From assembly GCA_945911015.1 (NCBI GenBank), contig CAMDZW010000014.1:16028-80027 (forward strand): a stretch of 64,000 nucleotides of DNA, given 5' to 3'. Position numbers and translations under genes: made by a program. Of this stretch, positions 1 through 64,000 are shown in pieces (the first letter of the stretch is position 1; the number at the start of each line of letters is the position of its first letter). Source of the DNA: an uncultured Propionibacteriaceae bacterium (GTDB taxonomy: Bacteria > Actinomycetota > Actinomycetes > Propionibacteriales > Propionibacteriaceae). The notes below the pieces were generated by a model that made no database searches, was not told the origin of the DNA, and saw only the letters and a program-made list of their open reading frames with translations.

Positions 1-60
1 AGTGGCTGCCCACAGGGCGAGCACGGCGTCCAGCTCGGAGTCGACGAGTTCGCTGATCAT
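1..60 (-). CDS. N-terminus of a CDS running off the window edge, GNAT acetyltransferase-like (partial)
   Basis: Reverse strand reads ATG ATC AGC GAA CTC... = MISELVDSELDAVLALWAAT, resembling GNAT N-termini; only 20 codons visible. Confidence 0.4.
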   Translation of the reverse strand, partial: MISELVDSELDAVLALWAAT

Positions 61-79
61 AATTGGAACATCGTACGGA

Positions 80-1651
80 TCAGCCGTAGAGGGCGCGGCT
101 CATTTCGCTCTCGTGACCCAACCGGTCGTAGGCGGTCACCACATAGGTGTAGTCGCGGCCGGGGACGGCAGTGGTGTCGAGCCAACGCTCGGGGCGGGCA
201 CCACTGGCTCGTACGGTGGCCAACAGGAAGTTGGCGTCGGCCAAGTCGGCTGTGGTGGGCAGCCGACGGCCGTCGAGCCGCCAGATCGCGTACGAGGCAG
301 GGGTCACCGCTCCGCGGTGGCCCCACACAATCTGCGTGCCGCCGCTGATCCGGCGGGCATGCATCGCCACCGGGGCCTGCGGGGCCCGACCACCGAGGTG
401 TTCGATCACCGGGATCAACGCAGGACGTGAATAGTGGCGTGACACCACCGACGAGATGGCACCGTCGGCATCCTCACCGACGTCCTTGGCGCTGAACCAC
501 ACATCGCCGTCGACCTCTGGATGGTCACGGTTGAAGGTCAGGTGGTTGGCCAGTTCATCCGGGTCGGTGAAGGCCCCGCTGGTCGACTTGTACGCCGCCT
601 GCCCGATGTAGAGGGCCACATCGGTGTCGGCGACAACATCGGCCCACCACGGGACCAGCGCGGCGTAGTCGGCAACCTCGAGGCCGAGTTCCCAGTAGAT
701 CTGCGGATTGATGTAGTCCAACCAGCCCTCGGTGACCCACTTCCGCGTGTCAGCAGAGATCGCGGTGTACGACTCCGTGCCGGCGGTCTGCGAACCGAGC
801 GGGTCAGAACTGGCATTGCGCCAGATCCCGAACGGGCTCACACCGAACTTCACCCACGGCTTGATCCGGTGGATCTGGCTCCCCATCTCCTGGATGAGCA
901 GGTCGATGTTGTTGCGCCGCCAGTCGGCGATGTCGTCGAAATCGGCTCCGTGCTCGGCAAAGGTGTCGGCATCGGGATAGTCCTGATCCTCGACCGGATA
1001 CGGATAGAAGTAGTCGTCGAAGTGGACACCGTCGATGTCGTACCGAGCGACCGCATCCAGCATGGCCTCCTGGACGAACTCGCGGACCTGGGGGATGCCC
1101 GGGTTGTAGTAGAGCTTGCCCCCGTAGCCGAAGACCCAATCGGGATGAACTCGTGCCGGATGATCAGCCACGAGCTGGTCCGGATCGTCCTGCATCGACA
1201 CCCGATAAGGATTGAACCAGGCATGGAACTCGAGGTTCCTCTTCCTCGCTTCCGAGAGCTGAAAGGCAAGCGGATCGTAGCCGGGGTCCTCGCCCTGATT
1301 TCCGGTGAGGTACTGCGACCAGGGTTCATGGGGTGAAGGCCAGAACGCATCGGCAGCCGGACGGATCTGGCAGATCACCGCGTTGAGATTGAGTCCCCGC
1401 GCCAAATCCAACCAAGCAATGAATTCCTCGCGCTGCTCCTCAACCGAAAGGGCGGGGGCGCTGGGCCAGTCGATGTTGACCACCGAGGAGATCCACATGG
1501 CGCGGAACTGTCGCTTGGGTCGGCCCTGGTCGGTGTCGGCGTGAGCAGGGACAGTGGTCAGCCCAGCGGCGAAGGCGCCACCAGCGACAGCCGCCCCACC
1601 GGACAGACGCAGCAGTGTGCGCCGGTCAATCGGTCCTGCAGCGGACGTCAT
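80..1651 (-). CDS. TAT-exported family 10-like glycoside hydrolase (GHL10/YngK-like)
   Basis: ORF track; twin-arginine signal DRRTLLRLSGGAAVAGGAFAAGLTTVPAHA; FRAMWISSVVNIDWPS, LNAVICQIRPAADAFWPS and FHAWFNPYR motifs; C-terminal Fn3-like tail. Start set at MTSAAG. Confidence 0.85.
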   Translation of the reverse strand: MTSAAGPIDRRTLLRLSGGAAVAGGAFAAGLTTVPAHADTDQGRPKRQFRAMWISSVVNIDWPSAPALSVEEQREEFIAWLDLARGLNLNAVICQIRPAADAFWPSPHEPWSQYLTGNQGEDPGYDPLAFQLSEARKRNLEFHAWFNPYRVSMQDDPDQLVADHPARVHPDWVFGYGGKLYYNPGIPQVREFVQEAMLDAVARYDIDGVHFDDYFYPYPVEDQDYPDADTFAEHGADFDDIADWRRNNIDLLIQEMGSQIHRIKPWVKFGVSPFGIWRNASSDPLGSQTAGTESYTAISADTRKWVTEGWLDYINPQIYWELGLEVADYAALVPWWADVVADTDVALYIGQAAYKSTSGAFTDPDELANHLTFNRDHPEVDGDVWFSAKDVGEDADGAISSVVSRHYSRPALIPVIEHLGGRAPQAPVAMHARRISGGTQIVWGHRGAVTPASYAIWRLDGRRLPTTADLADANFLLATVRASGARPERWLDTTAVPGRDYTYVVTAYDRLGHESEMSRALYG

Positions 1652-1861
1652 CGGGCCCTCCTTCAGCAGACACAACGGCCCCACAGCCGCAGCGACCTCT
1701 CAATCTAGCGACCCGGGCGGGTCAGCTCAAGGTCGGGACCACTGTTTGAGCCACAGCCATTGCCACACGTCCCAGACCCTGACATGATCGAACGCGTCCA
1801 CCGACAAGCACGGCGGCTTTCTCGTAAGACAGCGCCGTGCGCACGAGGAGGTATCGGAAAC

Positions 1862-3427
1862 ATGGGTGAAGACGTGATCGACACATTGGTGTCGGTCGGG
1901 ATCAAGATCCTTGTGGCTCTGGTCATTCTGGCCGTCACATGGCTGGTCGCCATTGGGGTTCGCAAGGGGATCTCGGCCCTGGTCAAACGGGTGAAATTCC
2001 TGCAACGCACGGGGAACGACGGACAGTCACTCGGTGAATCCGTCGGAAAGATCGCTGCACTGCTCGTGTGGTTGTTGGGCCTTGTCGCAGTCCTGCAATG
2101 GTTCAACCTCGGCGAGGTCGTCGCCCCGATCCAGACGATGCTCAACAGCGTCCTGGCCTTCCTGCCAAATCTGCTCGGCGCCATCTTGGTGTTCATTGTC
2201 GGCGCACTGCTGGCCAAGGTTGCCCGTCAGCTGATTGAAGCCGCGCTCCGCGCACTTCCGCTCGACAAGTGGCTCGGCAAGGCCGGCGCCGCGACGAATC
2301 CTGACCGCGAAAGCCACCTGCCCGGCACCGCTCCTTCACCTGCGGCCCCGCCCGCACCAGCCGCTCCGGCCACGCCGAACCCGGCGCCCTTCCCGGGCCA
2401 GGCCGGTCAGCCCGGTCAGTTCCAGGGTCAGGCCCCGCAGGGTCAGGGCCAGCAGGGTCAGGGCCAGCAGGGTCAGGGCCAGCAGGGTCAGGGCCAGCAG
2501 GGTCCCGGCCAGTTCCAGCCGCAGGGTCATCCGGGTCAGTTCCAGGGCCAGCCGCAGTTCCAGGGCCAGGCACCTCAGCAGCCCACTGCACCGGCCCCGC
2601 AGGGAACCGCAGCTCGCATTGCCCATCTGGTCGGCACCGTCGTGTACGCCCTGATCCTCATCGTGGTGACCATCGCCGCACTGCAGGTGCTCGGCATCTC
2701 CGCGATCTCCGCTCCGGCCAGCGCCATGCTGACCAGCATCTTCGACGCTGTGCCGCGGATCGTGGCTGCGCTGCTGTTGGTCGGTCTTGGGGTGCTGATT
2801 GCGAAGTTCCTCGGCGATCTGGTCCGCCAGTTGCTCGAGGGCATCGGCGCTGACAAGGCGCTCGCCTCGGCCCAGGTCCTTCCCGACGGCACGAAGGCCT
2901 CGACCATCGTGGCCCGCGTCGTGCAAGTTGCCGTGGTGCTGTTCTTCGCCGTGATGGCCGCGCAGACACTCGCCTTCCCGCAGATCACCGACATTCTGCA
3001 GCAGATCCTCACCCTCGGTGGTCAGGTGCTGTTCGGTGGCGTGATCATCGCCGCCGGGTTCTTCCTCGGTGGCCTGATCCAGCGTCTGATGGGCAAGGGC
3101 ATGGCGACGACCGTGATCAAGTACGTCACGATCGTGCTGTTCGCCGCGATGGGTCTGAAGGCGATGGGCATCGCCGACTCGATCATCGAGCTCGGCTTCG
3201 GTGCAGTCGTGGTTGGCGGCGCACTCGCCGCAGCCCTGGCCTTCGGCCTGGGTGGCCGGGACGCTGCTTCCCGTACGTTGTCCAAGATCGAGCACAAGGC
3301 CGAAGAGGCGGAGAAGGAGAAGGAGAAGGAAGAGGCTGCCGCCGCAGCCGCACCAGCTCCTGCTGCTGCTCCTCCGGCACCCCAGGCGCCTGAGGCTCCG
3401 GGCCCTGAGGATGGTCCGACAGTCTGA
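1862..3427 (+). CDS. Mechanosensitive-channel-type (conserved TM helix repeat) membrane protein with Q/G-rich linker
   Basis: GAGGAGGT RBS before ATG 1862; repeated TM segments typical of TM_helix/MscS-related proteins; low-complexity linker and Ala/Pro/Glu C-tail. Confidence 0.75.
   Translation: MGEDVIDTLVSVGIKILVALVILAVTWLVAIGVRKGISALVKRVKFLQRTGNDGQSLGESVGKIAALLVWLLGLVAVLQWFNLGEVVAPIQTMLNSVLAFLPNLLGAILVFIVGALLAKVARQLIEAALRALPLDKWLGKAGAATNPDRESHLPGTAPSPAAPPAPAAPATPNPAPFPGQAGQPGQFQGQAPQGQGQQGQGQQGQGQQGQGQQGPGQFQPQGHPGQFQGQPQFQGQAPQQPTAPAPQGTAARIAHLVGTVVYALILIVVTIAALQVLGISAISAPASAMLTSIFDAVPRIVAALLLVGLGVLIAKFLGDLVRQLLEGIGADKALASAQVLPDGTKASTIVARVVQVAVVLFFAVMAAQTLAFPQITDILQQILTLGGQVLFGGVIIAAGFFLGGLIQRLMGKGMATTVIKYVTIVLFAAMGLKAMGIADSIIELGFGAVVVGGALAAALAFGLGGRDAASRTLSKIEHKAEEAEKEKEKEEAAAAAAPAPAAAPPAPQAPEAPGPEDGPTV
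2441..2500 (+). repeat. 4 x 15-bp perfect tandem repeat (GGTCAGGGCCAGCAG), encoding a QGQGQ-type repeat
   Basis: Direct reading of sequence within the TM_helix-type CDS. Confidence 0.95.
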
Positions 3428-3437
3428 GCCAATCCTC

Positions 3438-3472
3438 AACGACCCGCATCTCCTCGTGAGATGCGGGTCGTT
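3438..3472. terminator. Perfect 15-bp stem, 5-nt loop hairpin
   Basis: AACGACCCGCATCTC-CTCGT-GAGATGCGGGTCGTT, between convergent genes. Confidence 0.85.
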
Positions 3473-3477
3473 TGGGT

Positions 3478-3744
3478 TCAGGTGTCAGTTCCGTCGACCT
3501 CTGTGCGCCTGAGCTGCCATTCTGCCCAGACATTCTCCGGATCGAGGTCGGCATATCCGCGGCTTGCAGCCATGGCGTCACCCATCGACCGAGGCATCAT
3601 CATGGCCACGGCATTATCACGGATCTCGACGACCTCGTCCTCGGTCAGGGGCGCGCCCCTCTCCTGCTCACTCGCCGTCAGGATCGCGATCAGCGGCGGG
3701 ATGAAGGTCGGGACAAGATCCTCGTCACTCTGCTCAGTTGCCAT
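3478..3744 (-). CDS. Hypothetical small protein
   Basis: MATEQSDEDLVPTFIPPLIAILTASEQE...; the 250-aa track ORF trimmed to this Met. Confidence 0.6.
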   Translation of the reverse strand: MATEQSDEDLVPTFIPPLIAILTASEQERGAPLTEDEVVEIRDNAVAMMMPRSMGDAMAASRGYADLDPENVWAEWQLRRTEVDGTDT

Positions 3745-3850
3745 GAAACCCATGCTGCCAGACGCTCCCGCGGAGGCCAGCACGTACAGATGCTGCCCAG
3801 CATGCCTGCGGCGGTGGGCTGCCCCACACCGGAAGGGGCTGGTCCGCGCC

Positions 3851-3894
3851 GGGATGTGCTGGCCTTGGCAGCGGGATGTGCTGGCCTTGGCAGC
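3851..3894. repeat. 2 x 22-bp perfect tandem repeat in intergenic DNA
   Basis: GGGATGTGCTGGCCTTGGCAGC twice head to tail. Confidence 0.95.
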
Positions 3895-3946
3895 GGGGAG
3901 GCCGGATGAGTTGCAGAAGCAGCCTGGACGCGCAGGTGGTGCGGCC

Positions 3947-4234
3947 TCAGTCGTGAGGGACGACCAGGTCGGCCCACTCCGGATGGGTCTCGATGTAGCG
4001 CCGAACGTAGGAGCACGACGGCAGCACCTGGAGACCTTCGTCCCGGGTGGCGGCGAGCCCTGCCCGTACGACGATGGCGGCAAGTCCGCGTCCGCCGTAC
4101 TCGGGATTGATCTCGGTGTGGTGGAAGTTCCGCACCCGGCGGCGGTCATCGAATTCGGCGAAGCCGACCACGACGCCATCGACGCTGATCTCGAAGCGGT
4201 CAGGGTCAGTCCTGCGCTCGACAGTTTCACTCAT
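3947..4234 (-). CDS. GNAT-family N-acetyltransferase (YidJ-like, small)
   Basis: MSETVERRTDPDRFEISVDGVVVGFAEFDDRR...NPEYGGRGLAAIVVRAGL; NPEYGGRGLA acetyl-CoA loop. Confidence 0.8.
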   Translation of the reverse strand: MSETVERRTDPDRFEISVDGVVVGFAEFDDRRRVRNFHHTEINPEYGGRGLAAIVVRAGLAATRDEGLQVLPSCSYVRRYIETHPEWADLVVPHD

Positions 4235-4263
4235 GGCGATAGCCTGCCACCGGAGGAGGCGTG

Positions 4264-5178
4264 ATGACTGCACCACAGATCCTGACGGCGCGGGATGTCC
4301 CGCTGGGCGGTGTCCGAGCGATCACCGTACGACGCACGCTGCCGCACCGGGAGCGGTCCCGCATCGGCGCCTGGTGTTTCGTCGATCACTACGGGCCGCA
4401 CGACGTGACGACCGGTCACGGCATGGATGTTGCGCCCCATCCGCACACCGGTCTGCAGACCCTGTCGTGGCTGTTCGACGGCATGATCGAGCACCGCGAC
4501 AGTGGTGGGGTGTTGGCCACCGTACGACCCGGCGAGGCGAACCTGATGACCGCCGGTCGCGGCGTCTGCCACTCCGAGGTGACCATGCCCGAGACGACCG
4601 TCCTGCACGGCGTCCAGCTGTGGATTGCGCTGCCGGACCACGCTCGCAACACCACCCGCGCCTTCGAGCATCATGTGAGCAGCGCGGTTCGGCTGCCCGA
4701 CGATGCCGGTACCGCCCGAGTGTTCGCCGGCAGCCTGGCCGGAGTGGGCAGTTCACCGATCACCCTGCACACCCCGCTGGTCGGCGCCCAGCTCGACCTC
4801 GTCCCGTACGGGACAGTGTCACTCGAGTTGGACGAGACCTTCGAATACGGCATCCTGCTCGACCGGGGCGCAGTGTCGCTCGGTGACACCTCACTCGGCC
4901 ACGGCGACCTGGCCTGTTTCGACCCGGGCCAGCACAGCCTGGAGCTGGCGGCGGGGGCCGAGGGCGCACGGGTGGTGCTGCTGGGAGGTGCCCCCTTCGA
5001 CGAGCCGATCATCATGTGGTGGAACTTCGTCGGCCGCACCCACGACGAGATCGTTGCCCACCGCGAGGCATGGCAGAACGAGAGCACACGATTTGGCCGG
5101 GTCGACGGCTACGTCGGCACACCTCAGCGGTTGCTGGCGCCACCGATGCCCGAAGTACGCCTGCGGCCGCGAACCTAG
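4264..5178 (+). CDS. Pirin family protein
   Basis: RRTLPHRERSRIGAWCFVDHYGPH, VAPHPHTGLQTLSWLFDG, HRDSGG motifs of pirins. Confidence 0.9.
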   Translation: MTAPQILTARDVPLGGVRAITVRRTLPHRERSRIGAWCFVDHYGPHDVTTGHGMDVAPHPHTGLQTLSWLFDGMIEHRDSGGVLATVRPGEANLMTAGRGVCHSEVTMPETTVLHGVQLWIALPDHARNTTRAFEHHVSSAVRLPDDAGTARVFAGSLAGVGSSPITLHTPLVGAQLDLVPYGTVSLELDETFEYGILLDRGAVSLGDTSLGHGDLACFDPGQHSLELAAGAEGARVVLLGGAPFDEPIIMWWNFVGRTHDEIVAHREAWQNESTRFGRVDGYVGTPQRLLAPPMPEVRLRPRT

Positions 5179-5214
5179 CAGTCACGCCGCTACCAACGTC
5201 CTGGCCGGGTCCAT

Positions 5215-5658
5215 CTAGATTCGGTGGGGGCCGGGACCTTCTTCGGCGAGGGTGTCCTCAGGGTTGAGCAGCGAGCAGGACTTCATCGACAGGCACCCAC
5301 AGCCGATGCACCCGTTGAGTTCACGTTCGAGCCGTTCGATCTGGAGTCGTCGCTGTTCCAGGGTGGCCCGCCAGGTGGTGGAGACCTTGCGCCAGTCGGA
5401 CGTGCTGGGGCGCCGATCGTGCGGCAGGGTCCGGAAGGCTTCCTCGACATCGGTCAGCGGGATGCCCAACCGCTTGGCCACCACGATGAGGGAGATCCGC
5501 CGCACCATGTGTCGGGCATAGCGCCGCTGATTGCCGAGGGTCCGTTCGGCCGAGATCAGACCGAGCTGTTCGTAGTAGTGGAGCGCGGACTTCGCGACTC
5601 CGGTCCGGGCGGCCACCTCGCCGATGCTGAGCGAGTCGTCGGGATCGATGTCATGCAC
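5215..5658 (-). CDS. soxR: Redox-sensitive MerR-family regulator SoxR
   Basis: MerR HTH IGEVAARTGVAKSALHYYEQLGLI plus [2Fe-2S] motif CIGCGCLSMKSC (CX2CXCX5C). Confidence 0.93.
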   Translation of the reverse strand: MHDIDPDDSLSIGEVAARTGVAKSALHYYEQLGLISAERTLGNQRRYARHMVRRISLIVVAKRLGIPLTDVEEAFRTLPHDRRPSTSDWRKVSTTWRATLEQRRLQIERLERELNGCIGCGCLSMKSCSLLNPEDTLAEEGPGPHRI

Positions 5659-5688
5659 CCCGCCATCCTCGCCGACCGTCGATAAAAT

Positions 5689-5704
5689 CTCAACTCTACT
5701 TGAG
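5689..5704. promoter_or_regulatory. Putative SoxR box
   Basis: CTCAACTCTACTTGAG: CTCAA-N6-TTGAG as in the known SoxR operator core CTCAAG(T/C)..ACTTGAG, in the soxR upstream region. Confidence 0.7.
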
Positions 5705-5744
5705 TTTCAAGCTTCTCATTGACGACGTGCCGTAGGTTGACCCC

Positions 5745-6947
5745 ATGCGCTTTGACGTGGCGGCCGGGATGGGCCTGTTCCTGGCCAGCGTGATGAGCAT
5801 CGGCCTGACCACGGTGATCAATCCGGCCATCCCTCCGGCTGACCGTCTCGGTTGGGCGCTGCTGTTCAGCGCCCTGATGACCGTGCCGTTGATCTGGCGA
5901 CGACGGTTCCCGGTCGTTGTGGCGATCATTGTCTGCACCTCGTACTTCGTGTCGATGACAGTGGAGGCGCCGGAGTGGTTCGTCAGCCAGATCGCGCTGT
6001 TCGTGGCGATCTACACCATCGGCGCGGTCAGCACCGACCGTCGCAGGGCCACCCTCGCCCGGGCCCTGATCATCGTCGGCATGGGGGTGTGGTTGCTGGT
6101 CAACACGTTTCGGGCCGCGGACCAGGGTGGCGAACCGGCAGTCGTGATGACGCCCCATGTTGCGTCGGTCCTATTGACCTGGTTGATGAATGCGGCCTAC
6201 TTCGGCGGAGCGTTCGTGCTGGGTGACATGGCATGGCGGGCCACGCGGCAGCGGGAGCTGCTGCTGGAACGTACGCATGAGCTCGAGACTGAGCGGGAGA
6301 TCACGGCCACCCAGGCCGTCACCCTGGATCGGGTCCGGATCGCTCGTGAGCTCCACGATGTCGTTGCCCACCACGTTTCGGCGATGGGAGTGCAGGCCGG
6401 TGCTGCCCGCATCATGGTGGATCGCGATCCTGACGCCGCCCGCAACGCCCTGATGGTGATCGAGGAGTCGAGTCGGACGGCGATCGCCGAACTCCACCAC
6501 CTCCTGGACACCTTGCGCACTGACCCGGAGGCCGCGGCCACGGATGCGCCGTCCACCCTCACCCTCGATCGGCTCGACCATCTGGCACAGACCATGACGG
6601 CCTCGGGGACGCCGACCACCCTCGTGGTCATCGGTGAGGCCGAGCCGGTGCCGGACCTGGTCCAGGTCAATCTCTATCGGATCGCCCAGGAAGCGTTGAC
6701 CAATGTGCGGCGCCATGCTGGTCCGGATGCGACCGTCGAGATGCGCCTACGTCACGACCCCGGCTTCGTCGAACTGGAAGTCACCAACACCGGCCGGCTG
6801 GTGCTGACCGTCCAACCAGGACTGGGACAACTCGGGATGAGGGAGCGGATGACAGCATCGGGTGGCCGCCTCGAGGCACGTCCACTGCGCGACGGCGGAT
6901 TCCTCGTCCGGGCGACGGTGCCGCTCACCAGTCGGGTGCCAGCATGA
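5745..6947 (+). CDS. NarL-type sensor histidine kinase
   Basis: N-terminal TM segments; RIARELHDVVAHHVSAMGVQAGAAR (HisKA_3) and HATPase GLGQLGMRERM. Confidence 0.9.
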   Translation: MRFDVAAGMGLFLASVMSIGLTTVINPAIPPADRLGWALLFSALMTVPLIWRRRFPVVVAIIVCTSYFVSMTVEAPEWFVSQIALFVAIYTIGAVSTDRRRATLARALIIVGMGVWLLVNTFRAADQGGEPAVVMTPHVASVLLTWLMNAAYFGGAFVLGDMAWRATRQRELLLERTHELETEREITATQAVTLDRVRIARELHDVVAHHVSAMGVQAGAARIMVDRDPDAARNALMVIEESSRTAIAELHHLLDTLRTDPEAAATDAPSTLTLDRLDHLAQTMTASGTPTTLVVIGEAEPVPDLVQVNLYRIAQEALTNVRRHAGPDATVEMRLRHDPGFVELEVTNTGRLVLTVQPGLGQLGMRERMTASGGRLEARPLRDGGFLVRATVPLTSRVPA

Positions 6948-7573
6948 CACGCGTGTTGCTGGTCGACGACCACGCCGCCGTACGAGCTGGGTTCGCCATG
7001 ATCCTCGGTGCCGCAGGTTTCGAGATCGTCGGTCAGGCCGCGGACGGGCGGGAGGCGGTGACGCTGGCCGCCTCGCTGAATCCGGACGTGATCCTGATGG
7101 ACGTCCAGATGCCGGAGCTCGACGGGATCAGTGCCACCCAGGAGATCCTTGCTGGTGCAGGGAATCCGGCGATCGTGGTCGTGACGACCTTCGATGATGA
7201 CGACCATCTGTTCGCTGCGCTCGATGCCGGTGCGAGTGGGTTCCTGCTCAAGACAGCTGGGCCGGAGGACCTGATCCATGCCGTACGAGTGGTGGCCGCC
7301 GGCGACGCCCTGTTGGCGCCAGCTGTGACCCGTCGGGTGATCGCACGCCATTCCGGGACAGCCTTGGCCGCGCCCGTCCCGGTAGACCTGACCGACCGGG
7401 AACGTGATGTGCTCCATCTGCTCGCCCAGGCGATGAGCAATGCCGAGATCGCGGCAGAGCTCGTCATTGGCGAGGCGACGGTGAAGACCCACGTCTCGAA
7501 CGTCCTGCTGAAGCTCGGCGCCCGGGACCGGGTTGCAGCCGCTGTCTGGGCTCATCGCCACGGGATGGGCTGA
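6944..7573 (+). CDS. LuxR/NarL-type response regulator
   Basis: RVLLVDDHAAVRAGF, VILMDVQMPELDGI receiver; LTDRERDVLHLLAQAMSNAEIA HTH; overlaps kinase stop. Confidence 0.93.
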   Translation: MTRVLLVDDHAAVRAGFAMILGAAGFEIVGQAADGREAVTLAASLNPDVILMDVQMPELDGISATQEILAGAGNPAIVVVTTFDDDDHLFAALDAGASGFLLKTAGPEDLIHAVRVVAAGDALLAPAVTRRVIARHSGTALAAPVPVDLTDRERDVLHLLAQAMSNAEIAAELVIGEATVKTHVSNVLLKLGARDRVAAAVWAHRHGMG

Positions 7574-7677
7574 GGGTCTCTCCCCCGTACGACGGAGGCG
7601 CAGGTTCCACCTGTGGCCGGATGTGTCGGGCGCGGCCCGTCGCTACGGTTGAGGCAGTCGAACAGAACGGGGTGCCC

Positions 7678-8556
7678 ATGCTGGAGCTGCGAGGGATCAC
7701 GAAGCGGTACGGGGAGCGACTTGCCCTGGATGACGTGAACTTCTCCGTACGAGACGGTCGATTGACCGGTTTCGTGGGAGGCAACGGCGCCGGGAAGACC
7801 ACCACGATGAGGATCGTGCTCGGGCTGTTGTCCCGAGACGGCGGCGAGGTCCTGATGGACGGCAAGCCACTCACCACCCAGGCCCGACAGGGTTTCGGCT
7901 ACATGCCTGAAGAGCGCGGCCTCTATCCGAAGATGAAGGTTCTCGAGCAGATCGTCTACCTGGCGCGGCTCCACGGCTTCTCCAAGGAAGACGCTGCCGC
8001 GAAGGCAACCCCCCTGCTGGAGGATCTCGGTCTCGGCGAACGACTCACCGACACCGTCGAGTCTTTGTCGTTGGGCAACCAGCAACGCGCCCAGATCGCG
8101 GCCGCGCTGGTGCACGATCCGGCGGTGCTGATCCTCGATGAGCCCTTCTCCGGTTTGGATCCGATCGCCGTGGAGACGGTGGTCTCGGTGTTGCAGCAGC
8201 GCGCCGCAGCAGGAGCGTCGGTGCTGTTCTCCTCCCACCAGCTCGATGTCGTCGAACGACTCTGTGACGACCTGGTGATCATCGCCGGCGGCACCGTCCG
8301 GGCCGCCGGATCCCGCGACGAGCTGCGCTCGGAGTACTCCTCCAACCGTTGGGAGCTGGTCGGTTCCGATGCCGGCTGGTTGCGCGGCCAACCCGGGGTG
8401 AGCGTGATCGAGTTCGAAGGCGGACGCGCGGTCTTCGAGGCCGACGCCGCATCGGCCCAGCAGGTGTTGCGCACCGCGGTGGATCGCGGCGCCGTCACCA
8501 GCTTCACTCCCCAGCGGCCTTCTCTGGCCCAGATCTTCACCGAGGTGATCCAGTGA
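7678..8556 (+). CDS. ABC transporter ATP-binding protein (ABC-2 exporter)
   Basis: GGNGAGKTTTMR Walker A, LSLGNQQRAQIAAAL signature, LILDEPFSGLDP Walker B. Confidence 0.93.
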   Translation: MLELRGITKRYGERLALDDVNFSVRDGRLTGFVGGNGAGKTTTMRIVLGLLSRDGGEVLMDGKPLTTQARQGFGYMPEERGLYPKMKVLEQIVYLARLHGFSKEDAAAKATPLLEDLGLGERLTDTVESLSLGNQQRAQIAAALVHDPAVLILDEPFSGLDPIAVETVVSVLQQRAAAGASVLFSSHQLDVVERLCDDLVIIAGGTVRAAGSRDELRSEYSSNRWELVGSDAGWLRGQPGVSVIEFEGGRAVFEADAASAQQVLRTAVDRGAVTSFTPQRPSLAQIFTEVIQ

Positions 8557-9641
8557 ACACCCAGATCTCTGCCGTCCAAGGAACCTGGTTGGTTGCCGAG
8601 CGTGAGCTGGTCTCCAAACTCCGCAGCAAGTCCTTCATCATCACCACCGTGATCCTGGTGGTGCTGGCGCTCGCCGCTGTCATCTTTGCCGGCGTCCGCA
8701 GCGCCACTGCGGAGCCGACGCCGGTGGCGGTGACTCCCGCTGCCGCGACTGCACTGGAAGGTCAGGGCGACCTGAATCTGGTGGCTGCGGCAGATCGCGA
8801 AGTTGCCGTCGCCCTCGTACGCAACGGTGAGGTCGATGCCGCGGTGGTCGAGGACGAAAGCTCACCCACCGGCTTCACGATCATCGCCGACACCTCGGTG
8901 CCCTCGGAGCTGATCGGGCTGCTCTCGGTGTCGCCGACGGTCGAGTTGCTCGATCCGGAGGCTGCGGCCCAGTCGGGGCTGAGATACTTGTTGGGCTTCG
9001 GATTCGGCATCATCTTCATGATGGCCGCGATCACCTTCGGCAGCCCGATCACCCAGAGCGTGGTGGAGGAAAAGTCGACCCGGGTGGTCGAGATCCTGAT
9101 CTCCACCATCCCGGCCCGGGTGCTGCTCGCCGGCAAGGTTCTGGGCAACACGATCCTGGCGGTCGGACAGATCCTTGTCCTGATTGCGGTCGTCACGGTC
9201 GGGTTGATCGTCACCGACCAGAGCGCGATCCTGAGCGGTCTCGGCGCGCCGATGGTCTGGTTCGCGGTGTTCTTCCTGTTCGGGTTCATCCTGCTGGCGG
9301 CCATGTTCGCCGCGGCCGGAGCACTCGTCTCGCGTCAGGAGGACACCGGTGCGACGATGACTCCGATCATCTATCTGGTGATGATCCCGTACTTTGTCGC
9401 GATCGTGCTCGGTGACAACCCGATCGTGATGACGATCATGTCGTACGTGCCGTTCTCGGCCGCCGTGGCGATGCCGATCCGGGTCTTCTTCGGCGACGCG
9501 TTCTGGTGGGAGCCGCTCCTGGCCCTGGTCGTGCTGCTGTTGGCCTGCCTGGCCGTGATCGGTGTCGGCGCAAAGATCTACCAGAACTCGCTGTTGAAGA
9601 TGGGTGCTCGGGTCAAGCTCCGTGAAGCCTTGAAGGGCTGA
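8553..9641 (+). CDS. ABC-2 type permease (NatB-like)
   Basis: VAERELVSKLRSKSFIITT; multiple TM; FGSPITQSVVEEKSTRVVEILIS. Confidence 0.9.
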   Translation: MNTQISAVQGTWLVAERELVSKLRSKSFIITTVILVVLALAAVIFAGVRSATAEPTPVAVTPAAATALEGQGDLNLVAAADREVAVALVRNGEVDAAVVEDESSPTGFTIIADTSVPSELIGLLSVSPTVELLDPEAAAQSGLRYLLGFGFGIIFMMAAITFGSPITQSVVEEKSTRVVEILISTIPARVLLAGKVLGNTILAVGQILVLIAVVTVGLIVTDQSAILSGLGAPMVWFAVFFLFGFILLAAMFAAAGALVSRQEDTGATMTPIIYLVMIPYFVAIVLGDNPIVMTIMSYVPFSAAVAMPIRVFFGDAFWWEPLLALVVLLLACLAVIGVGAKIYQNSLLKMGARVKLREALKG

Positions 9642-9682
9642 GCCGCTCAGCCGAGCGTCACAGACGAGGCCAGCACATCCAC

Positions 9683-9722
9683 GTGTGGGCCAGCATGCCT
9701 CCGCAGGTGTGCTGGCCCACAC
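9683..9722. terminator. 13-bp stem hairpin between convergent genes
   Basis: GTGTGGGCCAGCA ... TGCTGGCCCACAC. Confidence 0.65.
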
Positions 9723-9751
9723 AGGTTTGTGAGTTGGTCGACGTACGGTGA

Positions 9752-11440
9752 TCAGCCGCTGGTGACCGCACCCTGTACGGCCGAGGTCACCGTCTTGGCG
9801 TACTTGCCGAGGACGCCGCGGGTGTACTTGGGGGGCAGCGGTTCCCAGCCTTCCTTGCGCGCGGCCAACTCGTCCGCTGCGATGGCAACATCGAGCGTCT
9901 TGTTGGCCACGTCGAGGGTGATCTGGTCACCGTCACGGACGAAGGCAATCGGCCCGCCGTCGACGGCTTCGGGAGCGATGTGGCCCACGCACAGGCCGGT
10001 GGTCCCTCCGGAGAAGCGGCCATCGGTGACCAACAACACGTCCTTGCCCAGCCCGGCGCCCTTGATTGCGCCGGTGATGGCCAACATTTCACGCATCCCG
10101 GGTCCACCCTTGGGGCCTTCGTAGCGGATGACCACGACATCGCCGGCGGTGATCTTTCCGTCGCTGAGGGCGTCGAGTGCGGCACGCTCACCGTCGAACA
10201 CCCGCGCGGTGCCGACAAAGGTCTCGTCATCAAACCCGGCCGACTTCACCACGGCTGCGTCAGGGGCCAAGCTGCCGCGCAGGATGGTCAGTCCACCGGT
10301 CCGGTGGATCGGCTCGGTGAGCTTGCGGATCACGCTGCCGTCGACGCCGGCGGGCTTGAGCGCCTCGAGGTTCTCGGCCATCGTCTTGCCGGTCACGGTC
10401 AGGGTGTCACCGTGCATCAGGCCGGCGTCCAGCAGGGCCTTCATCACGACCGGGATGCCGCCGATCTTGTCGACATCGTTCATCACATAGCGGCCGAAGG
10501 GTTTGAGGTCGCCCAGGTGGGGGACCTTGTCACCGATCCGGTTGAAGTCGTCGATCTCGAGGTCGACCTCAGCTTCGTTGGCGATCGCGAGCAGATGGAG
10601 CACCGCATTGGTCGAGCCCCCTAGCGCCATGGTCACCGCGATGGCATTCTCGAAGGCCTCACGGGTCAGGATCTGGCGAGCGGTGATGCCCTGGCGGAGC
10701 ATGTTCACCACGGCTTCACCCGAGCGGTGGGCAAAACCGTCGCGCCGCCGGTCGACCGCCGGCGGCGCGGCCGATCCCGGCAACGACATCCCCAGCGCCT
10801 CGCCGATCGAGGCCATCGTGTTTGCGGTGTACATCCCGCCACAGGCGCCTTCCCCGGGACAGATCGCCCGCTCAATGCGGGTCACCTCTTCCCGGGTGAT
10901 CCGGCCGGCCAGACAGGCGCCCACGGCTTCGAAGGCGTCAATGATCGTGACGTCCTCGCCGTCGACCTGGCCCGGCATGATCGAACCGGCATAGAGGAAG
11001 ACGCTGGCCAGATCGAGGCGAGCGGCGGCCATCAACATGCCCGGCAACGATTTGTCGCAGCCGGCCAACAGCACCGAACCGTCCAACCGCTCGGCCATCA
11101 TCACCGTCTCGACGGAGTCGGCGATGACCTCACGTGAGACCAGGGAGAAGTGCATTCCCTCATGTCCCATGGAGATCCCGTCCGAGACAGAGATGGTCCC
11201 GAACTCCAACGGGTAGCCGCCTGCTGCGTGCACACCGTTCTTGACCGCCTTGGCGAGCCGATCAAGGGAGAGGTTGCACGGCGTGATCTCGTTCCAGCTC
11301 GAGGCGACACCGATCTGAGGCTTGGCAAAATCGTCGTCGTCCATCCCGACGGCGCGCAACATTCCTCGAGCAGCGGTGCTCTCCAGACCGTCGGTGACGT
11401 CACGGGACCGGGGCTTCATGTCGATGTCATCCATGGCCAC
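9752..11440 (-). CDS. ilvD: Dihydroxy-acid dehydratase
   Basis: [58 protein letters not shown]. Confidence 0.96.
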
Positions 11441-11466
11441 AGGCTAGCCCTCTGCCCGCACGGGCC

Positions 11467-12651
11467 TCACTCGGACTGGGTGCGAAGGTACTTGCCGAAG
11501 TGGGGCACGGTGAAGGCAATCCGGCCCCGTTCTCCGGAGTAGATCAATCCCTTCTTCAGCAGGGCATCGCGCGCCGGCGACAGGCTCTGCGGTTTGCGAC
11601 CGAGATGCTCGGCAACGGCCGAGGTGGCCACCGAGCTGGCGTCGTCGGCGTCACCGGCGGCCTCGGCCATGGCGCGCAGGTATTCACGCTCGGCAGGGGT
11701 TGCCCGCTCGTACCGGGAGCCGAAGAAGCCGACGGCGAGCTCCTGTTCGGCCTCGGGGACCGCAACGGCGACATCGTCGCCGTTGATGGGCGATCGGGGT
11801 GCCAGGTCCCAGGTCACCTTGCCGTAGGCCTGGATGAAGTACGGATATCCGCCGGTCACGCGGTACATGGCTTCGAGGGCGTCCTCGTCGAAGCGGGCTC
11901 CTTCCCCGGCGGCGGGCGTCTCGAGGGCACGATCGGCGGCCTCACGGCTGAGGCGGTCGATCCGGGTGTAGCGGAAGAGCCGTTCGGAGTAGGACTTCGA
12001 TGCCGACAGCACGGCCGGCAGGTGAGGCAGGCCGGCGCCAACCACGATCAACGGCAGACCTTGCTGAGACAGCTCGTGGCAGGCTGCACAGAGCGCGGAG
12101 ACATCGTCGGGGCAGAGGTCCTGCATCTCATCGATGAACAGGGCAACGCCGGTGTCGCGGTCCTGGGCGAGGCCGGCGATGTCGGACAGCAGCTCCACCA
12201 GATCGATCTCGATGTCACCGGAGTCGGCGCGCCCGTGGGTGGCCGGCACCTGAATCCCCGGATTCCAGCGGTCCCGGAGTTTGGCCCCCGGTTTGGCCTC
12301 ACGCTCGACAAAGGCACGGATGGTGCCGAGCACCTGGTCGTCGGCACCCAATTCTCGTACGGCCATGTGCAGTGCAGCCGACAGGGGCCGGCGCAGCGAC
12401 TGGTCCGGACGGGCCTCGAGCTTGCCGGTGCCCCAACCTGCACGCACCGCCGCCCCGCGCAGTGCGTTGAGCAGGACGGTCTTGCCGACGCCTCGCAGCC
12501 CGGTGAGCACCATCGAACGCTCGGGTCGCCCTCGGGAGATGCGTTCGAGGACGACGTCGAACTGGCGAAGTTCGTCGTCACGGCCTGCCAACTCCGGCGG
12601 TCGCTGACCGGCTCCGGGGGCGTACGGGTTCTGGATCGGATCCACGATCAC
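11467..12651 (-). CDS. AAA-type ATP-binding protein
   Basis: LTGLRGVGKTVLLN Walker A; GVALFIDEMQDLC Walker B; C-terminal winged-helix-like segment. Confidence 0.85.
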   Translation of the reverse strand: MIVDPIQNPYAPGAGQRPPELAGRDDELRQFDVVLERISRGRPERSMVLTGLRGVGKTVLLNALRGAAVRAGWGTGKLEARPDQSLRRPLSAALHMAVRELGADDQVLGTIRAFVEREAKPGAKLRDRWNPGIQVPATHGRADSGDIEIDLVELLSDIAGLAQDRDTGVALFIDEMQDLCPDDVSALCAACHELSQQGLPLIVVGAGLPHLPAVLSASKSYSERLFRYTRIDRLSREAADRALETPAAGEGARFDEDALEAMYRVTGGYPYFIQAYGKVTWDLAPRSPINGDDVAVAVPEAEQELAVGFFGSRYERATPAEREYLRAMAEAAGDADDASSVATSAVAEHLGRKPQSLSPARDALLKKGLIYSGERGRIAFTVPHFGKYLRTQSE

Positions 12652-12819
12652 ACTGTATGGAGGTGTCTAGCACCACGGCAAGAGACAGCGATTCTTCCCT
12701 ATGGACCCGTCTCTCGAATTCCATAGATGTCGATAGACCTTCCGATCGAATGCCCCCGCGCAAGCTCGGCCGTACTTGAAACTCCCGAGCGGCCGTAGTT
12801 CAGAGTCCGGAGGTACGCT

Positions 12820-13506
12820 GTGGCCATGTCGGTGTCTGAGTTGTCTGCGAGCACCCAAAACTACTTGAAGGCCGTGTGGAGTCTGACGGAGTGGTCCTCG
12901 GCGCCGGTGACACCCACGCTGATCGCGGAGCGGACGGGATTGAAGCTCTCCTCCGTCTCGGATGCCGTCCGCAAGCTCTCCGCACAAGGTCTGGTCGACC
13001 ATGCGCCGTACGGTTCAGTGGAGTTGACGGCGAAGGGCCGCTCACATGCCCTGGCGATGGTGCGGCGACACCGGCTGATCGAGTCGTTCCTGGTGAGCGT
13101 TCTGGGGTACACGTGGGACCAGGTGCACGATGAGGCGGAGCATCTCGAACATGCCGTGTCGGACTTCATGATCGATCGGATCGATGCGTTCTTGGAGTAC
13201 CCGACGCGGGATCCCCATGGTGACCCGATCCCGTCGGCGGACGGGACGGTGGAAATCCCGGAGGCCAGGCAGCTGACCGAGGTCGGAGCGGGCCATCGAG
13301 TGATGGTGGAGCGGATCTCGGATTCGGACCCGGCGCTGCTGCAGTTCTTCGAGGGGCACGGCTTCGCGGTGGGGGCGACGCTCGAGATCACCGAAGGCGC
13401 TCCATTCTCGGGTGCGTTGGACGCCCGCCTCCAGGGAACGGACAGCTCGGTGGCCCTGGGACGTTCGGCGACTGATGCGCTGTACGTGTCGGTCGCAGAC
13501 AGTTGA
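12820..13506 (+). CDS. DtxR/MntR-family metal-dependent regulator
   Basis: STQNYLKAVWSLTEW...LSSVSDAVRKLSAQGLVDHAPYGSVELT, RRHRLIESFLV, HDEAEHLEHAVSD; FeoA/SH3-like C-terminus. Confidence 0.9.
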   Translation: MAMSVSELSASTQNYLKAVWSLTEWSSAPVTPTLIAERTGLKLSSVSDAVRKLSAQGLVDHAPYGSVELTAKGRSHALAMVRRHRLIESFLVSVLGYTWDQVHDEAEHLEHAVSDFMIDRIDAFLEYPTRDPHGDPIPSADGTVEIPEARQLTEVGAGHRVMVERISDSDPALLQFFEGHGFAVGATLEITEGAPFSGALDARLQGTDSSVALGRSATDALYVSVADS

Positions 13507-13554
13507 TGCAGTAGGCGCACCTCTGCACCGTGGAACGAGTGGGCATGCCGACGG

Positions 13555-14430
13555 CTAGAGGGCGCTGGCAAGGGCCCGCCTGCGGCGTGCGTTCACGATC
13601 CGGGTTCCGATGAGTCCGTGACGGGGACTGAAAAGGTAGACCAGCACGAACACGGCTCCTTGGGTGAGGACGACCATGCCGCCGGAGGCGGTGTCGAGGT
13701 AGTAGCTCACATAGAGGCCGATGACGGCGCAGACGGCTGAGATGGCTGGCGCGATGACGAGCATGCGGCCGAATCGGTCGGTGAGCAGGTAGGCGGTGGC
13801 GCCGGGGATGATGAGCATGGCGACCACGAGGACGACACCAACGGCCTGGAGTGCGACGACGGCGGTGAGTGCGAGGAGGCCGAGGAGGGCGGCGCCGAGG
13901 ATCTTCGGGTTGAGACCGATGGCGTGGGCATGGGTGGGGTCGAAGGCGTAGAGGGTGAAGTCGCGACGTTTGGCGACAAGGATGGCGAAGGTGATCGCGC
14001 CGAGGATGATGACCTGGGTCAGGTCGGCCCACGACACCCCGAGCAGGTTGCCGAAGATGATGTGGTTCAGGTCGGTCTGCGATGGGGTGACCGAGATCAG
14101 CACCAGTCCGAGCGCGAACAAGCTACTGAACACGATCCCGATCGCGGCATCCTCCTTCACCCGACTGGTGTCACGGACCGCGCCGATCAGGGCGACGGCG
14201 AGGAATCCGAAGATCACCGCGCCGAGCGCGAAGGGCGCGCCGACGACATAGGCGAGGACGACACCGGGCAGGACAGCGTGGGAGACCGCGTCACCCATCA
14301 GCGACCAGCCGATCAGGACGAGCCAGCAGGACAGCACAGCACACACGATCGAGGCGATCAGGGTGGTCGCGAGTGCGCGGATCATGAACTCGTAGTTGAG
14401 GGGTTGAAGAAGGAAGTCGATCAGGCTCAT
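13555..14430 (-). CDS. Metal (Mn/Zn/Fe) ABC transporter permease
   Basis: ABC-3 family TM pattern, LIGWSLMGDAVSHAVLPGVVLAY. Confidence 0.92.
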   Translation of the reverse strand: MSLIDFLLQPLNYEFMIRALATTLIASIVCAVLSCWLVLIGWSLMGDAVSHAVLPGVVLAYVVGAPFALGAVIFGFLAVALIGAVRDTSRVKEDAAIGIVFSSLFALGLVLISVTPSQTDLNHIIFGNLLGVSWADLTQVIILGAITFAILVAKRRDFTLYAFDPTHAHAIGLNPKILGAALLGLLALTAVVALQAVGVVLVVAMLIIPGATAYLLTDRFGRMLVIAPAISAVCAVIGLYVSYYLDTASGGMVVLTQGAVFVLVYLFSPRHGLIGTRIVNARRRRALASAL

Positions 14431-15167
14431 CGGTCCTCATCCCTGTTCAGGACGTCCAGGCCGAAGGCCAGGGCGAGGTTGTCGGGCTGGAGCACTTCGG
14501 TCGGGTCGCCGTGCATGAGCACGCGATGCATCAGAAGGATGGCTTCGTCGGCCAGGCCCGGCAGAGCGTGGAGGTCGTGGGTGGAGACGAGGACAGTGGC
14601 GCCCTGGTCGGCCAGTTCGCGGAGCAGTCCGGTGATCGTGGCCTCGGAGCGTTTGTCGACGCCGGCGAACGGTTCGTCCAGCAGCAGGATCGTCGCACCC
14701 TGAGCGATGCCCCGGGCGACGAAGGTACGTTTCTTCTGCCCACCGGACAGCTGCCCGATCTGCCGATTCGCGTACTCGACGAGATCGACCCGTTCGAGGG
14801 CGTGGTCGACGGCGTCGTGGTCGGCCTTCTTCGCGTGACGGGTGAATCCCATGTGCCCATAGCGGCCGGTCATGACGACATCGCGTACGGTCAGCGGGAA
14901 CGCCCAGTCGACGTCCTCGCTCTGCGGCACGTAGCCCACAGCCCCGGACCGGCGCGCCGTCGCAGGGTTCTCGCCGCCGACGCGCACCGTGCCCGAGTCC
15001 GGCCGCAACAAACCCATGATGGTCTTGAAGAGCGTCGACTTGCCCGACCCGTTCATCCCAACCAGCCCGCACACCCGACCGGTCTGGATGTCGACGGTGG
15101 CGCGGTCGAGAGCGAGGACCTCCCCGTAATGCACGGTGACGTCGTGCACCGAGATCGCCGTCGTCAT
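14427..15167 (-). CDS. Metal ABC transporter ATP-binding protein
   Basis: GMNGSGKSTLFK, LSGGQKKRTFVARGIAQ, LLLDEPFAGVD. Confidence 0.93.
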   Translation of the reverse strand: MTTAISVHDVTVHYGEVLALDRATVDIQTGRVCGLVGMNGSGKSTLFKTIMGLLRPDSGTVRVGGENPATARRSGAVGYVPQSEDVDWAFPLTVRDVVMTGRYGHMGFTRHAKKADHDAVDHALERVDLVEYANRQIGQLSGGQKKRTFVARGIAQGATILLLDEPFAGVDKRSEATITGLLRELADQGATVLVSTHDLHALPGLADEAILLMHRVLMHGDPTEVLQPDNLALAFGLDVLNRDEDR

Positions 15168-16123
15168 GAGCTCCGTCCCGTCAGCGCGTCGATGATGACC
15201 CTCGCGTCGTGGCGGACCAGGTCCAGGTAGGTCGGGACCGGGCCGTCTGCCTCGGAGAGGGAGTCGACGTAGAGGGTGCCACCGAAGACCGCGTCGGTGG
15301 CTGCCACGACCTGCATCATCGGGGCTGCCGAGACCGTCGACTCGCAGAACACCGCCGGAACATCATTGTCGCGTACGAACTCGATGACCGAGGCGATCTG
15401 CTGCGGGGTGGCCTGCTGCTCGGCATTGACCGCCCAGATGTACTTCTCGGTGAGACCGGCGTCGCGGGCGAGGTAGGAGAACGCTCCCTCGCAGGTGACC
15501 AGTGCCCGCTGGTTCACCGGCAGCGCTGACAGCTCGGTCACGAGCTCATCCTGCACGTCCTGCAGCTCGGCCTTGTATGCCTCGCCGTTGGCCCGGTACT
15601 CGCTCGCGTTCTCGGGGTCGAGGTCGCTGAACGCATCGACCATGTTGTCGACATAGATCTGCACATTCAGCGGGCTCATCCACGCGTGCGGGTTCGGTTT
15701 GCCCACGTAGGCGTCCTCGGTGATCGAGACTTCTTCGACCCCATCGCTGAGCACGACGTGGGGCACGTCAAGGTCTTCGACAAACTGCGCGAACCACACC
15801 TCCAGGTTCAGCCCGTTGTCCAGAATCAGGTCCGCCTCGGACGCCTTGCGGATGTCCCCGGGCGTGGGCTCGTAACCGTGGATCTCCGCCCCGACCTTCG
15901 TGATCGACTCCACCCGCAGCTTGTCGCCGGCGACGTTCTCAGCGATGTCGGCCAGGACCGTGAACGTCGTCAGCACGACCGGACGCTCATCGTTGTCACC
16001 AGCACCGTTGTCACCTGCATCGTTGTCACCAGGGCCCCCGCATGCGGCCAGACAGAGTGCGAGCACAGCTCCCATCAGCAGCGGCAGTGCCCGGCGGGAG
16101 AGAAAGCGTGCCTTGCGCGACAT
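15164..16123 (-). CDS. Metal ABC transporter substrate-binding lipoprotein (ZnuA/TroA/MntC-like)
   Basis: Lipobox LCLAACGG; TTFTVLADIAENVAG, GAEIHGYEPTPGDI, NPHAWMSPLN. Confidence 0.93.
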   Translation of the reverse strand: MSRKARFLSRRALPLLMGAVLALCLAACGGPGDNDAGDNGAGDNDERPVVLTTFTVLADIAENVAGDKLRVESITKVGAEIHGYEPTPGDIRKASEADLILDNGLNLEVWFAQFVEDLDVPHVVLSDGVEEVSITEDAYVGKPNPHAWMSPLNVQIYVDNMVDAFSDLDPENASEYRANGEAYKAELQDVQDELVTELSALPVNQRALVTCEGAFSYLARDAGLTEKYIWAVNAEQQATPQQIASVIEFVRDNDVPAVFCESTVSAAPMMQVVAATDAVFGGTLYVDSLSEADGPVPTYLDLVRHDARVIIDALTGRSS

Positions 16124-16190
16124 GGATTGTTCCTTTGACGACGGACCGACGAGACAGATGGACGACCAGGTGACGACCGGAAATCATATG

Positions 16191-16204
16191 TTCGCCATGC
16201 CGTA
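16191..16204. promoter_or_regulatory. Candidate metalloregulator operator upstream of the metal importer
   Basis: Imperfect palindrome TTCGCCATGCCGTA about 70 bp upstream of the binding-protein start. Confidence 0.25.
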
Positions 16205-16367
16205 GTCTTGCACATGCCCTTGGCGTAGCTAGCCACTACCCGTGGATGACGCTGCCCGATCCGCCCTGCCGGACATCCAGGGTGACGCCCGATGGTCCGG
16301 CTGCTTCTGGGGCAACACCTGTCGACGAGCCATCCCTCGAGACAACGACAGCGGCTACTGTCGAGGC

Positions 16368-17438
16368 ATGGACTTCGACACGCTCACGGTCCACCTCGAC
16401 CAGCTGGTCACCAGCGGCGAGCTCGCCGGCTGGACGGCCGGGGTGGCCGATGATGCCGACACGACCCTCGCCTCGGGTGGATCACGCAGCCGTGGCGGTC
16501 CACCGATGTCGATCGACACGGTCTTTGCGATCTCGTCCTGCACCAAGCCGATCGCCGGCGCGCTCACGATGTGCCTGGTCGACCGTGAGGTGTTCAGCCT
16601 GGACGACTCGATCGCCACCTGGCTCCCCGAATTCGCCGACACCCCGGTCCTCACTGATCCCGACGGCCCTCTGGACCGGACCGTCGCCTGTGAGCGACCG
16701 ATCACCGTACGGGATCTGCTCACCATGACCCCGGGGTTCGGCTGGGTCGACGACGGCCCACTCGCGGCAGCGATGACCGCTCACCAGGTTGCCCCGGGGC
16801 CGTTCCCGCCACCGATGTCGCCCGCCGAGTACCTGCACCGGCTGGGCAGCCTGCCCCTGGCCGACCAGCCCGGCACCCGCTGGCGCTACCACACCAGCAG
16901 TGACGTGCTGGGGGTCCTGTTGGCCCGCGCCACCCACACCCCGATCCACGACCTGCTCGCCACCTACGTCACCGGCCCACTGGGCATGGTTGACACTGGC
17001 TTCGCGGCCGATCCGGACCGGATGGCCACCGCCTACGGGCCAGGTCTTGAGCCATTCGAGATTCCCGAAGGAACCTTCACTTCTCCACCACAGTTCGAGT
17101 CTCTCGCCACCGGCCTCACCTCGACCGTACGGGATCAGCTCACCTTCCTGCGCGGGTTGGCGACCGGATCCCTGCTCAGCAAGGAATCCTGGGCCCAGAT
17201 GACCACCGATCACCTGACCGCGGAGCAACGGTCCAGCGCCGAGATGTTGCTTGACGGCAACGGCTGGGGCCTCCATCTGGAGATCCGTCCCACGAGTGTG
17301 GGCTGGGCCGGCGGGTTGGGCACGATCGGCTACGTCGACCCTGTCACCGGGACCGCCGCTGCCCTCTTCACCCAGAGCTCGGTCGAGTCGACCGGGGGGA
17401 TGTCGGCCGTAGAGGCGTTCCTCACTCTGGTGGACTGA
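16368..17438 (+). CDS. Serine hydrolase (beta-lactamase class C-like)
   Basis: FAISSCTKPIAGAL (SxxK), YHTSSDVLG (YxN-like), RDLLTMTPGFGW. Confidence 0.88.
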   Translation: MDFDTLTVHLDQLVTSGELAGWTAGVADDADTTLASGGSRSRGGPPMSIDTVFAISSCTKPIAGALTMCLVDREVFSLDDSIATWLPEFADTPVLTDPDGPLDRTVACERPITVRDLLTMTPGFGWVDDGPLAAAMTAHQVAPGPFPPPMSPAEYLHRLGSLPLADQPGTRWRYHTSSDVLGVLLARATHTPIHDLLATYVTGPLGMVDTGFAADPDRMATAYGPGLEPFEIPEGTFTSPPQFESLATGLTSTVRDQLTFLRGLATGSLLSKESWAQMTTDHLTAEQRSSAEMLLDGNGWGLHLEIRPTSVGWAGGLGTIGYVDPVTGTAAALFTQSSVESTGGMSAVEAFLTLVD

Positions 17439-17648
17439 GCCAACCCAGCTCGATGAGCCTGGGCCGGATCAGATGGCGCACGACCGCAGCACTGACCGGC
17501 GACGAGATGTGGGCAAAGTTGAACTGCAGCGACGGTGCGAGCTCACCCCGACCACGGTAGGCATCGTCCTCGGGGGGGTCGGCACCACTCCCAGATCGGT
17601 CCAGACTTGGTCACCCAGCGTGACGAGGTCAGTGATGGCCGGGTGCAC
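17422..17648 (-). pseudogene. Possible frameshifted small gene downstream of aat
   Basis: Reverse strand: HPAITDLVTLGDQVWTDLGVVPTPP up to a C7 run, then (one-frame shift) EDDAYRGRGELAPSLQFNFAHISSPVSAAVVRHLIRPRLIELGWLSPPE*. Confidence 0.35.
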
Positions 17649-18342
17649 GCCAATCCGGCGCGGGTGTCGTCAGCACGGCACTGAGCCGGGTGAGGTAGTC
17701 GGACCGGTCGATCTCGATGACGCCGAGCGTGGCCAGATGCGGGGTGCACCACTGCACGTCCAGCAGGCGCTGTCCCGCAGAGGCGGTCAACACCGAGACC
17801 AGCTCCACCAGGGCGACCTTGGAGGCGTCCCGGCCGTGGTCGGGATCGTGGAACATGGACTCGCCGGCAAACAACCCGCCAATCCCGACTCCATAGAGAC
17901 CCCCGACGAGTCGGTTCTCGCCGTCCCAGACCTCGACCGAGTGCGCGAGCCCGCGGTCGTGCAGTCCTCCATAGACCCGTCTGATGTCGTCATTGATCCA
18001 GGCTCCTTCGCGTGACGGATCGCCGCAGCGCCGCATCACCTCGTCAAAGGCCCGGTCACGGGTCACCCGATAGCGACGGGTCATCTTGCGCAAGCTCCGG
18101 GACACCCGCAGCCCGTCGAGCGGCAAGATCCCGCGCCGCATCGGCGAGAACCACGCAAAGGCCACCTCCGCGTCGAGCTGTGGCCAGCGCTCGGCGTCAA
18201 CCGGCATCGGGAACACCCCGGTCCGATAGGCCTCCACCACAACAGTGGTCGAGAACTCGCCCGACAACCCGATCATGTCGTGGGGCGGCCAGTCCGCGGG
18301 ATCTCCGAAGATTGCTGAGGGCACCAAAGCATTGTGCCGCAT
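17629..18342 (-). CDS. aat: Leucyl/phenylalanyl-tRNA--protein transferase
   Basis: AYRTGVFPMP, WFSPMRRGILPLD, HSVEVWDGENRLVGGLYGVGIGGLFAGESMF, LLDVQWCTPHLATLGVIEI; the 534-aa track ORF trimmed to MRHNALVP. Confidence 0.93.
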   Translation of the reverse strand: MRHNALVPSAIFGDPADWPPHDMIGLSGEFSTTVVVEAYRTGVFPMPVDAERWPQLDAEVAFAWFSPMRRGILPLDGLRVSRSLRKMTRRYRVTRDRAFDEVMRRCGDPSREGAWINDDIRRVYGGLHDRGLAHSVEVWDGENRLVGGLYGVGIGGLFAGESMFHDPDHGRDASKVALVELVSVLTASAGQRLLDVQWCTPHLATLGVIEIDRSDYLTRLSAVLTTPAPDWRAPGHH

Positions 18343-18540
18343 GCTCACGATCTCCAGCTCGGACCGAGCGACCAGCCTGGGCCCTCCCGCTGTGGGGTGG
18401 CATGCGTCGTACGGTCGGCGAAGCAACTGCTGGATGGGCGGGCCCGGGCCGACTACGATCGGGGACACCTCCGGGTCCCACCCGATCGCATCAGCGCTGC
18501 CGCCGCGTACTCTTGGTGAGGCTGAGCAAAGGAGGCCTCG

Positions 18541-19209
18541 ATGTCGCAGAAACCGATGGGCAAGGTCATGGAAACTGTCCACAGGGCAACGCCGATCGCC
18601 GGCGGCGTACTGCGTCGCATGCTGGAGATCGCCATCGACGGCATCTCCGCACTCCCGGGCGCCAAACATTCGGCGGCCCGCCACCTGCAGAAGACCGGCG
18701 ACGTCGATGAGGCCATCGACTCGGTCGTCCGTGCCCACATCGCTCTGGCCGGTGCGCAGGGTTTTGCAACCAACCTCGGCGGCCTGCTGGCCATGCCGGT
18801 CACCCTGCCGGCCAACATCACCGGCATCCTCACCATCCAGACCCGCATGATCGCCGCGATCGCGCATCTGCGTGGTTATGACATCAACGACAACCGGGTC
18901 CGTACGGCCATCGTCGCCTGTCTGCTCGGTGGCGAAGAGGTCGCTCGACGCATCCACAACGGGACGCTGCCGACCTCGCCGATGGCGATGGCCACGGCCC
19001 CGATCTTCGACCCGGAGCTTGATGCCGCGGTGGCCAAGGAGGTGCTCGGCGCCGTGGTCGCCCGCGTCGGCGGCAAGGGCTTGAGCATCACTCTCACCAA
19101 GCGGATCCCGATCATCGGCGGCGGCGTCGGCGCCGCCTGGGACGGCTGGTCCACCCGACAGCTCGGCGTCTACGCCCGGGGCGAGCTGGTCACCCGCCGG
19201 CGCCGCTGA
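18541..19209 (+). CDS. EcsC family protein
   Basis: GAQGFATNLGGLLAMPVTLPANITGILTIQTRMIAAIAHLRGYD; GIPIIGGGVGAAWDG-like end. Confidence 0.8.
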   Translation: MSQKPMGKVMETVHRATPIAGGVLRRMLEIAIDGISALPGAKHSAARHLQKTGDVDEAIDSVVRAHIALAGAQGFATNLGGLLAMPVTLPANITGILTIQTRMIAAIAHLRGYDINDNRVRTAIVACLLGGEEVARRIHNGTLPTSPMAMATAPIFDPELDAAVAKEVLGAVVARVGGKGLSITLTKRIPIIGGGVGAAWDGWSTRQLGVYARGELVTRRRR

Positions 19210-19259
19210 CGCCGGCTCGGCACGTCCATCCACTCGAAGCGTCTGGCCCGACTCCGGAG

Positions 19260-19703
19260 TCAGACGACTTCGCCGTACGAGGGATCGTGCGGCCGCACCT
19301 CCGCCGGCAGTGCCAAGTGATCCCGTACGGCTTCGGACGCCACCTCGATCTCGGGCTGAGTTCGTGGCGTGGAGGTCGGTTCCGGGGTGACCTCCACGTC
19401 GAAGACTGGCTCGGCGTCCGGGTCAGGTTGGGTGAGCTGCTCAGACTGGGCACCCGGAGCAGGCTTGGTGAGCTGCTCAGGCCAGGTGTCCGGGACAGGT
19501 TCGGCGGACGGCTCTGGTTCCGCGAACGGGGCGGGCACTGGCGGTAGGTCGGTCCGTTGGGCCTCGGCCCACAGCTCTGCCTCCTCGGCGCGGCGCCGCC
19601 GCACCTGCATCATCCCGGCACCAGCGGCCACTGCGGCCACGATCGCACCACCCACTGCGATCAGCCGTCGCCCACGGGATCGGGACTGCCGTTGCGCTTC
19701 CAC
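19260..19703 (-). CDS. Hypothetical membrane-anchored protein with acidic/Pro-rich repeats
   Basis: VEAQRQSRSRGRRLIAVGGAIVAAVAAGAGMMQVRRRR TM then PE(P/Q)-rich degenerate repeats. Confidence 0.55.
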   Translation of the reverse strand: MEAQRQSRSRGRRLIAVGGAIVAAVAAGAGMMQVRRRRAEEAELWAEAQRTDLPPVPAPFAEPEPSAEPVPDTWPEQLTKPAPGAQSEQLTQPDPDAEPVFDVEVTPEPTSTPRTQPEIEVASEAVRDHLALPAEVRPHDPSYGEVV

Positions 19704-19792
19704 ATGGCCACAGTAGTGGGCCGACGGTCGGACCACAGATGGGACCGCAGTCTGACGACCGGGGCTACTCGGATACCTAGGCTGGCGACATC

Positions 19793-21073
19793 ATGAACCA
19801 GTCATTCGACACCGAGCGGTTCCAGGATCCCCCCATGGATCCTAATCCTCATGGCCCCGGTCGACCACACTCCGTACGCACTTGGCTCCAGGAGTCGGCC
19901 GACCGTGATCCGGCCGTGGTTGCTCCGCCGCCGCTGCGGTGGTACCGGATCAACACCATATTGGCGATCGGGTGTGCCCTCCTCACGCTGATGGTCAACG
20001 TCACCAATGGTTACAGCGGGTTCTTCAATGGTCTCGGGACCCTCGGCGGCCTTCTGGTCAGCGCGGCCATCGCCTTCCGGATGCATCAGCCGAGGTTGAG
20101 CCTTGCCCTGGCCGTCTCCGGCGGGATCCTGTTGGCCATCTTCATCCACCACCCGACGGCGCATGCCTTCCTGATCCCGATCATCGTCTATTCGATGGCG
20201 CGATGGGCCGACGTGATCACCCGGCGCATGACCCAGGGCGTGATGTTGATGGGCTCAGCAGCCGCATCAGCGTCCTGGACGTCGGGCTACTTCAACGGCA
20301 GCGAGATGGCCGTCATCATGATCGGCTGTGCCATGGCCGTTGCTTCGGCCTACCTGCTGGGTCGCACCATCCGCCAGACCACCGCACAACGCACCGAACG
20401 GACCCGGGCCGCTGAGGAGCGGAGCCGTCACGAGATGGTCGAGCGGGAGCAGCAGCTGCGGATGAATGCGATCCACGAGCGCAACCGGATCGCCCGCGAG
20501 CTTCACGACATCATCGCGCACTCACTGTCGGTGATCGTGGTCCAGGCCGAGGGCGGCAAAGCCGTCGCCGAGAAGAATCCAGAGCTGGCCCGTCAAGCAC
20601 TGACGACCATCGCCGACACTTCCCGGACCTCACTGGCCGAGATGCGATCCATGGTCCGGCTGCTGCGCGGCGAGACCGACGAGGGCGAGGACTACGTGCC
20701 CGCGCCCGGGCTGGGCGACATCCCTTCCTTGGTGGAGGTGACCGGCAATGCGACCCTGATCGTCGAGGGCGACATGCCGGCGGTCAGCGACGCGATCGGC
20801 CTGGCCGCCTACAGAGTGGTGCAGGAATCGCTCACCAATGTCCTCAAGCACGGCGGACCGCAGGCCCGCGCCACGGTCACCATCAGCTACTGGCCCGGCG
20901 AGATCCAACTCGAGATCGCCGACAACGGTCGCGGCGCCGCTGCGGCCAATGATGGACAGGGCAACGGCGTCCATGGCATGCGGGAGCGGCTCGAGCTGCA
21001 TGGTGGTCAGCTGATCGCCCAGCCCCGCGTCGGCGGCGGATTCGTCGTACGGGCTAGGCTTCCGTACGCCTGA
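19793..21073 (+). CDS. NarL-type sensor histidine kinase
   Basis: NRIARELHDIIAHSLSVIVVQAEGG; HATPase NGVHGMRERLELHGG. Confidence 0.92.
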   Translation: MNQSFDTERFQDPPMDPNPHGPGRPHSVRTWLQESADRDPAVVAPPPLRWYRINTILAIGCALLTLMVNVTNGYSGFFNGLGTLGGLLVSAAIAFRMHQPRLSLALAVSGGILLAIFIHHPTAHAFLIPIIVYSMARWADVITRRMTQGVMLMGSAAASASWTSGYFNGSEMAVIMIGCAMAVASAYLLGRTIRQTTAQRTERTRAAEERSRHEMVEREQQLRMNAIHERNRIARELHDIIAHSLSVIVVQAEGGKAVAEKNPELARQALTTIADTSRTSLAEMRSMVRLLRGETDEGEDYVPAPGLGDIPSLVEVTGNATLIVEGDMPAVSDAIGLAAYRVVQESLTNVLKHGGPQARATVTISYWPGEIQLEIADNGRGAAAANDGQGNGVHGMRERLELHGGQLIAQPRVGGGFVVRARLPYA

Positions 21074-21100
21074 ACCAACGCCGGCGTGGAGGGACAACCA

Positions 21101-23068
21101 ATGGTGACCAGCGGGTCGGATGTGCTGTGGGAGCCACCGGCCGATGTACGGGAACGGACCCGGGTCGGGGCGTTCCTGGCGTGGCTGTCGCAGGCGCGGG
21201 GGTTGTCCTTTGCCGACTACCACGAACTCCACACCTGGTCGGTGACCGATCTGGACGGCTTCTGGTCGGCAATCTGGGAGTTCTTCTCGCTGGGCAGCGA
21301 CCCGGGGCCCGCATTGACCTCGGCGACCATGCCCGGCACCCAGTGGTTCCCGCACGCCCGCCTCAACTGGGCCGAGCAGGTGCTGCGCGCACCCGGTCTG
21401 GCCGACAACGATCCGGTCGTGGTCGCCCACTCCCAGACCCGCCCGTCGGACACCCTGAGCGTGGCGGACCTGCGAGACCGAGTGGCCCGGGCGGCGACCG
21501 GCCTGCGCCGGCTGGGAGTCGGTCCCGGTGACCGGGTCGCGGCCTATCTGCCCAACATCGCCGAAACCTTCATCCTGCTGCTCGCGAGCGCCAGCCTCGG
21601 CGCGGTCTTCTCCAGCTGCGCGCCCGAGTTCGGCACCCGCAGCGTCTGTGACCGGCTGCGACAGATCGAGCCGAAACTGCTGGTCACCGTCGACGGATAC
21701 CGCTACGGCGACAAGGACATCGACCGTCGCGACGAAGTCGCCACCATCCGCGAACAACTCCCCTCGTTGGAACATGTGGTGTGTGTCCCCTACCTCGATC
21801 CGAGCGCAGAACTGCCCGAAACCCTGTCCTGGCAGGCTTTTCTCTCCACCGCCGATCCGCTGGAGTTCGCCCGGCTCCGGTTCGACCATCCGCTCTACGT
21901 GCTGTACTCGTCGGGGACGACCGGCCTGCCGAAACCGATCATCCACGGTCACGGCGGGATCCTGCTCGAACACCTGAAGTCCCTTGCCCTACACGTTGAT
22001 CTCGGTCCCGGCGATCGGTTCTGGTGGTTCACCACGACCGGCTGGATGATGTGGAACTACCTGGTTTCGGCCCCAGCCACCGGTGCTGCGATCGTCCTCT
22101 ACGACGGAGACCCGGGCCACCCGGATCTGGGTGCTGTGTGGCGGCTGGTCGACCAGACCGGCACCACAGTGTTCGGGACCTCTGCGCCGTACCTCATGGC
22201 CTGCCGCAAGGCCGGCGTCGTACCCCGTGACATCGCCGATCTGAGTCGCCTCCGCGGGCTCGGCTCGACCGGTGCGCCGCTGCCACCGGAGGGATTCCGG
22301 TGGGTGTACGAGAACGTCTCGACCGATGTGTTGCTGAGCTCGTTCTCCGGCGGCACGGATGTGTGCACCGGGTTCGTCGGTGCTTCGCCCCTGCTCCCGG
22401 TGTACGAGGGCGAGATCCCTGCGGCCTGTCTGGGATGTGCGATCGAGGCCTACGACCCGACCGGCCGCCCCCGACGAGGCGAGTTGGGCGAGCTGGTGAT
22501 CACCGCGCCGATGCCGTCGATGCCGATCGGATTCTGGGGCGACGACGGCAGCCGGATGCGGGAGGCCTACTTCTCCGGATTCGACGGAGTCTGGCAGCAC
22601 GGCGACTGGATCACCATCACCGAACGGGGTTCGTGTGTGATCACCGGCCGTTCCGATGCGACGTTGAACCGCGGCGGTGTCCGACTCGGGACGGCCGAGT
22701 TCTACTCCGTGGTGGAGGCACTGCCTGAGATCGCCTCGGCCCTGGTCGTGCACCTGGAGGGGGAGGGGTCCGGCGAGCTGGTGCTGTTCGTGGCCCTGGC
22801 CGACGGTTCGCTCGAGGTCAGCGACGAGCTGCGGGAACGGATCGCCGATGAGCTGCGGTCCCACCTGTCGCCGCGGCATGTCCCCGACCGGGTCCACGCG
22901 GTCCCGGCCATCCCCCGAACCCTGTCCGGGAAAAAGCTTGAGGTGCCGGTCAAACGGATCCTGCTCGGCACCCCGATCGACACGGCTGCAGCCACCGGCG
23001 CACTCGCCGACCCCGAGTCCTTGGCGCCCTTTGCCGCACTCGCCCCGACTGACAGGATGGGCCCATGA
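21101..23068 (+). CDS. Acetoacetate--CoA ligase (acetoacetyl-CoA synthetase)
   Basis: YSSGTTGLPKPIIHGHGGILLEHLKS, TTTGWMMWNYLVS, SGGTDVCTGFVG, TLNRGGVRLGTAEFY. Confidence 0.93.
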   Translation: MVTSGSDVLWEPPADVRERTRVGAFLAWLSQARGLSFADYHELHTWSVTDLDGFWSAIWEFFSLGSDPGPALTSATMPGTQWFPHARLNWAEQVLRAPGLADNDPVVVAHSQTRPSDTLSVADLRDRVARAATGLRRLGVGPGDRVAAYLPNIAETFILLLASASLGAVFSSCAPEFGTRSVCDRLRQIEPKLLVTVDGYRYGDKDIDRRDEVATIREQLPSLEHVVCVPYLDPSAELPETLSWQAFLSTADPLEFARLRFDHPLYVLYSSGTTGLPKPIIHGHGGILLEHLKSLALHVDLGPGDRFWWFTTTGWMMWNYLVSAPATGAAIVLYDGDPGHPDLGAVWRLVDQTGTTVFGTSAPYLMACRKAGVVPRDIADLSRLRGLGSTGAPLPPEGFRWVYENVSTDVLLSSFSGGTDVCTGFVGASPLLPVYEGEIPAACLGCAIEAYDPTGRPRRGELGELVITAPMPSMPIGFWGDDGSRMREAYFSGFDGVWQHGDWITITERGSCVITGRSDATLNRGGVRLGTAEFYSVVEALPEIASALVVHLEGEGSGELVLFVALADGSLEVSDELRERIADELRSHLSPRHVPDRVHAVPAIPRTLSGKKLEVPVKRILLGTPIDTAAATGALADPESLAPFAALAPTDRMGP

Positions 23069-23733
23069 GCGAACCTCCGATCCGTGTCGTGCTCGTCGAC
23101 GACCAGGCCCTCGTCCGAGGCGGGTTCTCGATGTTGATCACCGCCAGTGACGACATGGAGGTGGTCGGGGAGGCCAGCAACGGTGAGGAGGCCCTGCGGC
23201 TGCTGCGCCGGGTCGAGGCCGATGTGGTGCTGATGGACATCCGGATGCCGATCATGGATGGCGTCGAGACGACTCGCCGGCTTGTCGCTGACAACAATCC
23301 GGCCCGGGTGCTGGTGCTGACGACCTTCGACCTCGACGAGTACGTGTTCAACGCGCTGAAGGCCGGCGCCGCCGGGTTCCTCCTCAAGGACGCCAAGCCC
23401 GAAGACCTCCTGTCGGCAATCCGCAGTGTCGCCGCCGGAGACTCGGTCGTCGCCCCGAGTGCCACCAAGCGCCTGCTGGAACAGGTCATCCCACACCTAC
23501 CTCAGGGTGAGCCCACCGAAACCGACACCCGCCTCGATGTCCTCACCGACCGGGAGCGCGAAGTTCTGATCGAGATCGCCGGCGGCGCCACCAATGCCGA
23601 GATCTGCGCCAACCTCTACATGGCCGAGGGAACCGTCAAGACCCATGTCGGGCGGCTGCTGGCCAAACTCGGATGTCGCGACCGGGTCGGTCTGGTTCTC
23701 CTCGCCTACGAGACCGGGCTCGTCTCCCGCTGA
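23065..23733 (+). CDS. LuxR/NarL-type response regulator
   Basis: RVVLVDDQALVRGGF, VVLMDIRMPIMDGVE, LTDREREVLIEIAGGATNAEI; ATGA overlap with the ligase stop. Confidence 0.95.
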   Translation: MSEPPIRVVLVDDQALVRGGFSMLITASDDMEVVGEASNGEEALRLLRRVEADVVLMDIRMPIMDGVETTRRLVADNNPARVLVLTTFDLDEYVFNALKAGAAGFLLKDAKPEDLLSAIRSVAAGDSVVAPSATKRLLEQVIPHLPQGEPTETDTRLDVLTDREREVLIEIAGGATNAEICANLYMAEGTVKTHVGRLLAKLGCRDRVGLVLLAYETGLVSR

Positions 23734-23737
23734 CCGA

Positions 23738-23811
23738 GCATTTGATCCCGAAAGTTGCCGAGCTCCGACCTCAGAAATCGGTCCACGGCCCCTAAAATCG
23801 GGATCGAATGC
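23738..23811. repeat. Gapped inverted repeat (14-bp arms, one G-U)
   Basis: GCATTTGATCCCGA ... TCGGGATCGAATGC with 46-nt spacer. Confidence 0.75.
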
Positions 23812-23932
23812 ACACCCCTGGTCATGAGCGACCCACTGCGGGCTCAGCAAGACGGCATCCTCCAAGATCTCGGCCTCGTCGTGGGCACTCCCGCTGCTGT
23901 GAGGACGGGTTCTCCTCACGTAGGCTGACCGC

Positions 23933-25498
23933 GTGTCCGAACGCCCCCTCCTCCCGCTGTGGGCCGCAGTCGGTGTGGCAGCGGTGGCGGGCCTCGCGCT
24001 TGACGGCGCCCTGCCCTCGTTGGGGTGGTGGCCGCTGGCCTTCGTGTCGGTGATCCTGGGCCTGCTGACTCTGATCGGGCGACGAGTCGGTGGGGCGATC
24101 CTGGTTGGGGCGGTGTACGGGCTTTGCTTCTTCACCCCCAACGTCTCGTTCATCAGCCGGTTCCTCGGCGACATGCCGCTCGGTTGGTTGCCGTGGATCG
24201 CGCTGGCGGTCCTCGAATCGCTGATCCTGGCGGTGCTGAGCCCGCTCATCACGCTGGCCTACCGCTGGACCCCACGGGTTCGGGACACCAAGGCCGTACG
24301 GGTCATCGTCCTGCCGTTGCTGGTGGCCGGGCTGTGGACCGGCCGGGAGCTGATCCTGGGCTCTGCCCCGTACGGAGGGTTCCCGTGGGGACGTCTGGGG
24401 ATGACCCAGTCGGCCAGCCCGTTCGCAACGGTGGCGTCCTGGCTGAGCGTCGACGGGCTGAGTTTCTGCATCGTGCTGGTCTGCGCCATGGCGATCGAGG
24501 CCGTGCGATGGGCGGCTCGCCCGAACCCGACCCCGGGGGTCGGTGACTCTTTGGGCGTACGGGGTGTCAAGACCTTGTTGCCCATGATCGGTCTGGCCTT
24601 CGCGATGCTGGTGATCCCCCAGTTTCCGACTGCGCCGGCCGGGACCATGCTGGTCGGTGCCGCTCAGGGCAATGGACCAACCGCGTACATCGACGAGCGG
24701 CCGCCGCTGTCGGTGATCAACTCCCAACTCGATGCCTCGCGGCCGTTGGAGACCGAGCGGGTCGACATCGTGGTGTGGCCGGAGGGGAGTGTCGACCACG
24801 ACCCCCTGCAGGATCGTCAGATCGCGGCGATGCTCGATGCGGCGTCTCGCCGGTACGGGGCGCCGATCCTGATGAACAGTGCGTCGGCCGACGGCGAGCT
24901 GGTCTACAACACCTCTTTCCTGTGGACCGAGAACGGTGCAGTCGCACAACATGCCAAACGGCATCCGGTGCCGTTCGGCGAGTATGTACCGGACCGCGAG
25001 TTCTACGAAAAGATCGTGCCGGACCTGATCGGACTGCTCGGCCGCGGTTACTCACCTGGCACGAATCCGCCGGTGATGAATGTCGACGGTACGACCATCG
25101 GGCTGGCGATCTGCTTCGACGTGATCTTCGACGACGTGCCCCGTGAGGCGGTGCAACGTGGCGCACAGGTCTTCCTGCTGCAGACCAACAACGCGGACTT
25201 CCGGGGCACCGACGAGAACCTGCAACAAGTCGCCTTCGCCCGGATGCGGGCCATCGAGACCGGCCGGACCGTGGTGAACCTGTCGACGACCGGCACCAGT
25301 CAGGCCATCGGCCCGGACGGCACCATCCTCGAGACCATCCCGGTTGACGAATCCGGGCTGATCGTCATCGAGATCGAGCTCCGCGACGGCCTCACTCCGG
25401 CCACGGTGATCGGCCCGGCCGTCGAACTGGTCCTGCTGTGGGGTTCGTTGCTCGGGCTCGCCCTGGTCGCGATCCTGGCCGCACGCTCCCGTGACTGA
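23933..25498 (+). CDS. lnt: Apolipoprotein N-acyltransferase
   Basis: VVWPEGSVDHDP, KRHPVPFGEYVPDREFYEK, GLAICFDVIFDDVPREAV nitrilase-type catalytic motifs after TM region. Confidence 0.92.
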   Translation: MSERPLLPLWAAVGVAAVAGLALDGALPSLGWWPLAFVSVILGLLTLIGRRVGGAILVGAVYGLCFFTPNVSFISRFLGDMPLGWLPWIALAVLESLILAVLSPLITLAYRWTPRVRDTKAVRVIVLPLLVAGLWTGRELILGSAPYGGFPWGRLGMTQSASPFATVASWLSVDGLSFCIVLVCAMAIEAVRWAARPNPTPGVGDSLGVRGVKTLLPMIGLAFAMLVIPQFPTAPAGTMLVGAAQGNGPTAYIDERPPLSVINSQLDASRPLETERVDIVVWPEGSVDHDPLQDRQIAAMLDAASRRYGAPILMNSASADGELVYNTSFLWTENGAVAQHAKRHPVPFGEYVPDREFYEKIVPDLIGLLGRGYSPGTNPPVMNVDGTTIGLAICFDVIFDDVPREAVQRGAQVFLLQTNNADFRGTDENLQQVAFARMRAIETGRTVVNLSTTGTSQAIGPDGTILETIPVDESGLIVIEIELRDGLTPATVIGPAVELVLLWGSLLGLALVAILAARSRD

Positions 25499-25508
25499 GA
25501 CAGACCGC

Positions 25509-25574
25509 AAACACCTCAGTCGCGCCGCCCCACCACACTTGCAGGTGTGGTGTCTTCGCCGTACTGAGGTGTTT
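25509..25574. terminator. Large nested hairpin (12-bp outer stem, 8-bp inner stem)
   Basis: AAACACCTCAGT...CACCACAC...GTGTGGTG...ACTGAGGTGTTT. Confidence 0.75.
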
Positions 25575-25731
25575 GAAGTGGGGGCGGGGTCGGGGATCGC
25601 CCGTACGACCGCGGTCTGACCGCACTGATCCGGATGGGTACGGCGGGTTGATGCGATCCGACGTGGCCGGCCTCTAGCGTGTGCAGCATGGTCGAACCCG
25701 TCGGCCCACATGCAGCCCGGAGGAGCTTGAG

Positions 25732-26496
25732 TTGACCACCGTCACCCCGCCCGAAACAGCACCAGAAGTCGGCTCCGTCGCAGCCAGCGCTTTCAACCTC
25801 ACCAAGGTGTACGGCTCCGGCCGGACCGAGGTCCGGGCCCTGGACCAGGTCTCGATCAACTTCCACCGAGGCACCTTCACCGCCGTGATGGGCCAGTCCG
25901 GATCCGGCAAGTCGACCCTGATGCATTGCCTGGCCGGTTTGGACCGGATCACCTCGGGTCGGGTCTTCCTCGGCGGCGTCGAGATGAGCGGTCTCAACGA
26001 CCGGCAGCTGACCAAGCTGCGTCGCGACCGGATCGGGTTTGTCTTCCAGTCGTTCAACCTGCTGCCGACGCTGTCGGCCAAGGACAACATCCTGCTTCCG
26101 CTGGACCTGGCCGGCCGCAAACCTGATGCGCAGCACTTCGACGCTCTGGTGCAGTCCCTGGGGATCTCGGACCGCCTCAGCCACCGCCCCTCCGAGCTGT
26201 CCGGCGGCCAGCAGCAGCGCGTCGCGATTGCCCGGGCACTGGTCACCAAGCCGGACATCCTCTTTGCCGACGAACCGACCGGGGCCCTCGACTCGCGGAC
26301 CGGCCAGGCCCTGCTCGATTATCTGCGGGTGTCCTGCCATGAGGGTGGTCAGACCATCGTGATGGTCACCCACGACCCGATCGCAGCCTCGTACGCCGAC
26401 CGTGCGGTCGTGTTGTCGGACGGCAAGATCGTCCATGATCTCGACCACCCCGATGCGGACAGCGTGCTGAGCATCATCCGTGGACAGGCGGCCTGA
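25732..26496 (+). CDS. ABC transporter ATP-binding protein (MacB/LolD-like)
   Basis: AGGAG before TTG 25732; [44 protein letters not shown]. Confidence 0.93.
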
Positions 26497-26499
26497 GAC

Positions 26500-28962
26500 G
26501 TGAGGCGTGCTTTTGCCCAGATCAAACATCATCCGTCCCGATTCGGGGCGCTGCTGTTGGCGATCGCGATCAGTGTCGGCTTCGTGACCACCACGCTGGT
26601 CTTCGTGGAAACCGAGTCCGGCTCGATCCGTGACCAGGTCGCCGCCCCGGCCCGTGCCGCCGATGTGGTTATCAGTCCGGGTGAGTTGCCCTATGAGGAC
26701 GAGGCCGCGATGGAGGACGTCGCCGATCTCAAGCCGAAACTGGCACAGGAGATTGCCGCCACGGACGGTGTCGGCGAGGTCGCGGTGGTCCCGACCCAGT
26801 ACGCCACGGTGGGGGGCCGCCCGATCGAGCTGACCCCTGTGGTGTCGGATGGCCTGCAGTGGCGCAAACTGGCCGAGGGCGCCTGGCCGCGGACGGCCGA
26901 CGAGATGGCGATCGACGCCGCACTGGCCGACGAGATCGGCGCGCAGGTGGGCGACACGATCTCGATGACGATCTGGCGGGCCGATTCGGAGCCGGAGCAG
27001 TTCCGCATCAGCGGCATCCTCACCAGCTCGACCTCGCTGCTCAGCGGAGTCAACTACACCGGCACCCTCGCCGCCGAATCGTTGGTCGACCTGGAGTTCG
27101 CCTCCGACGTGATCTGGTTGGTCGATGCCGCCCCCGGCACCGACATCGACGCCCTGGTCGCGCAGCTCAACGCCATGCTCGATGGCCATGAGGGCTGGTT
27201 CGTCGCCCAGACCAGCGACACCTTTGCAACCACACTGGTCAATGACCTGTCCAACGGGGTTGACGTCTTCCGCACCATCCTGCTCGTCTTCGGCGCCATC
27301 GCGCTGGTCGTGGGGATGTTGATCATCGCCAACACGTTCACCATCCTGATCGCCCAGCGTCGTCGCCAGATCGGCATGCTGCGTGCCGTGGGCGCCTCGA
27401 TCGGTCAGGTCCGGCGGGAACTCTTGGTCGAAGCGATCCTGCTCGGCACGATCGGATCCGTCCTGGGCCTGATCGGTGGCATCGGACTCGGTGCGATCGC
27501 TGCCACGGTCACCGGCTCGATCCACAGCGGTCTTGCGATCCCGTGGACCATCGCCGTGGCCTTCCTGGTCGGCGTCGTGATCACGGTTCTTGCCGCGTGG
27601 CTGCCAAGCTTGCGGACATCACGGATCCGTCCCATGGAAGCTCTGCGGGCGGCCGCAACCGATGACGCCCGCCTGCATCCTGGGATGATCACCACCATCG
27701 TGTCCTGTCTGCTGGTGACTGGTGGCATTGCGCTGCTGGCTCTGGCCGTGACCGCCGATGGCAACCAGACCCTGCTGGCCGTCGGCTCTGCCGCGTTGCT
27801 GGCGCTCGGGGTGCTGCTGGGAGCGGGCTGGTTCGTGCCGGCACTGGTGAAGCTGCTCGGCCTGGCCCCGGCCAGGATTGGGCCGACCCCCCGCCTGGCG
27901 GTCGCCAATGCCGTCCGGAACCCCAAGCGGGCGACGGCAACCTGTTTGGCATTGATGTTGGCCGTCGGTCTGGTGACGACCCTCCAGGTCGGCACCGCCT
28001 CGGTCAAGCAGAGCACTGAGGCCGGGATCAATGATGCCTACCCGGTGCCGCTGATCCTGGACGCCGGCGATGTCTCGGACACCTTGGTCGACCAGGTCCG
28101 GGAGGTCCAGGGCATCACCGGTGCGGCAACCTTGTGGCAGGGCACCCTCGGTCTGTTCGGTGAGGAGTACACCGTCTCAGGCATCGGCTCCGATGTTGAC
28201 CAGGTCATCCCCGGGTTGAGCATCGCAGCAGATGAGCTGTTGGTCGATCCGAACATGGCCCTGGCCCAGGGCCTCGAGGACGGTGACACCATCGAGGCGA
28301 CCACACCGGCCGGCACGACGATCACCTTGACCGTACGGGTGCACAAGGCCGCCGCCTACGGGTTGCCGGTCGCCAATCTGGACTCCTTGCGTACGTGGAA
28401 TGACGGCGAGGTGGTGCCGTCGCGCGTGTGGGCCACGTTGGACAGCCGTGACACCGACGACGCTCGCCAGGTGATGGAGGACGTCCAGGCCATCGCTCCG
28501 GACGCCTACCTGTCCGGGTCGATTGTGGAGAGCACCCTGCTCACCCAGATCCTTGACATCCTGCTGCTGGTGGCGACCGGTCTGCTCGGTGCTGCGGTGC
28601 TGATTGCGCTGATCGGGGTCGGCAACACCCTCGGCCTGTCGGTGCTGGAACGGACCCGGGAGTCCGGTCTGTTGCGCGCACTCGGCCTGCAACGAGCCCA
28701 GCTGCGCGGCACCCTTGCCATCGAGGCGGTGCTGCTCGCGCTGGCGGGCGCGCTGGTCGGGATCGTCGCCGGCATCGGCTTCGGCTGGTTCGGCACCTGG
28801 GCGGTGATGGCCGAGATGGAGGAGACGGCCGTCCTCCAGATCCCGTGGGGTCTGATCGGGATTGATGCCGCAATCGCCGTGTGTGCAGGGATTCTGGCCT
28901 CTGTCCTGCCGGCCCGCCGGGCCGTCTCGGTGCCGCCGACCGTCGCACTGGCCGACGTCTGA
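26500..28962 (+). CDS. ABC transporter permease, double FtsX/MacB domain
   Basis: MacB periplasmic core plus two FtsX regions (IGMLRAVGASIGQVRRELLVEAILLG; SGLLRALGLQRAQLRGTLAIEAVLLA). Confidence 0.92.
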   Translation: MRRAFAQIKHHPSRFGALLLAIAISVGFVTTTLVFVETESGSIRDQVAAPARAADVVISPGELPYEDEAAMEDVADLKPKLAQEIAATDGVGEVAVVPTQYATVGGRPIELTPVVSDGLQWRKLAEGAWPRTADEMAIDAALADEIGAQVGDTISMTIWRADSEPEQFRISGILTSSTSLLSGVNYTGTLAAESLVDLEFASDVIWLVDAAPGTDIDALVAQLNAMLDGHEGWFVAQTSDTFATTLVNDLSNGVDVFRTILLVFGAIALVVGMLIIANTFTILIAQRRRQIGMLRAVGASIGQVRRELLVEAILLGTIGSVLGLIGGIGLGAIAATVTGSIHSGLAIPWTIAVAFLVGVVITVLAAWLPSLRTSRIRPMEALRAAATDDARLHPGMITTIVSCLLVTGGIALLALAVTADGNQTLLAVGSAALLALGVLLGAGWFVPALVKLLGLAPARIGPTPRLAVANAVRNPKRATATCLALMLAVGLVTTLQVGTASVKQSTEAGINDAYPVPLILDAGDVSDTLVDQVREVQGITGAATLWQGTLGLFGEEYTVSGIGSDVDQVIPGLSIAADELLVDPNMALAQGLEDGDTIEATTPAGTTITLTVRVHKAAAYGLPVANLDSLRTWNDGEVVPSRVWATLDSRDTDDARQVMEDVQAIAPDAYLSGSIVESTLLTQILDILLLVATGLLGAAVLIALIGVGNTLGLSVLERTRESGLLRALGLQRAQLRGTLAIEAVLLALAGALVGIVAGIGFGWFGTWAVMAEMEETAVLQIPWGLIGIDAAIAVCAGILASVLPARRAVSVPPTVALADV

Positions 28963-28985
28963 CAGCGCGAGTCCACCAGACAGCA

Positions 28986-29019
28986 CAACAGCGGCTGACC
29001 TCGCGGTCAGCCGCTGTTG
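28986..29019. terminator. Perfect 15-bp stem, 4-nt loop hairpin
   Basis: CAACAGCGGCTGACC-TCGC-GGTCAGCCGCTGTTG between convergent genes. Confidence 0.9.
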
Positions 29020-29099
29020 GCTTTGTACGGCGTGGTGGGCCACCGTACGCCCGGATCACAGAACAGCTGTGGTCCCGTCAGCCGGGGGCCTCACCGACC

Positions 29100-30893
29100 T
29101 CACTCCTCCACAGTGACATTCTTGGTCGTCATCACCGAGGAGTACATCCACGGCTTGAGGTTCTTCACCACAGGCTTGACCAGCAGGTTGTACCCACCCC
29201 ACAGCGCCGGGATGATCGTGTAGTACTGGTTGAACATGCTGGCCGCCTCGATGAGGGCAGCCTGGCGCTCGGCGTCATCCTCGATGGCCAGGGCCGCCGC
29301 ACCGGCGTCACGAGCCTCCTCGAACTCCTTGTCGTAGTGGCCCTCGGCGATCTTCAGTCGGTCCTCGACACTCGCCTGATTGTCGACAGCCTCCTTCATC
29401 TCCTTGGCGACGTCCGGCGGCAACAGCATGGAGCCGTAGTAGTTCGGGGCCGCCGGCACCTTGCCCAGGACGAACTTGTACATCGTGGGCGGGGAGACCG
29501 CCACGTTGTTCATGAAGAAGCCACAGTAGTCATCGCCGTGGACCTGAGTGCGCTTGTCGGAGTAGACGCCGATCTCGGTGACGTCGTACCGGACGTCGAG
29601 ACCGAGGTTGTCGCGCCACCCCTTGGCCAGCGCCTCGGTCCACGGAGCGTTCATGTAGTCGAGCAGGTAGACCGTCGGTGCCCCCTTGCCGTCAGGGAAA
29701 CCGGCCTCTGCGAGCAAGCTCTTGGCCCGGTCCACGTCATAAGGGATCTGGAAGACCTTCTCGTAGTCGACGATGGCGTTCGGCACCAGCGACGGGCCAG
29801 CGATGGCGGGCTTGCCGATGTCACCGAGAGTCTCACGGTCGATCGAGATGGCCAGAGCCTCCCGGACACGGATGTCGTACAGGAACGGGTTCTCGCTGGC
29901 CATCACATTGAGCTGACGGATCTGGTTCGTCGGCGAGGTCACCAGTTCGTCGGCCACATCGGAGGTGGTGACAGCTTCGAGGTCGTCCTCGATGCGACCG
30001 GTGATGTGCAGGTCGCCCTGCTGGTAGGCCAGCAGGTCAGCGGTGGTGCCGCCGTCGTTGAACGTGATCTCCCACCGTGCAATGTGGTACGAGTCGGTGT
30101 CCCAGTACTCCTCGTTCGGCAGCAGCGTCGCACCCTGGTTCACGCGGAAGCTGTCCAGGATGTAGGGACCGTTGGAGACCCAGCCGTCCGGATCGAGCCA
30201 GGCATCACCCTTTTCCTCGGTGGAGGCCGGATGCAGCGGCAGGCAGGAGTACTGGGCGAATTCGATCAGGGCGTCCGGGTTCGGCTGCTCCAGGGTGACC
30301 TCGAAGGTCTTCTCGTCGACGGCCTTCGCGCCCACGGTGGAGAAGTCGTCGGTGGCACCCTCGCGGTATTCCAGACCGCCGACCACAGTGAGGCTGGTGA
30401 TCGGGAAGGACGGCGTACCCTCGCCGCCGATGCCCGGAGTGAGGGCCCGCTTGAAGTTCCACTCGAAGTCCTCGGCGGTGACCGGATCACCGTTGGACCA
30501 CTTCGCGTTGTCGCGCAGGTGGAAGGTGTAGGTCAGGCCGTCGTCGGACACGTCCCATGACTCGGCGACACCTCCGACGACCTGGGAGGGATCGTCGACG
30601 TCGATGACAACCAGACCCTCCCACAGGCCGATCTGGATGATCTGGCCGAAGGAGGAGTTGCCCGAACGGTGCGGGTCGAGGAAGGCGACCGGCATCATCG
30701 ACTGCTTCAAGGTGCCACTCTTGCCACCCTCGTTGCCGCCATTGCCGCCGTCACCGCCATTGCCGCCATTGCCACCGCCGTTGTCGAAGCCACAGGCCGT
30801 GGCTGCCACCGCTGCGGTCGCCATGGAGGCGGCGAGCAGGGAACGACGTCCGAGCGTGACGCCCTTGGTGATCGTTTCGGGACCTGGATTCAT
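29100..30893 (-). CDS. Family-5 extracellular solute-binding lipoprotein (peptide/oligosaccharide)
   Basis: Lipobox AATACG; DGLTYTFHLRDNAKWSNGDPVTAEDFEW; RBS AAGGGG upstream of MNPGPE. Confidence 0.92.
   Translation of the reverse strand: MNPGPETITKGVTLGRRSLLAASMATAAVAATACGFDNGGGNGGNGGDGGNGGNEGGKSGTLKQSMMPVAFLDPHRSGNSSFGQIIQIGLWEGLVVIDVDDPSQVVGGVAESWDVSDDGLTYTFHLRDNAKWSNGDPVTAEDFEWNFKRALTPGIGGEGTPSFPITSLTVVGGLEYREGATDDFSTVGAKAVDEKTFEVTLEQPNPDALIEFAQYSCLPLHPASTEEKGDAWLDPDGWVSNGPYILDSFRVNQGATLLPNEEYWDTDSYHIARWEITFNDGGTTADLLAYQQGDLHITGRIEDDLEAVTTSDVADELVTSPTNQIRQLNVMASENPFLYDIRVREALAISIDRETLGDIGKPAIAGPSLVPNAIVDYEKVFQIPYDVDRAKSLLAEAGFPDGKGAPTVYLLDYMNAPWTEALAKGWRDNLGLDVRYDVTEIGVYSDKRTQVHGDDYCGFFMNNVAVSPPTMYKFVLGKVPAAPNYYGSMLLPPDVAKEMKEAVDNQASVEDRLKIAEGHYDKEFEEARDAGAAALAIEDDAERQAALIEAASMFNQYYTIIPALWGGYNLLVKPVVKNLKPWMYSSVMTTKNVTVEE
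30732..30785. repeat. Imperfect 9-bp tandem repeats encoding a Gly/Asn-rich lipoprotein linker
   Basis: CCGCCATTG-type units; NNGGGNGGNGGDGGNGGNEGG just after the lipobox Cys. Confidence 0.85.
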
Positions 30894-30911
30894 TGTTACC
30901 CCTTGTGCCAT

Positions 30912-30928
30912 GGCTCAACGATTGAGCC
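30912..30928. promoter_or_regulatory. Inverted repeat upstream of the binding-protein gene
   Basis: GGCTCAA-CGA-TTGAGCC. Confidence 0.45.
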
Positions 30929-30998
30929 GATTTGCTCCATCGCCCGCTCCGACGCGAGCGATGGGTTGATGATGATTTTCTGTTGTCGTGTTGCGGTG

Positions 30999-32779
<1,781 letters not shown>

Positions 32780-32783
<4 letters not shown>

Positions 32784-33694
32784 GCGTGGTCCTCCTCGGA
32801 CGAGTCGAAGGCGTCGCGCAGTCCGTCACCGACCCAGGTGAAGGAGAGCACGGTCAGGCCGAACAGCACCAGCGGTGCAGCGATCATGTGGGGATGGGCG
32901 AGGACGTAGATGTAGCCCTCGACGATCATGCCGCCCCACGAGGGCATCGGTGGCGCCACACCCAGACCCATCAACGCCAGACCTGACTCGGCGATGATGG
33001 CGCCGGGGATGCCGAAGCTGACGGTCACCAGCATCGGTGCGATCGCGTTGGGCAGGATGTGCCGTACGGCGATCGACACCGGCGAGGTGCCGATGGAGCG
33101 AGAGGCCTCGACGTAGTCGTAGTTCTTGATCTTCAGCACCTGGGCGCGGACCAGACGGGCCTGGCCGACCCAGCCGGCGATGCCGATCGCGAGGATGATC
33201 GCAATGATCGACCGACCCATGATGACAACCATGATGACCGAGAAGAGGTAACCGGGGAAGCAGTACATGACGTCGGTGACCGCCATCAGCGCGCCCTCGA
33301 TCCGGCCGCCCTTCCAGCCGGCCCACAGGCCGATGATCAACGCGACCAGCAGACCCAGCAGTTCGGCGGTGAAACCGATGATCAGCGCCGTGCGCAGGCT
33401 GAACAGCATCCGAGAGAACACGTCGCGCCCGAGCTGGTCGGTGCCCAGCAGATGGCTCTCCGACAGCGGTGCGGCAAACCGGTTGGTGACGTCCATGTCG
33501 TCATAGCCGTACGGTGCCACCAACGGCGCGATGATCGAGACCAGGATCAGCAGACCGATGAAGAAGAGGCTGCCGAAGGCCAACTTGTTGCGCCGGAATC
33601 GGGCCCAGCTGCGGCCCAGTTCGCTCTGCCCCTTGGGTCGCTTGACCTCGTCGCGGTCGGTGGCAGCGGTTTCGTCCACAAGTTCGGCGGTCAT
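32780..33694 (-). CDS. Dipeptide-type ABC transporter permease (DppC-like)
   Basis: LLGTDQLGRDVFSRMLFSLRTAL; EASRSIGTSPVSIAVRHILPNAIAPMLV. Confidence 0.95.
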
Positions 33695-34743
33695 ACTCGC
33701 GTCCCTCCGATGGCAACGACGGTTTCAGTGGAGTCGGTGGACATGCCCGTGGAGACCTTGGGCTGGCCGGGCCGCTTCGCCCGTCGCGATCCCTTGTTGC
33801 CGCTCTGTTCGAGTCGGATCCGTGGATCGAGCAGGCCATAGGCGATGTCGACCAGGAGGTTCATCACCATCAGGATGATCGCGAAGAACATGGTCGCGCC
33901 CATCAGCAGGGGCATGTCGCGCTGGCGGGCTGCCGAGCTGAACAGGCGTCCCAGACCTGGGATGCCGAGCAGTACCTCGACGAACACGGTGCCGGTGGCG
34001 AGTCCGGCGAAGATCGGGCCGACCACGGTGACCAGGGGGATCATCGAATTGCGCAACACATGTCGGATCAGCACGGTGCGCTGGGTGCCGCCCTTGGCCA
34101 GCGCCGCGACCACGTATTCGTCACGCAGTGCTTCCAGCATGGAGGAACGGACATAGCGGGCGAGGACGGCCGTTGGCTGCACGGCCAGAGCAATGACCGG
34201 GATGATCATGTACTCCGGCCCCTTCCAGCCTCGTACGGGTAGGACGTTCAACCCCACTGAGAAGATCAACACCAGCAGCAGTGCGAAGAGATAACCCGGC
34301 AGCGCCTGAATCGTGGTCAGCGTGAACAGCGAGCCGTAGTCAGCCAGCTTGTCCTTCTTGACCGCGGCGAGCATGCCGATCGGGATGGCAATGACCAGGG
34401 TCAGCAATGTCGCTGGTATCGCCAGGGTGAGGGAGACCGGGAACGCTTCACCGATCAGCTCTTCCACCGAGGCCTGCGGATACTTGTAGGTGGGGCCCAT
34501 GTCCCAGGTCACCAGGCCCTTCATGAAACTGAGGTACTGCTGCCAGGCGGGCCGCTGGTCGCCCTGGTTGACGGCCGCCTCGCCGCCGTCGACCATGCCG
34601 ACGTCACCGTAGATCGTGGAACCGGCGTTGGAGAGCTCGCTGAACGAGCCCGGCACCATCTGGAGCAGGACGAACGTGATCAACGAGACCGCGACCAGCG
34701 AGAGCACCATCCTCACCAGTCGGCGAGCCATGTATCCGAGCAC
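33691..34743 (-). CDS. Dipeptide-type ABC transporter permease (DppB-like)
   Basis: MARRLVRMVLSLVAVSLITFVLLQMVPGS; ARYVRSSMLEALRDEYVVAALAKGG; GTG start behind AAAGGTAGG. Confidence 0.93.
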   Translation of the reverse strand: MLGYMARRLVRMVLSLVAVSLITFVLLQMVPGSFSELSNAGSTIYGDVGMVDGGEAAVNQGDQRPAWQQYLSFMKGLVTWDMGPTYKYPQASVEELIGEAFPVSLTLAIPATLLTLVIAIPIGMLAAVKKDKLADYGSLFTLTTIQALPGYLFALLLVLIFSVGLNVLPVRGWKGPEYMIIPVIALAVQPTAVLARYVRSSMLEALRDEYVVAALAKGGTQRTVLIRHVLRNSMIPLVTVVGPIFAGLATGTVFVEVLLGIPGLGRLFSSAARQRDMPLLMGATMFFAIILMVMNLLVDIAYGLLDPRIRLEQSGNKGSRRAKRPGQPKVSTGMSTDSTETVVAIGGTRV

Positions 34744-34760
34744 GACGTTCCACCTACCTT

Positions 34761-34778
34761 TCAATCGTTCGTGATTGA
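34761..34778. promoter_or_regulatory. Inverted repeat upstream of the importer operon
   Basis: TCAATC-GTTCGT-GATTGA; shares the ATTGAGCC half-site with 30912-30928. Confidence 0.4.
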
Positions 34779-34985
34779 GCCAGCACACATGCTGACTCGC
34801 TGGATTGTCAATGGTCGTGATGAATCAGTGACCTTGCCGGACATCACTGGCCTCATCGGTGCCACATTCTCGTCAGTGCAGAAACCTGTCGCTTTCAAGC
34901 AGACCGCCCCCATGGGCCGCAGCTCGACGACGAGCGCGCCTGTTCGGTCATGCACCTGACAAAAGTAAATCGTCTGGACTATAAC

Positions 34986-36107
34986 TTAGGCCTGGAGTGC
35001 AGCGGGCAACCTCCAGTCCGGTCGGGAACTGAGCCTCGCAGCGATGTTCATCGGTACGGCTCGTGACACCACACCACCGTCGATCTGGCCCACCGCCCGT
35101 TGCCAGATCAGGTCGGCTGCCATTTCGCCGACCCCGTCCCACGGCGGTTGGACCGAGGTCACATAGGGGCTGCGGGCCTCGGGCAGGTCCTCGAAGCCGA
35201 CCATCGCCGGCAGCTGGTCCTCGGGCAGGCCAGCCTCGGCCCAGGCACGGAGGAAGGCCGAGATGGACCAGTCATCAACGCCGACGAAGGCATCGAACTC
35301 GTGACGACGCTCGATGGCGCGTTGCGCGACGACATCAGCCATCACTCGCGGAAGCGTCGGATCCATCTGCTCGGCGTCCTCCTCAACCAGATGGATGCAG
35401 ATCCCGTCGACACCAGTCGCTTCGCGCACCGCAGTCCGCCACCCCTCCTCGCGAGATCCGGCCCAGCTTCCCGGTCGGCGCAGGTGCGGCAGGTGTCGGG
35501 AGAGGAACCCGATCCGGCGGAACCCTCGCTCCAGCAGGTGATTGGCTGCATCCCGCCCCCCGCCGATCTCGTCGAACGCCACCCGGTCAGCGGTTTCGGG
35601 ATGGCCGTACGGCCAGTCGCCATCGGTGGCTCGATAACTGAATGCGACGACGGGCACACTGACGTCGCCCCGCAGTGCTTCGACGAACTCGAACACGCCC
35701 ACCGTGCCCGGCGGCAAGTGATCGGGATCCGGGTCGGTGCTGACCAGACTGACCCCGCCGCGCTCGGACACGCGCCGCTCGAATCCACGCTGGATCTCGC
35801 CGATGTGCGACTCGGTCGAGGAGAGTTCGCGCGACCTGGTGAGCAGGACGAAGATGCCCCCGGCAAGCTCGGGAGGACTCTGATCGGAGACGAAGACACC
35901 GGTGCGGGCCGTGGCTGTCAGGATGCCGGCCTCGATGAGCGGACGGAGCGCATTTTGGGCCGTGTCCCGGGACAGGTCGAACTGTGCACCGAGCTCGCGC
36001 AGCCCGGGCAAGCTGACGCCGGGCGCGTAGAGACCACTGCGGATCCCCTCCCGCACGTACTCCACCAACGCCTGACGCCGTTGCGCTGCACTCAACTCTT
36101 GAGTCAT
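34986..36107 (-). CDS. GntR-HTH / LacI-type sensor chimeric regulator (AraR-like architecture)
   Basis: VREGIRSGLYAPGVSLPGLRELGAQFDLSRDTAQNALRPLIEAGIL wHTH, then periplasmic-binding-protein-like domain with SVPVVAFSY, GGGRDAANHLLERGFRRIGFLS. Confidence 0.88.
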   Translation of the reverse strand: MTQELSAAQRRQALVEYVREGIRSGLYAPGVSLPGLRELGAQFDLSRDTAQNALRPLIEAGILTATARTGVFVSDQSPPELAGGIFVLLTRSRELSSTESHIGEIQRGFERRVSERGGVSLVSTDPDPDHLPPGTVGVFEFVEALRGDVSVPVVAFSYRATDGDWPYGHPETADRVAFDEIGGGRDAANHLLERGFRRIGFLSRHLPHLRRPGSWAGSREEGWRTAVREATGVDGICIHLVEEDAEQMDPTLPRVMADVVAQRAIERRHEFDAFVGVDDWSISAFLRAWAEAGLPEDQLPAMVGFEDLPEARSPYVTSVQPPWDGVGEMAADLIWQRAVGQIDGGVVSRAVPMNIAARLSSRPDWRLPAALQA

Positions 36108-36143
36108 CCCTGCCTCTCGCGGTCCGCCCCCAGCTGCGAATCC

Positions 36144-36178
36144 GACAGCTGTCAGGCTAAGAACGTCTGACAGCTGTC
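36144..36178. promoter_or_regulatory. Two copies of palindrome GACAGCTGTC, 25 bp apart
   Basis: 36144-36153 and 36169-36178 just upstream of the GntR-LacI chimera. Confidence 0.7.
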
Positions 36179-36264
36179 GTCAAGGGGTTGTGTCCCAATC
36201 GTTGCTTCCGTGGACACCCGGGCAGTGTGAGCGGCGGCAGAGACCGTGATCGTCGAGCGCAGCG

Positions 36265-36669
36265 TCAGTGGTGGTCGAGGTACCGTTTCAGGAAGAATTT
36301 GAGGTCGCCGGTTTCGCCGTCACGACCGCCACGGGAGACGACGAGTGGCGGCAGGATCGGCTCCAGACGTGCACCACGGATCCTTTCCAAGAAACCGCCG
36401 GGAACCACGAGTACGTAGTACTCACCGCCGGTGCCGATGGCGACGGACTTGTTCTCCTTCAAGTACCAACCCTGTCGGTCGGTCCGCACCACGGTGGTGG
36501 TGCCGATCAGGGTCGCCTGGAGTGGTTCGGGCGGCAGGCCACGGCGCTGGGCCTCGGCCACGAACTCGTCGATCAGGACTTGGGCCTTGACCGATTCGGA
36601 GCGCTCGTGGGCCGCAGCGAGGTCAGCACGCAGGGCAGCACCCTCCGCACGCGTCGGCCGTTCACTCAT
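36265..36669 (-). CDS. Hypothetical protein
   Basis: MSERPTRAEGAALRADLAAAHERSESVKAQVLIDEFVAEAQRRGL...; coherent amphipathic protein. Confidence 0.7.
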   Translation of the reverse strand: MSERPTRAEGAALRADLAAAHERSESVKAQVLIDEFVAEAQRRGLPPEPLQATLIGTTTVVRTDRQGWYLKENKSVAIGTGGEYYVLVVPGGFLERIRGARLEPILPPLVVSRGGRDGETGDLKFFLKRYLDHH

Positions 36670-36771
36670 GGGCAGGTGTCTACCACAGCCTCGCCCCGGC
36701 CCTGGCATCGCCCGAACCCGGCGGGGGACCGTCGCGGCACGAGCCCGTACGGGAGGTCGTACGCTCAGATC

Positions 36772-37737
36772 ATGGACGTTCCCACAGCCGCCGATGTCGC
36801 CTCCGCCGCCGACCTGTTGGCCGGTGTTGCCCACCGTACGCCGGTGATGACCTCACGCACCCTCGACGAGCGGCTCCAGGCGCAGGTGTTCTTCAAGTGC
36901 GAGAACTTCCAGCGCATGGGGGCGTTCAAGTTCCGGGGTGGATACAACGCCATTTCACGCCTGACCGAGGCAGAAAAGTCCGGCGGCGTGGTGGCGTTCT
37001 CCTCGGGCAACCATGCTCAGGCCATCGCACTGGCCGCCCAGCTGCACGGGGTCCGCGCGACCATCGTCATGCCGCATGACGCACCCGAGGTCAAGGTGGC
37101 CGCGACCGCTGGCTATGGCGCCGACATCGTGCGGTACGACCGCTACACCGAGGATCGCCGCGAAGTCGCCGCCCGGGTGGCCGGTGAGCGCGGCGCGGTG
37201 CTGATCCCGCCGTACAACCATCCACAGGTGATCGCCGGGCAGGGGACCGCAGCCAAGGAGCTGATCGAGGATGCCGGCCCCCTGGACCTGCTCGTCGCCC
37301 CTCTGGGCGGAGGTGGACTGCTCGGCGGCACAGCCCTGGCCGCGGCCGAATGGTCCCCGGGTTGTCAGGTGATCGGGGTCGAACCGGAGACCGGCAATGA
37401 CGGCCAACTTTCCTTGCAACGCGGGGAAATCGTCACCATCGAGACACCACGGACGATCGCCGACGGCACCCAGACCACCGAGCTCGGTCCGCTGACGTTC
37501 GCCATCCTGCGCGACACCGGCGCCGAAGTCGTCACCGTCACCGACGACCAGATCGTCGAGGCGATGCGGTTCCTCGCAGAGCGGATGAAGCTGGTCATCG
37601 AGCCGTCGGGGGCCTCGAGCCTGGCCGGCCTGCTCACCCTGGCTGCCGACACCGTGATCGGGAAGCGGATCGGAGTGATCCTGTCCGGCGGCAATGTCGA
37701 CCTCACCCGCTTTGCCCATTTGGTCCAGTCCCAGTAG
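36772..37737 (+). CDS. PLP-dependent threonine/serine dehydratase
   Basis: FFKCENFQRMGAFKFRGGYNAI PLP lysine motif; SGNHAQAIALAA; GGGGLLGGTALAA. Confidence 0.93.
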   Translation: MDVPTAADVASAADLLAGVAHRTPVMTSRTLDERLQAQVFFKCENFQRMGAFKFRGGYNAISRLTEAEKSGGVVAFSSGNHAQAIALAAQLHGVRATIVMPHDAPEVKVAATAGYGADIVRYDRYTEDRREVAARVAGERGAVLIPPYNHPQVIAGQGTAAKELIEDAGPLDLLVAPLGGGGLLGGTALAAAEWSPGCQVIGVEPETGNDGQLSLQRGEIVTIETPRTIADGTQTTELGPLTFAILRDTGAEVVTVTDDQIVEAMRFLAERMKLVIEPSGASSLAGLLTLAADTVIGKRIGVILSGGNVDLTRFAHLVQSQ

Positions 37738-37828
37738 CCACTACCACCATCGGGGACCACGATGCACAAACACAGTGATTGCCCCTGAAACCCTTCCCTT
37801 TCCTCATCATTCGCGCGAGGATGGAGGA

Positions 37829-38272
37829 ATGGACGGCTCCGTCAAGGACTGGATGCTCCGGGTCGTCCTGGGCCGCGACCCGGAGGTGGTCGAGCACGGC
37901 CCACCGCCAGAGCTCCACCCGGACCTGATCGCCCTGGACCACGCGCTGGCCGAGATCCGCGCCGCCGAACCACAACCCACGATCCTGCTGCTGCACCATC
38001 TGCGCACACTCACCCACCGCGGGGTGCGGATCGTGTCCGTCCGCCCAGCTCCGGCCGCACTGACCGCACGGCTCCACTGTGCCGATGGCTCGACAATTCT
38101 GGTCCGTGCCGAACACACCGGCATCCTCGGTGCCATCGCGCTACGTCTCGCCTCGGGTCACTGGGTGCGGCTGGGCGAAGTGCTCGCCGCGACCGACACC
38201 GTACGGCTTCGTCTCACCACCGAGACCGGCCCGGTCACCGTGGAGGCCGTCGGATTTGATCAGGCTGACTGA
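37829..38272 (+). CDS. Hypothetical protein
   Basis: ATGGACGGC start after AGGATGGAGGA; no recognised family. Confidence 0.65.
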   Translation: MDGSVKDWMLRVVLGRDPEVVEHGPPPELHPDLIALDHALAEIRAAEPQPTILLLHHLRTLTHRGVRIVSVRPAPAALTARLHCADGSTILVRAEHTGILGAIALRLASGHWVRLGEVLAATDTVRLRLTTETGPVTVEAVGFDQAD

Positions 38273-38307
38273 GCCCACCCCGATCGCCAGCGGCGTACAG
38301 TCGCATC

Positions 38308-38748
38308 ATGAGTGAGCACCAGTTCGACGAGCCCGTCCCCGAGCAGTCCGAGCAGCTCGACCAGCTCCAGCCAGAGGACACGCTGATCGACCGCGGCGTC
38401 GACGACGTCCTGGACGAGGGCTACATCACACCTGACCATTGGAGCCCTGCCCAGGAGGTCGATGCCGAGCAGACGCTCGACGACCGTCTCAAGCAGGAGG
38501 TCCCCGATGACGAACCCGACACCGAGACACCACCCGACGAGCCCTGGGCTGACGAGCAGCTGCACGACGGCGAGGTCGGACGGGAGCGTGCCGGCCGGTT
38601 GGTCGACGCCGCGACTGCCGACAACGAGGACATCGAGCCGACGCTGATCGGCGAGGATGTCGGTTTCGCCGGCGGTGCCGCGAGCGCCGAGGAGGCCGCC
38701 GTCCACGTCGTCGACGACGGCCCCGACGACTCCATCACTCCTGGTTGA
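38308..38748 (+). CDS. Acidic DUF5709-like protein
   Basis: EDTLIDRGVDDVLDEGYITPDHWSPAQ, AGRLVDA, DVGFAGGAASAEEAAVHV. Confidence 0.75.
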   Translation: MSEHQFDEPVPEQSEQLDQLQPEDTLIDRGVDDVLDEGYITPDHWSPAQEVDAEQTLDDRLKQEVPDDEPDTETPPDEPWADEQLHDGEVGRERAGRLVDAATADNEDIEPTLIGEDVGFAGGAASAEEAAVHVVDDGPDDSITPG

Positions 38749-40702
38749 GCCACACCTGCTCGACGTGGGTCAGTCCCTCACGTCCGGTGGCATAGCTGAA
38801 CGGCGCCTCGTCCGGCAGCACATTCTTGGTCTGTTCGGTCACCACGACCGGCTGGAACGGTGGGCGGACCACACCGATCATGTAGACCTTCTCCTTGTGC
38901 TGCTGGATGATCGCCTGTCCGGCGGCGATCCGTTCCTCGTCGTTGTTGGCCGTCTTCAGCGCATCCCAATTGTCCATCAGCTGCTGCATCTCCGGGGTCG
39001 GCTTCTCCCCGGACTCACCCTTGGTCTGGTAGTACTGCCCGAATCCGGCGCCGAAGTGGTTGCTGGCCGAAGTCGGGATCCACCACACATCCTCCAGGTC
39101 CATGTGGTCGCTCGGGGCGCTGGTCCCGTCGAGGTCGAAGTCGTTGCTGACCCGCAGCTGGGTGTAGAGGGTGCCGTCAACCGGTTTCAGCACGACCTTC
39201 AGTCCGACCTTGGCGAAGTCGTTGATCACCATCTGGAAGCAGCTGGCCAACGGCACCTGGTTGCTTGACTCGACGAACATCATGACCGGTTCGAAGGGCT
39301 TGCCATCGGGACGAGTGCGCCATTGGCCCGTCTTGGTCATGCCCAGCTCGTCCAGCAGAGCTTCGGACTTGGCCGGGTCATACTCCAGGAAGGTCTCTCC
39401 GGCGCCCTCCACCCAGTAGTCGGTGCCCTCGCTGGCGATCGGCTGGCGGATCACCCCGATGCCGCTGAGCAGAGCCTCATTGACGTCGTCACGGTTGATC
39501 GCGTGGGACAGTGCCTGGCGGAACCGGACATCGGTGAAGAGTTCGCGCAGCTCCGGGTCCTTGTGGGACAGGTTCGGGATGACCGCGGCCGTGCCACCGG
39601 AGTTGACCCACCGGGCGACCCGGTAACCGCGGTCGTCGGCATTCTCCAGCAACACCTGGGCGCCGCTGAACGCAAGACCGGTGCCTTGGAGGTCCAGTTC
39701 ACCGTTGGCCGCACGGAGGTCGAGAGCCTCCTGGTTGAGGATCTGCACCGAGATCCGATCGATGTAGGGCAATTGACGACCGTCGGGATCAGTCTTGAAG
39801 TAGTACGGATTTCGTTCCAGGGTTGCGGTTCCGCTGCCTCCCGACGGGCTGACGACCCGATAGGCGCCGAGCACCGGCAGATCAGGGTTGACCCAGGCGT
39901 TGGACCGATCGACGAAGTACTTGTCCCAAGTGTCGAAGCCGGCCGCCTTGGCCACCTTGGTCGCTTCCTCGTCGCCGACATGGTCGGGATGGAACTGCTT
40001 CAGGTAGTGCATCGGCTTGAACAGCTGCCAGCCATTGACCACATGCGCCATGTACTGCGGGAACAGCGGGTTCGAGGTGCCGAAGGTGACGGTGAAGGTA
40101 CGGTCGTCGACCCAGTCCACGGTCGGCTTGTTCTGGTTGGCGTCGCTCCAGAAGTAGGGGGCAGCCGGGAAGATCGTGTCATTGCCCAGGTAGTCGGCGA
40201 AGGCGAAGTCGACGTCATCGGAGGTGAAGGGTTCACCGTCGGACCATTTCAGCCCATCACGGATGGTGATGGTCCAGACATCGCTGGTCTCGTTGGGCTC
40301 GAAGGACTCAGCCACGCTCGGCAGTTGCCTCAGACCCGGCAGATCCCACTCCAGGTAGCCACTCGGCGACAGAATCGTGATCGGGGTGATCCCGTCGCTG
40401 GTCGAGGCATAGCGCAGGGTGCCGCCGTACTGGCCGGGCCCTTCGACCAGGTCGACCACGACCGGGTTCGTCGGCAGGCGCTCCTCCAGTGGCGGCAGCT
40501 CCCCGGCCTCGACGAGCTTGGTCAGCCTCGGTGATTCCTTGACATCGGCCCCGGCCGGCGGCGTGGTCGACGGGGTACTGCCCGAGTCGGCCGGCGCACA
40601 GGCTGCCAAACCGGACAGGGTTGCCAGGCTCATCGCACCACCGATCAGGGTGCGACGGGCCATCACGGGCCGGAGGGTCAGTCGTACGGTGTCAGAGGTC
40701 AT
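38735..40702 (-). CDS. Family-5 extracellular solute-binding lipoprotein
   Basis: Lipobox SGLAAC; WTITIRDGLKWSDGEPFTSDDVDFAF. Confidence 0.92.
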   Translation of the reverse strand: MTSDTVRLTLRPVMARRTLIGGAMSLATLSGLAACAPADSGSTPSTTPPAGADVKESPRLTKLVEAGELPPLEERLPTNPVVVDLVEGPGQYGGTLRYASTSDGITPITILSPSGYLEWDLPGLRQLPSVAESFEPNETSDVWTITIRDGLKWSDGEPFTSDDVDFAFADYLGNDTIFPAAPYFWSDANQNKPTVDWVDDRTFTVTFGTSNPLFPQYMAHVVNGWQLFKPMHYLKQFHPDHVGDEEATKVAKAAGFDTWDKYFVDRSNAWVNPDLPVLGAYRVVSPSGGSGTATLERNPYYFKTDPDGRQLPYIDRISVQILNQEALDLRAANGELDLQGTGLAFSGAQVLLENADDRGYRVARWVNSGGTAAVIPNLSHKDPELRELFTDVRFRQALSHAINRDDVNEALLSGIGVIRQPIASEGTDYWVEGAGETFLEYDPAKSEALLDELGMTKTGQWRTRPDGKPFEPVMMFVESSNQVPLASCFQMVINDFAKVGLKVVLKPVDGTLYTQLRVSNDFDLDGTSAPSDHMDLEDVWWIPTSASNHFGAGFGQYYQTKGESGEKPTPEMQQLMDNWDALKTANNDEERIAAGQAIIQQHKEKVYMIGVVRPPFQPVVVTEQTKNVLPDEAPFSYATGREGLTHVEQVWLNQE

Positions 40703-40728
40703 GGGGTTCTCCTTCGCTTGCGCGCTTG

Positions 40729-42351
40729 TCACGGCCGTGTGAACACGGTGTCGGGCCAGGCCAGACCGACGCCGAGAGTGGATTCCAGCAGCTGCTGGAA
40801 GTCAGTGAGCAGATCAGTGGTGTTGCGGACCGTACGGGGGCTGACGGCCTTGTCCAGGCAGTACGCAGCAAGCGCGCCGGCCGCCTCGCCGATGTTCCAC
40901 TCGACCGGGTGGAGGCGGTAGCACCCGTTGGTGATGTGAGTCGTGCCGATGTTCTTGTTGGCGGGCAGAAGATTGTCGACACGTTCAGGGATCAGCGCCC
41001 CGAGCGGGATCTGGAACGGGTGGCTGGCGATGTCCACGTAGGTCCGGGGACCCTCCGGCCCACCGGTGCTGGGATGCAGATCGATCCGGTACGAGCCGAT
41101 GCCGACCGAGTCCGCGAAGAGCTCGGACCGGTCGCTCGCTCCGGCGGCGCGACGCGCCTCGATCCCCACATGCTGTTCGGTGACGGTGAACTCGGATCGG
41201 ATGCGCCGCGACTCACGGATATAGGGCCGCATCGCCAACTCGTCGAGGGTGCCGAGCAGGTCACCCCGCGGCCGCAGCCCCGGGTAGCCGTGACCGTCGT
41301 CGTGGCGTGGCGCCTCGGTCTGCATCCAGTACAGGAAGGACAGGCTGAGCTGCCGGCTCGACTCCAGTGCGGCCTCCCGCTCCTGGTCGGTGACGCCGAG
41401 CAGGGGGCCGTACCAGTAGTCCAGCTGCGGCCAGTTGACCAGTGTGATGTCGCTGACCAAGGTGCCGGGATGAAAGTTCTGCACCGAGGCAATCCGGCGG
41501 AACGGCCACCAGGTGCCGGTGTGGATGCCGCCCTGCGCGGTGGTGTCGTCACGGAAGATCCGCAGCTCGCGTTGTTTCAGCGAGATCGGGTTGACATCAG
41601 GCCAGGCCAGCTGTGATCCGGGCCAGAAGTCGGAGCGTGCTGCCTGCCAGGCGTCGTACTGCTCGGGCTTGGCGATGGTGAAGTCCTCGCCCTCGACATG
41701 GTCCATCGCCAAGCACCAGCTGAAGGCCTGCTGGTCGGCCGGCTCGGCATGGTCGGTGCGGGCATGGAGCTCGCCGGTGTCGGCCTGCGCCTCGGCGCCG
41801 ATGACGTGCTCGACAACGCCGAGCTCGAGGAGATCACCCAGCTCGGTGGCGTCAAGGATGTAGGGCGCGGCGATCACGTGCCGGTCGCCGGTTCGCCGGT
41901 CCTCCACGGTGACCGAGACGACTCGGTCTCCGTCGGTCTCACAGGCCACCGGAACATGTTCGAGCAACACTTCGAGTCGCTTGCTGGTGCGATGCGGCGC
42001 CAGCATCTCGTCAATCGCGGCGACGGCGATCCGCGGCTCATGACAGAGCCGGCTGACCCGGCCGAACCCGGGATCGAAGCGTGGTTCCTCACGGGCGGCA
42101 TCGGTCAGCGGATAGTTGCGGCGATACTGACCGCGGATGCGTTCGCGCAGTGCGCGGTAGGTGCGGGTCCCGCCGAACTGTTCCATCCAACGGTTCTCAT
42201 CCGGCGGGACCGCCTGACTGGTCAGCTGGCCTCCGAGCCACCCGGACTCCTCGGTCAAGATGACCGCACGGCCCAGTCGAGCTGCGGCCAGGGCTGCTGC
42301 CACTCCGCCCAAACCCCCGCCGATCACCAGCACCTCAGCTGTTCGCTCCAC
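40729..42351 (-). CDS. FAD-dependent oxidoreductase (FAD_oxidored type)
   Basis: VLVIGGGLGGVAAALAAARLGRAVILTEESGWLGGQLTSQAVPPDE; ASHPFQIPLGALIPERVDNLLPANKNIGTTHITNGCYRLHPVEWNIGEAAG. Confidence 0.92.
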   Translation of the reverse strand: MERTAEVLVIGGGLGGVAAALAAARLGRAVILTEESGWLGGQLTSQAVPPDENRWMEQFGGTRTYRALRERIRGQYRRNYPLTDAAREEPRFDPGFGRVSRLCHEPRIAVAAIDEMLAPHRTSKRLEVLLEHVPVACETDGDRVVSVTVEDRRTGDRHVIAAPYILDATELGDLLELGVVEHVIGAEAQADTGELHARTDHAEPADQQAFSWCLAMDHVEGEDFTIAKPEQYDAWQAARSDFWPGSQLAWPDVNPISLKQRELRIFRDDTTAQGGIHTGTWWPFRRIASVQNFHPGTLVSDITLVNWPQLDYWYGPLLGVTDQEREAALESSRQLSLSFLYWMQTEAPRHDDGHGYPGLRPRGDLLGTLDELAMRPYIRESRRIRSEFTVTEQHVGIEARRAAGASDRSELFADSVGIGSYRIDLHPSTGGPEGPRTYVDIASHPFQIPLGALIPERVDNLLPANKNIGTTHITNGCYRLHPVEWNIGEAAGALAAYCLDKAVSPRTVRNTTDLLTDFQQLLESTLGVGLAWPDTVFTRP

Positions 42352-42398
42352 GCTGTCCTCACCTGTTGATTTCCCGAGTAATGTCGCACAGTACGCAT

Positions 42399-42410
42399 TC
42401 CCGTACGGGA
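42399..42410. promoter_or_regulatory. Perfect 12-bp palindrome between divergent genes (candidate LacI-family operator)
   Basis: TCCCGTACGGGA. Confidence 0.4.
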
Positions 42411-42449
42411 TCGTCAAGACCCCTCGACCGTGACGTAGAGTCCCGGGCT

Positions 42450-43502
42450 GTGAGCGAAAGTGAGCCCGAGGGGACCCGCGGTCGGCGGACCAAGCGCCCG
42501 ACGCGCGCCGATGTCGCCCGGCTCGCCGGAGTGTCGGCACCGGTGGTGTCGGCCGTGGTCAACCCGAACAACCGCAACAACGTCGGGGTGAGCGCCGCGA
42601 CCCGCGAACGTGTCCTGGCCGCCGTACGGGAGTTGGGTTATGTCCCGAACCTGGTCGCGCAGAGCCTGGCCGGCGGACGCAGCAATGTGATCAGTCTGTT
42701 CACCTACGAGGCGGTGTTCCCGGCCGAGAGCGAGAACTTCTTCCACGAATTCTTCGTCGGCATCGAGCAGGAGGCCGATGCCCAGGGCTACAGCCTGCTC
42801 CTGGTCACCTCCAGCCGGGATGCCAACGGAGCAAGGGCCATCTTCGTCGACGGCCGCAACTCACTGCAGCTGGCCGACGGCGCGATCATCTTCGGTGGCC
42901 ACCGTGCCACCGATGAGCTCTCCCTGCTCCACCGTGACGGCTTTCCCTTTGTGCACATCGGTCGGCGCCACATCGATGACGGCGAGATCTCGTACGTGGC
43001 CGCCGATTATGTCGCCGGGGCACAGGCCGCCACTGCTCAACTGATCGGCCGCGGTCACCGCCGGATCGGCTTTGCCAGCACTGAGCTTCCGGCCGATGCC
43101 GCAAAGGAACGCAAGGCGGGATTCCTTGCTGCCATGGCATCTGCGGACCTTGACCCGGTCGTCATCCCGTTGCGTCAGGTCGATCTGCTGTCCCAGATCC
43201 GCGCCCACGAACTCACCGCCGTCGTCTTCGAGACCATCCAGGAGGCACGCGCCCTGCACCGGGCGGCCACTGCCGACGGGATGTCGGTCCCCGACGACCT
43301 GTCCCTGGTCAGCCTCGGCGGCCAGACCGGCCTTCAAAGCGGCATCCCAATCTCTGGCCTCACCATCCCGCGACGCGAGATGGGACGTCTGGCTGTGCGC
43401 AACCTCGTTCAGCTGCTCAACGATCCGGACAGCCCACCGGTGCAGAGCATCGTCGAACACAGCGAGGAGTACGAAGCGACCGTCGCCCCACCTCGGAGCT
43501 GA
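42450..43502 (+). CDS. LacI-family transcriptional regulator
   Basis: RADVARLAGVSAPVVSAVVNPNNRNNVGVSAATRERVLAAVRELGYVPNLVAQSLAGG. Confidence 0.95.
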   Translation: MSESEPEGTRGRRTKRPTRADVARLAGVSAPVVSAVVNPNNRNNVGVSAATRERVLAAVRELGYVPNLVAQSLAGGRSNVISLFTYEAVFPAESENFFHEFFVGIEQEADAQGYSLLLVTSSRDANGARAIFVDGRNSLQLADGAIIFGGHRATDELSLLHRDGFPFVHIGRRHIDDGEISYVAADYVAGAQAATAQLIGRGHRRIGFASTELPADAAKERKAGFLAAMASADLDPVVIPLRQVDLLSQIRAHELTAVVFETIQEARALHRAATADGMSVPDDLSLVSLGGQTGLQSGIPISGLTIPRREMGRLAVRNLVQLLNDPDSPPVQSIVEHSEEYEATVAPPRS

Positions 43503-43569
43503 ATCAGTCGGTCACGGAGCGGTTACGTTGGGCCTCGACCCACAGATAGTGCTTGCGCAGCGCGGACGA

Positions 43570-44451
43570 TCACTCCGCTACGCGGACGTTGATCAGGTTC
43601 GCCCAGGGATCGTCGAAGGAGACGGTCCGCCCGTCATCTCGGGTCGCGATGTCGTAGTGCTTCATGCGTTCGGTCAGGGCACCGATCTCGTCGGCGCTCG
43701 GCACCACGATGTCGACCTGCCCGAGGCCGAGAGCCGGCTGACGGCGGCCGGCGCCGCGGGACTTCCAGGTGTTCATGGCCATGTGGTGGTGGTAGCCGCC
43801 GGCGCTGACGAAGAGCGCCTGCCCGTCGAAGTCTGCGGTCGCCTCGAACCCGAGTCGGTCGACATAGAAGTCCCGGGCAGTGGCGGTGTCACCGACCGAC
43901 AGGTGGACGTGACCGACCGTGGCCCCGCCGAGCGCGGCGGGCGTTTCGCGGCCCCGCTCGGTGAGGTGCTCGGCCAGGAACGCCTGCGGGTCAAGGAAGA
44001 GGGTGTCCATCTCGACCTGGCCGTGCGTCCAGCTCCACTCGCTCCGGTCCCGGTCCCAGTAGAGCTCGACGCCGTTGCCCTCGGGATCGTCAAAGTAGAA
44101 CGCCTGACTGACCAGGTGGTCGCTCGATCCGACGAAGCGCACATCGGGTCGGCGTGCCGCAGCTGCCACGGCTGCGGCCAGGGCTTCCCGGGTCTCGTAC
44201 AGGATTGCGGTGTGGAAGAGCCCGGCCTGACCGGGGCCCGCAGCGCGCAGCTGCGGCGAGTGGCGCAGCACGATCGCCGAGTGCCCGTTGCGGCCCAACG
44301 TCACCTCTGGCCCGTTGGCAGACAACACCTCCAGCGCCACAGCATCGCGATAGTAGGCGGTCATCGCCTCGAGATCGGCCACGTCGAGGGTCACCGCGCC
44401 CATCGCGGTGTCCGCAGCGAGCTTCTCGGGTGTGGTCGTCGGGACGGTCAT
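43570..44451 (-). CDS. Two-domain VOC protein (ring-cleaving dioxygenase-like)
   Basis: GAVTLDVADLEAMTAYYRDAV; GHVHLSVGDTATARDFYVDRLGF; GGYHHHMAMNTW. Confidence 0.88.
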   Translation of the reverse strand: MTVPTTTPEKLAADTAMGAVTLDVADLEAMTAYYRDAVALEVLSANGPEVTLGRNGHSAIVLRHSPQLRAAGPGQAGLFHTAILYETREALAAAVAAAARRPDVRFVGSSDHLVSQAFYFDDPEGNGVELYWDRDRSEWSWTHGQVEMDTLFLDPQAFLAEHLTERGRETPAALGGATVGHVHLSVGDTATARDFYVDRLGFEATADFDGQALFVSAGGYHHHMAMNTWKSRGAGRRQPALGLGQVDIVVPSADEIGALTERMKHYDIATRDDGRTVSFDDPWANLINVRVAE

Positions 44452-44516
44452 CAGATCCTCCGTTTGGTTGCAGCTTCAACTACTTCAACGCCGGAGATCT
44501 GCACAACATTCCCGGA

Positions 44517-45848
44517 TCACTGATCGGCAGCCGTCGCCTTGGCGACCGTGGCTTCGGCCGGAATGTCCTTGTACTGTTGCGAGATCCGACGATAGGACTT
44601 GGTGGCGAAGGCTCCCAACCCGATCAGGATCGACACGATCCCGGCAAAGAGAAAGCACAAAGCGATGCCGCGGGTGCTGCCCTCGCCGAGCAACCACCCC
44701 CAGGTCTGCTTGCCCTGGACACCGTTCATGTACGGGATCACCCAGAATTCGGCGATCGGTGCGATCAGGAACGAGGTGATCGGGCCGGAGGCGGCCTCGA
44801 AGGTCATCGCGAAGCCGAACACCCGACCCTGGGTGCGGAACGGAACCAGGCGTTGGATGACCGTCTGCTCGGCCGCCTCCACCATCGGCATGATCATCAT
44901 GAAGACCCAGATGCCGGCGGCGTAGAGCCACCACAGTTCGCGGATCGCGAAGGTCGCGCCGAGCAGGCCGATCACGACGGTCAGGATCAGCATCGTACGG
45001 ATGGGGTTGGCGCCAAGACCGAACTTGGCCACGATGCCGCCGCCGATCAGGAAACCGGTCGAGGTCACGCCAAGCACGATCCCCCACAGCTGCGGGGAGA
45101 ACAGCTCCAGCCCGTACGGGTCCATCAGTGCCATGAACACGCCACCGGTGAGGTTGTTGAAGGTGGTGAAGATGATCAGCGCCATCAGCCCGGGCGCTGC
45201 TCGTACGGCGAGGTAGCCGCCACGGAAGTCGACTGCCTTGTGGTCGGGGTCAGCGATGATCTCGGGCTCGGGGATCCGGATGCTGATCAGGTGGGTGAGG
45301 GCGACCGCGACGAGCAGGATGGCGATCAGCAGGGTCCAGCCCATCCCGAGGAACCCGATCGCCAGACCAGAGAAGACGCTGGTGACCAGGAAGGCGAGGC
45401 CCTGGACCGTGCCGACCAAACCGTTGGCATTGGCGCGACGCTCGGACGGGACGAGCAGCGTGACCGTCGTGGACAGGGCGATGTTGCGCAGTTGTTCGAC
45501 CACCGCACCGATGAGCACGATGACCGCAAAGATCCAGAACCACGGCTGTCCCAGATCCAGCAGCGACCGAATGGGGATGAGCAGGTAGACGATGCCGGCG
45601 AGCGCAAACATGGCCAGGGTGCCGACGCCGGAGAAGACCATCACTGTGTGCTTGCGGTAGCGGTCGACGAAACTGCCGAAGGCCATACTCGAGACCGCGA
45701 CGAGCATCATGTAGGCGCCGCCGATCAGACCGGTGGCCAGCACGGACTTGGTCTCGAGGTAGACCCAGAACGTCAGGGCAAACCAGAGGAAGCTCGTCGT
45801 GACGTTGGCGATCGCCGTGTTGACCAGGACGTGGAGGAAGGTCCGCAT
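44517..45848 (-). CDS. MFS transporter
   Basis: 12-TM pattern, SFVDRYRKHTVMVFSG; NALVSSERRANANG-type MFS_3 signature. Confidence 0.9.
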   Translation of the reverse strand: MRTFLHVLVNTAIANVTTSFLWFALTFWVYLETKSVLATGLIGGAYMMLVAVSSMAFGSFVDRYRKHTVMVFSGVGTLAMFALAGIVYLLIPIRSLLDLGQPWFWIFAVIVLIGAVVEQLRNIALSTTVTLLVPSERRANANGLVGTVQGLAFLVTSVFSGLAIGFLGMGWTLLIAILLVAVALTHLISIRIPEPEIIADPDHKAVDFRGGYLAVRAAPGLMALIIFTTFNNLTGGVFMALMDPYGLELFSPQLWGIVLGVTSTGFLIGGGIVAKFGLGANPIRTMLILTVVIGLLGATFAIRELWWLYAAGIWVFMMIMPMVEAAEQTVIQRLVPFRTQGRVFGFAMTFEAASGPITSFLIAPIAEFWVIPYMNGVQGKQTWGWLLGEGSTRGIALCFLFAGIVSILIGLGAFATKSYRRISQQYKDIPAEATVAKATAADQ

Positions 45849-45869
45849 CCAAGAATCCTAGAGACCGCA

Positions 45870-45888
45870 GCGGACAATTACTGTCCGC
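45870..45888. promoter_or_regulatory. Operator-like inverted repeat in MFS promoter
   Basis: GCGGACA-ATTAC-TGTCCGC directly upstream of MFS start. Confidence 0.65.
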
Positions 45889-46277
45889 AATGGCTCACCA
45901 GCCGCCCGACTACCAACCAGGCTCGCCCATCTGGCTGTGTTGGCCAGACCTGGTGAGGCCCGGCCAAGATTCCGACCGATACGACGCCACTGAAGCGCTT
46001 CAAGACGTCCGCTCGGTCAGAATGGGGTCTGTGCCCAGCCCCTTCAGGACATCGACATCGCCTCTACTTCCCTGTCATGGCTCACAACGAGCTTGACAGT
46101 CAGGGTTGTGGGCCCAATTCCCTGTGGGGGTTCATGAGCATGACCAACCACACCTCCGTGCAAAAACGGGCACTATTACTGGCACCCTATTGCCGCGGCT
46201 CCTGGGCTCGCTCACCTCCGGGGGTGTGCGCCCACAGCGGGATCGGCGAAGCTCAGAACGGGGCAGCCTCACCCGGC

Positions 46278-48602
46278 TCAGCGGGTCGCGACCACCTTCA
46301 CCTGACGGCGGCGGCTCATCCCCCAGATGGTGGCGCCGACCCCGGCTGCGAGCCAGACGACCATCATGGCGATGTTGCCACCGAGGCCCGGGATGGGCCC
46401 GGTGATGCCGGTGAAGGCGTCGATGGCCGGGGTTGTCGGCAGGACCGGACGGACAGCGCCGAGTGCGGCCGGCAGGGCCGTCACCAGGGCCGCACCGATC
46501 GCGAGGATGCCGACCGCGACCGCGATGAACTGCCCGGTCCGACCGAGCAGGGTCGACAGGCCGACCGTCACCGCGGCAAAGGACAGACCGGCCAGGGCAC
46601 CGATCCCGAGCAGGGCCATGACCTCACCGGCTGACCGATCGGTCAGCCCGGCGATGACTGCGCCGAAGACGACACCCTGGACTGCTGCGATCCCGGCGAC
46701 CGGGGCGAAGGCCCGCAACGCCAGACCCAGGGTCGACGCTGAGCTGCGCCAGGCCCGCTGCGCCACCCCGCCGAGCAGCCAGGCCCCGAGCAGGGCGCCC
46801 AGCCACAGGGCAATACCGGCAATAGCGGACAGGCTGGCCGGATCGGAGAACAGCCGCGGGCCGGAATCACTGCCGGTCAGGACCGGGCGGGTGATCACCG
46901 TGGTCAACCGTTCCCGTTCGGTGTCGGAATAGCTGGGCACCTCGCTGGCACCGGACTTGAGCCCGTCGGACAATTGCTGCGCGCCGTTGTCGAGCTCGCG
47001 GGCACCGTCGGCAAGCTCGCCGACACCGTCCGACAGGGCGATGACGCCGTCGTTGAGCTGACCGACACCATTGACGTACTCGGTGATGCCGTTCTTGAGC
47101 TGCGGGCCGTTGTCGGCCAGCTGCCCGGCACCGTCGGACAACTGCTTGATGCCGTCAGCCAACTGTGGGAACCCAGCCGACATCTGCTGGATGCCGTCGG
47201 CGAGCTGATTCACCCCACCCGACAGCTGCGAGGCGCCGCCGCTGAGCTCCTTGGTCCCGTCAGCGAGCTGGCGGGCACCCTGCTTGAGGCCGGGCTGGCC
47301 CTTGGTGCCGTTGATGCCAGCCGAGAGCTGCTTGGCGCCGGTGGCGGCCTGGTCGAGACCACCGCCGAGGCCGGACACCCCGTCGGAGAGGTCCTTGGCT
47401 CCGGTCGTGAGGGCACCGCTGTTGTCAAGAAGTGGCTTCAATCCCTTGAGCGCAGCATCAATACCGGCATCGAAGCCCAGCTTGAAACCCTCGCACATCT
47501 CGCCCTCGGGAAGCTGAGCCATCTCACAGGTCATTGAGCCCTTGGCGTCCTCCAACCCGTCGTAGTAGGACTGCAATCCCGTCATGAAGGCCTCGACGCC
47601 GGCGGCGTTGGCCGAGGCGCCCTCGGCGAGCTGTTTCGCGCCATCAGCGGCCTGGTCGAGTTGATCGGCGAACTGCTTGGCTCCGGCCCCGGTCTGGTCG
47701 ACCCCGTCGGCCAGGGCATCGGCGCCGTCGGCCAGTTCCTTCGCGCCGCCGGCCAGTTCCTTGGCGCCATCGGCGGTCTGGCCGGCTCCGTCGGAGAGCT
47801 GCTTGACCTGGCCGGGCATCTGCGCAATCTGCGCATTGAGCTGGCGCAGCGCCTCGGCCAAGGTCACAGTCCCGTCGACATATTCCGACACCCCGTCGGC
47901 GAGTGTGGAACCGTTGTCATCCAGCTGCTTCACGCCATCGGCAAGTTCCTTGACACCGTCGTTGAGGCCGTCGACCCCGTCGGCCAGCTCTCCGGTGCCG
48001 TCGGCCAGCTGTGAGGACGCGTCGGAGATCGTCTGGAATTGCTCGCCCATGGTGGAGAAGCCGACGAAGACGTTGTCCAGGAAGGTCTCGGTCAATTCGG
48101 CATTCATCGTGTCGATGGCAGCTTGGACGACCGTACGGGCAAAGGTCGGGTCGACCGAGCTGGCGCGGGGTGAGACCTCGATGTTGACCAGCGCCTGCTC
48201 GGCTTCGGCTGCGTCGGCGGTCGAGGTGGCCGCGGTGGAGAAGTTCTCCGGGATCGTGACCACGGCGGCGTACTTGCCCGACTTCAACCCCTCGGCAGCA
48301 TCCTCGACATTGGTGACAGCCCAGTCGTAGTTGGTGATCTCGCCGGCGGCGCCGGGTGCCCGGTCCAAGCTGGCGAGCTTGCCGGCGAGCTGGCGACCCA
48401 GTGGGACGTACTGCCCGTCAAGAGTGACCGGTTCGTCGAGATTGACGATGGCGGCCTTGATCTGGTCGTTGCGCTGGTCGGCCTGCCACACAGAGGTGAC
48501 CAGGGTCGCCACCAGCAGCAGTGGCAGCAGGACGACCCCGGCAATGGTCAACCAGGAACGTGGACTCTTCTGGGCAAACAGCGGGTTCTTCTGGGCAGAC
48601 AT
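46278..48602 (-). CDS. YhgE/Pip-domain membrane protein with LxxG heptad repeats
   Basis: N-terminal TM then IKAAIVNLDEPVTLDGQYVPLGRQLAGKL; long LADGVDGLNDGVKELADG repeats; 5 C-terminal TM helices. Confidence 0.9.
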   Translation of the reverse strand: MSAQKNPLFAQKSPRSWLTIAGVVLLPLLLVATLVTSVWQADQRNDQIKAAIVNLDEPVTLDGQYVPLGRQLAGKLASLDRAPGAAGEITNYDWAVTNVEDAAEGLKSGKYAAVVTIPENFSTAATSTADAAEAEQALVNIEVSPRASSVDPTFARTVVQAAIDTMNAELTETFLDNVFVGFSTMGEQFQTISDASSQLADGTGELADGVDGLNDGVKELADGVKQLDDNGSTLADGVSEYVDGTVTLAEALRQLNAQIAQMPGQVKQLSDGAGQTADGAKELAGGAKELADGADALADGVDQTGAGAKQFADQLDQAADGAKQLAEGASANAAGVEAFMTGLQSYYDGLEDAKGSMTCEMAQLPEGEMCEGFKLGFDAGIDAALKGLKPLLDNSGALTTGAKDLSDGVSGLGGGLDQAATGAKQLSAGINGTKGQPGLKQGARQLADGTKELSGGASQLSGGVNQLADGIQQMSAGFPQLADGIKQLSDGAGQLADNGPQLKNGITEYVNGVGQLNDGVIALSDGVGELADGARELDNGAQQLSDGLKSGASEVPSYSDTERERLTTVITRPVLTGSDSGPRLFSDPASLSAIAGIALWLGALLGAWLLGGVAQRAWRSSASTLGLALRAFAPVAGIAAVQGVVFGAVIAGLTDRSAGEVMALLGIGALAGLSFAAVTVGLSTLLGRTGQFIAVAVGILAIGAALVTALPAALGAVRPVLPTTPAIDAFTGITGPIPGLGGNIAMMVVWLAAGVGATIWGMSRRRQVKVVATR

Positions 48603-48620
48603 GACAAGTTCCTCTGGAGG

Positions 48621-51317
48621 TCAGACGAGGGCGGCAGTCGGTACGGGGGAAGGCTCGGACGCGGCGGGAGCCATCGGCACTGCGGCAAGGCCGTCGATCG
48701 GCCGTGCAGTCGAGACCAGGACCGCTGATCCGCGCTCCCGCAGGGAGGTGATCGCCGCCATGAGCTGGTCGTTCGGGCACTGGTCGGCGCGGTCGATGGC
48801 GACCACCAGCGGGGCCTCCCCGGCAGCAAGGGCGGCGAGTTCGCTCAATCCGTCGTCGCTCACATCGACATACCGGGTGCGCCGCCGTACCACCCCCGAC
48901 TGTTGGGGCAGCACCAGATCAGCGACCTTGAGCTTGCCGTCGGTGATCGAGGTCCGACCGGTCACCGCCAAGAGCGCGGCGGTCCGCAGTTCCTCGTCGC
49001 CGCCGACCAGGGCAGTCGCCTGGCCGGCCTCGACGAACAGACCGTGAGCCGGCAGCACCGTGGTCGCTCCGACGGCGACACCTTCGGCAGCAATCCCGTA
49101 CGGCTGACCGGCGCGTGGCCATTCGGCCAGGGCGAGCCGATGCTGCAGACCCTCGCCCTCGACATCGAAGGACGGCAGCAGTCGGTCGAGCCACTTCGGC
49201 AACCACCAGGCCTTCTCGCCGAGCAGTTGCAGCACGGCGGGCACCAGGGTCATCCGGACGATGAAGGCGTCGACGAAGATGCCCACCGACAGGCCGAGCG
49301 CGATCGATTTCAGGATCGGATCACCCTCGGGGACGAAGGCGGCGAACACCGCGAACATGATCAGACCCGCGGCCAGCACGACCCGTGACGAGGCCACGAA
49401 GCCGGTGCGGATGGAGTCGCGGGCGCTGTGCCCGTGGACATGTTCCTCCCGGATCCGAGAGACCAGGAAGACCTCATAGTCCATCGCCAGACCGAACAGG
49501 ATGCCCATCAGGATGATCGGCAGGAAGGAGATCACCGGTCCGGTCTGGTCGAGGCCAAGCAGGGAGGCGCCGACCCCATGTTCGAAGACCAGTGCCACCA
49601 CCCCGAAGGCGGCGAGCACGCTGAACAGGTAGCCGATGGCGGCCTTGACCGGGACCCAGATCGAGCGGAAGACCATCGTCAACAACACCAGCGACAGTCC
49701 GACGACCACAATGGCGAACGGGATGAGTGCGTCTCCGAGTTGTTCGGACACATCGATCTGGACGGCAGTGACGCCGGTGACGTACGGGGTGACGCCGTAC
49801 CGGTCCTCGATCTCGGATCGCAGATCACGCAGTCGGTGGACGAGCTCGGCAGTCTCGGGATCGTCCGGGCCGGTGGTCGGCACGATTTGGACGATGCCGG
49901 TGTCAATGCTGGGGTTCGGGGTCGCCAGGGGGACCTCGGCGACACCGGGGACCTCCTCGACCAGTTCCTTGATGCCGTCCATGACGCCCAACGGGTCATC
50001 GACCGAGACGATGTCGACCGCCATGATCAAGGGACCGTTGTGGCCAGGACCAAAGTGTTCGCTGACCAGGTCGTAGTTGACCCGGGTGGGGGAGCCGGCC
50101 GGATCGTCGCCGGCGTCGGGGAGGGCGAGCTTGAGGTCCATGGCCGGGAGGGCGAGTGCACCGAGACCGATCACCACGATGGCCACGGTCAGGGCCGGGA
50201 TCTTGGTGCTGGCGGCGACCCACTTCTCGGCCCAGGTGCGCTTCTGCTTCTTCGGCGCGGCTTCGGCGGCGTCCGCGGCGGCCTTGGCCTTCTTCGGCTT
50301 GGGCCGGAGTCGTTCGCCCATCAGACCGAGGAAGGCTGGCAGTGCGGTGATCGCGATGAGGACCGCGATCAGCACTGCGCCGGCAGCGGCAATGCCCATG
50401 GTGGTGAGGAAGGGGATCCCCGCCACCCCCAGGCCGATCAGGGCGATCATCACCGTGATGCCGGCAAAGACGACGGCCGAGCCGGAGGTGGCGACAGCCC
50501 GCGCAGCTGACTCCTCGGGCTCCATGCCTTGGCCGAGTTGGTCGCGATGGCGGGAGATGATGAACAACGCGTAGTCGATGCCGACTGCGAGTCCGAGCAT
50601 CAGCGCCAACATCATGGTGGTGGAGTTGATCACGACAAAGGCGGTGCCGATGACCACCGCGAGGATCGAGATGCCCACGCCCCACAGTGCAGTGATCAGC
50701 GGCAGCCCGGCCGCACGGAACGAGCCAAGGGTCACCCACAGCACGACCAACGCGACGACCACACCGATGAAGTCGACCCAGCCGATTCCGACGTTGACCA
50801 CCTGGTAGGCATTGCCGCCGGCCGACGCCTCGGATCCGGGGACCGCAGCGGCGAGTTGGTCGGCGAAGGTCGAGATGGCGTCGAGGGTTTCCTGTGGCAC
50901 GACGCCGACCCCACTGTCGAACTGGATCTGCACCAGTGCGGCGCGCTGGTTGTCGCTGATTGATCCGTCGACCATGTCGTCGTAGGGGGACATGATCGTG
51001 TCGACCCCGTCGAGAGACTCGACCTGGTCGATGAAGTGGTCGACCGCGTCCTTCATGGCCGGCCCTTCGACGTCACCGCCCTCGGGCGCGACCACGATGA
51101 TCTGGGCGGAGGCGCCGCTGACCTCGGAGAAGGTGTTGTTCAACATGTCGAGGCCCTGCTGGGACTCGGTGCCCGGCAGCGAGAACTCGTCCTCGAAGGA
51201 CTTCGAGAAGAGTGCGGCAGCACCTCCGGCCAGCAGCAGGATCAGCAACCAGGTGATCAGCACGGTGCCACGGCGCCGGAATGCGAGGCGGCCGAGGCCG
51301 TACAGGACCGAAGACAT
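48621..51317 (-). CDS. MMPL/RND-superfamily transporter with C-terminal ABC-ATPase-like degenerate domain
   Basis: Two MMPL TM blocks (LALMLGLAVGIDYALFIISRHRDQL; LMGILFGLAMDYEVFLVSRIREE) plus ~170-aa soluble tail. Confidence 0.9.
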   Translation of the reverse strand: MSSVLYGLGRLAFRRRGTVLITWLLILLLAGGAAALFSKSFEDEFSLPGTESQQGLDMLNNTFSEVSGASAQIIVVAPEGGDVEGPAMKDAVDHFIDQVESLDGVDTIMSPYDDMVDGSISDNQRAALVQIQFDSGVGVVPQETLDAISTFADQLAAAVPGSEASAGGNAYQVVNVGIGWVDFIGVVVALVVLWVTLGSFRAAGLPLITALWGVGISILAVVIGTAFVVINSTTMMLALMLGLAVGIDYALFIISRHRDQLGQGMEPEESAARAVATSGSAVVFAGITVMIALIGLGVAGIPFLTTMGIAAAGAVLIAVLIAITALPAFLGLMGERLRPKPKKAKAAADAAEAAPKKQKRTWAEKWVAASTKIPALTVAIVVIGLGALALPAMDLKLALPDAGDDPAGSPTRVNYDLVSEHFGPGHNGPLIMAVDIVSVDDPLGVMDGIKELVEEVPGVAEVPLATPNPSIDTGIVQIVPTTGPDDPETAELVHRLRDLRSEIEDRYGVTPYVTGVTAVQIDVSEQLGDALIPFAIVVVGLSLVLLTMVFRSIWVPVKAAIGYLFSVLAAFGVVALVFEHGVGASLLGLDQTGPVISFLPIILMGILFGLAMDYEVFLVSRIREEHVHGHSARDSIRTGFVASSRVVLAAGLIMFAVFAAFVPEGDPILKSIALGLSVGIFVDAFIVRMTLVPAVLQLLGEKAWWLPKWLDRLLPSFDVEGEGLQHRLALAEWPRAGQPYGIAAEGVAVGATTVLPAHGLFVEAGQATALVGGDEELRTAALLAVTGRTSITDGKLKVADLVLPQQSGVVRRRTRYVDVSDDGLSELAALAAGEAPLVVAIDRADQCPNDQLMAAITSLRERGSAVLVSTARPIDGLAAVPMAPAASEPSPVPTAALV

Positions 51318-51381
51318 GAGGGTGTGGCCTCCCGAAGGGGTGTACGAATCGACGATCGGCCGATACATGGACGCATGAAGC

Positions 51382-51414
51382 ATACGCGCGTGCATCCACA
51401 ATTCATACGTGTAT
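51382..51414. promoter_or_regulatory. Candidate paired TetR operators in the divergent tetR-MMPL promoter
   Basis: ATACGCGCGTGCAT and ATACGTGTAT, about 21 bp apart. Confidence 0.5.
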
Positions 51415-51475
51415 CGTGTCCTGCGCAACGTGAGACCGGCCACAGCTGGCGCGGGTCGAGATGGAGGATCAAGCA

Positions 51476-52105
51476 GTGAGCACGACGGGGGCGACATCAC
51501 CGGTGAGTCGGCGACGGGCCGAGACGCGGGATCGTCTGTTGGTCGCCGCCATTGACGTGTTTGCCCGGATTGGTGTCGACCAGGCCCGGGTCGAGGACAT
51601 CAGTGAGCAGGCCGGCTACACCCGCGGTGCCTTCTACTCCAACTTTGCGGACAAGGCCGACCTGATCGTCGCGCTGCTGCAGCGCCAGGGCGAGTTGGCC
51701 AGTCAGGTCGTGCGCACATCCATCGGCCAGGTGCTCGCCGGTCCGCGCCCGGACGGCTTCGAGGCGCTGGTCAATGCCGCCCTCGATGCCTTCGCCGACA
51801 ACATCCCAACCGACAACTGGCTCCTGGCCGAGATGAGCCTGCGGTTCGCGGCCATGCGTGACCCCGAGCTCGGCAAGCACCTCGAAGCTTTTGAGCGACA
51901 ACAGCGCGCCACCTTGGTCGCCACCTTGGAAGCGGGTCTGGACGAGATCGGGATGCGTTCGCTGCTGCCGATCGAACACCTGGTCACCGTGGCGATGGCC
52001 GTCCACAGCGATGCCATGCTCCGTGAGCGGGTGGGGGTGGCCTCCGTACAAGAACGTCAGGTGTTGGTCAGCATCCTCGAACGTTGCCTGGAGCCCATCG
52101 ACTGA
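51476..52105 (+). CDS. TetR-family transcriptional regulator
   Basis: RRRAETRDRLLVAAIDVFARIGVDQARVEDISEQAGYTRGAFYSNFADKADL. Confidence 0.95.
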   Translation: MSTTGATSPVSRRRAETRDRLLVAAIDVFARIGVDQARVEDISEQAGYTRGAFYSNFADKADLIVALLQRQGELASQVVRTSIGQVLAGPRPDGFEALVNAALDAFADNIPTDNWLLAEMSLRFAAMRDPELGKHLEAFERQQRATLVATLEAGLDEIGMRSLLPIEHLVTVAMAVHSDAMLRERVGVASVQERQVLVSILERCLEPID

Positions 52106-52146
52106 GCCAGCCGACCCGTGAGTCACCGAATCAGCCGAGGGGTGCC

Positions 52147-52935
52147 TCAGTCCCGGCTGGTGGGTTCGCCGACGAGGTCGGCCACGATCTCGGCCCACAC
52201 CTGCTCGGCCAACTGCCGAGGCCCGTCGAGTTCGGCATGCTGGTCCCCGATGCTGGTGAGCTGGTGGCCGATCGAGTTCTGCGCCGCCTCGATGACCTGA
52301 CGTCTGACGATCGGCCAGCCGAGGGCGAGCAGCCGGGCCAGCCCACGCGGCTTGGCGTTGACGACGATCTCGTAGCCGTCGCCGGTCGGCCGCAGGTGGA
52401 CGGTGCCCTTGGCGCTGATCCGTTTGCTGGTCAGGTCGAACCGGATCTGCGGTTCCTCGGTGAAGTTGAACTCGGTCACGGTGATCTCGCCGGCCAGCTC
52501 GACCGATGACCCGAAAAAGGCCGGCAGGTCGACCAGGGCCATGCTGGCCACCCCGCTGAGGCGTTCCGGTCGCCGTGGGTTGGACAGCTCAAGGCTGGCA
52601 CCCATCGGGTCCTGGTCGCCGGTCGAATGTGCCTCGATCTGGATCCGCTCGGCGTCATCGGCGACCAGAGTGAGCGCGACCGGAGACGGTGGCTGCTCCG
52701 CAAGGTTGGCCGGCCGTTCGACGAGGGCCGCCGGGTCGCTGAGCAGATAGGCCGAGCCGACCTGACCGGCGCGCCCGTCGACCAGTTGCAACCGGTCGGT
52801 CCGCACTCCATCGACGACCGCTGCTCCGCTCGTGTCGTACCGGATGGCGCGGAGGCGGTCGATCACCATGGGCGCCGCAGTGATCCAGTCGTCGATCGGC
52901 AGACGGGGGCCTTTGACCTGCAGCACGAATTTCAC
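52147..52935 (-). CDS. Hypothetical protein (DUF2505-like)
   Basis: MKFVLQVKGPRLPIDDWITAAPMVIDRLRAI...; VVNAKPRGLARLLALGWPIVRRQVIEAAQNSIG. Confidence 0.65.
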   Translation of the reverse strand: MKFVLQVKGPRLPIDDWITAAPMVIDRLRAIRYDTSGAAVVDGVRTDRLQLVDGRAGQVGSAYLLSDPAALVERPANLAEQPPSPVALTLVADDAERIQIEAHSTGDQDPMGASLELSNPRRPERLSGVASMALVDLPAFFGSSVELAGEITVTEFNFTEEPQIRFDLTSKRISAKGTVHLRPTGDGYEIVVNAKPRGLARLLALGWPIVRRQVIEAAQNSIGHQLTSIGDQHAELDGPRQLAEQVWAEIVADLVGEPTSRD

Positions 52936-53016
52936 ACCGATCAGTTTGCCTGCTCAGTGTCGTCCATGTCAGTGACGGCCCGATCCACGGCGCCGTTGCA
53001 CACGGGAGGCACCACC

Positions 53017-53406
53017 ATGCACGACATGATCTTCATCAACCTGCCGGTCGCCGACATCACTCGGTCGCGGCAGTTCTTCACCGACCTCGGCTACACCTTC
53101 AACGAGGACTTCTGCGACGGCAACGCACTGGCGATGGTGCTCGGTCCGAACCAGTTCGCCATGCTGTTGCAGACCGACTGGTTCAACACCTTCCATGACC
53201 GCCAGGTGACCGATGCCCGGGTCGCCAAGGAGTGCCTGGTCGCGCTCAACCTGCGATCCCGCGAAGCGGTGGACACCTTTGTCGACAAGGCCATCAGCCT
53301 GGGTGGTACTGACGGAAAGACCCAGGACTACGGGTTCATGTACGGCCGCTCGTACGAGGACCTCGACGGTCACACCTGGGAGATCAACTGGATGGCCACC
53401 TCGTGA
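53017..53406 (+). CDS. VOC family protein (glyoxalase-like)
   Basis: MHDMIFINLPVADITRSRQFFTDLGYTFNEDFCDGNALAMVLG...DLDGHTWEINWM. Confidence 0.92.
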   Translation: MHDMIFINLPVADITRSRQFFTDLGYTFNEDFCDGNALAMVLGPNQFAMLLQTDWFNTFHDRQVTDARVAKECLVALNLRSREAVDTFVDKAISLGGTDGKTQDYGFMYGRSYEDLDGHTWEINWMATS

Positions 53407-53893
53407 CCGAGAGGGCGAGTTCGAGACGGCTCGCCAGGCTCAGGCCGACGTGGTCGGTGATCGCCAACCGGGCCGTGGCTGTATCGGTGTCAGCCGTCGC
53501 GGCCAGCGCTCGTGCACCACGAAGGTGGAGCTCACCGCGAACCTCACCGGTGTCGAGATCAAGGAAGATGACGTGGTCCCGGGTGTCGAGCACCGCGAGG
53601 GACTGACCGACCCGGACCGGTGCCACGCGGCTTGGTGCCGGCAGGACGGTCTGCCAGACGCGGTCCCGAGGGATCGCGTAGGCGGTCACCGCCCCGTTCG
53701 TGCTGGTGACCACCTGAATGGCACCCAGCAACGCGGTGTGGAGCAGTCGGCCGTCGGGTCGGTCCTCGCCGGCCAGCTCGACTGCACTGCACTCGTCCAC
53801 GCCGCGCAGTCGGAACCGATCGACCCTGACATGGGGTGCACCCCGCGTGCTCCACGGATCTGCCGCGTCGAGCCCGTACGGGGTGGGGTCGGG
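53384..53893 (-). pseudogene. Beta-propeller (PQQ-like) fragment, possibly a gene remnant
   Basis: PDPTPYGLDAADPWSTRGAPHVRVDRFRLRGVDECSAV...VTAYAIPRDRVWQTVLPAPSRVAPVRVGQSLAVLDTRDHVIFLDLDTGEV; open reading starts right after the upstream TGA in the same frame, first usable GTG at 53800. Confidence 0.5.
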
Positions 53894-54442
53894 TCAGCAG
53901 CCGGTCGCGACAGCTTTCACGAAGGCGCCGGTCTGGTAGATCGGTTCGTAGATCGTCCGCCACAGGTTGAGATCGTCATCGGCGCCGATCACCGGGATCT
54001 CCTGACCGACACAGCGATGCATCACGTAGCGAGCCCGGGCGACATGGGTGGTGCCGGTCAGGACGACGGGGTGGTCGACCCCGTGGTTGACCATCAGGTC
54101 GCGGAGCAGACCGGCCTCGCCCTTGGTGGTCCACGGCACCGCGTGCAGACAGGTGAATTTTCCGGCACAGTCCACCGACTGGTGGACCGACACATAGATG
54201 GGAACTCCGCCGAGGTGGTCGGACAGTCGCTCTGCTGTGGCCAGTCTCGGTGGTTCTGGTGGTCCGAGGACGAAAATGGCGTCGACGCCATTTCGACCAA
54301 TGAGATCGTCACGCGGAGTGAAATAAACCTCACGCGCGCCCAACACCGCCATCAGCGTGATCGCCACAAACGCCGTCAGGGCAGCGATTCTGACCCTGCG
54401 CCGTCTGCGTCGCCGCTGTGTTCTGTCCGCCGTCTTTACCAC
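53894..54442 (-). CDS. YdcF/SanA-like (DUF218) membrane-anchored protein
   Basis: N-terminal TM; VDAIFVLGPPEPPRLATAERL, KGEAGLLRDLMVNHGVDHPVVLTGTTHVARARYVMHRCV. Confidence 0.75.
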   Translation of the reverse strand: MVKTADRTQRRRRRRRVRIAALTAFVAITLMAVLGAREVYFTPRDDLIGRNGVDAIFVLGPPEPPRLATAERLSDHLGGVPIYVSVHQSVDCAGKFTCLHAVPWTTKGEAGLLRDLMVNHGVDHPVVLTGTTHVARARYVMHRCVGQEIPVIGADDDLNLWRTIYEPIYQTGAFVKAVATGC

Positions 54443-54561
54443 GTTGTTATGTTACTCATGAGTTTTTTCAGTGACCCCTCTTGTCCCCTTGTCAACGTAT
54501 GGGTTAGCGTGCCCACAAGCGTGCTGGCAGGCGCGCATCCCTCGACACTCAGGACCCATAC

Positions 54562-56187
54562 ATGACCAACACAGTTGATGCTGTGGTGCCCGAAAATACT
54601 CCGGCACCACGCAGCGGCCTTTCCCGACGACGGGTACTGGCCGGCACCGCGTGGGCAGCACCCACCATCGCTCTGGCCCAGGCCGTCCCGGCCTTCGCGG
54701 CAAGCCCCGACTTCTGCGCCACTCCGGGCACCCTCTTCGACGCCCAGTCCCGTGGCCGACTCCTGACCGGTACGCTCGCCGGCTACGACCTCGACGGCCT
54801 CGTCGCTGTCAACGGAGTCCATGCCCAGGCTTTCGCTCCGGCCCAGACCGACACGCAGGCAAGCCCGCTGTCGGTGACTGCGCTCGGCGGCATCACCGTG
54901 AACCTGGGCGGCGCCGCCGTCCTCCTGTCGGACATCCTCACCCTGCTCACGTCGACTGATGTCGGAGCGCTCAACCAGTACGCCCACGCGGACGCCGCCT
55001 TTGACGGTGCTGACACCGCTGAGATCGGTGCGGCTGGGGCTGTGAACCAGGCATCAGGAGCGATCACTCTCGACGAGAACTCCGACGATGTCCCGCAGTT
55101 GGCGACACTGAGCTTGTACGAGATCCTCGAACACATCGGAGGTCCCGTCGTCGCCGGTCTGCTGGCGAACATCGCCGACCTCAACCTCAATGTCGGGGCG
55201 GTCGCCGGCCGTGCCTGGTTGGACAGTGGCTGCACCGAGCCCGAGGCCGATGAGATCGAACGAGACTACCTCGTTGCCTACCTGCGCCTGGTGGTCGAGA
55301 GCGGACTTGTCGGTGACCTGGTGTCCGCGCTCAACTCCGCCCTCAGCGGCCTGACGATCAGCACGGACGCGGTCTGGGACCTGCTGGACGGCATTCCGTT
55401 GCTGGGAGGACTGCTCGCGGCCCTCGGCCGAAACGCGCTCGAGGTGACGGCGACGGTCAACACCGGAGCCCTGCTCGACGACCCCCTACCGGACGATCCC
55501 AATGCGGCACTCCAGCTCGACGCGACGGAGGGTCAACTCACGATTGACGTCGCGAGCCTGCTCGGTGGTGCCTACACCGGCGAAGTCTCGCCCTGGCTCA
55601 ACAGCCTCCCGGCGAACTCACGCCTGTTCATCGACTACCCGCTGCCGACCAATGCCGTCGCCGATCTGCTGGATGACTGGCTCGATAGCCTCATCGAGCG
55701 GCTGCAGGATTTGGTGACCATCACGATCCGCGCCGGGTCTGTGACGGGAGCCCTCGCGACAGGCCTCCTGATCGAAGGCAGCCTGCGTGACTTCCTCAAC
55801 GGCTCCGCCACCGCGACCTTCCGGCTCCTCGGGGCGTCCATCAACCTGGGTGCGCTGCTCGGTCCGCTGGTTGGCGACATTGGTGATCTGGTGATCTCGA
55901 CGATCAAGGGCTTGTTTGACGTGGGCGGGCTGCAGGTGGCCTTCACGGGAATCAATGCCGTGCTCGCCGCCCTGTTCTCCGTACTGGAGCAGGTCGTGGT
56001 CCTCACGATCAACGCACAGAACCGACCAGAGGCAGACGGCGGACGGCCGATCCCCAACGACCTCGCTGCGCTGGAGGTCGGTCGCTACGACGTCGCCGCG
56101 CTACACGTAGGTGCGCTGGGCCTGCTGGATCTGCTGGACCTGTTCGTGGCGCGCGGCTCTGTCGGCGCCAACGAGCCTCGGCTCTGA
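54562..56187 (+). CDS. TAT-exported choice-of-anchor G-like surface/secreted protein
   Basis: SRRRVLAGTAWAAPTIALAQAVPAFAA signal; AQSRGRLLTGTLAGYDLDGLVAVNGVHA...PLSVTALGGITVNLGG repeats typical of choice-of-anchor G. Confidence 0.75.
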   Translation: MTNTVDAVVPENTPAPRSGLSRRRVLAGTAWAAPTIALAQAVPAFAASPDFCATPGTLFDAQSRGRLLTGTLAGYDLDGLVAVNGVHAQAFAPAQTDTQASPLSVTALGGITVNLGGAAVLLSDILTLLTSTDVGALNQYAHADAAFDGADTAEIGAAGAVNQASGAITLDENSDDVPQLATLSLYEILEHIGGPVVAGLLANIADLNLNVGAVAGRAWLDSGCTEPEADEIERDYLVAYLRLVVESGLVGDLVSALNSALSGLTISTDAVWDLLDGIPLLGGLLAALGRNALEVTATVNTGALLDDPLPDDPNAALQLDATEGQLTIDVASLLGGAYTGEVSPWLNSLPANSRLFIDYPLPTNAVADLLDDWLDSLIERLQDLVTITIRAGSVTGALATGLLIEGSLRDFLNGSATATFRLLGASINLGALLGPLVGDIGDLVISTIKGLFDVGGLQVAFTGINAVLAALFSVLEQVVVLTINAQNRPEADGGRPIPNDLAALEVGRYDVAALHVGALGLLDLLDLFVARGSVGANEPRL

Positions 56188-56192
56188 TCGTC

Positions 56193-56218
56193 GGCCCGCA
56201 CGTGGAGGCGTGCGGGCC
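56193..56218. terminator. 10-bp GC-rich stem hairpin
   Basis: GGCCCGCACG-TGGAGG-CGTGCGGGCC. Confidence 0.8.
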
Positions 56219-56221
56219 ATA

Positions 56222-56258
56222 CGCCGCCGGGTCAGTCATTGATCTGGCCCGGTCGGCG
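56222..56258. promoter_or_regulatory. Imperfect long hairpin upstream of the EPS sugar transferase
   Basis: CGCCGCCGGGTCA ... TGGCCCGGTCGGCG. Confidence 0.5.
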
Positions 56259-56319
56259 TCCTCGGGGGAGCACCACACATTTTTCGGTGGCAGGCCTGCC
56301 AGCCTGCGCCATCAGTTCC

Positions 56320-57852
56320 ATGGGGGATGGAGTGTCCGCAGAGTCCTTTGACTCACCGCTGGCGATCGGCGCGCACCCTCGCGCTCGCGCGGCCGTCGTC
56401 CGGTCCGACTGGCGGCGGGCACTCAAGCAACGCATCTGGTTGAGCGATGTCATCGTCGTGATCGCCGCCGCGTTCGGCGCGCAGTGGTTCCGTTTCGAGA
56501 GTCTGTCGGCCGAAGAGGGCGTGATCCATCGCGGTGTCGAGCTCGCCGGGCTGTCGTACACGCTGGTGTCGGCCGTCCTGGCCCTCAGCTGGCTGTGGGC
56601 TCTGAGCTTGGCCGAGTCACGCAGCGACCAGGTGCTCGGACAAGGTGCCGACGAGTACCGCAAGGTCACCACGGCCAGCTTCGCCGTCTTCGGTGCCATC
56701 GCCGTCATTGCCTACCTCCTGCAGATCGAAGTGGCTCGCGGCTATCTGCTGATCTCGCTGCCGGTCGGACTGCTGCTCCTGCTGGCCACCCGTCGCGGAT
56801 GGCGAGGATGGTTGACGCGGCGGCGCCTGCACGGAGAACACCTCACCCATGTGCTGCTCGTCGGATCGGCCGACACTGTGGCCCAGATCGCCCATGAGCT
56901 GCATCGCAACCCGGCGGCCGGCTACCGGGTCGTCGGGGCCTGCCTCTCCGGCACCGCGGGCCAGCGCACGGTGCCCGGCACCGACATCCCGGTCCAAGGA
57001 GGTGTCGACGACGTCACCCGCGCCCTGGCCGTCACCGAGGCCGACACCGTCGCGATCAGCGGCAGCTCGGACCTGCCCCCGGACAAGGTCAAGCGCATCG
57101 CCTGGGGTCTCGAAGCCACCGGTCACCAACTGGTGCTGACGCCGAGCATCGTCGACATCGCCGGCCCGCGGATCCACACCCGCAATGTGCAGGGTCTGCC
57201 GCTGATCCATGTCGAGATCCCCGAACTGAGCAAGGGACAACGCTTCGTCAAGCGGACCTTTGACCTGGTCGCCAGCACGCTCGGAGTCCTGGTCATCAGC
57301 CCACTGCTGATCGCCCTGGCCGTCATCGTCAAGGCAGGCGACGGCGGCCCGATCTTCTTCCGCCAGACCCGGGTCGGTCTGGACGGCAAACCCTTCACGA
57401 TGTGGAAGTTCCGCTCGATGGTGCCCCAGGCCGAAGAGCTCCGCCAGCAGCTACTCGCCGAACGGGCCGTCGGCACCGACGCCGGCAACACGGTGTTGGC
57501 CAAGTGGCGAGCCGATCCGCGGATCACCCCGGTCGGCCGCTGGATGCGCCGGTTCAGTCTGGACGAGCTTCCTCAACTGTTCAATGTCATCACCGGGTCC
57601 ATGTCGCTGGTCGGCCCACGCCCACCGCTGGGCGATGAGGTCGCCCAGTACGAGGACCACGTCCATCGCCGCTTCCTGATGAAGCCCGGCATCACCGGGC
57701 TGTGGCAGGTCAGCGGACGCAGCACCCTGTCCTGGGACGACTCGGTCCGGCTCGACCTGTCCTATGTCGAGAACTACTCCTTGTTCTTTGACCTGATCAT
57801 CCTGTTCCGCACCGTGCGCGCGGTGGTCCGGCCCGGCGAAACTGCCTGCTGA
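56320..57852 (+). CDS. Exopolysaccharide polyprenyl glycosylphosphotransferase (sugar transferase)
   Basis: KRTFDLVASTLGVLVISPLLIALAVIVKAGDGGPIFFRQTRVG; LDELPQLFNVITGSMSLVGPRPPLGDEV. Confidence 0.95.
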   Translation: MGDGVSAESFDSPLAIGAHPRARAAVVRSDWRRALKQRIWLSDVIVVIAAAFGAQWFRFESLSAEEGVIHRGVELAGLSYTLVSAVLALSWLWALSLAESRSDQVLGQGADEYRKVTTASFAVFGAIAVIAYLLQIEVARGYLLISLPVGLLLLLATRRGWRGWLTRRRLHGEHLTHVLLVGSADTVAQIAHELHRNPAAGYRVVGACLSGTAGQRTVPGTDIPVQGGVDDVTRALAVTEADTVAISGSSDLPPDKVKRIAWGLEATGHQLVLTPSIVDIAGPRIHTRNVQGLPLIHVEIPELSKGQRFVKRTFDLVASTLGVLVISPLLIALAVIVKAGDGGPIFFRQTRVGLDGKPFTMWKFRSMVPQAEELRQQLLAERAVGTDAGNTVLAKWRADPRITPVGRWMRRFSLDELPQLFNVITGSMSLVGPRPPLGDEVAQYEDHVHRRFLMKPGITGLWQVSGRSTLSWDDSVRLDLSYVENYSLFFDLIILFRTVRAVVRPGETAC

Positions 57853-57853
57853 C

Positions 57854-59017
57854 ATGGAAATCGTCGTAGCCCACGACTACCTCACCCAGCGTGGCGGGGC
57901 CGAACGCGTCGCACTCGAACTGATCCGTCGGGTCGGCACCCGCGAGCTGGTCACTTCGGCCTACGTACCGGAACAGACCTGGGACGGATTCGCCGATCAC
58001 CGGATCGTCACCAGCCGCCATCCCGCCATGCACCTGCTGCGCCGAGATCCCCGCCGCGCCCTGCCGGTCCTGGCCGGTGTCTGGGATCAGATGCCCACGA
58101 CCGATGCCGACGCCGTCATCGCCAGCAGCTCCGGCTGGGCCCATGGCCTCCGCACCGCCCCGGGCACCCGAAAAATCGTCTACTGCCACAATCCGGCCCG
58201 TTGGCTCCACCAACCCGATGACTACATCGCGGACCTGTCCGGGCCGGTCCGCGCCGCCTTGTCGGTCCTGACCCCACGCCTACGGGCCTGGGACCGCCGG
58301 GCCGCCGCGACCGCTGATCTCTACCTGGCCAACTCCACCTCGGTCGCCGCGCGGATCCACGCTGTCTACGGCATCGACGCCGAGGTGGTCTTCCCGCCGG
58401 TCGCGGTCGACACCACCGGCGACCATGATCGGGTCGACGGCCTCCCTGAAGACTTCTTCATCACAGTCGGTCGGGCCCGAGGCTACAAGGGGACCACCCG
58501 GCTCGTCGAGGCCTTCGCGGACCTGCCCGGGCATCACCTGGCCATTGTCGGCACCCCACCCAGCCCGGATCTGCCGCCCAATGTGACTGGTCTCGGCCGA
58601 GTCAGCGATGCACAACTTCGCTGGCTGTACAGCAATGCCCGCGCCCTGGTGTCGGTCTCGCACGAGGACTTCGGGCTGACCCCGATCGAGGCGAACGCCT
58701 TCGGCACGCCAGTCCTGGTGCTGCAGGCTGGCGGATTCCTCGACTCGACTGATCCAGGTGTCTCGGGCACCTTCATCGTCGACGAGCAGATCGACACAAT
58801 CCGCGAGGCCGTCTGCACCTTTCCTGGCCTCTGGGATCGCCAAGCGATCCGAGCCCATGCCGACCGCTTCTCGCCCAGCGCCTTCGCCCGCCAGCTGAAC
58901 GAGGCGATCGCCCGGACTGTCGGCCCTCCTCAGCGGACCAGCGCCGGCACCACCGTACGGAGCAGCGTCTCGATCTCGTCGACCGCGATCCGGGCCGCTG
59001 CGGGACCCCGTCCGTAG
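57854..59017 (+). CDS. Glycosyltransferase (GT4-like)
   Basis: IVVAHDYLTQRGGAERVALEL; KIVYCHNPARWLH; SHEDFGLTPIEANAFGTPVLVLQAGGFLD. Confidence 0.93.
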   Translation: MEIVVAHDYLTQRGGAERVALELIRRVGTRELVTSAYVPEQTWDGFADHRIVTSRHPAMHLLRRDPRRALPVLAGVWDQMPTTDADAVIASSSGWAHGLRTAPGTRKIVYCHNPARWLHQPDDYIADLSGPVRAALSVLTPRLRAWDRRAAATADLYLANSTSVAARIHAVYGIDAEVVFPPVAVDTTGDHDRVDGLPEDFFITVGRARGYKGTTRLVEAFADLPGHHLAIVGTPPSPDLPPNVTGLGRVSDAQLRWLYSNARALVSVSHEDFGLTPIEANAFGTPVLVLQAGGFLDSTDPGVSGTFIVDEQIDTIREAVCTFPGLWDRQAIRAHADRFSPSAFARQLNEAIARTVGPPQRTSAGTTVRSSVSISSTAIRAAAGPRP

Positions 59018-59466
59018 GGATCGGCGAAGTCGTCGGCTGCCGTCTGGGGTCGGTCGGTGGAGGCGAGCACATCGAGGGGGTCGGCGCGACGCGGTCCGCC
59101 GCCAAGGATCGCTGCTGCCGCACGGATGGTGAAGACCCGACGCGCGGCATCGGGCCACTGGCTCAGCGCCCAGGATCGATGGCGACGATCGAAGGTCAGG
59201 ACCAGATCTGCCTCGGCCATGATCTGGTGGTCCAGCTGCCGGGCACGATGAGGGGTCGGATCGACACCGCGTCGCTGCACCTCGGCGGCCATCACCGGGT
59301 CGATCCCGGCGCCGACGACCGCCTGCACCCCAGCACTGGCGACCTGCCACGCGCTCCGAGACGTCCCGTCCTGCTCGAGCTCAGCCAGGATCTGGCGGGT
59401 CAGGTGTTCGGCCGACGGGGATCGTGCGATGTTGGCCGTACAGACCATCACCACCGTACGGGTCAT
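58930..59466 (-). CDS. Low-molecular-weight protein tyrosine phosphatase (Wzb-like)
   Basis: VVMVCTANIARSPSAEHL (CX5R-type P-loop), DPYGRGPAAARIAVDEIE. Confidence 0.9.
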   Translation of the reverse strand: MTRTVVMVCTANIARSPSAEHLTRQILAELEQDGTSRSAWQVASAGVQAVVGAGIDPVMAAEVQRRGVDPTPHRARQLDHQIMAEADLVLTFDRRHRSWALSQWPDAARRVFTIRAAAAILGGGPRRADPLDVLASTDRPQTAADDFADPYGRGPAAARIAVDEIETLLRTVVPALVR

Positions 59467-59484
59467 GACACCGATCCCTCCTCA

Positions 59485-61017
59485 TCACAGGGCCCGCCGC
59501 GGCGGCGAACCAGCGGACTCCTCCACACGGTCACGCGCCTGGTCGGGCCCGGCCGGGGAGGTCGGCGTCGAGTATGCCGGTTCCTTCTCGGCCGTGGTCA
59601 CTGCCTGCTCCAGGACGACGGCTTCTCCGACGGTCGGCTCCGCTGCTTCGGTGTAGTACTTGTTCGAGTACTGGTAGTGGTATCCATCGCTGTTGGTGGC
59701 TGTGGTCATGTTGAGGACCAGACCGAGCAGGGGGACACGGACCCGGTCGAGGATCTGTTTGGCCGCGGTCAACTCCGGGCGTCGAGATTTTCCTGCTGCT
59801 GCAATGAAGACGACCCCGTCGACTGCCGTCGAGGCCAGTGCGCCGTCGGTCACCGGAAGCACCGGTGGGGCGTCCACGATCACCAGGTGGTCGCGAGCCA
59901 GTTCGGCCACCAGGGCCTGGAACGCCTTCGAGCCCATCATTTCGGCCGGGTTGGGCGGTCGGTGCCCTGAGGGCAAGACCCACAGACGGTCCGTCTCGGT
60001 CGATCGCAACGCATCGCGGGCCGAGACCTGACCGCTCAACGCCTCACTCAGGCCGACCTCATGAGCTGCACCCAGCAGCTTTGACAGCGCAGGACGACGC
60101 AGGTCTGCGTCGATCACCACGGTCTCCTGCCCTGAAGCGGCGAACGCCTGGGCCAGTCCCGCGGTGATCGTCGACTTACCTTCGCCCTGATTGGCACTGG
60201 TCACCACGAAACTCCGGATTTGCCTGTCCACACTGGCGAAACGCAGTCCGGTCCTGATCTGTCGTACGGCTTCGAGAGCAAGCACGTCCTCCGCCCTGAT
60301 CGCTCGCGTCTGCTTGCTGCGTCCCGGGAGTTTCGGCACCCAGCCCAGCACCCCGGTGTCGAGCAACTGAGCGGCATCCTCGCTGTTGCGGATCCGGATG
60401 TCGGTCAGCTTGCGGCCGAAGATGACCAGATATCCAGCGACCAGTCCCAGTGCGGCACCGATCGACAAGATCAGCTTCGCCTTCGGTGAGGCCGGGCGGG
60501 TGGGCAGTTGCGCATTTTCCAACGGCACCACGGTGAGTTGGGCAGCTCCGGAACCGGATGCCTTCTGTTCCAGCTCACCGATCAGATCGGCCAGCGCATG
60601 CAGTGCTCCGTTGGCCAGCGCCAGGGCGTCTTCGGGTGATGATGCCGATGCGGTGACCACGATCATGGTGCTGCCGTTGGCCAAAGTGGCCGACAGCCGT
60701 CCGTCCAAGGGTTCACCGCCCGGATTGGCCTGCGGATCAGCTTGGATCCGTTCCCTCACTGGGCCGCTGGTGATCAGCGGCAGATAGGACTTGGCCCGTA
60801 CGATCGCGGCATCGGATGCGCTGACCGCCTGTCCACCGCCGGGAGCGATGAAACCCGAGGCGGTGGCTTCGTAGACCCGCGGGGCCATCGCGAACCACCC
60901 GGTGGCGAGCAGCAGCCCTGCCAACACGGCAATGACGAGGATGCGCCACCCGCGGCGGGTGAGGTTGAGGACGTCGGCGACCGTCACCGGCTGGCCTTCC
61001 TGGATCTCTGGGGGCAA
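59485..61017 (-). CDS. Polysaccharide co-polymerase / BY-type tyrosine autokinase
   Basis: Wzz N-domain; TSANQGEGKSTITAGLAQAFAASGQETVVIDADLRRP; C-terminal Tyr-rich YHYQYSNKYYTEA. Confidence 0.95.
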   Translation of the reverse strand: MPPEIQEGQPVTVADVLNLTRRGWRILVIAVLAGLLLATGWFAMAPRVYEATASGFIAPGGGQAVSASDAAIVRAKSYLPLITSGPVRERIQADPQANPGGEPLDGRLSATLANGSTMIVVTASASSPEDALALANGALHALADLIGELEQKASGSGAAQLTVVPLENAQLPTRPASPKAKLILSIGAALGLVAGYLVIFGRKLTDIRIRNSEDAAQLLDTGVLGWVPKLPGRSKQTRAIRAEDVLALEAVRQIRTGLRFASVDRQIRSFVVTSANQGEGKSTITAGLAQAFAASGQETVVIDADLRRPALSKLLGAAHEVGLSEALSGQVSARDALRSTETDRLWVLPSGHRPPNPAEMMGSKAFQALVAELARDHLVIVDAPPVLPVTDGALASTAVDGVVFIAAAGKSRRPELTAAKQILDRVRVPLLGLVLNMTTATNSDGYHYQYSNKYYTEAAEPTVGEAVVLEQAVTTAEKEPAYSTPTSPAGPDQARDRVEESAGSPPRRAL

Positions 61018-61080
61018 CCCGGATTGGTCGACCCGCAGAACCCGAATCCACCCCCCGGTTGATCTGCAAGAATCAGGACC

Positions 61081-62388
61081 GTGTCCCTCATCCCAGCGTC
61101 TGGTTCGCGTTCAGCCATCATGGCTGGCCCCAGCCTAATGGTGTCGACACCACATCGGGAGGTCTTCCCACGCCAGCGAGAAGTCTTTGGGCCCGGCCAC
61201 CGCTCCCGCCTGCTGGATGCGCTGCTGGCGATGGCCCTGGTCGTGCGGGTCGACTTCCCGACGTTGGGGCTGCCGACCGCCCAGATCGTGCTCATCGTCC
61301 TGCTCGCGGTCGCCTGTTTCCGACGGCCCACTCGCACACTCGAGGTCTGGTTCCCGCTGATTGCCGGGCTGTTGCTGGCCTTCCTCGCGGTTGAGTCACT
61401 GGTCAATGACGTCAGCCCGATCCAGCGACTGGGCAACATCGCGATCCTGTTCACCATGACGGCCTTCCTGGCCAGTGGACGGATCGACGTGGCCTCGACG
61501 ATCAAGGGCATCGCGGCTGCGTTGGTGATCAATGCCGGACTGTTCTACGCCGGGGTCGCCCCTGACAACTACGGCGGCGTGCTGACCGGTTACCTCTCGG
61601 ACAAGAATGTCGCCGGCATGTTCCACGCGGTGATCCCCCTACTGCTCGTCCTCACTGTCGACCGATCCAAGGTCGTGCTGCGCGCGCTGATCCTCGTGGC
61701 TGGGGCCGGGCTGCTGGTCCTGACCGACTCTCGTACGTCGATGGCCGCTTTTGCCCTGGGCGTGGTGTGGTTGGTGGTCGCACGGTGGCTCGGTCCGGGA
61801 TTGCGTTTCCTGTTGGCCGGCGGTTTGCTTGGGGTCTTCCTCTGGGCCGACCACAACCTTGCCGGGTTCGGTCGTTACGGCACCGCCCGCGCCGGTTCGG
61901 ACGCCTTGCGGGAACAGATCGACACGGCCTCACGAGCCAAGGCCGAGGCCGCGCCCTGGTACGGCGACGGGCTCGGCACCGCGACCGTCACCTTCGAGGA
62001 CGGCGACCGCTGGTTCTTCCACAACTCCTATGACGCGCTCATCGTCGAGGGTGGGATCGTCCTGCTCGTCGGCATGCTCGGGTTGTATCTGTTGGCCGGG
62101 GTGGGCGTGTTCACCAGCACCGACCGCAACGACCCACGCCACGGGGTCGCCGCGGGTGCGATCGTGGTCCTGTTGTGCGCCTTCCGACTCGGTGAGGTCT
62201 TCTTCGCCCCGATCGGTCTGTTCGTGGTCGGGGTCGGGCTGGCCCTGACCGCTGAGAAACTGCCTGCGCCACATCCCTGGGCCTCCCCGGATCCGTGGCG
62301 CGCCCAACGCGCCCAGACCACAAGGCACGCCCAGACCACAGAGCCAGTACATGAAGTGTCCTCAGCTCGTGACGGATCCTCCCGATAG
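61081..62388 (+). CDS. O-antigen ligase/polymerase-like membrane protein
   Basis: Multi-TM; GGVLTGYLSDKNVAGMFHAVIPLLLVL, DSRTSMAAFALGV, HNSYDALIVEGGI. Confidence 0.85.
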   Translation: MSLIPASGSRSAIMAGPSLMVSTPHREVFPRQREVFGPGHRSRLLDALLAMALVVRVDFPTLGLPTAQIVLIVLLAVACFRRPTRTLEVWFPLIAGLLLAFLAVESLVNDVSPIQRLGNIAILFTMTAFLASGRIDVASTIKGIAAALVINAGLFYAGVAPDNYGGVLTGYLSDKNVAGMFHAVIPLLLVLTVDRSKVVLRALILVAGAGLLVLTDSRTSMAAFALGVVWLVVARWLGPGLRFLLAGGLLGVFLWADHNLAGFGRYGTARAGSDALREQIDTASRAKAEAAPWYGDGLGTATVTFEDGDRWFFHNSYDALIVEGGIVLLVGMLGLYLLAGVGVFTSTDRNDPRHGVAAGAIVVLLCAFRLGEVFFAPIGLFVVGVGLALTAEKLPAPHPWASPDPWRAQRAQTTRHAQTTEPVHEVSSARDGSSR

Positions 62389-62397
62389 GGTCGCGGG

Positions 62398-63041
62398 ATG
62401 CCCCTGCTCTGTGTGGATCTCGACAACACCCTGGTCGATCGCGCCGCCGCGTTTGAGACCTTTGCCCACGACTGGACCGCCGAGCTCGGCCGGCCCGACG
62501 ATGCGGCGTGGCTGATCGAGATCGACGGTGACGGCTTCACCCCGCGCGAGACTGTCGCTGATGTCGTACGGGAGAAGTTTGGTCTCAGCTCGGCCCGTAC
62601 AGACGAGTTGGTGTCCGCATTGCGTGGCGGACTGGTCGAGCGGATGACTCTGGAGCCAGCCGTGGCCGAGGCGCTCGATCGCGCCCGAGCGGCCGGCTGG
62701 ACGATCGTGATCGTCACCAACGGGAGCACCCGACAGCAGACCCGCAAGGTCGAGGTCCTCGGGCTCAACCAGTGGGCGAGCGCCGTGGTCATCTCCGAGG
62801 CCGCGGGGGTCCGCAAACCCGATCCGGAGATCTTTCGGCTCGCCTCCACCGCCGGCGGTCAGCCGCTCGAGGGGGCATGGATGGTCGGGGATTCGGCCGC
62901 AGCCGACATTGCCGGTGCACAGGCCGCAGGGATCGACAGCATCTGGCTGCAGCGCGGACGGGTCTGGCCGACCGAACTACCCCCGCCGACTGCGTTTGCT
63001 GACTCCCTGTCCGACGCCGTCGACCGCGTTGTCCAGGACTC

Positions 63042-63045
<4 letters not shown>
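62398..63045 (+). CDS. HAD-superfamily hydrolase
   Basis: LLCVDLDNTLVDR; IVIVTNGSTRQQTRKVEVLGL; KPDPEIFRLA; MVGDSAAADIAGAQAAG. Confidence 0.92.

Positions 63046-64000
<955 letters not shown>

Follow-up and report, generated by a model that had tools for sequence, protein, structure and literature searches.

Introduction

RND pumps and ABC transporters are regarded as two distinct classes, each with its own source of energy. Degenerate ABC sites, which have kept the fold and lost the catalytic residues, are found in CFTR NBD1 and TAP1, where they pair with an active or partner nucleotide-binding domain (NBD) inside an ABC transporter. Moreover, a survey of Streptomyces transporters reported that some relatives of Pip are putative ABC-2 superfamily transporters (PMC3924187). 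The open-access literature we searched contains no description of an RND/MMPL pump that bears an ABC NBD, be it fused or dead; such absence is not proof.

Here we analyze a stretch of 64,000 nucleotides (termed the window) from an uncultured Propionibacteriaceae bacterium, in which an MMPL/RND transporter carries a degenerate ABC NBD at its C-terminus and is followed by a gene for a YhgE/Pip-family membrane protein. The component families are all known, and their MMPL-NBD combination is, as far as the open-access literature goes, probably undescribed.

Results

The MMPL part of the fused protein appears intact

The fused gene occupies positions 48621-51317 of the minus strand and encodes an MMPL/RND transporter with a C-terminal pseudo-NBD (898 aa when translation starts at the ATG at 51317), as assigned by Pfam, AlphaFold and Foldseek. 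Its open frame extends further, from 48621 to 51500 (959 aa, starting with a GTG at 51500). The ATG is the more probable start, because the GTG overlaps a divergent TetR-family regulator gene (51461-52105, plus strand, identified by NCBIfam TetR-type matches). The Pfam MMPL family matches the protein in two stretches (E 1.3e-86), so that the domain is present twice. The AlphaFold model of the full-length protein is confident (pLDDT 89.5, pTM 0.86) and has the RND fold, its top match in Foldseek being MmpL3 (E 2.4e-32). Furthermore, the two Asp-Tyr pairs of the proton relay, D248-Y249 and D613-Y614, one in each half, are invariant in 38 homologues. From these pairs and the MmpL3-like model we infer that the MMPL part is intact and equipped to work by proton flow.

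A divergent TetR relative is found upstream of the fused gene in 70 of 77 related loci. The divergent intergenic region of the window (51318-51460, no strand assigned) contains an inverted repeat (51361-51376/51401-51416) and a palindrome (51434-51457) between the TetR and MMPL starts. It is a candidate TetR operator, a possibility that rests on the inverted repeats only.

The tail is an ABC nucleotide-binding domain

An earlier note, made from sequence alone, had claimed that the MMPL protein continues into an apparently dead ABC-ATPase-like domain. The residues it quoted are confirmed and lie in a single open frame on the minus strand. However, the initial ~30 residues of its tail stretch (PKWLDRLLPSFDVEGE...) belong to the linker between the MMPL part and the NBD (PKWLDRLLPSFDVEGEGLQHRLALAEWPRAGQP, 49101-49199, minus strand). 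The motif of this linker is shared with the ends of tail-less MMPLs, where it gives short matches to positions 1-30 of the tail profile, and plasmid MMPLs align to the window protein only as far as residues ~729-741. The domain proper corresponds to ~48672-49100.

This folded C-terminal domain of ~145 residues is a degenerate ABC NBD without the helical subdomain (48672-49100, minus strand), as revealed by a family profile searched against the PDB, AlphaFold and Foldseek. Used alone as a query, the window tail yields only chance-level matches in Pfam, NCBIfam and the PDB (phmmer against the PDB: none), and Pfam finds no significant match in the final 190 residues of the window protein. A profile built from 29 tails (A1), in contrast, retrieves ABC NBDs as its top matches in the PDB, with EcfA1 at E 1e-6. 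The alignment consists of two collinear stretches, profile positions 47-113 and 121-177, between which ~60 residues of the solved NBD are skipped, corresponding to the helical subdomain and the signature motif.

The AlphaFold model of the window tail, computed from an alignment with 79 relatives, is confident (pLDDT 90.4, pTM 0.84), and the top 50 Foldseek matches in the PDB are all ABC NBDs (best E 2e-7, probability 1.00). The TM-scores are moderate (~0.55), which is expected because the linker was included and the subdomain is missing. The final ~20 residues are disordered in both the tail and the full-length model, and the domain borders rest on one predicted structure. Thus, the profile, the predicted fold and the intermediate relatives described below show that the tail has the ABC core fold and is an ABC NBD by ancestry.

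Could the tail be another P-loop NTPase, of the STAND or AAA type? Some tail members do have weak Pfam matches to nSTAND_NTPase5, AAA_22 and AAA_16. However, the family matched by most members is ABC_tran, which is also the strongest match in the less degenerate relatives; the top matches in the PDB profile search and in Foldseek are ABC NBDs rather than STAND or AAA proteins; and the strands ahead of the P-loop follow the ABC NBD order. We therefore reject this identity, which is all but excluded.

Catalytic motifs are missing from the window copy

Aligned with relatives that keep G-x4-GK[ST], the Walker A position of the window reads GGDEELRT (48981-49004, minus strand): the last Gly of the motif is replaced by Leu and the Lys by Arg, and GxxGxGK[ST] is not matched. 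At the Walker B position, LVVAIDRAD (48783-48809, minus strand, by alignment), the Asp is retained (tail residue 136), and the position of the catalytic Glu after it is occupied by Arg. At the H-loop position in VLVSTARP (48705-48707, minus strand, read after alignment), Ala replaces His. The helical subdomain with the LSGGQ signature is absent, ~60 residues being deleted. The loss of these residues is shown. That the window NBD is catalytically dead is likely, and is inferred from the lost motifs in the absence of data on ATP hydrolysis.

The earlier note had placed Walker A, Walker B with Arg for Glu, and the missing H-loop His by eye. All three placements are correct, and it missed the ~60-residue deletion between the two halves of the NBD. 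Its claim of a dead ABC domain finds support in the profile, the fold and the intermediate relatives. Of the outcomes it had named as refuting (no ABC-like fold, a disordered tail or a frameshift read-through) none occurred, and of the checks it had proposed, the structure prediction and search of the tail gave the fold reported above and the survey for homologues with the P-loop lysine gave the relatives reported below.

In the A3 alignment, the columns of tail residues 81, 82, 88, 98, 105 and 139 are near-invariant while the catalytic ones vary. They comprise a Gly-Arg pair that follows the P-loop helix, then Gly88, Pro98 and Arg105, and an Asp located three residues past the Walker B Asp. 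Judged by their conservation, they are a possible docking surface.

Relatives retain intermediate forms of the domain

The fused relatives were chosen by conserved motifs at the MMPL end and only the best 80 were kept, so the frequencies among fused forms are biased. Of 115 fused relatives, 12 retain GK[ST] and three have GR[ST], whereas the P-loop is lost in 99. A fourth apparent GR[ST], in L152, was a false pattern match and was discarded. When mapped onto a tree built from the MMPL part, the Lys state requires at least six changes. Since regain is unlikely, repeated loss is preferred, and it is likely that the ancestor had a P-loop that was lost several times.

Four relatives (L048, L049, L149 and L150) have a longer, almost complete fused NBD with GxxGxGKT and the helical subdomain, in which LSRLE-like residues stand at the LSGGQ position and Asp at that of the catalytic Glu; L048 matches Pfam ABC_tran at 3.4e-16. 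Eight others (L015, L026, L066, L101, L112, L123, L127 and L135) still have a P-loop and lack the helical subdomain, and the window copy has neither. The relatives thus suggest, as a likely path, a complete fused NBD with GSGKT, then a form with a P-loop and no helical subdomain, and then the form of the window.

Two members of the fused group are divergent, L047 (G042:C1:1146000-1158000) and L151. In L047 the P-loop is gone and the helical part retained, so the order of losses varies by lineage. In another locus (L046, positions 3362-8989, corresponding to G012:C2 ~858361-863988) the MMPL, a degenerate NBD and YhgE are encoded in one unbroken frame of 1876 codons; L020 has the same gene. The end of the NBD in L046 appears frameshifted, and the triple fusion may be natural or a sequencing error.

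The tail is under purifying selection

The tail is present in 48 of 98 related genomes and lies in almost every case within an open frame of ~890-1200 aa. In 12 pairs of near relatives, dN/dS is 0.17-0.52 in the tail and 0.08-0.23 in the MMPL part; the window paired with its closest relative gives 0.40 and 0.18, respectively. These ratios are rough, as some pairs have partly saturated synonymous sites. They nevertheless show that the tail is under purifying selection, with a constraint that is looser than on the pump yet clear. This selection, the confident fold and the recurrence of the tail within frames of MMPL length rule out chance or a frameshift read-through as its origin.

It could still be argued that two genes fused by accident, that the tail is a decaying leftover which does little or nothing, and that one promoter is what keeps the genes together. 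In favor of this reading, all catalytic motifs are gone from the window tail, its dN/dS exceeds that of the MMPL part and its last ~20 residues are disordered. However, dN/dS is well under 1 in all 12 pairs, the core of the tail folds confidently in the 898-aa model, the Gly-Arg, Gly and Pro columns are invariant across 80 sequences while the catalytic columns vary, and the fusion is retained across Propionibacteriaceae, Microbacteriaceae, Pseudonocardiaceae and other families. We therefore consider a decaying remnant very unlikely.

The fused domain is linked to YhgE

The neighboring gene (46278-48602, minus strand) begins 18 bp past the stop of the NBD and encodes a YhgE/Pip-family ABC-2-type membrane protein with xxxLxxG repeats, identified by TIGR03061, TIGR03057 and Pfam. 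It passes the cut-off of the N-terminal TIGR03061 model (103.9 bits; cut-off 96.15), has 15 stretches matching TIGR03057 and stays under the cut-off of the C-terminal TIGR03062 model (44.9 bits; cut-off 102.2). The ABC-2 membrane domain is recognized by Pfam ABC2_membrane_3 (38.8 bits; cut-off 31.6), a match that reaches E 2.5e-25 in the YhgE of L040.

YhgE was located by profile; the longest downstream frame is sometimes antisense, such frames staying open in GC-rich DNA. YhgE starts between -9 and +86 bp from the stop of the fused gene in each of the 79 named loci for which enough sequence was available. We also searched 247 genomes of the class for YhgE and examined the region upstream of the 80 best-scoring matches, so that the linkage is not judged from chosen loci only. 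Upstream of these 80 actinobacterial YhgE genes we found a separate NBD in 62 cases, an MMPL-NBD fusion in 16 and neither in two; an MMPL without an NBD was found upstream of none of the 80. In a tree of YhgE (118 rows), a single branch with a support of 97 divides the fused from the separate arrangement. The linkage and the single split are shown, and one origin of the fusion, which fits this tree, is likely.

The separate NBDs are of the same family as the tail. The best non-MMPL matches of the tail profile are separate NBD genes of ~230-390 codons, and those that were fetched lie directly 5' of YhgE. When placed in a tree alongside 27 ABC NBDs from the genome of the window, the fused and separate YhgE-linked NBDs group on one side (SH-aLRT 99), although this was a quick tree with long branches. 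It is because this NBD family otherwise occurs as a separate gene directly ahead of YhgE that we assign the tail to YhgE. The genome of the window has both arrangements: the fusion lies on C14, and a second YhgE on C5 (L203, G000:C5:104700-110161) is preceded by a separate NBD (G000:C5:105200-106317) with GPSGSGRS at Walker A and VVIDDTD at Walker B.

A first alternative is that the tail regulates the MMPL alone, for example as a sensor of a nucleotide or other ligand, and that YhgE is merely co-transcribed. The intact P-loop of some lineages would suit ligand sensing, and the MMPL part has all that is needed for work by proton flow. However, the NBD on the MMPL is never apart from YhgE, neither in the 79 named loci nor in the 16 surveyed fusions, and the same NBD accompanies YhgE without an MMPL in 62 of 80 cases. 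Regulation of the MMPL alone thus seems unlikely. The earlier note had suggested that the tail could be regulatory or a platform on which a partner such as YhgE docks. The platform has strong genomic support, whereas docking itself remains inferred, and a role in regulation alone is still possible.

According to a second alternative, YhgE is an ordinary ABC-2 exporter that the fused and separate NBDs continue to power, either as ATP-binding switches or as slow ATPases. The MMPL would then be an independent second pump and the window copy a local loss, perhaps offset by a separate NBD elsewhere in the genome. Consistent with this, 12 of the 115 fused NBDs have GK[ST], four keep the helical subdomain (L048, L049, L149 and L150), and the window's genome does have the separate NBD on C5. 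However, in the 62 separate NBDs (among L158-L237) the column of the Walker A Lys holds Arg in 45 and Lys in one, that of the catalytic Glu holds Asp in 35, Asn in eight and Glu in none, and LSGGQ was not found in those upstream of the surveyed YhgE genes. Moreover, loss of the P-loop is common in the fused forms (99 of 115). The last ~15 separate NBDs match more distantly, and their columns may be misaligned. We regard still-active NBDs as improbable. Judging from the motif columns, weak or absent hydrolysis might be a trait of the whole YhgE-linked NBD family and not of the fused branch alone.

In Saccharopolyspora hirsuta, 24 h on cholesterol raised the expression of the adjacent YhgE (F1721_04135) 3.82-fold and of the MMPL (F1721_04140) 3.33-fold (PMC9782250). 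The sampled members of Saccharopolyspora carry the MMPL-NBD fusion. The induction may hint at joint regulation of YhgE and the MMPL; that the MMPL of this strain has the tail is inferred from the genus.

Discussion

The explanation we lean towards, by a modest margin, is that the tail is the (pseudo-)NBD of YhgE itself, which moved onto the MMPL and now tethers the proton-driven pump to YhgE. In this scenario, an NBD associated with YhgE would have joined the C-terminus of an MMPL (RND) pump in an ancestral fusion. The signature motif and the catalytic Glu would have decayed first, then the helical subdomain and, in most lineages, the P-loop, with the surface and the fold of the NBD being what survives. 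The pseudo-NBD would lie in the cytoplasm beneath the membrane domain of the MMPL and dock onto the cytoplasmic face of YhgE in the manner of an NBD. MMPL and YhgE would thus form one complex that draws its energy from the proton-driven MMPL, and the long extracellular heptad-repeat region of YhgE may, by analogy only, serve as an extracellular stalk or path. Physical docking, the supply of energy by the MMPL and export as the function are all inferred.

Several points speak against such a tether. The helical subdomain, deleted here, usually contributes to the NBD surface in contact with the membrane domain, so that an altered mode of docking would be needed. The 12 of 115 relatives that keep the P-loop Lys indicate that nucleotide binding still matters in some lineages. 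Finally, evolution is faster and constraint looser in the tail than in the MMPL part (dN/dS 0.40 versus 0.18 for the window pair). A bolder version of the tether, in which an RND pump took over an ABC-2-type membrane protein with the dead ABC engine as coupler, and protons instead of ATP drive the pair, is possible but less likely than not.

Retained in many actinobacterial families and always beside YhgE, the fusion gives the widespread and obscure YhgE/Pip family a concrete partner and a role that can be tested, and the fused series is a stepwise record of an ATPase becoming a structural part. If the tether is true, it would suggest that many actinobacteria have a single machine built from two kinds of transporter, which a dead engine part joins.

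How does the locus compare to known systems? With the RND pumps of the MmpL/HAE2 group (MmpL3, MmpL4 and MmpL5) it shares the membrane and extracellular domains, the Asp-Tyr pairs, the fold and the divergent TetR regulator. In contrast to them, the cytoplasmic tail of the window group has an ABC-type fold, whereas the closest outside MMPLs end at the linker. The window YhgE resembles the YhgE/Pip (phage infection protein) family, TCDB 9.B.74, which is related to EsaA of type VII secretion, in TIGR03061, the xxxLxxG repeats and the ABC-2-type membrane part. It differs in that it is tied to an MMPL via a shared pseudo-NBD and in that TIGR03062 is under its cut-off. The separate NBD genes ahead of actinobacterial YhgE, generally annotated as ABC ATP-binding proteins, share with the fused group the NBD family, the place before YhgE, the lack of LSGGQ and Asp for the catalytic Glu. 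Unlike the fused forms, they stand alone with ~230-390 aa (open frames, a few being longer), have the helical subdomain and mostly carry Arg in Walker A. As in CFTR NBD1 and TAP1, both of which are among the A1 profile matches, the ABC fold is present without the catalytic residues; unlike in these proteins, however, the NBD of the window is borne by an RND pump.
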